Program-made: the position numbers and the translations under genes | Part shown: positions 1 through 48,258 of the stretch, piece by piece | How positions within the stretch are numbered: the first letter of the stretch is position 1 | Layout of the letters: every line of letters starts with the position of its first letter | The notes under the pieces: generated by a model | Databases searched by the model: none | Told to the model about the DNA's origin: nothing | Seen by the model: only the letters and a program-made list of their open reading frames with translations | NCBI GenBank assembly: GCA_017882785.1 | Contig: JADGOV010000010.1 | Span: 1-48,258 of the forward strand | Direction: 5' to 3' | DNA: 48,258 nt | Source of the DNA: Frankiaceae bacterium | GTDB lineage: Bacteria > Actinomycetota > Actinomycetes > JADGOV01

Positions 1-341
1 TTGGTGGCGCGTCCCTGCTTGGCCCGGGACCGCCCCACCACGCCCACCACGATGGCCACCAGGCCGAACACCGCTCCGACGAGCACGACACCCAGTAGGA
101 CGGCCACGATGCCGAGCACCAGCGCGGCGATGCCCAGCCCGTTCGCCCCCCGGCCGGCGACGGGTGTGCCGTACGCCGGCCCGTACGTCCCGTAGGCCGG
201 CGGTGGGGCCCCGTAAGGTGTCCCGCCGATGTCCGGGTACAGCGCCGTGGGTACGTCTGCAGGCGGGGCCGGCTGCCCGGAGCGCGTGCCCTGCGGCGTG
301 GCCCACGGGTCGACCGGCGGCTCAGGCGGTGTGCTCGTCAC
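1..341 (-). CDS. DUF4190-like small membrane protein, C-terminus truncated by window edge
   Basis: Reverse strand from GTG at 341: VTSTPPEPPVDPWATPQG...GLGIAALVLGIVAVLLGVVLVGAVFGLVAIVVGVVGRSRAKQGRAT; Pro/Tyr-rich N-terminus then two hydrophobic segments. Confidence 0.7.
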   Translation of the reverse strand, partial: MTSTPPEPPVDPWATPQGTRSGQPAPPADVPTALYPDIGGTPYGAPPPAYGTYGPAYGTPVAGRGANGLGIAALVLGIVAVLLGVVLVGAVFGLVAIVVGVVGRSRAKQGRAT

Positions 342-429
342 CAGGCCATCTTCCCGGCCCGCCATCGTCGCCGGTAGCCGCGACACCAACTAGGGTGATC
401 GCGTCAACTGCCGATCGGAAGGAACGCCG

Positions 430-1074
430 CTGCACACCCGGCTCGTGGTGCTGGCCTCCGGCGCCGGAACCACCTTGCAGGCCCTGCTCGACGTGGACGG
501 CGGCTACCCGGCGACCGTGGTCGCGGTGGGCGCCGACCGGGTCGGCATACCTGCCCTGTACCGGGCACGGGCGGCCGGCGTGCCCACCTTCGTGGTGTCG
601 CCGGGAGAGTACCCGGACCGGACGGCCTGGGATGGCGCGCTGGCTGCGGCAGTGGCGGCGTACGAGCCGGGACTGGTGGTCTGCGCCGGCTTCATGCGGA
701 TTCTGGGCAGCACTTTCCTCGATCTGTTTCATCCACTTGTCCTCAACACCCATCCGGCCCTGCTGCCGGCCTTCCCCGGCGCACACGCGGTCCGCGACGC
801 ACTGGCCTACGGGGTCACCGTGACGGGCGCTACGGTGCATGTGGTGGACGAGGGCGTGGACACCGGCCCGGTCCTCGCCCAGGCTGTCGTCGCGGTGGAA
901 CCAGGCGATGACGAGGCCACACTGCACGCCCGGATCCAGGCAGTGGAGCGTCGCCTGCTCGTGGACACGGTGGCTTCCCTCGCCGGCGGTTTCCACCTGC
1001 ACGGACGAAAGGTGGTACGCAACGTGGTATCGGATGCGGTATCGGACGCGGGACAGAAGATGGTGCAGTCATGA
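430..1074 (+). CDS. purN: Phosphoribosylglycinamide formyltransferase
   Basis: [67 protein letters not shown]; overlaps purH by ATGA. Start likely CTG 430 (SD GGAAGGA) or GTG 445. Confidence 0.93.
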
Positions 1075-2615
1075 CGCAGCGGCGGCCGATTCGACGCGCC
1101 CTGGTCAGCGTGTCGGACAAGGGCGGGCTCACCGAGTTGGGCAGCGCGTTGGCCGCGGCCGGGGTTGAGATCGTCTCCACCGGGTCCACGGCGGACCGAC
1201 TGAGCGCCGCCGGCGTGCCCGTCGTCCCCGTCAGCGCGGTCACCGGCTTCCCGGAGTGTCTGGACGGGCGGGTCAAGACGCTGCACCCGGCCATCCACGC
1301 CGGGCTACTTGCCGATCTCCGAAACCCCGAGCACACCCGACAGCTGACCGAGTTGGGCATCGCGCCGTTCGACCTGCTGGTGAGTAATCTCTACCCGTTC
1401 CGCGAGACCGTCCGCTCCCCGCGGGTCACCGACGAGCAGTGTGTGGAGCAGATCGACATCGGCGGTCCGGCGATGGTTCGTGGCGCGGCGAAGAATGCCG
1501 CGAACGTCGCTGTCGTCGTCGATCCAGCCCGGTATCCCGATGTTGTCGACGCCGTCCGCCGCGGTGGCTTCACGACAGCCGAGCGCCGCGCCCTGGCCGC
1601 TGCGGCCTTCGCGCACACCGCCGCATACGACGTGGCGGTGGCCAACTGGTTCAATCGTCCGGACGACTTTCCGCCCTACCAGGCGTTCGCCGTCGAACGG
1701 GACGGCATGCTGCGGTACGGGGAGAACCCGCACCAGCCAGCCGCGCTCTACCTGGACCGGGACGCGCCGTCCGGACTCGCGCAGGCCGAGCAGCTCGCCG
1801 GCAAGGAGATGTCCTACAACAACTTCGTGGACGCCGACGCGGCCCGTCGGGCGGCGAGTGACTTCGCCGCCCCCGCCGTGGCGATCATCAAGCATGCCAA
1901 CCCGTGCGGTATCGCGGTGGGGGAGGATATTGCGCAGGCGCATCGCCGGGCGAATGCCTGCGACCCGCTCAGCGCCTTCGGCGGGGTGATTGCCACCAAC
2001 CGTTCGGTATCTATCGCGATGGCCGAGCAGGTGGCCGAGATCTTCACCGAGGTGATCGTGGCGCCGGAGTACGACCCAGGCGCGGTGGCCGCCCTGGCGA
2101 GGAAGGCATCGCTGCGCATCCTGCGCTGCCCGCCGCCATCGGCCGCCCCCCGTACCGAACTCCGACAGATCAGCGGCGGACTGCTGATGCAGGCCGTCGA
2201 CCGCCTCGATGCCCCGGGGGACGACCTGAGCGCCTGGCGGCTGGTCGCCGGTGCCGCCGCGGACGAGGCGACGCTGGGTGATCTCGCCTTCGCCTGGCGG
2301 GCGGTGCGGGCGGTGAAGTCCAACGCCATCCTGCTCGCCGCCGAGGGGGCCACCGTTGGCGTCGGCATGGGCCAGGTCAACCGGGTGGACGCGGCCCGGT
2401 TGGCCGTCGCCCGGGCCGGTTCCCGGGCAGCCGGCGCGGTGGTCGCCAGTGACGCCTTCTTTCCCTTCGCCGATGGCCTGGAGGTGCTCACCGAGGCCGG
2501 CGTCCGGGCCGTCGTCGAACCGGGCGGCTCCGTACGCGACGAGGAGGTGATCGCCGCTGCCGAGAAGGCGGGCATCTCGCTGTACTTCACCGGCACCCGG
2601 CACTTCTTCCACTGA
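1071..2615 (+). CDS. purH: Bifunctional AICAR formyltransferase/IMP cyclohydrolase
   Basis: [69 protein letters not shown]; 514 aa. Confidence 0.97.
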
Positions 2616-2649
2616 GCCGCTGCCACGCGGCTGCCGCTGCCGGGGCCGC

Positions 2650-3276
2650 TCAACCCACCCGGAGGACCGCGGGGGATGGTCGCCCGTCGCTGTCCGCGGC
2701 ACCCGGGCGCACGATGCCCAGTGAGATGATCTCGTTGGCCAGCCGGGTTCGCCGGTTGATCCCCTCCGGGATGAGGAACTTCAGGTAGAGCCGGAGCAGG
2801 TGCTGCTTGACGGCGGCTTCGGTCACGACCAGTTCGGCGGCGATGTCGCGTGCCGTGGCCGGCGCCACGAAGGCGGCCTGCTGCTGCAGGGCCGGGCGAC
2901 ACAGCGCGGTCAGCACGTCGACCTCCCGCCGGGTGAGATCCGGCGCGACGACCCGGCGCATCTCCACCGTGTCCTCGTCGGTCGCCGACATCGGTAGGCC
3001 GCCGATCCGCGCGCGGGACGTCCCGAAGGCGACGACGTCGCCCTCGTCGAGGACCCGTCGGCCGACCGGGCGCCCGTTGACCCGGGTGCCGTTGGCCGAC
3101 AAGCCAAGATCGGCAACGTACACGTGGTCGCCTCGCCGAACCAGTTCGGCGTGCAACCGGGAGACGCTGGGGTCTCCTAACCGGATGGCGACGCCAGCAC
3201 CGCGGCCGACAGTCGTGATCTCCTCGGCCAACTCGAAGACCTGTCCGGTCTCCTCGATCCGCAGGTGTGGCGTCAT
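2650..3276 (-). CDS. FHA domain protein with C-terminal helix-turn-helix-like region
   Basis: FHA core VGRGAGVAIRLGDPSVSRLHAELVRRGDHVYVADLGLSANGTRVNGRPV; C-terminal LTRREVDVLTALCRP...TARDIAAELVVTEAAVKQHLLRLYLKF. Confidence 0.85.
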   Translation of the reverse strand: MTPHLRIEETGQVFELAEEITTVGRGAGVAIRLGDPSVSRLHAELVRRGDHVYVADLGLSANGTRVNGRPVGRRVLDEGDVVAFGTSRARIGGLPMSATDEDTVEMRRVVAPDLTRREVDVLTALCRPALQQQAAFVAPATARDIAAELVVTEAAVKQHLLRLYLKFLIPEGINRRTRLANEIISLGIVRPGAADSDGRPSPAVLRVG

Positions 3277-3519
3277 CGACACGTCCCAATGCCCCTTCCG
3301 AGGAAACCGCTGGCCAACCCCACTTTTCGGGCCACTACCCGCCCGCGGGGGGGCTCAACGCCTCTGCGCTGCGGGAATCCGTCCGGCCGGCGGGCGGCTG
3401 TCCTGTTGCGTCGTCGACCGGGCTCTCGGCGGGTCCGCCGTTAGACTCAGGCGTCACCTGGGCACTGCCTCGAGCACCGACCTCGAGCACCGCCTCCGGC
3501 CCACCCTGAGGACGACGCA

Positions 3520-4647
3520 ATGCCGGCAACATCACGTGGACTCGCCGACGTCGTGGCCGCCTCGACCGCGCTCAGTGACATCGACGGCAGGGCTGGGCGG
3601 TTGTTCTACCGCGGGTATGACGTCGACGACCTCGTCGGGAAGATCTCCTTCGAGGAATGCGTCTATCTGCTCCATCGCGGCGCCCTGCCCACGGCGGCGC
3701 AGCTGGACCGGCTGGGCGCTGACGTTGCCCAGGCCCGCGAGATACCGCCGATCGCCGATCGGCTGCTGCCGGAGTTGGCTGCCACGGCGCAGCCGATGGA
3801 GGCGCTGCGTACTGTGGTTTCCGCGCTGGGGCACGAGGATCCGGACAAGGACTCCAACGCGCCGGACGCCGACCTTCGCAAGGCCCTGCGGCTGGTGGCC
3901 GCGGTGCCGGTAGTGGTCGCGCGCTACGCCGGGGCCCGCCGCGGCCGGGACGAGGCACCGCCCGAGCCGGATCCCACGCTCGGTATCGCCGGGAACTTCC
4001 TGCTGCAAATCACGGGCCAGTCCCCATCGCCGGAGACCGCTGCGGCCTTCGACGAGTGCCTGGTGCTCAACGCGGATCACACGATCAACGCGTCCTCGTT
4101 CGCTGCTCGAGTGTGCGCGGCGACGCTGTCCGACATGCACTCGGCGGTCGTCGCGGCGATCGGTACGCTGAAAGGGCCACTGCACGGCGGGGCCAACGAG
4201 CAGGTGATGCGCCTGCTCGAGTCCGTGGACAAGCCCGAGGATGCCGATGCGGCCATCCGCGGCCGGTTGAGCAACGGCGAGCGCATCGCGGGTTTCGGGC
4301 ATCGGATCTATCGCGGTGTGGACCCGCGGGCGACCCACCTCCGGCGGCTGTCCGAGCGGTTGAGCGACGGCACTGGGGACCGATCGTTGTTCGAGCGGTC
4401 GAAGGCTGTGGAGTCCACCGTGCTCGAGGCCGAAGGGCTCTATCCGAACGTCGACTTCTTCGCCGTCACCGCCTACGCGGCGCTCGGCATCCCGACCGAC
4501 CTGTTCACCACGGTGCTCGCCGTCTCTCGGATGGCTGGCTGGACAGCGCACATCATGGAACAGCACGCCGACAACCGGCTCATCCGGCCTGACAGCGAGT
4601 ACGTCGGCGAGCACAACCGGACGTGGGTACCGCTGGCGGAGCGGTGA
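3520..4647 (+). CDS. Citrate synthase / 2-methylcitrate synthase family
   Basis: SDIDGRAGRLFYRGYDVDDL, LNADHTINASSFAARV, GPLHGGANEQVM, GFGHRIYRGVDPRA. Confidence 0.93.
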   Translation: MPATSRGLADVVAASTALSDIDGRAGRLFYRGYDVDDLVGKISFEECVYLLHRGALPTAAQLDRLGADVAQAREIPPIADRLLPELAATAQPMEALRTVVSALGHEDPDKDSNAPDADLRKALRLVAAVPVVVARYAGARRGRDEAPPEPDPTLGIAGNFLLQITGQSPSPETAAAFDECLVLNADHTINASSFAARVCAATLSDMHSAVVAAIGTLKGPLHGGANEQVMRLLESVDKPEDADAAIRGRLSNGERIAGFGHRIYRGVDPRATHLRRLSERLSDGTGDRSLFERSKAVESTVLEAEGLYPNVDFFAVTAYAALGIPTDLFTTVLAVSRMAGWTAHIMEQHADNRLIRPDSEYVGEHNRTWVPLAER

Positions 4648-4654
4648 GTCGGAG

Positions 4655-4972
4655 GTGACTGCACCGATGGCCGGCGAGCCGCCGCGGGCGACCAGTCGCG
4701 ACCGTGCGCCCCGGGTGCGCGAGTGGCCGATCGCCGCCTCGTTGCTCGTGGTGGCCGCCGGCCTGGGGGTCGCCTACGCCCACCATTTCCGGATCGGCAC
4801 CGTGCTCGCCGCGTTCGGCGTGCTGCTGGCCGCCGGGTGCCGGCTGCTGCTCCCGGCCCGGGACGCCGGCCTGCTCGTGGTCCGCGGCCGAGCCTTCGAC
4901 GTCGCGGTTCTCCTCAGCCTGGCCATCCCCATGATGGTCCTCGCCGTGGTGGTCCCGCCGCTGCGGCCGTGA
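4655..4972 (+). CDS. Small membrane protein, DUF3017-like
   Basis: 105 aa with three hydrophobic segments; located directly between citrate synthase and isocitrate dehydrogenase, a common actinobacterial arrangement. Confidence 0.65.
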   Translation: MTAPMAGEPPRATSRDRAPRVREWPIAASLLVVAAGLGVAYAHHFRIGTVLAAFGVLLAAGCRLLLPARDAGLLVVRGRAFDVAVLLSLAIPMMVLAVVVPPLRP

Positions 4973-5068
4973 TCCGATGATGACCCGCCGAATCGTGCCC
5001 GTGCCGTTCCCGTTAGCCTGCGGGATGTTCCGCTTCTGACGACCTCGCGAGGGACTGAGACGGCCCAC

Positions 5069-6175
5069 ATGGCAACCTACCGAGTGACCCTGATCCCGGG
5101 CGATGGCACCGGACCCGAGCTCACCGAAGCGACCCGCCGCGTGCTGGAAGCGGCGCTGGGCACCGTCGGCGGCAGCTTCGACTGGGATGTGCAAGAGGCC
5201 GGTGTCGACATCATGGAGACAGCCGGCACGCCGCTGCCACCGGCGACGCTGGACTCCATCAAACGCAACAAGGTAGCCATCAAGGGCCCGATCACCACAC
5301 CGATCGGCACCGGCTTCCGGTCGGTCAACGTCGCACTGCGGGCCGAGCTCGAGCTCTACGCCTGCGTCCGGCCGTGCAAGACCTATCCGGGTGTGCGGAG
5401 CCGCTTCGACAACATCGACGTCATGATCATCCGAGAGAACACCGAGGACCTCTACGCCGGCATCGAGTACGAGCAGGGCACCGCGGACGCCGCCTCGGTC
5501 ATCGAGTTTCTCAACGGCAAGCAGAAGAAGCAGATCCGGCCGGACAGCGGCGTCTCGATCAAACCCATCAGCGTCTTCGGCTCCGAGCGGATCATCCGCT
5601 ACGCCTTCGACTACGCCAGGGCCAACGGTCGGAAGCGGGTGCACTGCATCCAGAAGTCCAACATCATGAAGTTCACCGACGGCCTGTTCCTCTCGGTGTT
5701 CCGTGATGTGGCGAAAGACTACCCGGACATCGACGCCTGGGAGAACCTCGTCGATGCGACCTGCATGGGGCTGATCCAGCGCCCGGAGGAGTGGGATGTG
5801 CTCGCGCTGCCCAACCTCTATGGCGACATCCTCTCCGACCTCACGGCCGGGATGGTCGGTGGCCTGGGGGTCGCCCCCGGCGCGAACATCGGCGCCGACG
5901 CGGCGGTGTTCGAGGCCACCCACGGCAGCGCGCCGAAGTACAAGGGCCTGAACAAGGTCAACCCGACCGCGATGATCCTCTCCGGCATGTTGATGCTCCG
6001 GCATCTCGGTGAGCTGGCCGCCGCGGACAACCTGGAGAGCGCGGTGGCCACCGTGTTGGGAGAAGGCCGGAACGTGACCTATGACATGAAGCCGAACCGC
6101 GACGACCCGACAGCGGTCGGCACCAGCGAGTACGCCGACGCCCTCATCTCCACGCTGCAGGAGGCCTCGTCATGA
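5069..6175 (+). CDS. icd: Isocitrate dehydrogenase (isocitrate/isopropylmalate DH family, 368 aa)
   Basis: TLIPGDGTGPELTEA, IRENTEDLYAGIEYEQG, NLYGDILSDLTAGMVGGLGVAPGANIG, FEATHGSAPKYKG. Confidence 0.92.
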   Translation: MATYRVTLIPGDGTGPELTEATRRVLEAALGTVGGSFDWDVQEAGVDIMETAGTPLPPATLDSIKRNKVAIKGPITTPIGTGFRSVNVALRAELELYACVRPCKTYPGVRSRFDNIDVMIIRENTEDLYAGIEYEQGTADAASVIEFLNGKQKKQIRPDSGVSIKPISVFGSERIIRYAFDYARANGRKRVHCIQKSNIMKFTDGLFLSVFRDVAKDYPDIDAWENLVDATCMGLIQRPEEWDVLALPNLYGDILSDLTAGMVGGLGVAPGANIGADAAVFEATHGSAPKYKGLNKVNPTAMILSGMLMLRHLGELAAADNLESAVATVLGEGRNVTYDMKPNRDDPTAVGTSEYADALISTLQEASS

Positions 6176-7128
6176 CCCGCAACGGCAGGGTGACCGTCGT
6201 CGGAGCCGGCTTCTACGGGTCGACGACCGCCCAGCGACTGGCCCAGTACGACCTGTTCGACTCCGTCATGCTCACCGACATCGTTGAGGGCAAGCCGGAG
6301 GGCTTGGCGCTCGACCTCAACCAGTCCCGGCCGATCGAGGGCTTCGAGACGAAGGTGGTCGGTGTGACCACCGGCGCCGACGGCTCGGGATATGAGCAGA
6401 CCGCCGGGTCCAACGTCGTAGTGATCACTGCTGGTCTCCCGCGGAAACCCGGCATGAGTCGAATGGACCTCATCGCGACCAACGCGAAGATCGTCCGACA
6501 GGTTGCGGAGAACGTCGCCAAGCATTCGCCGGACGCTGTGGTGATCGTGGTGTCCAATCCGCTTGATGAGATGACGGCGCTCACGGCCAACGTCACCGGC
6601 TTTCCGAAGAGCCGGGTCATCGGCCAGGCCGGCATGCTCGACACGGCCCGGTTCTCCCACTTCGTCGCCGAGGCGGCCGGCGTACCGGTCGGCTCGGTGC
6701 GCACGCTCACCCTCGGCTCGCACGGCGACACCATGGTGCCGGTGCCGTCGCAGTGCGCGGTCGATGGAAAGCCGCTGGCCGACGTACTGTCCGCTGAAAC
6801 CATCGCGGAACTGGTCACCCGGACCCGCAACGGCGGTGCCGAGGTGGTCGCTCTGCTGAAGACCGGGTCGGCGTACTACGCGCCCTCGGCCGCGGCGGCC
6901 CGGATGGTCAAGGCGGTGGCGCAGGACGCCGGAGAGCGGATGCCGGTCTGCGCCTGGGTCGACGGCGAATACGGACTGTCCGGGGTTTACCTCGGCGTGG
7001 TCGCCGAGATCGGCCGTGAAGGTGTCCGCAGCGTCGTGGAGATCGACCTCAGCGACACCGAACTGGCCGGTCTCAGAGAGGCCGCGGAGGCCGTACGCAC
7101 CAAGCAGGCGGACGTGGCCCACCTGTAG
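6172..7128 (+). CDS. mdh: Malate dehydrogenase (LDH-like type)
   Basis: VTVVGAGFYGSTTAQRLA, ITAGLPRKPGMSRMDLI, VVSNPLDEMT, TLGSHGDTMVPVPS; ATGA overlap with icd. Confidence 0.93.
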   Translation: MTRNGRVTVVGAGFYGSTTAQRLAQYDLFDSVMLTDIVEGKPEGLALDLNQSRPIEGFETKVVGVTTGADGSGYEQTAGSNVVVITAGLPRKPGMSRMDLIATNAKIVRQVAENVAKHSPDAVVIVVSNPLDEMTALTANVTGFPKSRVIGQAGMLDTARFSHFVAEAAGVPVGSVRTLTLGSHGDTMVPVPSQCAVDGKPLADVLSAETIAELVTRTRNGGAEVVALLKTGSAYYAPSAAAARMVKAVAQDAGERMPVCAWVDGEYGLSGVYLGVVAEIGREGVRSVVEIDLSDTELAGLREAAEAVRTKQADVAHL

Positions 7129-7157
7129 CGCCGGCGACGTGTACGGCGGCTCGCTGT

Positions 7158-9797
7158 TCAGCCCCCGAGCGCGAGGAACGACGCCGCGGTCGCTTCGGCC
7201 ACTGGGTCTCCGGCGACGGCGGAGCGGGCGGCCAGCAGGGCCGCTGCCGGATCGGCACCGGCGTCCAAGGCGTCGTGGAGCGCGAGCATGACCGGCACGG
7301 TCGCCTCGTCGTTGACCGGTGTCACGCTGGCGACCACGCTCGCGGTGCCGACCGCGAGCAGTCCACTGACCATGCCGAGCACCTCATCCGCGCCCACCGC
7401 GGCGGCGACCCCGGTGTCGCAGGCGGAGAGCACCAGCCGGTAGGGCGCCCGGCCCAGCCGTTCCAGGTCGTGGACCATCAGCGGGCCGTCGTCGAGGCGC
7501 AAGGAGGAGAAGAGCGGACTGTCCGCCCGGAACACCCCATGCGCCGCGATGTGTCCCAGCCACGCGCCGTCGAGGGCGGCGAGGACCTGATCGGTGTTCG
7601 CCCTGCCATCGCGCAGCACGCTCGCCCCGACATACCGGGCGGCGAGCTGGGGCACTTCAGCCCCGCCGGTGCCGAGGTCCGGGCCCGCGACGAGGGCAAC
7701 CCGACGCTGCGCCGGTGGCCGGGCGCCACGGGCCCGGAGCCAGGCCGCGGCCGACGGCGCGACGGTAACCGGACGTTGGCCCAGCGTCGGTAGCAGGCCC
7801 CAGGGAACCGCGTGCAGCCGGCCCGGCGGAACGAGGATGACCGCAGTGGTGTCGTCGGGGAGTGCCCGGCTTGCGGGGCCAAGGAGCGCCTCCTGCAGCT
7901 GACGGCCGAGTCCGGCGAGGGGGGGAACGCGTCCATGCGCCGCCCGCCGCAAGCCGAAACGGGCGAAGTCCACTTCCTGCTCCGCGCTGGCCACCGGCCC
8001 GACCGCCACCCGGCGCACTCGCCCCTGCCTGGCGATCACCGCGTGCAGGCTGCCGTCGACGACGACCAACTCGACCAGCGTGGCCGTACCCAGGGCAGCC
8101 AGCAGGGTGTCAACCGGAACGCGCCGCGGCGGGCCACCTTCGCCGGGCAGGTGTCGTTGCCGGCGTCGCAGTGTCACCTCCCTCGCCTGCCGCTGCCGCT
8201 CGAGCTGACCGGTCGGCCGCCCCGCAGCCCGCGCCGTCTCCAGGCGGCGTATCGCGTCGCGCAACGCCGCAAGCTCGGTGCCCAGGCCGCCGTGGTCGGC
8301 ATCGCGCACTGACGGCACGGTGAGGGCGGTTGCCCGCCAGCGCTCGGCCCAGCGGAGCACAGCCCGCGGGCCACGGGGCAGCGCGGCATGCAGCGCCAGC
8401 TCGGAAAGCTCGCGACCGTGGGCAGTGGCGAGCGCTCGCAGTTCGACATCACCGATCGTCTGCTGGTGCTCCTCCAGCGCGTCCAGGCCGTGACCGCAGG
8501 CCCGCAGAACGCGCCCGGGCCGGCCCTGCTCCGCCCACCGCAGCGCCTCCGCGAGCCACCCGGTCGCCCGGACCAGGGGGGTGCCGCCGCGCCGACTCCG
8601 CGCGGCCGCCGACAGGTGGGCTTCCGCCAGCGCGGCGTCCCCCTGACCGGCGGCCAGCCGACCGGCGAGGAGGTGGGCGAATGGGGCATCCTGGGGATAG
8701 CCCGGCCCGTAGGAGTCCGCCAATGCCGCGGCGGTGCGGACGAGGTCCCGGCTGCGCTCCCCGGCTGTGAAGCGGGCCTGGACGATCACCAACGCGGCCC
8801 GTCCCGACCACCATGCCCGCCGCTGGCGGCGGAAGTCGGCAGCGGCGGCGGTTGCGAGGTCCTTCGCCGGCACCGCCTCGTTCGGCAGGTTCTGGGCCAG
8901 CTTCGCCGTTGCCGCCGCCAGTTGGAGCTCCGCGCGCTTGACCGGCTGCAGGTGCGGCGTCGCCAGCGCGTCGGTGAGTCCGTCGACGGCATCATCGACG
9001 AGCCCGGCCGTGAGCCGGACGGCGGCCTCGTCGATGGCCAGATCAGGGGAGAACACGTCGATCGCCTGGTAGTCCCGCGCCGCCTCGGCCAGGCGCCGCA
9101 GGGCCAGCGGCAGGTTGCCGGCTTGATGTGCCGCCAGCGCCCGGTTGTGGACGGCCTGGGCAGCCTCGAGATCCTGTCCGATGCTGCGGAACAGGGTGCC
9201 GGCGCGCACGGCGTCGGCCTCCGCCCGCTGGGTGGCGCCGGCCGCGAGGTAGCACATGCACCGGTTCTGCAACGTCCGCGCTTCCCACCGGATGTCGCTC
9301 GCGCGACGGAAGGCGGAGACCGCGGCGTGCAGCAGTGGCAGTGCCTGATCATGTCGTCCGAGCAGGTACAGCACGTGTGCCCACCGCAACCGTACTTTCG
9401 CCAGCAGTTGACCCTGGGCAACCGAGGCCGCGCGTTCCAGCTCGGCCAACCCGCGACGGGTCCTGCCGGCCATGACCAACGCCGCGCCGAGTGTCGCCCG
9501 CACATCCGCTATCCGCTGGTCGGCCCCAGCGAGACGCGCGCAGGCTAGAGCGGCCTGTAGCTCCGTCAGGGCCTCGGGCAGCTCGCCACGATCCCGTAGG
9601 ACGATCCCGGCCGCCTGGTGTGCCACCGATGCCGGCAACGGCTCCGGCCGTGCGCCCAGCAGCGAGCGGGCGGCAACGAGTGCTTCCGCCGGCCGTGCCA
9701 GCGCAAGGGCGAGCAGGTCCTCGACGTCCACCTGGGCAGCGGCAGGCCCCCGCGCCTCTACCGTCGGCACCGAAGGAATGCTAGACAGTCCGGGCAA
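7158..9797 (-). CDS. TPR-CHAT protein (caspase-like cysteine protease fold)
   Basis: 879 aa from TTG: alpha-helical repeat N-terminus (EALTELQAALACARLAGADQRIADVRATLGAALVMAG...), C-terminal CHAT with LGHIAAHGVFRADSPLFSSLRL (His codon 7539-7541) and YRLVLSACDTGVAAAVGADEVLG (Cys codon 7419-7421). Confidence 0.9.
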   Translation of the reverse strand: MPGLSSIPSVPTVEARGPAAAQVDVEDLLALALARPAEALVAARSLLGARPEPLPASVAHQAAGIVLRDRGELPEALTELQAALACARLAGADQRIADVRATLGAALVMAGRTRRGLAELERAASVAQGQLLAKVRLRWAHVLYLLGRHDQALPLLHAAVSAFRRASDIRWEARTLQNRCMCYLAAGATQRAEADAVRAGTLFRSIGQDLEAAQAVHNRALAAHQAGNLPLALRRLAEAARDYQAIDVFSPDLAIDEAAVRLTAGLVDDAVDGLTDALATPHLQPVKRAELQLAAATAKLAQNLPNEAVPAKDLATAAAADFRRQRRAWWSGRAALVIVQARFTAGERSRDLVRTAAALADSYGPGYPQDAPFAHLLAGRLAAGQGDAALAEAHLSAAARSRRGGTPLVRATGWLAEALRWAEQGRPGRVLRACGHGLDALEEHQQTIGDVELRALATAHGRELSELALHAALPRGPRAVLRWAERWRATALTVPSVRDADHGGLGTELAALRDAIRRLETARAAGRPTGQLERQRQAREVTLRRRQRHLPGEGGPPRRVPVDTLLAALGTATLVELVVVDGSLHAVIARQGRVRRVAVGPVASAEQEVDFARFGLRRAAHGRVPPLAGLGRQLQEALLGPASRALPDDTTAVILVPPGRLHAVPWGLLPTLGQRPVTVAPSAAAWLRARGARPPAQRRVALVAGPDLGTGGAEVPQLAARYVGASVLRDGRANTDQVLAALDGAWLGHIAAHGVFRADSPLFSSLRLDDGPLMVHDLERLGRAPYRLVLSACDTGVAAAVGADEVLGMVSGLLAVGTASVVASVTPVNDEATVPVMLALHDALDAGADPAAALLAARSAVAGDPVAEATAASFLALGG

Positions 9798-9831
9798 CGG
9801 TCAGTGACGACAGGTAGGAGACACGATCGCG

Positions 9832-11142
9832 ATGGTCGGTCAGGACGAGGAGCGCCGCCCAGCCGCCGCCACGCTGGAGGACCCCAAGGTCCGGCAGAAC
9901 CGGTTGCGCGCGCAGGTCGAGATCATCCGCGTCGCGCTGCCCGACGCCGTGGCGTACAGCGGGAAATCCGACGACCCGGGTGACACGGAGTACATCTACC
10001 GTCGCGGCGTGCTGCTTGTCCGCGACACCGATCTGCCACGGGTACGGGACGCGCTGGGTGATCGTAGCGATGCCGTCGCCGACAGCATCATCGGCGGCGT
10101 CACCGCCTACCACCCGCCCGGCGGCAATGTGCAGGCCGCCCTGACCGTGCTGGACGCCCGACTGGGCGTCGGCGTCGCAACCCCGGACCACGTGCTGTGG
10201 ATTACCCCCGCCAGTTGCTGCCCGGCCACCGAACCGCTCCCTCCCGGCGGCCAGGATCCCGACCCAGGGATCAGCACCGACCCGGACTGCACCGGTGAGG
10301 GTGTCCGGGTCTGCGTCGTGGACACCGGCCTGGACCTGGGGCTCGTCGCCCTGCAGCCGTGGCTGCAGGGGGTGACCGGTGACCCGGAAGTGGTCAATCC
10401 CGCTGCGCTCGGCCACTACACCGGTCACGGCACGTTCGTCGCGGGAGTTGTCCGGGCGATGGCGCCGAAGGCTGAGGTGATCGTCAAGGGGTTCCTGCCC
10501 AACGGTGGGGCGGTGTATGAGTCCGCGATCGCGGCGAAGCTGGACAGTGCCATGGATGAGATGCCCGACATCATCAGTCTGTCGGCTGGATGCACGACGC
10601 GATACAACCTCAACCTCATGGGATTCGAGGTCTTCTATGAGAACCGGTTGCGGTTCTACAAGGGCACCGTTCTGGTCGCCGCCGCCGGCAACGACGGCAA
10701 TCGCGGGCCGTTCTGGCCGGCAACCTTCCCATGGACGATCTCTGTCGGCGCCCTCGACCAGACCGGGGTCCGGGCGAACTTCAGCAACTTCGGCAGCTGG
10801 GTGGATGTCTACGCCCGGGGCGTAGACATGGTGAACGCCTACCCGGTCGGTACGTATGCCTACACCGAGCCGCCGAATGTGGGTCTGACCTTCACCTCTG
10901 CGGGCCTCGCATCCTGGAGCGGCACCTCTTTCGCTACCCCCTTGGTCGCCGGCTTGATCGCCGCTCGGATGTCGAAGACCGGGGAGAGCGCGCAGCATGC
11001 CGCCGAGGCGCTGCTCCGGATCGCCAACCGGCAGGCTCGAGCGTTGGTCGGTCCGGTCCTCGAGCCGGGAGACGGGTGTCCACCAGAGGGCGGCTGCGGC
11101 TGCGGCTGCTGCGCGGGGGCCGCGGGCGACACCCCCTCGTAA
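9832..11142 (+). CDS. S8 family serine peptidase (subtilase), no evident signal peptide
   Basis: Triad motifs VCVVDTGLDLG (Asp codon 10321), HYTGHGTFVAGVV (His codon 10426), SWSGTSFATPLVAGLIAA (Ser codon 10927), oxyanion AAAGNDG; Cys-rich tail CPPEGGCGCGCC. Confidence 0.92.
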   Translation: MVGQDEERRPAAATLEDPKVRQNRLRAQVEIIRVALPDAVAYSGKSDDPGDTEYIYRRGVLLVRDTDLPRVRDALGDRSDAVADSIIGGVTAYHPPGGNVQAALTVLDARLGVGVATPDHVLWITPASCCPATEPLPPGGQDPDPGISTDPDCTGEGVRVCVVDTGLDLGLVALQPWLQGVTGDPEVVNPAALGHYTGHGTFVAGVVRAMAPKAEVIVKGFLPNGGAVYESAIAAKLDSAMDEMPDIISLSAGCTTRYNLNLMGFEVFYENRLRFYKGTVLVAAAGNDGNRGPFWPATFPWTISVGALDQTGVRANFSNFGSWVDVYARGVDMVNAYPVGTYAYTEPPNVGLTFTSAGLASWSGTSFATPLVAGLIAARMSKTGESAQHAAEALLRIANRQARALVGPVLEPGDGCPPEGGCGCGCCAGAAGDTPS

Positions 11143-11148
11143 CGTCGT

Positions 11149-11757
11149 ATGTCACCTCCGGCCACCGCTGACCTCTTTCGCCGCGCGGTCCTCGGCGACG
11201 CCGTCAGCTGGGAGGCGCTGGTCGAACGCTTCACCCCCTTGCTGTGGGCGGTGGCCCGCGAGTTGCGACTGGACACTGCGGACGCGGCGGATGCGGTGCA
11301 GACCGGCTGGCTGCGGTTGCTCGAGCAGCTGGACGCGATCAAGGACCCGGAGCACCTCGGAGGCTGGCTGGCGACAACCGTGCGTCGGGAGGGCCTTCGC
11401 CAGATCGCCCGCCTCGGGCGGGAGCGGCCCGGGGGCGTCGCGGAGATGAATGTTGTCGCGGAGATGAATGTTGAGGAGATGAATGTTGCTGTCCCGTACG
11501 GGCCGCCGCCGGAGTACCGGCTGCTGCGCGCCGAGCGTGACGATTTCCTGCGGCACGCGTTTCACCAGCTGCCGGAGCGCTGCCGCGTGCTTCTGCGGCT
11601 CCTGCTGACCGATCCGCCGTTGTCCTATGAAGACATCAGTGCCGCCCTGGGCCTGCCGATGGGCAGCATCGGCCCGAACCGCGGGCGATGCCTCGCACGT
11701 CTGCGCCGACTTGTGGACGATGGTGGTATCAGCGAGTCCGCTGGTGACTCTGTCTAG
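11149..11757 (+). CDS. ECF-like sigma-70 family RNA polymerase sigma factor
   Basis: Sigma2-like FTPLLWAVARELRLDTADAADAVQTGWLRLLEQL and sigma4-like QLPERCRVLLRLLLTDPPLSYEDISAALGLPMGSIGPNRGRCLARLRRL. Confidence 0.9.
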   Translation: MSPPATADLFRRAVLGDAVSWEALVERFTPLLWAVARELRLDTADAADAVQTGWLRLLEQLDAIKDPEHLGGWLATTVRREGLRQIARLGRERPGGVAEMNVVAEMNVEEMNVAVPYGPPPEYRLLRAERDDFLRHAFHQLPERCRVLLRLLLTDPPLSYEDISAALGLPMGSIGPNRGRCLARLRRLVDDGGISESAGDSV

Positions 11758-11779
11758 GTGATGAAGGAGGTGGGTCTGG

Positions 11780-12217
11780 ATGACCGACTCGGACGAGGTG
11801 CTGCTGGCCCGGCTTCGCCAGGCGGCAGTTGACGACCCACCCCCGCCGCTTGTGCTGGAAGCCGCCAAGGCGGCCTTCGTCATGCGGACCCTCGACGCCG
11901 AACTCGCCACGCTGATTGCCGACTCACGGGAGACCGTGGGGGCCGTCCGCGGTCCGGCGGACACCCGGCTGCTCGTTTTCGAGGCCGCCAGTCTGACCGT
12001 CGATCTACAGGTGACACCGCGCGGTGACCGGCGTCACCTCGTGGGCCAGGTAACACCGGCCGCGGGTCCCGCGTCGGTGGACACCCCCGGCGGTGTCCGC
12101 CCGCTGGAACTGGACAGCTATGGCCGCTTTGTCAGTGACGACGTGCCAGCCGGCCCGGTTCGACTGCGCTTCGGCACCGACGGTCGCCCCGTGGCGACCG
12201 CGTGGACCATGCTCTAG
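11780..12217 (+). CDS. Hypothetical protein: helical N-terminus + beta-rich C-terminus; candidate sigma partner
   Basis: 145 aa, perfect SD AAGGAGGT (11764-11771) 8 nt upstream of ATG, 22 bp after the sigma gene; LVLEAAKAAFVMRTLDAELATLIADS then LTVDLQVTPRGDRRHLVGQVTPA...YGRFVSDDVPAGPVRLRF. Confidence 0.8.
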   Translation: MTDSDEVLLARLRQAAVDDPPPPLVLEAAKAAFVMRTLDAELATLIADSRETVGAVRGPADTRLLVFEAASLTVDLQVTPRGDRRHLVGQVTPAAGPASVDTPGGVRPLELDSYGRFVSDDVPAGPVRLRFGTDGRPVATAWTML

Positions 12218-12356
12218 TCCCCGAAGCCGCCCAACCGAGGCTTTCGGCGGATGAGCCAACCTCCTCCGGCCGGGATCGGCGCCCCGCGCCCCTTACGCTG
12301 ATGGCGATGGAGGACCCTGCGAGTCACGGCCGACCCCGGTGGTCGATGGGCCCGCC

Positions 12357-13721
12357 ATGACCCAGGTCCTGTTGAGCATCGCCCTGGTCGGGCTCTTCAT
12401 CCTGACCGGCAGCCTGTTCGCGGCCACCGAGATGGCGCTCGTGTCATTGCGCGAGGGGCAGGTTCGCGGCCTCGCCCGAAGCGGGCGGCGCGGCCAACGG
12501 GTGGCCCGGCTCGCCGCCGATCCCAACCGCTTCCTCGCGACCGTCCAGATCGTGGTGACCCTCACCGGCTTCATGTCGGCGGCCTTCGGCGAGGCCACAC
12601 TCGCAGGTCGGCTCAAGCGCGTCCTGGCCGGGTACGACCTGCCCGGCGCGCTGGCCGACGTGCTGGCCACCGTCGTGATCACGCTGATCATCAGCTACTT
12701 CGCCATCGTCTTCGGCGAACTGGCGCCCAAGCGGATCGCCCTGCAGCGCGTCGAGGGTGTGGCGGTGGTGCTGGGGCCCGGACTGGACCGGGTGGCGACC
12801 GCGCTGAGACCGGCGATCTGGCTGCTCTCGCGGTCGACCAACGTCGTGGTCCGGCTGCTCGGCGTCGACCCGGGGGCCACCCGGGACGCCATCACCGAGG
12901 AGGAGCTGCGGTATCTGGTTGCGGCGCACGAATCCCTCAGTGCGGAGGAACGCACACTCATCGCCGAGGTGTTCCAGGCCGGCAAACGGCAGATCCGCGA
13001 GGTGATGATCCCGCGCACCGAGGTCGACTTCCTCGACGCCTCGCTGCCGGTCTCGGAGGCGGCTCCCCTCGTCGCCGCCTCGACCCGGTCCCGGTTTCCC
13101 ATCGAGCGCGGGAGCCATGATGAAATCGTCGGCTTCGTTCATGTCCGGGACCTGATGGGCGCCTTCTCTGCCGGCCCGGAGAGCACCACGGTCGGCGATC
13201 TGGCCCGGCAGGTGACGATGCTGCCGGACAGTCGTACGGTGCTCGACGCGATGTCGGATCTGCGGCGGGTCGGGCAGCACATCGCCGTCGTGGTCGACGA
13301 GTACGGCGGCACCGCGGGGATCGTCACGCTCGAGGACCTGATCGAGGAACTTGTCGGCGACATCCGGGACGAGTACGACGCCACCGGTCGCTCGGCGACG
13401 CATCTCTCGGGTGGCGAGGTCGAGGTGGACGGGCTGCTCAACCTGGACGAGTTCGCCGAGGCCACAGGGCGCAGGTTGCCCGACGGCCCGTACGAGACCG
13501 CGGCCGGCTACATCCTGACGACACTGGGGCGGGTACCGACGCTCGGCGATCGGGTGCCGGCCGAGGGCTGTGAGCTCATCGTCGCCGAGATGGACGGCAG
13601 GCGGGTGGCTCGCGTCCGGGTCCGCCCCGAGCCGGCCGATGGCCTGGCGCGCCCGGACTCGACGGCCGACCCGGCCGAGTCGCAGGCGTCATCGGAGCAG
13701 CCCGTACGGCTGGAACAATGA
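12357..13721 (+). CDS. CNNM/CorC-like (DUF21-CBS) hemolysin-family membrane protein
   Basis: N-terminal membrane domain ([19 protein letters not shown]), CBS region ([14 protein letters not shown]... [31 protein letters not shown]). Confidence 0.93.
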
Positions 13722-13725
13722 CGGT

Positions 13726-14742
13726 GTGACGATCCTCCCACCCGGCCGGCCCCGCGTGCTCTCCGGCATCCAGCCCACCGGCAGCGGGTCGCACCTGGGC
13801 AACTACCTCGGCGCGGTGCGCCGTTGGGTGGCCATGCAGGACGGTTTCGACGCCTTCTACTTCATCCCGGACCTGCACGCCATCACGGTCCCGCAGGACC
13901 CGGCGACCCTGCGTCGGCGCACCCGGGAGGCCGTCGCCGAGTTGCTCGCGGCTGGCCTGGATCCCGAGCGCTGCACGGTGTTCGTGCAGAGCCAGGTCCC
14001 CGAGCACGCCCAGCTTGCCTGGGTGCTCGGGTGCATCACCGGCTACGGTGAGGCCAGCCGGATGACCCAGTTCAAGGACAAGAGCAACCGGGCGGAGTTG
14101 GGTCCCGCGACCGTGGGGCTGTTCACCTACCCGGTTCTGCAGGCCGCCGACATCCTGCTCTACCAGGCCGATCTCGTCCCCGTCGGCGACGACCAGCGCC
14201 AGCACCTGGAACTGACCCGGGATCTCGCGCAACGCTTCAACGCGCGATCCGGACCCACGTTCACCGTGCCGTCCGGGTACGTGGGGCAAGCCGGTGACCG
14301 GGTCATGGACCTGCAGGATCCCAGCCGCAAGATGAGCAAGTCGTTGCCGCCGGCCGGCACGATCTACCTTCAGGACGACCCCGCGGTCCTGGCCAAGAAG
14401 ATTCGCAGCGCGGTCACCGACGCCGGTCGCGAGGTACGGGCCGATCCAGCGGCCAAGCCGGGCATCACCAACCTGCTGATCATTCACGCGGCGCTCTCGG
14501 GGCGTTCCGTGGCCGACCTCGAGCAGGACTATGCCGGGCGCGGCTACGGCGACTTCAAGCGGGACCTGGCCGAAGTCGTCGTGGAGGCACTTACCCCGTT
14601 CCAGCGACGCCTGAGCGCGGTCCTCGGCGATCCGACCTACGTCGATCAGGCGTTGCGGCGGGGTCGGGAGAAGGCGTCGGAGGTGGCCGCCGGCACCCTC
14701 GCCGCGGTCCACAGCGCGGTCGGGTTTCTCCCGGCGACGTGA
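13726..14742 (+). CDS. trpS: Tryptophanyl-tRNA synthetase
   Basis: [60 protein letters not shown] (KMSKS). GTG start at 13726. Confidence 0.95.
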
Positions 14743-14776
14743 GGACCACCGCCGGCCGGAGGGTTTCCCGGGGGCC

Positions 14777-15691
14777 ATGAGCCTGAAGACCCGGGCCTCG
14801 GAGACCTTCGCCCGGATCCGAGGCAGAGCGGGGTGGCTGGACCACGTCGTTCGCGCCGGGCAGCGCTACGGCGCCGACATGGGCAGCCAGTTGGCCGCGG
14901 CGATCACCTACTTCAGCTTCCTCTCGCTGTTTCCGCTGCTGCTGCTCACCGTGTCCGTCCTGGGCTTCGTCCTGGCCGGTCATCCCGATCTGGCCGCAAG
15001 GGTGATCAAGGGAATCAGCGACACCCTGCCCGGCCAGAGCAAGCAGATCGTCGACGGATTGATCAACTCCCGGCGGACCGTCGGCCTGATCGCGCTGCTC
15101 GGTCTGCTGTATTCAGGTCTGGGTTGGGTAGCCAACCTGCGGACAGCGATCCGCACCGTCTGGCACCACAGCGCTAGCGCTGGCAACATCATCACCTCCA
15201 AGTTGCACGACGTCGTCATCCTGCTCGGCCTCGGTCTGGCGCTGGCGATCTCGGTGGGGATCTCCGGCGTCGGCAGCGCCGCCACGTCCTGGGTGATCCG
15301 CGTGCTGCACGTCGGCAGCATCACCGGAGTCGGCGTGCTGACCCGGATCATCACGATCGGCATCGGGATGGTCGCCAACGTGGTGATCTTCCTGTGGTTG
15401 TTCGCCCGGCTACCGAGAGTGCAGACGCCATGGCGGCGCGTCTTCAAGGGGGTCGTCTTCGCCGCCGTCGGGTTCGAGATCCTCAAGCTCGGCGGCGCGT
15501 ACTACATAGCCCGTGTCACGCGGTCCGCCACCGCCGCCTACGGCACCCTGGGGGTCGTCATCGGTGCGCTGGTCTGGATCAACCTGGTCTGTCGCTTCGT
15601 GATCTTCTCTGCCGCCTGGACGGTGACCGCGCCCTACGACGACGATGTCGCCCCCTCGGGAACCGCCGACCTGGCCCCCCCGGCGAACTGA
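14777..15691 (+). CDS. YihY/BrkB family inner membrane protein
   Basis: GSQLAAAITYFSFLSLFPLLLLTVSVLGFVLAG...LLYSGLGWVANLRTAIRTVWH; multiple TM segments. Confidence 0.85.
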   Translation: MSLKTRASETFARIRGRAGWLDHVVRAGQRYGADMGSQLAAAITYFSFLSLFPLLLLTVSVLGFVLAGHPDLAARVIKGISDTLPGQSKQIVDGLINSRRTVGLIALLGLLYSGLGWVANLRTAIRTVWHHSASAGNIITSKLHDVVILLGLGLALAISVGISGVGSAATSWVIRVLHVGSITGVGVLTRIITIGIGMVANVVIFLWLFARLPRVQTPWRRVFKGVVFAAVGFEILKLGGAYYIARVTRSATAAYGTLGVVIGALVWINLVCRFVIFSAAWTVTAPYDDDVAPSGTADLAPPAN

Positions 15692-15714
15692 GCCCGGGGA
15701 TAGCCGGCGGCGCG

Positions 15715-16905
15715 TCATCCCGGGTCAGGCGACTCGGCGGTGCGTGCCCGCCCGAGGCGGCGGATCGCGATCCACACCAGGAGCGCGAGGAGGGCGCCGA
15801 TCGCCAGGGCGGGCAGCAGGAACGACGCTGGCCCGGCGTGCCGCCGGGTGGCCGGCGCAGCCCCACGAGCGGCGCTGGTCGCACCCGAGATCGCCGCGGG
15901 CGGCAGCGGGGCGACCAACCGCCCGACCGGGGTCACCCGCCCGTCTGCGGCGAACCCCCAGGTCAGCAGCGCGGCTGCCTCCTTCCACACCAGGGGATCG
16001 GCGTGCATCAAGGCGACGATCAGGGTGCGCCCGCCACGCCGAGCGGCCCCGACGAAGCTGGCCCGGGCGGCGTCGGTGTAGCCGTTCTTCACCCCCAACG
16101 CACCCGGAAAGTGGGTGAGCAGCTTGTCGTGCGTGGTGATCTGGAAGGTCTTGCCGTGCGGCGCCGGCATCCGCGCCGTGCGGATGGCCACGTAGTGCCG
16201 GAACGACGGCATCGCGAGGCCGGCGCGGCCCATCAGGGCGAGGTCGTAGGCCGAGCTCGTCTGACCTGCGACGTCCAAGCCGTGCACGGTGCGCGGCACC
16301 GTGTCCGAGGCCTGCAGCCGGTGAGCCTCCGCCCGCATGCGGCCCAGTGTGACGGGGAGGCCGCCGTCCGCATCAGCGAGCACGTCGGCCGCGTCATTGG
16401 CCGAGACGACGAGCAACGCGGTGAACAACTGGTCGACCCGCACCGATGATCCGGGGACGAGACCCACCTTCGTCCCGTCCACCATTTCCTCGGCGTTGGT
16501 GACACGGACCACCCGCCGGCTGGAGAGCCGGGGCAACAAGGTGAGCGCAGTGAGGATCTTCAGCGTCGATGCCGGCGCGAACCGGCCGTGCGGGTTGCGC
16601 GCCGCCAAGATCTCACCGGTATCCCCATCGGCGACCACCCAGGACGACGCGGTGATGGCCTTGGGCAGTGCCGCGGCACCGGGGGACACCACCACCGCGG
16701 TGCCGCCCAGCAGACGCCCGCCTACCGGCTCGGCGGCCACCGCGGGCGTCGGGTTGGCCACCGCGGGGTTGGCCACCGCAGGTGTCGGGTCGGCGATCGC
16801 AGGCAGGGCCGGCAGCGCCCCCCCGGCCACCAGGAGCAGCCCGCAAATCACGGCGGCCGCGACTCTGCTGAGGGGCCGACCCGCTCGACGGACGTGGTTG
16901 GGCAT
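15715..16905 (-). CDS. D-alanyl-D-alanine carboxypeptidase (PBP5-like)
   Basis: SxxK FAPASTLKILTALTL, SxN VVSANDAADVLA, KxG GVKNGYTDAARASFVGAA; signal peptide and C-terminal TM. Confidence 0.92.
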   Translation of the reverse strand: MPNHVRRAGRPLSRVAAAVICGLLLVAGGALPALPAIADPTPAVANPAVANPTPAVAAEPVGGRLLGGTAVVVSPGAAALPKAITASSWVVADGDTGEILAARNPHGRFAPASTLKILTALTLLPRLSSRRVVRVTNAEEMVDGTKVGLVPGSSVRVDQLFTALLVVSANDAADVLADADGGLPVTLGRMRAEAHRLQASDTVPRTVHGLDVAGQTSSAYDLALMGRAGLAMPSFRHYVAIRTARMPAPHGKTFQITTHDKLLTHFPGALGVKNGYTDAARASFVGAARRGGRTLIVALMHADPLVWKEAAALLTWGFAADGRVTPVGRLVAPLPPAAISGATSAARGAAPATRRHAGPASFLLPALAIGALLALLVWIAIRRLGRARTAESPDPG

Positions 16906-16940
16906 GATGATCAACAGGTTAACCCGAGGTAACCGGGCGC

Positions 16941-16956
16941 CGTGACGTTCATCACA
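16941..16956. promoter_or_regulatory. CRP/GlxR-like palindrome cGTGA-cgttca-TCACa
   Basis: CGTGACGTTCATCACA matches TGTGA-N6-TCACA with one mismatch; lies between divergent D,D-carboxypeptidase and sdh operon. Confidence 0.5.
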
Positions 16957-17096
16957 GTTCCGCCGAACGGCACAGTCGGAGGTGGCAAGCCTGACACCGC
17001 GACGTCACCCGGAACCAGGTCGTCACCGCAAAGTGGGCGGGCCATAGGATTCCCCCCGTAACCACGGTCAACCGCGGCACGACGAAACGGACGTAC

Positions 17097-17894
17097 ATGG
17101 CTACCCAGACGCCCACCGACCGGCCCACCAGCACGACCCGAGCGGCCATCGGTGCCCGCACACTGCGCCACGACTCCTACTGGGTCCAACCGGCATTGAC
17201 CGCCTTCGGCCTGCTGGCGTTCGTGGTGTATTCGACGTTCCGGGCCTTTCAGGGCAGAAACTTCTTCAGCGACCCGTACCTCTCCCCGTTCTACTCGCCG
17301 TGTCTCACCTCGTCCTGCGCGCCGGCGCCGCACATCTCGCTGCTGCCCACGTTCTGGATCATCACCCCGGCGATCTACATCGTGATCTTCCCACTGGGCT
17401 TCCGACTCACGTGCTACTACTACCGCAAGGCGTACTACCGCTCGTTCTGGCTGTCCCCACCGGCCTGCGCGGTTTCCGAGCCGCACGCGAAGTACACCGG
17501 CGAAACGCGCTTCCCACTCATTCTGCAGAACGTGCACCGTTACTTCTTCTACATCGCAGTGATCTTCTGCTTCATCCTGTCCTGGGACGCCATCGTCGCC
17601 TTCGACTTCGGAGGCAGCTTCGGGGTCGGCCTCGGCACTGCCTTCCTCGTGGTGAACGCTGCGCTGATCACGCTCTACACGATCTCCTGCCACTCCTGCC
17701 GACACATCACCGCCGGCCGGCTCAACCACTTCTCCAAACATCCTGTCCGGTACAAGGCGTGGACGGCGGTGTCCCGGCTCAACGAGAAGCACATGCAGCT
17801 GGCCTGGGCAAGCCTGATCTGGGTGGGACTCACCGATCTCTACATCGCGCTGGTCGCGGCCGGCGCGTTCACCGATCCGCACTGGGTGGCCTGA
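17097..17894 (+). CDS. Succinate dehydrogenase membrane anchor subunit (mycobacterial Sdh1-like)
   Basis: Polytopic 265 aa protein directly upstream of sdhA/sdhB; LQNVHRYFFYIAVIFCFIL, TISCHSCRHITAGRLNHF. Confidence 0.8.
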   Translation: MATQTPTDRPTSTTRAAIGARTLRHDSYWVQPALTAFGLLAFVVYSTFRAFQGRNFFSDPYLSPFYSPCLTSSCAPAPHISLLPTFWIITPAIYIVIFPLGFRLTCYYYRKAYYRSFWLSPPACAVSEPHAKYTGETRFPLILQNVHRYFFYIAVIFCFILSWDAIVAFDFGGSFGVGLGTAFLVVNAALITLYTISCHSCRHITAGRLNHFSKHPVRYKAWTAVSRLNEKHMQLAWASLIWVGLTDLYIALVAAGAFTDPHWVA

Positions 17895-17895
17895 G

Positions 17896-19779
17896 ATGTC
17901 CGTATCGATGACTCCGGAACCAACCGCCGCGCCGGCTCCCGCCCAGGGGGTGCCCTACCCGGGTGAGTCGCTGGAGGTCCACGACTACGACGTCGTCGTC
18001 GTCGGCGCGGGCGGAGCCGGCCTGCGGGCCGCGATCGGCGCGCACGAGGCCGGCGCCAGGACGGCGATCGTCTGCAAGTCACTCCTCGGAAAGGCGCACA
18101 CGGTGATGGCCGAGGGCGGCATCGCCGCGTCGATGGCCAACGTGTATCCCGAGGACAACTGGCGGGTGCACTTCCGCGACACGATGCGCGGCGGCAAGAT
18201 GCTCAACCAGTGGCGGATGGCCCAGCTGCACGCGCAGGAGGCACCGGACCGTGTCTGGGAGCTCGAGGAGTGGGGTGCGCTGTTCGACCGGACGCCCGAG
18301 GGTCTGATCAGCCAGCGCGACTTCGGCGGCCACGCGTACGCGAGGTTGGCCCACGTCGGGGACCGGACCGGTCTGGAGATGATCCGCACGCTGCAGCAGC
18401 GGGCCGTCTCCCTCGGCATCGACGTCTACATGGAGTGCACGATCAGCCGCCTGCTCAAGGACGGCGAGGCCATCTCCGGTGCCGTCGGGTACCGGCGACA
18501 GAGCGGCCAGTTTGTGCTCTTCCGTGCCCCAGCAGTCGTGCTGGCCACCGGTGGCATCGGCCGGTCCTTCAAGGTGACCTCGAACTCCTGGGAGTACACC
18601 GGAGACGGGCACTCCCTGACCCTGTGGGCCGGTGGCTCGCTGGTCAACATGGAGTTCGTCCAGTTCCATCCGACAGGCATGGTCTGGCCGCCGTCGGTCA
18701 AGGGCATTCTCGTCACCGAGTCCGTCCGCGGCGACGGCGGGGTGCTGCGCAACTCCGAGGGCCGCCGCTTCATGTTCGACTACATTCCGGAGTTCTTCCG
18801 GGCGGAGACCGCCGAGAGCGAGGAGGAGGGCGACCGGTGGTACACGGACAAGAGGAAGAACCGGCGCCCACCGGAGCTGCTGCCGCGCGATGAGGTCGCC
18901 CGGGCGATCAACTCCGAGGTCAAGGCCGGTCGGGGCAGCCCGCACGGCGGGGTCTTCCTCGACATCGCCAGCCGTCGGGACGCGGAGTACATCCGCAAGC
19001 GGCTGCCCTCCATGTACCACCAGTTCAAGGAGCTGGCCGAGGTCGACATCACCGCCGAGGCGATGGAGGTCGGCCCGACCTGTCACTACGTGATGGGTGG
19101 CGTCGAGGTGGACCCCGACACCCAGGCCGCCGTGGGCGTGCCCGGACTGTACGCGGCCGGTGAGGTGGCCGGCGGCATGCACGGCGCCAATCGGCTGGGC
19201 GGCAACTCCCTCGGTGACCTGTTGGTCTTCGGCAAGCGGGCGGGCGACGCCGCCGCCAGCTACGTCAGCGGACTGGGCGGGCGGCCCGCTGTGGCCGACG
19301 CCGACGTGCACCGGGTGCTCCACGAGGCGTTGCTGCCCTTCGACCTGGCCGGCGCCAGCGGGGAGAAGAAGGTGGAGAACGCCTATGAGCTGCAGGTGGA
19401 GTTGCAGGAGACCATGCACGACCTGGTCGGCATCATCCGCACCCAGAGCGAGCTCGATCGGGCGCTGAAGGAGATCGCGGTGCTGAGGGGCCGGGTGCCC
19501 GACGCGGCAGTGCGGGGCGGACGGGTGTACAACCCCGGGTGGCACCTGGCGATGGACCTGCACTCGATGCTCACGGTGTCGGAGTGCATTGCCAAGGCGG
19601 CCCTGGAGCGTCGGGAGAGCCGAGGGGGGCACACCCGCGACGACTATCCGAAGACCGACCCGGAGTGGGGCACCCTGAACCTCATCGTGCGGTGGGACGG
19701 CCGGGAGGTCACCCTCGATCGGCAGCCGCTGCCGCAGATGCCCGCAGATCTGGCCGAGCTCTTCGAGGAGAAGCACTGA
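17896..19779 (+). CDS. sdhA: Succinate dehydrogenase/fumarate reductase flavoprotein subunit
   Basis: VVVVGAGGAGLRAAIGAHEAG, HTVMAEGGIAASMAN, EFVQFHPTGM, CHYVMGGVEV, GGMHGANRLGGNSLGDLLVFG. Confidence 0.96.
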   Translation: MSVSMTPEPTAAPAPAQGVPYPGESLEVHDYDVVVVGAGGAGLRAAIGAHEAGARTAIVCKSLLGKAHTVMAEGGIAASMANVYPEDNWRVHFRDTMRGGKMLNQWRMAQLHAQEAPDRVWELEEWGALFDRTPEGLISQRDFGGHAYARLAHVGDRTGLEMIRTLQQRAVSLGIDVYMECTISRLLKDGEAISGAVGYRRQSGQFVLFRAPAVVLATGGIGRSFKVTSNSWEYTGDGHSLTLWAGGSLVNMEFVQFHPTGMVWPPSVKGILVTESVRGDGGVLRNSEGRRFMFDYIPEFFRAETAESEEEGDRWYTDKRKNRRPPELLPRDEVARAINSEVKAGRGSPHGGVFLDIASRRDAEYIRKRLPSMYHQFKELAEVDITAEAMEVGPTCHYVMGGVEVDPDTQAAVGVPGLYAAGEVAGGMHGANRLGGNSLGDLLVFGKRAGDAAASYVSGLGGRPAVADADVHRVLHEALLPFDLAGASGEKKVENAYELQVELQETMHDLVGIIRTQSELDRALKEIAVLRGRVPDAAVRGGRVYNPGWHLAMDLHSMLTVSECIAKAALERRESRGGHTRDDYPKTDPEWGTLNLIVRWDGREVTLDRQPLPQMPADLAELFEEKH

Positions 19780-20543
19780 TGGGCTACGACCTGACACTGA
19801 AGCTCTGGCGGGGCGACGCCACGGGTGGTGACTTCGTGGAGTACGTGGTCCCGGTGGAGGAAGGCGAAGTCGTCCTCGACGCCATCCACACCGTGCAGCG
19901 GATGCACGCCGGTGACCTGTCGGTGCGGTGGAACTGCAAGGCCGGCAAGTGCGGGTCGTGTAGCGCCGAGATCGACGGCCGGCCGCGGCTGATGTGCATG
20001 ACCCGGCTGTCCTCGTTCGAGCGGGAAGCGACTATTACCGTGAACCCGCTGCGGACGTTCCCGGTGATCAGGGACCTGGTGACGGACGTCGCCTACAACT
20101 ATGAGAAGGCCAAGCAGGTGCCCGCCTTCGCGCCCGGGCCGCGGGAGAAGGACGGCACCCGGCGGATGGCCCAGGTCGACGTCGAGCGCTCGCAGGAGTT
20201 CCGCAAGTGCATCGAGTGCTTCCTGTGTCAGAACGTCTGTCACGTCATCCGCGACCACGAGGAGAACAAGAAGTCGTTCTCCGGGCCGCGGTTCCTCATC
20301 CGCCTCGCCGAGCTGGACATGCATCCGCTGGACACCCTGGATCGGCGGGACATCGCCACCGAGACCGCCGGCATCGGCATGTGCAACATCACCAAGTGCT
20401 GCACGGAGGTCTGCCCGGAGAACATCCACCTCACCGACAACGCGATCATCCCGCTCAAGGAGCGGGTGGTCGACCGCCGATATGACCCCATCGGCAAGCT
20501 CCTGGGCATCGGGCGACGCAAGCAGGGCGAGTCCCCGTCATGA
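19779..20543 (+). CDS. sdhB: Succinate dehydrogenase/fumarate reductase iron-sulfur subunit
   Basis: [55 protein letters not shown]. Confidence 0.95.
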
Positions 20544-22132
20544 CCCGTGAGTCGGAGTCGGGGCGGCCCATCGCGCCGGTCTACCGGCCGGGCGACCTTG
20601 CCGGATTCGACCCCGCGGTGCAGCTGGGGGAGCCGGGGGAGTTCCCGTTCACCCGCGGCGTGTATCCGAGCATGTTCACCGGCCGACCCTGGACGATGCG
20701 GCAGTACGCCGGCTTCGGCACCGCCCGGGAGTCCAACGAGCGCTACCATTCCCTGCTCGCCGCCGGCAGTACCGGTCTGTCGGTCGCTTTCGACCTGCCC
20801 ACGCAGATGGGCTACGACTCCGACGCGCCGATCGCCGCCGGGGAGATCGGCAAGGTCGGGGTAGCCATCGACTCGATCGATGACATGCGGCTGCTCTTCG
20901 ACGGCATCCCGTTGGACAAGGTGTCCACGTCGATGACCATCAACGCGCCGGCGGCCCTGCTGCTGCTGCTCTATCAACTCGTCGGCGAGGAGCAGGGCGT
21001 CGACCCGCGGCGGCTCACCGGGACCACCCAGAACGACGTCCTCAAGGAGTACATCGCCCGCGGCACCTACATCTTCCCGCCGCAGCCCTCGCTGCGGCTC
21101 ATCACCGACATCTTCCGGTACTGCAAGGCGGAGATTCCGCGCTGGAACACGATCTCCATCTCCGGTTACCACATGGGGGAAGCGGGGGCCACGCCCGTAC
21201 AAGAGATCGCCTTCACCATCGCCAACGGCATCGAGTACGTGCGGGCCGCGCTCTCGGCCGGGATGGACATCGACAGCTTCGCCCCCCGGCTGGCCTTCTT
21301 CTTCGTCAGCCGCACCACGCTGCTGGAGGAGGTGGCCAAGTTCCGCGCGGCCCGGCGGATCTGGGCGCACGTCATGCGGGAGGAGTTCGGCGCCAAGGAT
21401 CCGAAGTCGCTCATGCTGCGCTTCCACACCCAGACGGCCGGAGTGCAACTCACCGCCCAGCAGCCGGAGGTCAACCTCATCCGGGTCACCGTGCAGGCGC
21501 TTGCGGCGGTGTTCGGCGGCACGCAGTCGCTGCACACCAACTCCTACGACGAAGCCATCGCGCTCCCCTCGGAGAAGGCTGCCCGGCTGGCGGTGCGTAC
21601 CCAGCAGGTCCTGGCCAGCGAGACCGATCTGACCGCGACCGTGGACCCCTTCGCCGGCTCCTACGCGGTCGAGTCGCTGACCGACGACATCGAGGGTCGG
21701 GCGCGGGAGCTCATGGCCACCGTAGAGGACATGGGCGGCGCCGTCGCGGCCATCGAGCGCGGCTTCCAGAAGAACGAGATCGAAGGGGCGGCGTACCGCA
21801 TCACCCAGGGCATCGAGAGTGGCGAGCGGGTGGTGGTCGGGGTGAACGCGTACGTGCGGGAGGCCGACGAGCATTACGAGCCGCTCCGGGTCAATCCGGC
21901 CATCGAGGCCGAGCAGGCCGAGCGGCTGGCGACGCTGCGCCGGGACCGGGACAACGCCGAGGTCAACCGCGCCCTGGACGACCTGCGCAAAGCGGCCGAA
22001 GGGCCCTCCGGAGGTACGGACAACACGCTGTACCCGATGCGGGAGGCCCTGCGCGCCCGAGCGACGGTCGGTGAGGTCTGCGACGCGCTGCGGGAGATCT
22101 GGGGCGTGTATCGGCCCGCCGACGCGATGTGA
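20540..22132 (+). CDS. Methylmalonyl-CoA mutase family, catalytic (large) subunit only
   Basis: [86 protein letters not shown]; no C-terminal B12-binding DxHxxG domain. Confidence 0.92.
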
Positions 22133-22217
22133 GGGTGCCCGGCGGGTCCCGCTTGGGTGGCCGGGGGTTCGCGCGGCCGACTTGACTGCCGGCCGCCGGC
22201 GCGGGTGTTGGGAGGCA

Positions 22218-22282
22218 AGCGGGGTGCGTGGGGTGGCGCGGCGATAGCGTCGCGAGCGGGGTGCGTGGGGTGGCGCGGCGAT
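22218..22282. repeat. Two identical 28-bp direct repeats (period 37 bp)
   Basis: agcggggtgcgtggggtggcgcggcgat at 22218-22245 and 22255-22282. Confidence 0.9.
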
Positions 22283-22340
22283 CATGCTGGAAGGGTCGTT
22301 TCGCAGCGTAGCCCAACGTGCTTTTCAGCATGATCGGCGC
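22275..22340. repeat. Long inverted repeat (about 15-bp arms, 36-nt loop)
   Basis: gcggcgatcatgctg (22275-22289) vs cagcatgatcggcgc (22326-22340): 14/15 complementary. Confidence 0.75.
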
Positions 22341-22363
22341 GGCCGGCGCCTGCCCGCGCGGAA

Positions 22364-23533
22364 GTGGTCTCCCGCCAGCTTGCCCCAGCGGACACTGGAC
22401 CGGTGTCGAAGGCAGGGGCGTCCGGGTGGCGATGGTGGTTGTTCGCCCTTGTGCCGGTCCTCCTCCTCCTCACCTGTGGGCTGGTGGCCGATGCCGGTCC
22501 CCGGCTGACCGGTCCCGCCGTGGCGTCGTCGGTCCGGACCATCTCCGTGCCCGACAGGGGCCATAGCCGGAAGGTGCTGGTCTACCGGCCACCGGTGCCT
22601 GACAATGTCACGTTGCCGGTGGTGTACTTCTTGCACGGAGTGCCCGGCAGTCCCGATGACGCCGTCACCGGTGGCGTCGTGGCCGAGGCCGCACGGCTTG
22701 CCGATGCCGGACGTCCCTTCGTGGTGGCTGCGCCGGACGGCAACGGCACCCGGTCCGACACCGAATGGGCGGACTCCCGCGACGGCCGGGATCGGCTGGA
22801 GAGCTTCGTCGTCGGGCCGCTCATCGCCGCGGTGGAGCGAACGAACAGGCGACCCGCGGAACGACGCGCGCTGGTCGGCTTCTCCATGGGCGGGTACGGC
22901 GCAGCGAACATCGCGCTGCACCATCCGATGCTCTACGGCGGCTTCGCCTCGGTCAGCGGTTACTTCACGGTCGACGACCCGGACGGCGTCTTCGGTGGGG
23001 ATCCGGCGGTCGAGCGGGCCAACAGCCCGGATCAGCACACTTCCGACTGGGGTGGGCACTGGGCGGTGCTCGTGGAGGGCTCCTCCGATCGGCTGCACCT
23101 GGTCCGCGGTGAGGCGCCGCGGATGGCCGGCCTGCTGCGGGCCGCCGGCGCTGCGGTGACGCTGCGCGTGGTGTCAGGCGGCCACGACATCGGCCTCGTC
23201 AGCTACGCCCTGCCACTGGTCCTGGACAAGCTGCCGCCGTACCGCGAGCCGAGCAGCCGGCCCTACAAGCCGGGGAGCAGCCCGCGCAGCAGCGCGCCCA
23301 TCCGCTCGGCAGCCGCATCCCCGGCGACGATCACCTCGGAGTGGCTCAGTGGCGCGCCGGTCACCCCGGCCGCCAGGTTGGTGACCAGGGAGACCGCCAG
23401 CACTTCGGCGCCGGCGGCGCGGGCGGCGATGGCCTCCAGCACGGTGGACATGCCGACGAGATCGGCGCCGAGTGTCCGCAGCATGGCGATCTCCGCGGGC
23501 GTCTCGAACTGTGGGCCCGGCATGCCGGCGTAG
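22364..23533 (+). CDS. Alpha/beta hydrolase, esterase D/antigen-85-like; ORF extends antisense into PNP gene
   Basis: TM segment [34 protein letters not shown]; nucleophile elbow [16 protein letters not shown]; His region SGGHDIGLV. True C-terminus uncertain after ~23262. Confidence 0.8.
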
Positions 23534-24078
23534 ACGCCGTCGCGCAGCGTGGGGTCCAGCCGCCCTGCCAGCCGGCGGAGGCGGGCGGAATACAGGTCGG
23601 TGAGATCGACGAACTCGGCGCCGGCCAGGGGGGAGCGCCAGGTGAGGTTGAGGTGGTCGCGGACCAGTACCGGCTGCCCGACGGCCAGGCTCGGGTCCAC
23701 CGCGCCGGCGGCATTGGTCAGGACCACGACCCGGCAGCCGGCGGCGACGGCCGTACGCACGCCGTGCACCACCGCGGCCGCGTCGCCGCCTTCGTAGAGG
23801 TGCGTACGGCCCAGCTGCACCAGCACCCGGACGCCGTCGAGGTCCACCGAGCGCAGCACACCGGCGTGCCCGATCGCGGCAGGTGGTCGAAAGCCCGGCA
23901 GGTCGGTGGCCGGGAACTGCGCTCTTGCCGGTCCCAGCAGCTCCGCGACCGGCATCCACCCCGATCCCAACACGACCGCCACGTCGTGCCGGCTCTGCCC
24001 GGTGCGATCCGCGAGCTGCGCAGCTGCGGCCCTGGCCAGCTCCGCTGGATCCCCCGGCGACCCGGGGGGGCAATCCAT
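23263..24078 (-). CDS. Purine nucleoside phosphorylase
   Basis: [97 protein letters not shown]. Confidence 0.94.
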
Positions 24079-24179
24079 CACGAACCGTGACCTTACCCGG
24101 CGCCCGGGTACAGTCGGCCCGGGTAGGTGTCGCGGTCCCACGGCGTTGCCAGACTGACTGCCGCGAGAAAATCGGAGGC

Positions 24180-25364
24180 ATGGTGGAGATTCCGTTCACG
24201 TCGTCGCCGCGGTCGAGCCTCGGCGTCGAGTGGGAGCTCGAGCTGATCGACACCGGGACCCGGGAGTTGCACAGTGCGGCCAGCGACATCCTCGGCGAGA
24301 TCAGCGCCCCCCATGGTGGCGAGCACCCGAAGGCCAAGAACGAGCTGCTGGAGAGTTGTATCGAGATCATCACCGGCGTCTGCCAGACAGTGCGGGAGGC
24401 GACCGAGGACCTGGCTGAGACCCTCGCCGAGGTCAGCGCCGCCGCCGAGCGCCGGGGGCTCGCGGTGATGTGTTCCGGTAGCCACCCGTTCAGTGACTGG
24501 GCCGACCAGACCATCAGCCCCAACCCGCGGTACGCCGCCCTGATAGAGCGCTGCCAGTGGATCGCCCGGCAGCTGCAGATCTTCGGCGTCCACGTGCACA
24601 TCGGCATCCGGGCGCCGGAGAAGGCGATCCCCATCGTCAACGCGCTCACTGCCTACATTCCGCACTTCCTGGCGATCTCGGCCTCCTCGCCCTATTGGAT
24701 CGGTACGGACACCGGGCTGGCCTCCAGCCGGAGCAAGGTCTTCGAGGGGTTGCCCACCGCCGGACTGCCGTACCAGATGTCGGGCTGGACGCAATTCGAG
24801 GACTTCATGGAGACCTTGATATCGGCGAAGACCATCGAGTCGATCCGCGAGGTGTGGTGGGACATCCGCCCGCATCCGACGTTCGGCACGGTCGAGCTGC
24901 GGATCTGTGACGGCCTGCCTACGCTGTACGAGATCGGTATGGTCGCTGCGTTGAGCCAGTGTCTGGTCGAGACGTTCAACACCCAGCTCGACCGGGGCTA
25001 CATCCTTCCGACTCCGAAGGGCTGGGTGCTGCGGGAGAACAAGTGGCGCGCCGCGCGGTACGGCTTGGACGCGGAGGTCATCTTGGACGACCGGGGCGGC
25101 ACCACCCCGCTGCGGGACGCGATGCGTGAGCTCGTCGACGACCTCGGCCCGGTGTCGGAACGGCTCGGCTGCGCCGAGGAGCTGGTCCGCATCGACGATG
25201 TCATGACCGGCGGCGCCAGCTATCAGCGCCAGCGAGCCGTTGCCGCGGCGCACGACGGGGATCTGACGGCCGTGGTCGACGCGCTGATCGCCGAGATGCG
25301 GGGCGGTCGGCCGCAGGCGATGCCGAGTACGAGCCGTTCGGCGCAGCCCCTACCGGCGCCATGA
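24180..25364 (+). CDS. Carboxylate-amine ligase / glutamate-cysteine ligase GCS2 (YbdK-like)
   Basis: [69 protein letters not shown]. Confidence 0.92.
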
Positions 25365-26581
25365 CGGAGTCGCTCGTGACGTGGTTGGGCACCTGGCTCG
25401 GTCGGCACGAATCTCGCCTGATCGGGCTGCGCCGACATCTGCACGCCCACCCCGAGCTGGCCTACGCCGAGCGCGACACCACGAAGCTGATCTGTCGCCA
25501 GCTCGAGGACGCCGGCCTCGCGCCGAAGGTGCTGCCGGTCGGTACCGGACTGGTCTGTGACGTCGGGCCGGGAGAGCAGCCGGCGGTCGGGTTGCGGGCG
25601 GATCTGGATGCGCTGCCGCTCAGTGATGAGAAGGACGTCCCCTACCGGTCCAGGGTCTCGGGTGTCTCGCATGCCTGTGGCCACGATGTGCACACGACCT
25701 GCCTCCTCGGCGCTGCCCTCGCGTTGGCCGATCTGGACCGGGAAGGCCGACTGCCCGGTCGGGTACGGCTGGTCTTCCAGCCCGCGGAGGAGTCGGTGCC
25801 GGGCGGAGCCCTCGACGTCATCGCCGCGGGCGGGCTGGAGGGTGTCCGGGCCATGTTCGCCTTGCACTGCGACCCGAAGGTCCCCGTCGGCCAGGTCGGT
25901 CTCAAGGAGGGCGCGATCACCTCGGCCTGCGACGCGGTCTCGGTCCGCCTCGTCGGCGAGGGAGGACACACCGCCCGTCCACACCTCACCTCCGACCTGG
26001 TCTACGCACTCGGTGACGTCATCACCCGGGTGCCGGCACTGTTGTCCCGGCGGGTCGACCCTCGCGCCGGCCTCAGTCTGGTGTGGGGCCGGGTGACCGC
26101 CGGTGCCACCCACAACGTGATCCCGCAGTCCGGCAGCGCCGCCGGCACCGTGCGCACCCTGGACCGGGACGCCTGGCACGAGGCGCCGGCGCTTGTCCAG
26201 GGCCTCATCGATACCGTGCTCGCGCCCTACAAGTTGGGCGTCGACGTGGAGTACCGCCGCGGCCTGCCGCCGGTGATGAACGCGCCGGACAGCACCGCGC
26301 TGATGGCTGCGGCCACCGTGGCCGTCCTCGGCCCGGACTCTGTCGTGCCGACGGAGCAGAGCCTGGGAGGTGAGGACTTCGCCTGGTACGCCGAGCAGGT
26401 GCCGGCAGCGCTGGCTCGCCTCGGTGTCCGGGCCCCGGGGGACACGCGCGTGCTGGATATCCACCGGGGCACCTTCGACGTCGACGAGCGGGCGGTGGGC
26501 TGCGGGGTCAGGGTTCTTCTCGCCACCGCTCTGGCTGCCCTGGAGCAGCCCGTCGATCAGTGGGCGACGTACCAGCCGTAG
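25361..26581 (+). CDS. M20 family amidohydrolase/peptidase
   Basis: LRRHLHAHPELAYAE, VGLRADLDALPL, SHACGHDVHTTCLLGAA, VFQPAEESVPGGALDVI, SLGGEDFAWYAEQVPA. Confidence 0.93.
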   Translation: MTESLVTWLGTWLGRHESRLIGLRRHLHAHPELAYAERDTTKLICRQLEDAGLAPKVLPVGTGLVCDVGPGEQPAVGLRADLDALPLSDEKDVPYRSRVSGVSHACGHDVHTTCLLGAALALADLDREGRLPGRVRLVFQPAEESVPGGALDVIAAGGLEGVRAMFALHCDPKVPVGQVGLKEGAITSACDAVSVRLVGEGGHTARPHLTSDLVYALGDVITRVPALLSRRVDPRAGLSLVWGRVTAGATHNVIPQSGSAAGTVRTLDRDAWHEAPALVQGLIDTVLAPYKLGVDVEYRRGLPPVMNAPDSTALMAAATVAVLGPDSVVPTEQSLGGEDFAWYAEQVPAALARLGVRAPGDTRVLDIHRGTFDVDERAVGCGVRVLLATALAALEQPVDQWATYQP

Positions 26582-27813
26582 CTCTCGGAGTGCTGCCACG
26601 CGACGCACGGACTGCCGTACCGATCTCGGATGTAACCGAGTCCCCAGCGGATCTGGGTCGCCGGATTGGTCCGCCAGTCTGCTCCCGCGCTGGCCATCTT
26701 CTCCCCCGGCAGAGCCTGCGGGATGCCGTACGCGCCGGATGAGGGGTTCTGGGCGAGCGGGTTCCACCCACTTTCCCTGGTGAACAGCGAGTCCAGGCAG
26801 GACCACTGCGCGGCGGTGCCCCAGCCGAACTCGGCGAGCATCTGCTGACCGATCGCCCGCGGCGATGTGGGTGGCGGCGGCACTACCGAGTCCTTCAGCC
26901 AGGCCTCGGAGTCCAGCCCGGTGACGAACACCGCCAGGCTGCCCGAGGTCGGGGCCACCACGGTGGGGTTGGACGTCGAGGCGCCGCCGACCCGCTCCCA
27001 GCCGGACCAGGCGTTGCGCCAACTCATGTGCCAGACCGCATGGTCGGTGCTCAGGGTCACCACGTCGAGCCGGCCGTCGCCGTCGGATGTTGCATCCAGG
27101 CCGCTGGCCAACGCTCCACTCATCCGGATCCAACTGCTCCACTGTCCGCCGGAGTACAGTCTGTGCCACATCCGGTTGTCCATTCCGCGGACGAAGGTGT
27201 CCAGTCGGCCGGGCCCCCACGCCACTGCCGCCGGGTCGGCGTTGATGATGCCGCCGAGGCTCTGCCAGGAGTGCCACATTCGGCCGTCGAAGGACCGCAG
27301 GAACAGGGCGTTGTTGCGGCCCCGCACGACGAGATTGATCCACCCGCTGCCCGGGCTCGCGACGTCCGGTGAGCCGTAGATGTCGCCGCCGACCGAGCGC
27401 CAGGGCTGCCAGCCGTGGTCGTAGGTGCGCTGGTAGACAGCGCCGTTGGTGCCACGGGCGAACACGTCATACCGACCCGGCGATGGTGAGATCGCTGCCG
27501 GATCGGAGGTGAGCGTTCCGCCCAGGTCCTCCCAGGCACTCCACGAGCCGCTGAAGTACTTGTGGAAGATGGCTCCGTTCGTGCCGCGGACGAACAGGTC
27601 GCGCCGGCCACGGCCGTCACTCGTGGCGTCCGGCCCACCGACAATGGCCCCGCCGACCTCCTGCCAGGCGGTCCACGTCGTCGCGGCGGCCGGTGTCACC
27701 GGTGCCAGGCCGACGGCGAGGGCGGTCACCAAGCCGGCGCACAGCAGCGCCCGCGTGGGTCGTCGGCCGGGTGTTCGGGCAGGGGGCAGCCTTCGTCCAC
27801 GGGGGAACCGCAT
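26557..27813 (-). CDS. Secreted beta-propeller (PLL-like lectin) + lytic transglycosylase-like fusion
   Basis: Signal peptide; repeated W-x-x-W..GG..DP/DxxSxGxGRxDxFVRGxxxAxxH units; C-terminal FTRESGWNPLAQNPSSGAYGIPQALPGEKM...RWGLGYIRDRYGSPCVAWQHSESYGWY. Confidence 0.88.
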   Translation of the reverse strand: MRFPRGRRLPPARTPGRRPTRALLCAGLVTALAVGLAPVTPAAATTWTAWQEVGGAIVGGPDATSDGRGRRDLFVRGTNGAIFHKYFSGSWSAWEDLGGTLTSDPAAISPSPGRYDVFARGTNGAVYQRTYDHGWQPWRSVGGDIYGSPDVASPGSGWINLVVRGRNNALFLRSFDGRMWHSWQSLGGIINADPAAVAWGPGRLDTFVRGMDNRMWHRLYSGGQWSSWIRMSGALASGLDATSDGDGRLDVVTLSTDHAVWHMSWRNAWSGWERVGGASTSNPTVVAPTSGSLAVFVTGLDSEAWLKDSVVPPPPTSPRAIGQQMLAEFGWGTAAQWSCLDSLFTRESGWNPLAQNPSSGAYGIPQALPGEKMASAGADWRTNPATQIRWGLGYIRDRYGSPCVAWQHSESYGWYVAH

Positions 27814-27831
27814 GCGGGAGACTCCTTCTCA

Positions 27832-27980
27832 TCGCCCGCCTACCGGGTTAGCTGACGGGTTCGGACGAGAAGGTCGCCCTATTGCGGCGGTTTCTTGAGA
27901 GCCGCTGCAGATTCACCCCTGAGAAAACCCTGGTTCCCCGGCTTGGTCACCCGAACGGGTGTATCAATTCGGCGGTGTCC
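27832..27980 (-). promoter_or_regulatory. ydaO/yuaA-type c-di-AMP riboswitch
   Basis: Minus-strand leader: CGCCGAATTGATACACCCGTTCGGGTGACCAAGCCGGGGAACCAGGGTTTTCTCAGGGGTGAATCTGCAGCGGC...TAGGGCGACCTTCTCGTCCGAACCCGTCAGCTAACCCGGTAGGCGG, followed by GAAGGAG and ATG; matches characteristic blocks of the actinobacterial ydaO motif. Confidence 0.9.
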
Positions 27981-28129
27981 CGCGGCCCCACGGCGGTGAG
28001 GCAGGTCACGGGACGATGTCGAGCACGTTGCGTTTCGCCAACGATGTCCGTCAAGGCAAGATCGAATGGGGGAGTTTCTACCCGTCTCGGCCAAAGTCGG
28101 CGATTCGCCTCGTGGCCAAGGGACGAAAC

Positions 28130-30280
28130 CTACCGGGTGGGCACCGGTGCGGGTGGTTCCACGCGTGACCGCGGCTCCGGCCGCGCCGGGGAGGGGCTGA
28201 CACGCAGTATCTTGGCCGCCCATGGCGGCAACCACCAGTTCCACCGGCCGAACAGTGAGAGCAGGGCCGGCACGAGGATGGCGCGGACGATCGTTGCGTC
28301 GAGCAGGATGCCGAACCCCAGCGCAGTGGCGAACACCTTGATGTCGGTCTGCGGACCGCTGGACAGCGACAGGAACGCGAGAAAGAGGATCAGGGCGGCG
28401 CTGGTCACGAGCCGGCCGGTCCGACCGAGGCCCTCGATGATCGCGCGGTCCGTCGAACCGTGGGCGTCGTACTCCTCGCGTACCCGGGTCAGGATGAACA
28501 CTTCATAGTCCATCGACAGGCCGAACAGGAAGGCGAAGACCATCAGCGGCAGCCAGAACGTGATGGCCCCGGTCGGTGCGATGCCGTAGACCGCCTGCGA
28601 GCCGTGGCCCTCCTGCCAGAAGAAGACCACCGCCCCGAAGGTCGCCATCAGCGACAGCAGGTTGAGCAGCACGGCCTTTGCCGGCAGCAGCAACGAGCGG
28701 AACGCTCGGGCCAACAGCAGGAAGGTGAGCACGAGGATGATGGCCAACATGAGGGGGAAGTTGCCGTACACCGCCTTGGAGTAGTCCAGCTGCAACGCGC
28801 CGACGCCGGACACTCCGAGCACCGCGGGATTGCCCGCCAACGCGGTCTTGGTCCGTTTCACCACGGCCACGGTGTCGTTGTTGACGGTCTCGGCTTCCGG
28901 AATGGCGATGACCACCGTGGTCCCGGCGCGGTTCACCGCCGGCCGTGTCGACCCGTAGGCCGCCACGACGCCGGGTACGCCACGGGCGGCCGCGGCCACC
29001 GCTGCCCCGTCGCCGCGGACGAGAATCTCGATCGGGGTCAGCACGCCGGTACTGACCCCGCCCCGCTCAAGCGTGGTCAGCGCCTCCCGGGCCGGGCCGG
29101 AGCGGGCCAGCGAGTCGGAGGCGGCCAAGCCGATCTTGAGGCTGAAGAACGGCACAGTGAGAATGACCAGCACCAGCAGCGCGCCGCCGGCGGCGAACCA
29201 GCGGCGGCGGACGATGAGCCGCGCCCAGCGCGACCAACTCCGGCTGGCCTGATCCTCGTGCCGGATCCGGGGCCAGTCCACCCGTGGACCGACGCTGGCC
29301 AGCAGAGCGGGCAGCGCGGTGATCGAGACCAGCACGCTGACCAGCGGGATCAACATGCCGCCGTAGCCGATGCTGCGCAGGAACGGCACCGGCAGGAAGA
29401 CCAGCGCGAACAGGCCGACCGCGACGGTCACTCCGCTGAAGACAACCGCCTTGCCCGCCGTCTCCATGGCCGCCACGATGGCGGCCTCATTGTCCCGGCC
29501 GTGGGCGCGCTCCTCCCGCCAGCGCGTGATGATCAACAGAGAGTAGTCGATAGCGACGCCAAGACCGATAAGGGACACGAGGAACTGCACGATGAAGCTG
29601 ACGTCGCTGAACGTCGTGATCCCGGTGATGATCAGGAATGTCGTCGTGATGCCCAGGGCGGCGATGAGCAACGGCACCAGCGCCAGAAACGACGCAAAGA
29701 CGAAAACTAGCACGGCGAGTGCACCGAGGCCGCCGAGTAGCGTTTCGACCAGCACTCCCGGCCCGTTGCCGCTGTCGCCGTTGGCCGCCAGGGCGTCCAG
29801 CCCGGTGACGTGGGCGGTCGTCCCCGACGGCGCCGACCTGGCCAACGTGCCTTTGACCTGCGGCAGCGCACCCGACCCGAGGCCTACCGGTGGCGGAGTG
29901 AAGACCAGCGCGTAGGACGTGCGGCGGTCCTTGGTGACGAAGCTCGGGTCGCCGGTGGTGGCCTGGTCCACGACCCGGATCCGGCTGCTGACGCCCTGCT
30001 GCATCCCGGCGAAGGTGCGGGCGGCGGCCGGCGCCAACCGCGCCTCCTGCCCGGCCGGCACGGACAGCGTGGCGATCAGCGGTGGCTGCTCGCCACCGTT
30101 GCCGTACTGCTTGACAATCTTCACCGCGGTCTCGTAGCCGGCCTGCCCGGGAAGGGAGAAGTCGAAGGACAGCCGCTTCGAGATACCACTTGCTGCCCAG
30201 CCACCCGCCAGGAAGACAACGAGCCACAGGGCGCCGACGAGCCGGCGATGCCGCAGCACCACCGCGGTGAGCCTGGTCAT
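28130..30280 (-). CDS. MMPL/RND-superfamily (SSD-like) transporter
   Basis: 717 aa, SLIGLGVAIDYSLLIITRWREE, VFAFLFGLSMDYEVFILTRVREEYD, two sets of TM segments. Confidence 0.92.
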   Translation of the reverse strand: MTRLTAVVLRHRRLVGALWLVVFLAGGWAASGISKRLSFDFSLPGQAGYETAVKIVKQYGNGGEQPPLIATLSVPAGQEARLAPAAARTFAGMQQGVSSRIRVVDQATTGDPSFVTKDRRTSYALVFTPPPVGLGSGALPQVKGTLARSAPSGTTAHVTGLDALAANGDSGNGPGVLVETLLGGLGALAVLVFVFASFLALVPLLIAALGITTTFLIITGITTFSDVSFIVQFLVSLIGLGVAIDYSLLIITRWREERAHGRDNEAAIVAAMETAGKAVVFSGVTVAVGLFALVFLPVPFLRSIGYGGMLIPLVSVLVSITALPALLASVGPRVDWPRIRHEDQASRSWSRWARLIVRRRWFAAGGALLVLVILTVPFFSLKIGLAASDSLARSGPAREALTTLERGGVSTGVLTPIEILVRGDGAAVAAAARGVPGVVAAYGSTRPAVNRAGTTVVIAIPEAETVNNDTVAVVKRTKTALAGNPAVLGVSGVGALQLDYSKAVYGNFPLMLAIILVLTFLLLARAFRSLLLPAKAVLLNLLSLMATFGAVVFFWQEGHGSQAVYGIAPTGAITFWLPLMVFAFLFGLSMDYEVFILTRVREEYDAHGSTDRAIIEGLGRTGRLVTSAALILFLAFLSLSSGPQTDIKVFATALGFGILLDATIVRAILVPALLSLFGRWNWWLPPWAAKILRVSPSPARPEPRSRVEPPAPVPTR

Positions 30281-30360
30281 GGGTCCTTCCTCGCGATCTC
30301 GGCCGCCCGCCAGTATGCACGAGGAACGCAACGGTTTCCGTGTCCCTGGCCGGTCGGCGT

Positions 30361-30813
30361 TCAGAGCTCGACGTCGCGGTGCGGGCGGGTTCGCAGATCG
30401 GTCAGGTAGTCCGTGGGCGCCCCGGCGTGCTCCGCGGCGTCGGCGAGCACGCTGAGGTAGTGGGCTGAGGGCAGACCGCCTTCGTAGGCGTCCAGCACGT
30501 AGAGCCAGGCGAGCGCCTCGCCGTCCAGGGTCTGCACCCGGAGCCTGAGTTTGCGGAAGGACCCCAGGTCGATGCTCTCCCAGGTGTCCAGGGTTTCCTC
30601 ATCCCAGGACGGGACGTCGTAGAGCAGGACGAACACCTGTGACGACGGGTCCTCGACCACTGTGGCGAGGGCGCCGCCCCACGCGAGATCCTCCCCGCCG
30701 AAGGTCAGCCGCCAGCCCTGCAGCCATCCGCTGCCGCGGGAGGGTGAGTGCGGACAGCGCTCGCGCATCCGGCGGACGTCGAGATTGGTGCCGTACGCCG
30801 CATAGAGCGCCAC
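30361..30813 (-). CDS. Gamma-glutamylcyclotransferase-like protein
   Basis: LYAAYGTNLDVRRMRERCPHSP, GWRLTFGGEDLAWGGALATVVED, YVLDAYEGGLPSAHYL. Confidence 0.82.
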   Translation of the reverse strand: MALYAAYGTNLDVRRMRERCPHSPSRGSGWLQGWRLTFGGEDLAWGGALATVVEDPSSQVFVLLYDVPSWDEETLDTWESIDLGSFRKLRLRVQTLDGEALAWLYVLDAYEGGLPSAHYLSVLADAAEHAGAPTDYLTDLRTRPHRDVEL

Positions 30814-30891
30814 GGCCGAAGAGTAACCGTCTACCCGAGCGCGGGGACCGACAAGGGCCGGCGCGACACGCGCGTCACCGGCGTATGCGGG

Positions 30892-32325
30892 TCAGAAGTC
30901 TCCCCCGCCGCCGAAGTCTCCCCCGCCGCCGAAGTCTCCCCCGCCGCCGAAGTCGCCGCCGCCGCCGAAGTCACCACCCCCGCCGAAGTCACCACCCCCG
31001 CCGGCGTCGCCACCGTCGCCGTAGTAGTTGTTCTCCACGTAGCTGTCGCCGCCCCAGCCGCCGCCGAAGCCCCCGCCCAGGAGCGAACCGACCACCAGGC
31101 CGGTGAGGAGCCCGCTGCCCACGCCGGCGAAGCCGCCGTAGTAGCCACCTGCGTAGGGTCCCCACTGCGGACCGGCCTGCCAGTACGGCATGCGCTGTCC
31201 ACCCACCAGGACCTCCCGCGACACCGGCGCTTCGCCGTGCTCCAGACGCTCCGCGTCGGCTGCGCAGACCGGCACCTGCCGGGTCGCGCCTCCTGGGGGC
31301 TCCCAGGGCATATCGGTCACCGACGGACCGTGCTGGGGGTTGAAGAAACACGGTGGCCGGCGCTCTGGCGGGGCATCGCCTGCGAGCCTGGCCCGGACCG
31401 ACGTCATCTGCCAGCGGCCCTCCTCCAGTGCGGTGCTGACGGTAGCCAGGTCCCCCGGGCCGCGGGCCGCGGCCAGCGCTGACTTCGCCCGTTCGTAGGA
31501 GTCCAGGGCACCCCGGTAGTCCTCCACGGTGGCGGCGGGCAGCCGCGGGTCGGCGACGTCGAGGTCGAGGGCCGCGATGTCCTCTCCGAGCCGGGTGACG
31601 TCTTCCTCGGACGCCTTACGGATCTCGGCGAAATCGGCACTCTGTTGCGCACGCTGCGTCCGCTGCCGCCGGTTGCGGAACACCAGCGCCAGAGCTCCGA
31701 ACACCAGCAGCAGCGGCAGCAGCACCCGCGCCACGTTGGGGGTGGACGAGCGCTTGCCCGACGTCGTGCTCGGGCCGTTGTCCGCGGCCGGTGCTGCGCC
31801 CCGCGCATCCGCGGCTCGGGCGCTGTCGATGAAGTCGATGAGCGTCGCCGCAGAGGCGCTGCTGGAGCGCCCGGCCACCTGCGCGGCAACCACGGAGGCC
31901 TGCCCAGGGGAGAGCGCGACACTCCGGGCGGTCGCGACCAGGCTCCGGCCGTCGGTCGCGCCGTAGATCCCCGGACGACCGGTGGCCCGGGCCACGGCCG
32001 CGTTCTGGGTGGCCAGCTGCCCCCTACCCGATGCCCGCGGGAGCAACGACAGGAAGACGTCAGGCGACCCGGCGCCGAGCTGGTTGCGCAGGCTCTGCCG
32101 ATCGGCGGCCGAGAGCGTGACCGGGGTGGCGCCGTCCACGTAGAGCGGGTCGCTGCGCAGCGCCGCGGCGGCGCGCTCGACGCCGGACGCCGCCTGGGCG
32201 GGAGTCCCCAGGAAGACCAGCAGCACGGCGGCGAGGGCCGTTGCGAGCACGGTGGCAAGCACGGCGGGGAGCACGGTAGCGGGGACAGCGGCGAGCCCGC
32301 CGGGGGAGACGCGTCGATGGTCCAC
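30892..32325 (-). CDS. Membrane protein with C-terminal (GGGGDF)6 tail
   Basis: Signal-like N-terminus, internal TM VARVLLPLLLVFGALALVFRNRRQR, Gly-rich C-terminus ending GGGGDF x6. GTG start at 32325 chosen; upstream start at 32382 possible. Confidence 0.75.
   Translation of the reverse strand: MDHRRVSPGGLAAVPATVLPAVLATVLATALAAVLLVFLGTPAQAASGVERAAAALRSDPLYVDGATPVTLSAADRQSLRNQLGAGSPDVFLSLLPRASGRGQLATQNAAVARATGRPGIYGATDGRSLVATARSVALSPGQASVVAAQVAGRSSSASAATLIDFIDSARAADARGAAPAADNGPSTTSGKRSSTPNVARVLLPLLLVFGALALVFRNRRQRTQRAQQSADFAEIRKASEEDVTRLGEDIAALDLDVADPRLPAATVEDYRGALDSYERAKSALAAARGPGDLATVSTALEEGRWQMTSVRARLAGDAPPERRPPCFFNPQHGPSVTDMPWEPPGGATRQVPVCAADAERLEHGEAPVSREVLVGGQRMPYWQAGPQWGPYAGGYYGGFAGVGSGLLTGLVVGSLLGGGFGGGWGGDSYVENNYYGDGGDAGGGGDFGGGGDFGGGGDFGGGGDFGGGGDFGGGGDF
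30895..31002 (-). repeat. 18-bp tandem repeat, six units, coding GGGGDF
   Basis: gaagtctcccccgccgcc x3, gaagtcgccgccgccgcc x1, gaagtcaccacccccgcc x2. Confidence 0.95.
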
Positions 32326-32363
32326 GCATTCGAGCGTATGGCCGGCCACCGACCATTCCGCAA

Positions 32364-34106
32364 TCAGTCCTTGATCTCGCAAATCGTGCCCCCGCTGCCG
32401 ACGGTGGCCCCGACCTCGGCGCTCAGACCGGTGATGATGCCGGTGCGGTGGGCGTTGACCGGCTGCTCCATCTTCATGGCCTCCAGGACGACGACCAGGT
32501 CGCCCTCGGCGACCTGCTGGCCGTCCTCGACCGCAACCGTGACGATCGTGCCCTGCATGGGGCTGGTCAGCGCGTCCCCAGTCGCCGCGGCGGCCCGCTT
32601 CGCGGCGCGGTGCGCCGGCGGCTTCGCTCGAGTCGCCACCGCGGAGGCGGCCGCCCCGAGCCCGGCCGGCAGGGAGACCTCCAGCCGCCGCCCGCCTACC
32701 TCAACGACGATCAGTTCCCGCTCACCTGGTTCGTCGGCCTCGCCGAGGGCGGCGTAGGGCTCAACGGGGTTGTCGAAGTCGGTCTCGATCCACCGGGTGT
32801 GCACCCGGAAGGGTTCGTCGGTGAACGCCGGGTCCTCGACCACAGCCCGGTGGAACGGCAGAGCTGTGGCCAGTCCCGCGACGTCGAACTCGGCCAGCGC
32901 CCGGCGGGATCGCTCCAGCGCTTGCTGCCGGGTGCTGCCCACCACGATGAGCTTGGCCAGCAGCGAGTCGAAGGACTGACCGATGACGTCACCGGCCTCG
33001 ACGCCCGAGTCCAGCCGGACCCCTGGCCCGCTCGGCGGGCGGAAGATGTCGACGGGACCGGGGGTGGGTAGGAAGTTGCGGCCCGGATCCTCACCGTTGA
33101 TCCGGAACTCGATGGCGTGCCCGCGCGGCTCCGGGGTGTCGTAGTCGAGGCGTTCGCCGTCGGCAATCCGGAACATCTCGCGGACCAGGTCGATGCCGGA
33201 CACCTCTTCGGTCACGGGGTGTTCGACCTGCAGTCGCGTGTTGACCTCGAGAAAGGAGATCATCCCGTCCTGTCCGACGAGGAACTCCACGGTGCCGGCG
33301 CCGACGTATCCCGCCTTCGCACAGATGTCCCGGGAGGCGCGGTGGATCGCGCCACGTTGCTCCGCGGACAAGAACGGCGCCGGGGCCTCCTCGACGAGCT
33401 TCTGGTGGCGGCGCTGCAGGGAGCAGTCGCGGTCCCCGATCACCACCACGGTGCCGTACTGGTCGGCGAGAATCTGCGCTTCGACGTGGCGTGGCTGGTC
33501 GAGGTAGCGCTCGAGGAAACACTCCCCTCGGCCGAACGCGGTCAGTGCCTCGCGGACGGCGGAGGCGTACAGCTCGGGGATCTCCGCCATCGTGCGGGCG
33601 ACCTTCAGCCCGCGGCCGCCGCCGCCGAACGCTGCCTTGATCGCAACAGGCACGCCGTGCTCTTCGGCGAACGCGAGGACCTCCTCGGGCCCGCCGACGG
33701 GTTCCGCCGTACCGGGCACCAGCGGTGCGCCGACGGCGTGCGCGATGTGCCGCGCCGCCACCTTGTCACCGAGGCGCCGGATCGCCTCCGGCGGCGGGCC
33801 GATCCAGATCAACCCGGCGTCGAGCACCGCCTGGGCGAAGTCCGCGTTCTCGGCGAGGAAGCCGTACCCGGGGTGCACCGCGTCCGCGCCGGCCTGGGCG
33901 GCGGCGGCGAGCACCTTTGCCATGTCCAGGTAGCTCTCACCGGGTGTCTCCCCGCCCAGCGCGAATGCCTCGTCGGCGACCCGGACGTGCAACGCGTCGC
34001 GATCCGGGTCGGCATAGATCGCGACGCTGGATAGGCCGGAATCCCGACACGCGCGGGCGATGCGGACCGCGATTTCGCCGCGGTTGGCGATCAGGACCTT
34101 GCGCAC
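32364..34106 (-). CDS. Acyl-CoA carboxylase biotin carboxylase + BCCP subunit
   Basis: [72 protein letters not shown], biotinylation motif [12 protein letters not shown]. Confidence 0.96.
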
Positions 34107-34178
34107 GTTGCGCAGTCTAGGGGGGCGACTCGTCCCGGCTGACAGGGGCGGCCCGGGCGCAGCGCCGGGCGAGGATCG

Positions 34179-34453
34179 TTACCAGGCGGCGCTGGTGCGA
34201 ACGCCGGCCTGCCAGCCTGAGCCGAACCAGGCACCGGCGTCGGGGTGCAGCGGCTGGCGCAGGCCCGCCGCCGGTGCACTCCAGGCCGAGACGACAGTGG
34301 GTTCACTCGCCTCCCCAGCGGGGGATGCGTAGGCCGAGACGACGGCGATGAGCGCCGCCAACTCCTCGGCCGTCGGCGCGCCGCGGACCACCTGCAGCAC
34401 CGACCGGGCCGCCGGGGCGGTGGGGGCGGTGGGGGTCTTGTCGGCGCGGTTCG

Positions 34454-34457
<4 letters not shown>
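34179..34457 (-). CDS. Acyl-CoA carboxylase epsilon subunit
   Basis: 92 aa; [24 protein letters not shown]-terminal W-rich [16 protein letters not shown]; overlaps carboxyltransferase stop. Confidence 0.85.
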
Positions 34458-36064
<1,607 letters not shown>

Positions 36065-36120
36065 GACCGCAAGAGTACGAGCCGGGCCACTGCGGGCCCG
36101 GCCCGGCCTACGCTGCGCAG

Positions 36121-36933
36121 GTGGCCTCGCCCTATGCCGATCTCGACCGACCGCCACTGTCGGCAGCCGCCCTGCGCGCGGCCCTGGTGCGTCCGGGCTC
36201 GTCGTGGTCGGAGATCCGCGTCGTTGCCGAAACCGGCTCCACGAACGCGGACGTCCTGGCCGCGGCCCGGGGAGGCGCTGCCGCGGGTCTGGTGGTGGTT
36301 GCGGAGACCCAAACCGCCGGTCGTGGCCGGCTGAACCGCACCTGGGTGTCCCCGCCCCGCTCCACCCTGACCTTCTCGATGTTGCTGCGCCCCGCCGCTG
36401 CCCGACGACGCTGGGGCTGGTTGCCGCTGCTCACCGGGGTCGCCCTGGCCGAGGCGGTCACGGAGCACGTGGGCCTGGAGGTCCGGCTGAAGTGGCCCAA
36501 CGACCTGCTGGCCGCCGATGGTCGCAAGCTGGCCGGCGTGCTGGCCGAGATGACAGCCAGTTCGACCGGGGACGCTGTGGCGGTCGGAGTCGGACTCAAC
36601 GTCAGTACGCGGGACACCGAACTGGCCGACCTGCCGGACGCCTCGTCGCTGGCGCTCGCCGGCGCGTCGGTGCTGGACCGCGACTCACTGTTGCGAGCCC
36701 TCCTGCGGTCCTTCGCCGACACCTACAGCGCCTGGGAGCGCTGTGGCGGCGCGCCGCTGCCCGACTTCGCCGATCGCTGTGCGACGATCGGCGCGCGGGT
36801 TCGGGTCTGGCTTCCGGGTGGGGAGACCGTGACCGGAACAGCGACAGGCGTGGACACCGAGGGCCGGCTGCTGCTGCGCACGGAAGCCGGGGAGCGCGTG
36901 TTCTCCGCGGGGGATGTCGAGCACCTGCGATGA
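36121..36933 (+). CDS. birA: Biotin-[acetyl-CoA-carboxylase] ligase
   Basis: [60 protein letters not shown]. Confidence 0.93.
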
Positions 36934-36936
36934 CGC

Positions 36937-37641
36937 ATGGGCTGGATCGGTGAGTGGATCCGACCCCCGCCGCCGATGAGATCCCTGCAGAAGGTCCTGG
37001 GCGATGGGGAACGCATCGAGCTTGACCTGCGACCTCATGGCAAGGCCCTCGTGCGCCCGGTGCTCGTGCTGGTCGGCCTGGCCTTCGTCGCCTCCTACGC
37101 CTTCTTCTCCCTGCCGACAGGCCCGACCGGCGGTGCTCCGCTCGCTCGGTGGGCCGTGCTGTGCGCTGCCCTCGGACTCGTGACGTGGTGGGTGGTGCCA
37201 CCCCTCCTCCGCTGGCGGACGAGCACCGCCGTGGCCACCAATCGTCGGATCGTCGTCCGGGCGGGCATCGTCTCCCGCATCGGCCAGGACGTCCCGCTGC
37301 ACCGGATCACCGACGTCTCTTTCGCCCACGGGCTGCTCGACCGCGTGTTGGGTTGTGGCACGGTGACCCTTACTCATGCCCCTACCGATGTCTCGGCCCC
37401 GGCACGGCCTCAGTCCACGCCCCCGACCGAGAGACCCGCCGACCCCGCCCTGCCGTCGGCTCGGCCGGATCGGCGGTTAGTGCTGCCCGACGTTCCGCAC
37501 GTCGAGGTCGTGCAGCGGGAGCTGTATCGGCTCCTCGAGGAGGACGACCTGCGGCGCCGTCGGCTCGGCGGTGCCGATGAGGGGGGTCAGGCGGTCGTGG
37601 CCTCCGACTCCGAGGACCGGCGCCGGCCGAAGCGGAGGTAG
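36937..37641 (+). CDS. PH domain-containing (YdbS/bPH2-like) membrane protein
   Basis: Two TM segments then RTSTAVATNRRIVVRAGIVSRIGQDVPLHRITDVSFAHGLLDRVLGCGTVTL. Confidence 0.85.
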   Translation: MGWIGEWIRPPPPMRSLQKVLGDGERIELDLRPHGKALVRPVLVLVGLAFVASYAFFSLPTGPTGGAPLARWAVLCAALGLVTWWVVPPLLRWRTSTAVATNRRIVVRAGIVSRIGQDVPLHRITDVSFAHGLLDRVLGCGTVTLTHAPTDVSAPARPQSTPPTERPADPALPSARPDRRLVLPDVPHVEVVQRELYRLLEEDDLRRRRLGGADEGGQAVVASDSEDRRRPKRR

Positions 37642-40600
37642 AGGGAGGGCACCACGAACAAGGTCAGCAGGGTCGAGGTGACGAGGCCACCGAGGATGAC
37701 ACCGGCCAGCGGATACTCGATCTCGTCGCCGGGCCGGTCGCCGAGCACCACCAGCGGAACCAGGGCCAGACCGGTGGCCAGCGATGTCATCAGGATCGGC
37801 GACAGCCGCTCCCGTGCGCCGCGCAACACCAACGCGGGCCCGAAGGGCTCCCCCTCCGCCGTCTCCAGATGCTGGCAGTGATTGATCAGCAGGATGCCGT
37901 TGCGGGCTGCGATACCGAACACGGTGAAGAACCCGACCAGCGATCCCAGTGAGACCACCCCACCGCTGAAGTAGGCCGCCAGCACGCCACCGACCAGCGC
38001 CATCGGCAGCGTCGCCAACACCAGCAGAGCAAGTCGCCAGCTGCGGAACGAGGCCTGCAGCAGCAACAGGATGGCAATCCCGGCGATGAGCGCGCTGGCT
38101 CGCAGTTCGCCTTGCGCGCGCTGGCGTTCCCTATATTCGCCGAGCAGTTCCGCGTGGTAGCCACGCGCGAGCGGCATGTGGGCGAGACGCTGCTGCACTC
38201 CGGCCACCGCGGCCCCGAGATTTGCCCCGTCCACACCGGCGGTGACATCGATCCGGCGGGAACCGCCCTCGCGCTCGATGACGTTCGGGTTGGGCCGCAC
38301 CGCCACGGTCGCCACGTCCCGCACCCGCACCTGATGGCCGGACGGAGTATCCAGTAGCAGGTTCCCGATGCTCGTCATGCTGTTGCGCACCTTGGGCAGG
38401 CTCCACACCATGACGTTGTAGGTCTTGGCCCCGCGGAAGATGTTTCCTACCTCCTCCCCGGCCACCATCGTGGACGTGGCTCGTCGCACGTCTCCAGGCT
38501 TGAGTCCGTATCGGGCCGCACGGGCGAGGTTCACCTCCACCTCAATCTGCGGAACGTCCACCTCCAGGTCCACCTGCTCGTGGACGATCCCTGGGACCGT
38601 GGAGAGCATGCGACGGACCTCCTGTGCCTTACTGCGCAACACGGCGAGGTCCTGACCGTAGATCCGGACCACCACAGGCTGCTTCGCTCCGGTCAGCACC
38701 TCCTCGATGCGCTCGTTGAGGTAGGTCATCACGTCCCGGTAGAGCCCCGGGTACTGGTCGACGACCTTGCGAATCTTGGCCAGGGTCTTGTCGTAGTCGG
38801 CAGAGTCGTCGACGGAAATCCAGTTCTCGCCGGCATTGACGCCGACGACCTCCTCGCCCTGCAGCGCCTGCCCGATGTGCGCTCCGAAGGACCGTACCCC
38901 CGGCACCGCCCGCACCTGTTTGCTGCCGGCGATCGTGATGCGCTGCATCTCCGGAGCTGAGGTGCCCGGCATGCTGATCCAGTGAATGAGGAAGTCACGC
39001 TCCTTGAAGGTGGGGAGCAGTGACTGTCCCAGCGTCGGCGCGACCAGCGCGCCGGCCAGGATGAGGACACCGAAGGTCGCGTAGGCCGGGGTCGGTCGAC
39101 GGAGAATGCGGGCCAGCAGCCGGCTGTAGCTGCTCTGCAGCACTCGGACGAGGGGTGACTCTCGGCGCTCGAGTGGGGCATTGCGCAGCAACAACAGCGC
39201 GAGCGCCGGGGTCACGGTCAACGCCACCACCATCGAGGCGACAATGGCCAACGTGTAGGACAGCGCGAGCGGACGGAAGAACGCGCCGGTCAGACCCTGC
39301 AGCAGGAACACCGGGATCGCGGCGGCGACAATGATCAACGTTGCGTAGACGATAGGACTGCGGACCTCGAGCGACGCCTCCAGAATGATGCTCGACGTCG
39401 ACTGCTCGCTGCCCGCGCGACGGGCCTGACGGAGCCGGCGCAGGATGTTCTCCACGTCGATGATTGCGTCGTCGACGACCGCACCCAGCGCGATCACCAA
39501 CCCGGCGAGGGTCATCGTGTTGATCGTGTCGCCGCGCCAGGAGAGCACGCTGAGAGTGCCGAGCAGGGACAGCGGAATGGTCAGCAGGCTTATGAGGGCG
39601 ACCCGCCACTCGAAGAGAAACAGGCAGAGGATGACCACGACGAGCAGAAAGCCGAGCAGCAGCGCCTCCGCCAGATTGTGGATTGCGGTCTTGATGAACC
39701 GGGCCTGCTGAAAGATCGTGGTGTTGAACTGCACTCCGGGCAGGCCGGGCTGCAGGGTGTTGACGACCTGATCGACCCCGCGGGTCAGTGCGAGGGTGTT
39801 CGCCCACGGCATCTTCTCGACCACCAGCAGGATGCCGGGGCCGTCATTGACGACCGCGTCGCCGATCAACGGCGGATGTCCCTCGACGACGTTGGCCACG
39901 TCGCCGAGCGCCAGCGCCGTCCGACCTCGCATCGGCAGCGGCACCCGGGCCAGGTCGGCCGGGGTGACGATGGGGAGCACGTGCCGGACGCCGATGCGCT
40001 GCACCGGAGTGTCGATGGCGCCCCCGGTGCCGACCACCGCCCCGTTGGAGAAGGTGAGCAGGCCGGTGTCCACCGCGTCGGACGCGGTCTGCATGACCTG
40101 GTTGAGCGGCACGTGGTGCGCCTGCATCCTCACCGGGTCGACCTGGATCTGCATCATCTGCTGGCGTTCGCCCCAGATCGAGACGTTCGCCACCCCGGGC
40201 ACCCGCAGCAACCGGGAGCGGATGGTCCAGTACGCCATCATGGACATCGCGATCAGCGAGTGGTCCTTGGAGGACATCCCGATCTGCATGACACGCCCGG
40301 TGGTGGACACCGGCGGCAGCATGACCGGCGGCGACGCCCACGTCGGCAGGCTCGGTGCGATCGCGTTGAGACGTTCCTGGACCAGCTGCCGGGCGGAGAA
40401 GAGGTTGGTGTGCTGGGTGAAGATCAGGCTGATCGCGGACAGCTGCGGCACGGACTTCGACCGCAGGTCAGTCAGTCCCTTGAGCCCGTTGAGGGCCTGT
40501 TCGAGCGGCACGCTGACCAGTGACTCCACGTCGGAGGTGGACAGTCCAAGACAACTGGTCTGGATCTCTACCCGCGGCGGGGCGAACTCGGGAAACACGT

Positions 40601-40748
40601 CCACCCGCATGGTGGGGAGTTGAGCCACGCCGCCGACCATGAGCGCGGCGGCCAACGCGACAACAAGGAACCGCAGATGCAGGCTGGACCCGACGATCCA
40701 GCGCATGAGGCCCCGCTGCCGGCCGGCAGACGGGGTGGGGGCACTCAT
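37587..40748 (-). CDS. RND permease, CusA/CzcA (HME) family, copy 1
   Basis: 1053 aa; LPTMRVDVFPEFAPPRVEIQTSCLGLSTSDVESLVSVPLE, ALGAVVDDAIIDVENILRRLRQ, FGIAARNGILLINHCQHLE. Confidence 0.93.
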   Translation of the reverse strand: MSAPTPSAGRQRGLMRWIVGSSLHLRFLVVALAAALMVGGVAQLPTMRVDVFPEFAPPRVEIQTSCLGLSTSDVESLVSVPLEQALNGLKGLTDLRSKSVPQLSAISLIFTQHTNLFSARQLVQERLNAIAPSLPTWASPPVMLPPVSTTGRVMQIGMSSKDHSLIAMSMMAYWTIRSRLLRVPGVANVSIWGERQQMMQIQVDPVRMQAHHVPLNQVMQTASDAVDTGLLTFSNGAVVGTGGAIDTPVQRIGVRHVLPIVTPADLARVPLPMRGRTALALGDVANVVEGHPPLIGDAVVNDGPGILLVVEKMPWANTLALTRGVDQVVNTLQPGLPGVQFNTTIFQQARFIKTAIHNLAEALLLGFLLVVVILCLFLFEWRVALISLLTIPLSLLGTLSVLSWRGDTINTMTLAGLVIALGAVVDDAIIDVENILRRLRQARRAGSEQSTSSIILEASLEVRSPIVYATLIIVAAAIPVFLLQGLTGAFFRPLALSYTLAIVASMVVALTVTPALALLLLRNAPLERRESPLVRVLQSSYSRLLARILRRPTPAYATFGVLILAGALVAPTLGQSLLPTFKERDFLIHWISMPGTSAPEMQRITIAGSKQVRAVPGVRSFGAHIGQALQGEEVVGVNAGENWISVDDSADYDKTLAKIRKVVDQYPGLYRDVMTYLNERIEEVLTGAKQPVVVRIYGQDLAVLRSKAQEVRRMLSTVPGIVHEQVDLEVDVPQIEVEVNLARAARYGLKPGDVRRATSTMVAGEEVGNIFRGAKTYNVMVWSLPKVRNSMTSIGNLLLDTPSGHQVRVRDVATVAVRPNPNVIEREGGSRRIDVTAGVDGANLGAAVAGVQQRLAHMPLARGYHAELLGEYRERQRAQGELRASALIAGIAILLLLQASFRSWRLALLVLATLPMALVGGVLAAYFSGGVVSLGSLVGFFTVFGIAARNGILLINHCQHLETAEGEPFGPALVLRGARERLSPILMTSLATGLALVPLVVLGDRPGDEIEYPLAGVILGGLVTSTLLTLFVVPSLYLRFGRRRSSESEATTA

Positions 40749-41218
40749 TCCGCGCCGACTCCGTACTCCGCGCCGCGCAACTCCGCAGCCCCGGTGGTCA
40801 CGATCGCCGTGCCCGGCGGAAGAGCTGCGCGGAGCACCACGCGGTCACCCGTCACCTGGTCGACGAGGACCTTATGCCGCACGTAGGTGCGGGGAGCCGG
40901 GTTGGTGTAGACCCAGGCCCGGCCGTTGTCGTCGTAGAACAGGGCGTCGAAACTGATCACCTCGGCGCCCGAGCTGGCGGTGCGCGGCGGTACCCGCTGG
41001 GTGGTGATTCCCAGCCGCTGCACTGCTTGCGGGTCCAGGATCACCCGGTGCAGGTCCGTACCCTTCACCGCAACGACCTGCGCGGTCTTCTGCGTGACCT
41101 CGTCGCCCTCCCCGCTGTGGCTACACCCGGCGCCGACACCGCAGAGCAGCAGCACGGCCAGCGGCCAGCCCATCGCCCGGTGTGCCGGCGGTCTGCTGGG
41201 GTGCCTGGCTGGATGCAT
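40745..41218 (-). CDS. Lipoprotein resembling a truncated RND periplasmic adaptor
   Basis: 157 aa; lipobox-like LLCGVGAGC; VVAVKGTDLHRVILDPQAVQRLGITTQRV and ALFYDDNGRAWVYTNPAPRTYVRHKVLVDQVTGDRVVLRAALPPGTAIVTTGAAEL. Confidence 0.82.
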   Translation of the reverse strand: MHPARHPSRPPAHRAMGWPLAVLLLCGVGAGCSHSGEGDEVTQKTAQVVAVKGTDLHRVILDPQAVQRLGITTQRVPPRTASSGAEVISFDALFYDDNGRAWVYTNPAPRTYVRHKVLVDQVTGDRVVLRAALPPGTAIVTTGAAELRGAEYGVGAE

Positions 41219-41246
41219 GCTCGAGCTCCTTCCCGCTACCGGGCCG

Positions 41247-44200
41247 CTACCGGACCGTCGTCAGTGGACGATCGGGCTGCTCCGTCGAATGTGGGCCGGT
41301 CTGCCCACCAAGACCAGCGAGCCGGAGGTACAGGCCGGGCAGCACCAGCGCCGTCACAACGGTGGAGGTGACCAGGCCGCCGAGGACGGCGATGGCCATC
41401 GGGTGCAGGATCTCCAGACCGGCGATGTCACCGGACACCGCGAACGGCACGAAGAGTGCCGCCACGCCGAGGCTGCTCAGCACGATGGGAGCGACCCGGG
41501 CACGAGTACCCCGCCGGACGATGTCGGCCGGGCTCTGCCGGCCGGGCTGGTTCTCCAGGTGGGCGTAGGCGGCGAACAGGGCGACGCCCTGACGCACCGC
41601 CAGGCTCAGGACCGCCAGCAGCGCGAGCCAGCCTCCCAGCGAGCCGTTCGCCCCGACCACGGCGATGGCCAGCACACCGCCGACCAGGGACAGCGGCAGT
41701 GACACCAGCAGGAGGGCCGCCCTACGCCAGCTGGCGAAGGCGGACTGCAGCAGCAACAGGGCACCGACCCCGGCAGCCAGGGCGAAGAGGGCCGTCCGGC
41801 GGTGGGTAGTCTGCTCGGCTGCGGCGTCACCGAGGACCTCCGCGTGGTATTCCAGCGGCATGGGCAGCGCCCGTACCCGGCTGCGGACGTCCGCGGCCAC
41901 CGAGGCCTGTGACCGCCCGTGCACGCTAGCGGTGACGTCCAGGCTGCGGGAGGTGGCGTCGTGCCGGATCACGGTGGGGTTGGGTCGGATGTGGACGGTG
42001 GCCACGTCATGCAGCGGCACGACGCCGCCGCTGGGGGTGTCGATGAGCAGGTTCTCCACTCCGGTCTCGCTGTGGCGCACCGCCGGCGTGCCCCACACCA
42101 CGACGTCGAAGATCTTCTGCTGCTCGTAGAGGTTGCCGACCAGCGTGCCGGAGAGCAGGGTGGCGGCCGCGCGGCGCACATCGCCCGGCTTGATGCCGTA
42201 CCGGGCGGCAGCCGCGAGCCGCACCTCGACCTCCATTGCCGGCGCCGTTACCGTGTTCTCCACGGTGGGTCGCTCTACCCCACGCACGCTCCCGAGCAGC
42301 CGGCGTACCTCATTCGCCTTCGCTTGCAGCGTCGACAGGTCGTCGCCGTAGACCCGGACCACAAGGTCGTCCTGAGTGCCGTTCGCCGCCGCCTGGACCC
42401 GGTCGCGGGGGTAGGTGAGCACCTGGTGGCGGATGCCGGGATAGCTGTCGGCCACGCGGCGGACCGCGTTGAGCGTGCGGTCGTAGTTCGCGGCACCGGC
42501 GAGGGTGACCCACAGTTCGGCTGAGTCGACGTCGCTGACCTGGTCCGAGGTCAACGCCCGTCCGACATGGGCGCCGACCGTGGCGACGCCGGGCACGGTA
42601 CGCAGCTGACGGCCGGCCGCCTCGGTGATGCGATCCATCTCCGGGAGGGAGGTACCGGGAGCGGCCTGCCAGTGCACCAGAAGGCTGCGGTCCTGCAGCG
42701 CCGGCAGCGCGGCGCCGTGCAGGAACGGCGTGACGGCGAGCCCGCTCAGTGCGAGCACCCCGACGGCGGCGAAGGCCCAGAGCGGCCGGAACAGGTAGGG
42801 GGCGACACCGCGGTCATACCAGCGCTGCAGTCGGCGCGGGAGCGGCCGGCGGCCGGTCCGGGCGGACGGAAGCAGTGTCAGCGCCAGAGCCGGGAGGAGG
42901 ATGAGGGCCACCAGCATCGAAGCCGCTACCGCGAGCGCGTAGGAGACCACCAACGGTCGAGCGAAGGAGCCGGTCACGCCGCTGAGAGAAAGGAGCGGCA
43001 GGACGGCAAGCACGCCGATCAACGCGGCGAACAGCATCGACCGTCGCATCGTGAGCGTGGCCTGCAGCACGACGGCGGCGGCCGGCGTCGTCTCGCCGCC
43101 GCTCCGGTGCCGGCGCAGCCTCCGGGCAATCGTGTCCAGATCGGAGACCGCATCATCCACCACCGCGCCGACGGCCATGGCCAGGCCGGCGACGGTCATC
43201 GCGTTGATGCTCGCCCCGCGCATCGTCAGCACCAAGGCGGCGACGAGAAGGGAGAGTCCGATCGCCACGTAGCCGACCAGCGCCACCCGCCAGGAGTAGA
43301 AGGCTGTCAGCAGAAGAAGCAGGAGCACTGAACCGATCAGCGCCGAGCGCATCAGGTTGTGCATCGATGAGGACACGTATGTGGCCGGCCGGTACAGGTT
43401 CGGCGAGACCGTGATGCCGGACAGGCCGGGCTTCATGTTGTCGAGGACGGCATCGACTGCCTTGGTCACCGCCAGGGTGTTCGCGTCCGGGAACTTCTCC
43501 AGTACGAGGAGCAGACTCGGTTTGTTGTTGACTACCGCATCGCCGATCAGAGGCTGGTGATCCTCGACGACGTTGGTCACGTCGGAGAGCCGAACGTGTC
43601 GATTCCCGGTGCCCTCGATCGTCACCGACGACAGGCCATTCGCGGTGGTGATCGGCAGGATGTGCTGCACCGCGAAGCGCTGTGTGGGGGTATCCAAGAA
43701 CCCGCCAGTGCCGGGCGTGGAGGCCTGGATGTAGCTCAGCGGCGAGACCCACAGGGCATTGCCCGTGGAGCGCATCACCTGATCGACCGTTACCCCGGCG
43801 CGGCGCAGCCGACGAGGGTCGACTTCCACCTGCAGCCGCCGGTCCCGCTGCCCCCAGATCGAGACATTCGCCACTCCCGGGACGCCCATCAGTCGCGGGC
43901 GGATCTTCCACCGGGCGAGCACCGACAGGTCGGTGAGCGACACTGTCTTGGACACCAAGCCGATCATGAGAAGGCGGCTCGTCGACGAGGTCGGCTGCAG
44001 CATGGTGGGCGTGGCGCCCAGGCCGGGCAGCCGCAACTGGGACATGCGTTCCTGCACCAGCTGTCGGGCCCGCAGCACGTTGGTGCCCCGTTCGAAAACC
44101 ATGTCGATAGAGGACAGCCCCGGGATCGACTTCGAGCGGATCGTGTCCAACCAGGCGACTCCGTTGAGCTGGTCCTCCAGCGGAACCGTGATCAGCTGTT

Positions 44201-44384
44201 CGACCTCCTGCCCCGACAGTCCCAGTGCCTCGGTCTGGATCTGGACGAGGGGTGGCGTGAACTGGGGGTAGGTATCCAGGTCGGCGGAGCGCAGCTGCAG
44301 CCCGCCGATGACCAGCAGCGCCAACGCCGCCGTCAACACCAGCGCGCGGAACCGCAGGCTGGCGGAGATGAGGGAGCGGACCAT
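41247..44384 (-). CDS. RND permease, CusA/CzcA (HME) family, divergent copy 2
   Basis: 1045 aa; LDTYPQFTPPLVQIQTEALGLSGQEVEQLITVPLEDQLNGV, AVGAVVDDAVSDLDTIARRLRR, LSLAVRQGVALFAAYAHLE. Confidence 0.92.
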   Translation of the reverse strand: MVRSLISASLRFRALVLTAALALLVIGGLQLRSADLDTYPQFTPPLVQIQTEALGLSGQEVEQLITVPLEDQLNGVAWLDTIRSKSIPGLSSIDMVFERGTNVLRARQLVQERMSQLRLPGLGATPTMLQPTSSTSRLLMIGLVSKTVSLTDLSVLARWKIRPRLMGVPGVANVSIWGQRDRRLQVEVDPRRLRRAGVTVDQVMRSTGNALWVSPLSYIQASTPGTGGFLDTPTQRFAVQHILPITTANGLSSVTIEGTGNRHVRLSDVTNVVEDHQPLIGDAVVNNKPSLLLVLEKFPDANTLAVTKAVDAVLDNMKPGLSGITVSPNLYRPATYVSSSMHNLMRSALIGSVLLLLLLTAFYSWRVALVGYVAIGLSLLVAALVLTMRGASINAMTVAGLAMAVGAVVDDAVSDLDTIARRLRRHRSGGETTPAAAVVLQATLTMRRSMLFAALIGVLAVLPLLSLSGVTGSFARPLVVSYALAVAASMLVALILLPALALTLLPSARTGRRPLPRRLQRWYDRGVAPYLFRPLWAFAAVGVLALSGLAVTPFLHGAALPALQDRSLLVHWQAAPGTSLPEMDRITEAAGRQLRTVPGVATVGAHVGRALTSDQVSDVDSAELWVTLAGAANYDRTLNAVRRVADSYPGIRHQVLTYPRDRVQAAANGTQDDLVVRVYGDDLSTLQAKANEVRRLLGSVRGVERPTVENTVTAPAMEVEVRLAAAARYGIKPGDVRRAAATLLSGTLVGNLYEQQKIFDVVVWGTPAVRHSETGVENLLIDTPSGGVVPLHDVATVHIRPNPTVIRHDATSRSLDVTASVHGRSQASVAADVRSRVRALPMPLEYHAEVLGDAAAEQTTHRRTALFALAAGVGALLLLQSAFASWRRAALLLVSLPLSLVGGVLAIAVVGANGSLGGWLALLAVLSLAVRQGVALFAAYAHLENQPGRQSPADIVRRGTRARVAPIVLSSLGVAALFVPFAVSGDIAGLEILHPMAIAVLGGLVTSTVVTALVLPGLYLRLAGLGGQTGPHSTEQPDRPLTTVR

Positions 44385-44561
44385 CAGCCGACTCCCTTCG
44401 CAGGCGTGCGGCGGAGACCACCTGCATTCATGCTCCGGTTACGGCGCATTCGGGCTGCGGCTTGAGTCCGCCATCCTGGTGCCCCAGGGCCGCCCGGCGG
44501 GTGTGGCTGCCGGCGCCATGTCCGTGGATCTGCGCGGCTTGGGTCGGGATAGCGTGACGCC

Positions 44562-45347
44562 ATGCCGGATGGGATCACGCTGCGCGTGCACGGCGCGATC
44601 CGCGAGGTGATGCTCGATCGGCCTGCAGCACTCAACGCGATCGACACCCCGATGGCCTCGGCCCTGGCCGCGGTGACCGAGGCGGTGGCCGAAGACGGCT
44701 CCGCCAGGGCTGTCGTGCTGTCCGCCGCCCGGGGACCGGCATTCTGCGTCGGGGCGGACCTCAAGGAACGCGCGTCGTTCACCGACGCTGAGCTGCTGGC
44801 GCAGCGGCCGGTCTTCCGCGCGGCATTCGGCGGCGTGCTGGCCCTGCCCCAACCGGTGATCGCCGCGGTGCACGGCTTCGCCCTCGGCGGCGGCTGCGAG
44901 CTGGCGTTGGCCTGCGATCTGATCGTGGCGGACGAGACCGCGGTCTTCGGACTTCCCGAGGTGAGCGTGGGCCTGATGCCCGGCGGGGGCGGCACCCAGC
45001 TGCTGCTCCGCCGGCTGGGGCCAGGACGAGCCGCGGACCTCGTCCTCACCGCGCGGCGGGTGGCGGTCGAGGAGGCCGCGGCACTCGGTCTGGTGGATCG
45101 GCGGGTGCCGGCCGGGACGGCGCGGGCGGCGGCGCTGAATCTGGCCGAACAGGTCGCCGCCCATTCCCCAGTCGGGCTGCGCAATGCCAAGCGCGCGCTG
45201 CGCACCGGTTGGGGGCTCGGCCTCGCCGCCGCCCTCGAGGTGGAGGACGAGGCGTGGCGGGCGACCGCGCTGTCGGGGGATCGCGCCGAGGGCATCGCCG
45301 CGTTCAACGCCAAGCGCGCTCCGAGGTGGCCGGGAGGGGACGGATGA
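44562..45347 (+). CDS. Enoyl-CoA hydratase/isomerase family protein
   Basis: LDRPAALNAIDTPMASAL, SAARGPAFCVGADLKERA, VHGFALGGGCELALACDLIVADETAVFGLPEVSVGLMPGGGGTQLL. Confidence 0.93.
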   Translation: MPDGITLRVHGAIREVMLDRPAALNAIDTPMASALAAVTEAVAEDGSARAVVLSAARGPAFCVGADLKERASFTDAELLAQRPVFRAAFGGVLALPQPVIAAVHGFALGGGCELALACDLIVADETAVFGLPEVSVGLMPGGGGTQLLLRRLGPGRAADLVLTARRVAVEEAAALGLVDRRVPAGTARAAALNLAEQVAAHSPVGLRNAKRALRTGWGLGLAAALEVEDEAWRATALSGDRAEGIAAFNAKRAPRWPGGDG

Positions 45348-46285
45348 GCGAGCTGCCGGCGGCGATCGACGTGCGCGAGGTAGGACCGCGCGACGGCCTG
45401 CAGAACGAAGCGCCGATCCCGACCGAGGCCAAGGTGGAGCTCCTCGAGGGCCTGTCCGACACCGGCGTACGGCGCATCGAGGCAGTGTCTTTCGTACGCC
45501 CGAGCGCCATCCCGCAGATGGCCGACGCGGAGCAGGTCTGGGCCAGCATCCGTCGCCGCCCGCACGTGTCCTACTCCGCGCTGGTGCCCAATCTGCGCGG
45601 TGCCAGCCGGGCGCTGGCCGCCGGCTTCGCCGAGATCGAGGCGGTGGTCTCCGCCTCGGACACCCACAACCGGGCAAACGTGAACCGGTCGACCGCGCAG
45701 TCCCTCGATGACATCGCTGCCCTTCTCGCGGCCGCCCACGGCATCGGCGCCCACTGCCAGGTCATCGTCTCCACCGCCTGGGGGTGCCCGTACGAGGGTG
45801 ACGTGGCGATCCGACGCGTGCTGGACGTGGCCGGTCGAGCGGTCGCCGACGGTGCCGACGGTGTCTCCTTCGGCGACACAACGGGAATGGCAACCCCGGG
45901 CCGGGTCACGGCGCTCGTCGGGGCGTTCCGGGCGGCATTCCCCGACACTGCGCTCAACCTGCACTTCCACAACACCCGCGGCACCGGTCTGGCCAACGTG
46001 CTGGCGGCCCTGCAGCTCGGCGTGACCGACTTCGACGCGAGCGTCGGTGGGCTGGGCGGTTGCCCGTACGCTCCCGGAGCCAGCGGCAACATCGCCACCG
46101 AGGAGTTGGTGTACATGGTGGAGGACATGGGCGTCCGCACCGGCATCGACCTCCCCGCGCTCATCGAGGTGGCCGCCCGGGCCGAGCGGGCGGTGGGACA
46201 CCAGCTTCCCTCGCAGGTGCTGCGGGCCGGGCCGCGCACCCGCCGCAGCCCGCTACCGGCGTCGCTGCGGGGGAACCGGTCATAA
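45344..46285 (+). CDS. Hydroxymethylglutaryl-CoA lyase
   Basis: VREVGPRDGLQNEAPIPTEAKVELLEGLSDTGVRRIEAVSFVRPSAIPQMADAEQV, LHFHNTRGTGLANVLAAL, GGLGGCPYAPGASGNIATEELVYM. Confidence 0.93.
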   Translation: MSELPAAIDVREVGPRDGLQNEAPIPTEAKVELLEGLSDTGVRRIEAVSFVRPSAIPQMADAEQVWASIRRRPHVSYSALVPNLRGASRALAAGFAEIEAVVSASDTHNRANVNRSTAQSLDDIAALLAAAHGIGAHCQVIVSTAWGCPYEGDVAIRRVLDVAGRAVADGADGVSFGDTTGMATPGRVTALVGAFRAAFPDTALNLHFHNTRGTGLANVLAALQLGVTDFDASVGGLGGCPYAPGASGNIATEELVYMVEDMGVRTGIDLPALIEVAARAERAVGHQLPSQVLRAGPRTRRSPLPASLRGNRS

Positions 46286-46309
46286 TGAGCCCACACAAGG
46301 AGGGTGACG

Positions 46310-46555
46310 ATGACGCAGTTCCCCGCTGGCGCGGACTTCAGCACGGATTCCACCCAGGCCGGTGAGACGTTCACAGCGGTGTACCACACGCCGATGAAGA
46401 TCTGGGTGTGCGTGGCGACGATCGTGCTCGGCTTCACCCTGGGTGGGGTGGCGTTCGTGGCCCATTCCATTCCGCTGGGGGTCGTGGGCGGCGTGCTCTT
46501 CGTCCTCGGCGGGATCGCGGCGTTGGCTTTCGGCATCATGGAGAACGTGCACTGA
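46310..46555 (+). CDS. Small two-TM membrane protein
   Basis: MTQFPAGADFSTDSTQAGETFTAVYHTPMKIWVCVATIVLGFTLGGVAFVAHSIPLGVVGGVLFVLGGIAALAFGIMENVH; SD AGGAGG upstream. Confidence 0.75.
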   Translation: MTQFPAGADFSTDSTQAGETFTAVYHTPMKIWVCVATIVLGFTLGGVAFVAHSIPLGVVGGVLFVLGGIAALAFGIMENVH

Positions 46556-46634
46556 TTCCCCCTGGGGGGCGTGGGCGGCCCCGGAGTTGGACCCGACTCC
46601 GCGCATCGGACAGTTCTTTGGGACGCTCGGGCCC

Positions 46635-48197
46635 GTGACCGTCGATGATGCCGCCGCACCGCCCGCCCGGGACGAGCCGGGCCATCCCCATCTGTCGAGC
46701 CTGCGGACCGAGGTCGAGCGCGGCGGCGCCGAGAAATACCACACTGCCAACGCCGCCCAGGGGAAGCTCTTCGCCCGGGAACGGATCGGGCTGCTCGTCG
46801 ATGCCGGCTCGTTCACCGAGGACGGCCTCTACGCGAACGTGACCGCTGGCGATCTGCCGGCGGACGGCGTGATCACCGGCATGGCGAGCGTCGCCGGCCG
46901 GCCGGTGTGCGTCATGGCCAACGACTCGACGGTCAAGGCCGGCTCCTGGGGCGCCAGGACCGTTGAGAAGATCATTAGGATCATCGAGACCGCGTACCGG
47001 ACCGGGGTGCCGATGATCTACCTCGTCGACTCCGCCGGCGCCCGGATCACCGATCAGGTCGACCTCTTCCCCGGCCGACGCGGCGCGGGGAAGATCTTCC
47101 ACACCCAGGTACGCGCGTCGGGCGCTGTCCCCCAGGTCTGTGCCCTGTTCGGGCCGAGTGCCGCCGGTGGGGCCTACATCCCCGCCTTCTGCGACGTGGT
47201 CGTGATGGTCGAGGGCGCGGCCTCGATGTACCTGGGCTCCCCTCGGATGGTCGAGATGGTGGTGAAGGAGAAGACCACCCTGGAGGAGATGGGCGGGGCC
47301 AGGATGCACTGCTCGGTCTCCGGCGTCGGGCATTTCCTCGTCCCGACCGAGGCCGCGGCGCTGTCCGTCGTGGCCGGCTACCTGTCCTACCTGCCGTCCA
47401 ACTGGCAGGGGAGCCCGCCGCCGGCAGCGGCACGGGAGCCCGAGGCGGTGGACCTGCGGGCGCTCGTGCCGGCGAACGAGCGGCGAGCCTACGACATGCG
47501 CCGCTACGTGCGCGGACTGGTGGACGAGGGGTCGTTCCTGGAGATCCACCAGTTGTGGGCACGGGAGGTCACCGTCGGACTGGGCCGCATCGCCGGCCGG
47601 GCGGTCGGGGTGATCGCCAACAACCCCCTGCACAAGGGCGGCGTCCTGTTCGTGGACTCCGCGGACAAGGCCACCCGGTTCATCTCACTCTGCGACGCGT
47701 TCAACGTCCCACTGCTCTTCCTCTCCGACGTACCGGGGTTCATGGTCGGCACGTCGGTCGAACGACAGGGCATCATCCGGCACGGCGCGAAGATGATCAG
47801 CGCGGTGTCCGAGGCCACCGTGCCCAAGATCTGCGTGATCGTCCGCAAGGCGTACGGCGCCGGCCTCTACGCCATGGCCGGACCCGGGTTCGCGCCGGAC
47901 GCGACCTTGGCGCTCCCGACTGCCAAGATCGCCGTGATGGGCGCCGAGGCGGCGGTGAACGCCGTCTATGCCAACAAGATCGACGCTCTGCCGGAGGCGG
48001 AGCGGGCGGACTTCGTCGCAGCCAAGCGGGCCGAGTACGACGAGGACATCGATGTGGTCCGGCTGGCCAGCGAGCTCGTGGTGGACGCGATCGTGGAGCC
48101 GGAGGACCTGCGGGCCGAGCTGATCCGGCGGTTTTCCGCCTACGCGGGCAAGGACCGCTCCTTCGCGGACCGTCGGCACGGCGTGACTCCGGTGTAG
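46635..48197 (+). CDS. Acyl-CoA carboxylase carboxyltransferase subunit (methylcrotonyl-CoA-type candidate)
   Basis: AQGKLFARERIGLLVDAGSFTEDGLYAN, YLVDSAGARITDQVDLFPGRRGAGKIFHTQVRASGAVPQVCALFGPSAAGGAYIPAFCD, VPGFMVGTSVERQGIIRHGAKMISAVSEATVPKICVIVRKAYGAGLYAMAGP. Confidence 0.94.
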   Translation: MTVDDAAAPPARDEPGHPHLSSLRTEVERGGAEKYHTANAAQGKLFARERIGLLVDAGSFTEDGLYANVTAGDLPADGVITGMASVAGRPVCVMANDSTVKAGSWGARTVEKIIRIIETAYRTGVPMIYLVDSAGARITDQVDLFPGRRGAGKIFHTQVRASGAVPQVCALFGPSAAGGAYIPAFCDVVVMVEGAASMYLGSPRMVEMVVKEKTTLEEMGGARMHCSVSGVGHFLVPTEAAALSVVAGYLSYLPSNWQGSPPPAAAREPEAVDLRALVPANERRAYDMRRYVRGLVDEGSFLEIHQLWAREVTVGLGRIAGRAVGVIANNPLHKGGVLFVDSADKATRFISLCDAFNVPLLFLSDVPGFMVGTSVERQGIIRHGAKMISAVSEATVPKICVIVRKAYGAGLYAMAGPGFAPDATLALPTAKIAVMGAEAAVNAVYANKIDALPEAERADFVAAKRAEYDEDIDVVRLASELVVDAIVEPEDLRAELIRRFSAYAGKDRSFADRRHGVTPV

Positions 48198-48258
48198 TGG
48201 CGGGCATCGGCGGCCACCCGCGGCCACCCTTCAAGATCGGGGCAGGATGAGCGCATGG

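What the first reader, a model, noticed from the sequence alone, without database searches (positions are those of the whole stretch)
7158..12217. Four-gene TPR-CHAT / cytoplasmic subtilase / ECF-like sigma / small partner module: candidate undescribed protease-controlled transcription (conflict or stress) system
Seen: a divergent TPR-CHAT gene with intact His (7539-7541) and Cys (7419-7421) dyad motifs; 34 bp away, an S8 protease with an intact Asp/His/Ser triad and no signal peptide; then 6 bp later a sigma factor; then 22 bp later a small helical + beta-rich protein. The block sits between housekeeping genes (mdh and a CNNM/CorC-like gene). Established: in type III-E CRISPR (Craspase) loci a TPR-CHAT protease cleaves Csx30 and is linked to a sigma factor and its inhibitor. 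Inference: this is a CRISPR-free analogue in which one or both cytosolic proteases cleave the small protein (or each other) to release the sigma factor. I know of no characterised system with this composition, but I could not search the literature.
Basis: partly seen in the sequence, partly recalled or inferred. Interest (0 to 1): 0.88.

Follow-up and report, generated by a model that had tools for sequence, protein, structure and literature searches.

The report
Protease-linked sigma factor switch (ECF54 type)
This is a four-gene module found across the Actinomycetota that pairs two intracellular proteases with a gene-switching sigma factor and a small partner protein; the gene association was already catalogued (sigma group ECF54), but its probable partner/inhibitor, its promoter signal and its likely wiring are worked out here for the first time that I could find.

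Summary
The linkage is real. P145 lies directly downstream of the sigma gene in 101 of 104 loci; of 74 loci with enough flank, 51 also carry both proteases, in shuffled order. CHAT and the sigma co-occur in 35 of 98 genomes, against 3 with only one of them. Where the module is split, it splits into sigma+P145 and CHAT+S8, and distance correlations show the same two pairs.
It is not an undescribed association. A 2022 review reports CHAT, subtilase and "carboxypeptidase" genes around ECF54 sigma factors and proteolytic control without an anti-sigma factor. P145 explains the "carboxypeptidase": a weak, non-enzymatic CarboxypepD_reg-like domain behind a two-helix N-terminus.
New here: a promoter-like motif, TGTATCA-N16/17-CTCTGT, before S8, sigma or P145 (window 11726-11753, before P145). 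In several genomes it is almost confined to this locus; elsewhere it precedes a few genes, several encoding proteases. Most likely P145 is a cytosolic anti-sigma factor removed by the CHAT/S8 pair, as Csx30 is in Craspase. No cleavage or binding was shown. There is no CRISPR link.

The parts
7158..9797 (-). TPR-CHAT (clan CD cysteine protease) gene, 879 aa, predicted cytosolic; catalytic H753 (7539-7541) and C793 (7419-7421)
9832..11142 (+). S8 subtilisin-like protease, 436 aa, no signal peptide seen; D164 (10321-10323), H199 (10426-10428), N287 (10690-10692), S366 (10927-10929); residues 1-150 a candidate prodomain (inference)
11149..11757 (+). ECF sigma factor, 202 aa (by gene context ECF54-type), with the family motif PxGSIGPxRxRCL
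11780..12217 (+). P145: 145-aa protein, two N-terminal helices (3-18, 23-37) then a beta sandwich related to CarboxypepD_reg; candidate anti-sigma factor and protease substrate
11726..11753 (+). Promoter-like element GTATCA-N16-CTCTGT inside the 3' end of the sigma gene, 26 nt before the P145 ATG; candidate target of the locus's own sigma factor

Best explanation
The locus is an ECF54-type regulatory module made of two functional pairs. Pair one is the sigma factor and P145. P145 holds the sigma factor inactive in the cytosol, probably with its N-terminal helical hairpin, as two-helix anti-sigma factors do (inferred). Pair two is the TPR-CHAT and S8 proteases, probably a cascade in which the TPR part senses an unknown cue and one protease activates the other (inferred). 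Activated protease cuts P145 and releases the sigma factor (inferred). The sigma factor then transcribes genes behind TGTATCA-N16/17-CTCTGT: P145 itself (negative feedback, as in the window), or S8 and the sigma gene (amplification), plus lineage-specific genes, several of them proteases. Shown: intact catalytic residues, conserved linkage, genome-wide co-occurrence, the two-pair pattern, the motif and its placement. Not shown: binding, cleavage, the signal, or that this sigma factor reads this motif.
For: Sigma-P145 adjacency in 101/104 loci; 51/74 with room carry both proteases, 6 CHAT only, 5 S8 only, 12 neither. CHAT (E<=1e-20) and sigma (E<=1e-15) together in 35 of 98 genomes, sigma only in 2, CHAT only in 1, neither in 60. 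In genomes where sigma+P145 stands alone, CHAT sits beside S8 elsewhere (L153-L155, L157, L158). Partial correlations of protein distances over 58 loci: sigma-P145 0.48, S8-CHAT 0.61, sigma-CHAT 0.22, the rest <=0.10. Motif: GTATCA/CTCT pairs peak at spacers 16 (42 sites) and 17 (34), 0-7 at all others; 76 sites against a mean of 0.7 (maximum 10) for permuted words. A matrix trained on 14 S8-upstream sites finds it before S8 in 30/72 (the training sites included), sigma 19/110, P145 5/100, against 1.4% of random 350-nt stretches. Loose motif in sigma-bearing genomes 29 sites vs 5 reversed controls; in genomes without the sigma factor 8 vs 13. A read-through sigma-P145 chain from a relative (L118; pLDDT 87, pTM 0.72) places the two sigma domains as in anti-sigma-bound factors (CnrH-CnrY TMt 0.69, RpoE-NepR 0.61-0.65, SigW-RsiW about 0.6), not as in initiation complexes (TMt 0.32-0.43, rmsd 26-28). 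Precedent: Csx29 cuts Csx30 to relieve CASP-sigma (PMC10028731); CalpL cuts CalpT to free CalpS (PMC11417357).
Against: P145 has no sequence or close fold match to any known anti-sigma factor, Csx30 or CalpT. AlphaFold may put any ECF sigma factor in the anti-sigma-like arrangement; no sigma-only control could be run, and two known anti-sigma complexes (SigE-RseA, AlgU-MucA) fit less well (TMt 0.44-0.47). Adjacent genes are inherited together, which inflates the sigma-P145 correlation. The exact motif lies upstream of a module gene in only about a third of the loci examined (38/116). In some lineages sigma+P145 has no protease within reach, or the sigma gene lacks a detectable P145. Published authors proposed degradation of the sigma factor itself, without an anti-sigma factor.
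Confidence: 0.5

Rival explanations
1. Published ECF54 proposal: there is no anti-sigma factor; the CHAT and S8 proteases degrade the sigma factor itself and so keep it off until a signal stops them. P145 would be an adaptor or an unrelated target gene.
For: PMC8999054 section 3.3 and Table 1. Partial correlation sigma-CHAT 0.22 is above the other cross-pair values.
Against: P145 is the closest and most constant partner of the sigma gene (101/104) and co-varies with it most (0.48). The 'carboxypeptidase' of that description appears to be P145's non-enzymatic CarboxypepD_reg-like domain (16/19 members), so one of the three supposed peptidases is not a peptidase.
Confidence: 0.2
2. P145 is a downstream product, not a regulator: the sigma factor transcribes P145, the proteases and lineage-specific proteins as an effector set that is processed by the proteases in a stress or self-killing response.
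For: The motif stands directly before P145 in the window and some relatives. A second CarboxypepD_reg-like protein sits behind the motif next to CHAT in Catellatospora and Rhizocola. Other motif-linked genes encode S1, C13 and papain-like proteases.
Against: In most loci P145 simply follows the sigma gene in an operon-like pair, and the strongest co-variation of P145 is with the sigma factor, not with the proteases (0.10 and 0.07).
Confidence: 0.2
3. A CRISPR-linked Craspase (type III-E) or Calp system that has lost its CRISPR part.
For: Same logic of protease, small partner and ECF sigma factor; TPR-CHAT architecture.
Against: No Cas1 and no RAMP (Cas7-type) match in the genome; no match of CHAT or P145 to Csx29/Csx30 chains in the PDB by sequence; Craspase has no S8 partner.
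Confidence: 0.03
4. Chance neighbourhood of four unrelated genes.
For: None beyond the small gene number.
Against: Recurrence in shuffled order across many families and genome-wide co-occurrence even when unlinked.
Confidence: 0.01

Closest known systems
ECF54 sigma factor group (Huang 2015; Casas-Pastor 2021; reviewed in PMC8999054)
   Same: Actinobacterial ECF sigma factor with conserved subtilase, CHAT and 'carboxypeptidase' genes; proteolytic control proposed; model member from Geodermatophilus, a genus in which this sigma subfamily was also found (L079, L093).
   Different: The review speaks of no anti-sigma factor and of a carboxypeptidase; here that gene looks like a non-enzymatic sigma partner. 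A promoter motif and the two-pair wiring are added. The ECF54 profile itself could not be run.
Craspase / CASP (type III-E CRISPR: Cas7-11, Csx29 TPR-CHAT, Csx30, CASP-sigma; PMC10028731)
   Same: TPR-CHAT protease, small two-domain partner and ECF sigma factor; cleavage of the partner frees the sigma factor.
   Different: No CRISPR genes, extra S8 protease, partner of 145 rather than 565 residues with no sequence match.
CalpL-CalpT-CalpS (type III CRISPR Lon protease system; PMC11417357)
   Same: Cytosolic protease cuts a soluble anti-sigma factor bound to an ECF sigma factor.
   Different: Lon-SAVED protease switched on by cA4; no CHAT or S8; no SAVED domain here.
Two-helix anti-sigma factors (CnrY, NepR)
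   Same: Short helical segment that clamps an ECF sigma factor between its two domains; the read-through model has the sigma factor in that arrangement.
   Different: P145 carries a C-terminal beta sandwich and is not homologous by sequence.

Membership tests
ECF54 module | ECF sigma factor in Actinobacteria | tested here: met
   Sigma70_r2 6.5e-12 and TIGR02937 2e-17; relatives in Actinomycetes, Acidimicrobiia and Thermoleophilia, by record titles.
ECF54 module | Conserved subtilase, CHAT and 'carboxypeptidase' domain genes in the neighbourhood | tested here: met
   CarboxypepD_reg in 16/19 P145 homologues, weak (best E=1.9e-5).
ECF54 module | Match to the ECF54 profile or placement with SFT86700.1 | not testable with these tools
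   Profile and accession not held; the 2021 paper is not in the library.
[quoted passage not shown]
   No known anti-sigma domain found, but P145 behaves genetically like one.
Craspase (type III-E CASP) | Cas7-11 (gRAMP) effector in the genome | tested here: not met
   No RAMP-family match in the genome; no Cas1.
Craspase (type III-E CASP) | TPR-CHAT protease with His-Cys dyad | tested here: met
Craspase (type III-E CASP) | Csx30 homologue | tested here: not met
   P145 profile finds no Csx30 chain by sequence and no close fold.
Anti-sigma factor | Binds and inhibits the cognate sigma factor | not testable with these tools
   Only indirect: adjacency, co-variation, read-through model.

The most novel reading that the evidence does not exclude
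A CRISPR-free proteolytic signalling circuit found across the Actinomycetota: a TPR-CHAT/subtilisin pair cuts a previously unrecognised class of cytosolic anti-sigma factor (two helices plus a CarboxypepD_reg-like sandwich), freeing an ECF54 sigma factor that reads TGTATCA-N16/17-CTCTGT, amplifies the module and switches on further, often secreted or caspase-clan, proteases.
Probability: 0.4. Interest if true: 0.8.

Novelty: new member of a known kind. Interest (0 to 1): 0.6.

Why it matters
ECF54 appears in the 2022 review as one of the groups assigned to proteolytic control, and that review names AntA (another group) as the only such case shown experimentally. This analysis turns ECF54 into a concrete, testable circuit: a named candidate inhibitor, a named candidate promoter, and a protease pair with intact active sites, present in culturable genera (Catellatospora, Kribbella, Micromonospora, Solirubrobacter). 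If true, protease-triggered sigma release of the Craspase type would not be peculiar to CRISPR but used in chromosomal circuits across a phylum. It would also correct the reading of the ECF54 neighbourhood gene as a carboxypeptidase.

Tried and rejected
Craspase membership: rejected (no RAMP or Cas1 in the genome, no Csx29/Csx30 sequence match). Mobile defence island: not supported (one distant sigma hit on a true plasmid, in a polyketide-type gene cluster without the other genes; no phage hit). A P145-only scan of the genome collection was impossible for lack of conserved stretches, so the sigma alignment was used. Recurring extra neighbours common to all loci: none beyond the four genes; several loci without proteases hold sigma+P145 in a similar chromosomal context. 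A Cys-rich C-terminal tail of the window S8 is not conserved. The loose motif in the window's own genome gave only two other sites, neither clearly before a gene of interest. Motif sites before small or doubtful frames were not pursued. No natural fusion of two of the four proteins was found. A natural in-frame read-through of sigma and P145 (11 loci) was used as a stand-in for a complex prediction; it has no sigma-only control.

Full report
WHAT IS THERE. From left to right: a TPR-CHAT protease gene on the minus strand (7158-9797), then on the plus strand an S8 subtilase (9832-11142), an ECF sigma factor (11149-11757) and a 145-residue protein, called P145 here (11780-12217). Pfam supports the first three; P145 alone matches nothing in Pfam, NCBIfam or PADLOC. 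The catalytic residues are intact and invariant in all homologues aligned at those positions: CHAT H753 and C793; S8 D164, H199, N287 and S366. No segment is hydrophobic enough to suggest a signal peptide or membrane helix.

LINKAGE. Homologues of P145 were found in 35 and of the sigma factor in 37 of 98 genomes of the same class, nearly always side by side. Profiles built from these were run over 40 fetched stretches and then over those plus 80 further loci from a named genome collection; some loci are in both sets. P145 follows the sigma gene on the same strand in 101 of 104 cases. Of 74 loci with enough flanking DNA, 51 also carry both CHAT and S8, 6 only CHAT, 5 only S8, 12 neither. The order is shuffled; the window's order (CHAT reversed, S8, sigma, P145) is the commonest full arrangement (20 loci). 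By record titles the loci come from Actinomycetes, Acidimicrobiia and Thermoleophilia, including Geodermatophilus, Kribbella, Micromonospora, Catellatospora, Dactylosporangium and Solirubrobacter.

CO-OCCURRENCE AND THE TWO PAIRS. Counting whole genomes, this sigma subfamily (E<=1e-15) and this CHAT subfamily (E<=1e-20) are both present in 35, sigma alone in 2, CHAT alone in 1 and neither in 60 of 98. In genomes where sigma+P145 stands alone, CHAT was found next to an S8 gene elsewhere (loci L153-L155, L157, L158). Over 58 loci with all four genes, correlations of pairwise protein distances, each corrected for the other two proteins, were 0.48 for sigma-P145, 0.61 for S8-CHAT, 0.22 for sigma-CHAT and at most 0.10 for the rest. 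Adjacent genes share ancestry, so these numbers are suggestive only, but synteny and co-variation agree on two pairs.

P145. Sixteen of 19 homologues match CarboxypepD_reg weakly (best E=1.9e-5). This is a beta-sandwich domain, not a peptidase (family knowledge). The predicted structure (mean pLDDT 86.5) has two N-terminal helices and then a beta sandwich; no solved structure is close.

PROMOTER-LIKE MOTIF. An unbiased search for two-part words upstream of the module genes found GTATCA followed by CTCT. The spacing between the two parts peaks sharply at 16 and 17 bp (42 and 34 sites; at most 7 at any other spacing). Permuted words gave a mean of 0.7 and a maximum of 10 against 76 observed. A matrix trained on 14 sites before S8 found the element before S8 in 30 of 72 cases (the training sites included), before sigma in 19 of 110 and before P145 in 5 of 100, against 1.4% of random stretches. 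In the window it is at 11726-11753, in the end of the sigma gene, 26 nt before the P145 start. The strict form occurs only at the module in six genomes of Catellatospora, Rhizocola and Allorhizocola, and is absent from three Dactylosporangium genomes, whose sites lack the final T. In genomes with the sigma factor the loose form has 29 sites against 5 for the reversed control; in genomes without it, 8 against 13. That this sigma factor reads this motif is an inference.

GENES BEHIND THE MOTIF OUTSIDE THE FOUR. Mostly lineage-specific: a CarboxypepD_reg-like 231-residue protein after CHAT in Catellatospora and its relatives, a LuxR-type regulator (L081), a papain-like protein (L041, weak), a C13 (caspase-clan) peptidase (L205), and, in two Solirubrobacter genomes, a pair of similar alpha-lytic-type (S1) proteases with a signal-like N-terminus, the motif 38 nt before the start in both (Pfam support is weak for one of them). 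Several targets are thus proteases; the set is small and partly anecdotal.

MECHANISM. The favoured reading is that P145 is a cytosolic anti-sigma factor which the CHAT/S8 pair removes. This chain is a device for modelling, not a claim that read-through occurs. Its sigma part resembles several anti-sigma-bound sigma factors (CnrH-CnrY TMt 0.69; RpoE-NepR 0.61-0.65; SigW-RsiW about 0.6), less so SigE-RseA and AlgU-MucA (0.44-0.47), and not those in initiation complexes (0.32-0.43 with rmsd 26-28). AlphaFold may do this for any ECF sigma factor, and no sigma-only control was possible. Binding, cleavage, the order of the proteases and the signal are all untested.

WHAT IS KNOWN. A review (PMC8999054) lists ECF54, with a model member from Geodermatophilus, as having conserved carboxypeptidase, subtilase and CHAT genes and as a candidate for control by proteolysis without an anti-sigma factor, citing Huang 2015 and Casas-Pastor 2021 (neither held here). 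This locus almost certainly belongs to that association, though the ECF54 profile could not be run. By mode of action the nearest systems are Craspase (PMC10028731) and CalpL/T/S (PMC11417357). Craspase membership fails: no RAMP or Cas1 match in the genome and no Csx30 match. Whether the 2021 classification already predicts this motif is unknown to me.

VERDICT. Real, widely conserved, already catalogued as a gene association, mechanistically uncharacterised as far as I could find. Literature searching was limited to an open-access library.

Noticed in passing
own genome G000, L034 (contig C123) and L033 (contig C183): The genome holds a second CHAT gene beside a partial S8 gene (contig end), and a second sigma factor of the same subfamily with no detectable P145, next to an AAA/LuxR-like regulator.
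   Followed up: partly
L048, L050, L055, L057, L123: In several lineages sigma+P145 (or P145 with S8) sits without CHAT in a similar chromosomal neighbourhood with a SepH-like gene and a large acyltransferase-like gene (by sequence reading).
   Followed up: partly
L085 6302 +, L151 2511 +: In Solirubrobacterales/Patulibacter MAGs the motif precedes a stretch containing a radical SAM-like frame and a small peptide frame.
   Followed up: no
L212 1210-1449 -: Motif before an 80-residue peptide with CGGC in a Lapillicoccus MAG; looks like a small precursor peptide.
   Followed up: no
L089 10024-10935 -, L128 10361-11491 -: Two unrelated proteins without Pfam match, each with a good ribosome site 35-37 nt behind the motif; the first has a papain-like QGPSCW stretch.
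   Followed up: partly
window 11089-11130: The S8 gene ends in a Cys-rich tail (GGCGCGCC) that most relatives lack.
   Followed up: yes
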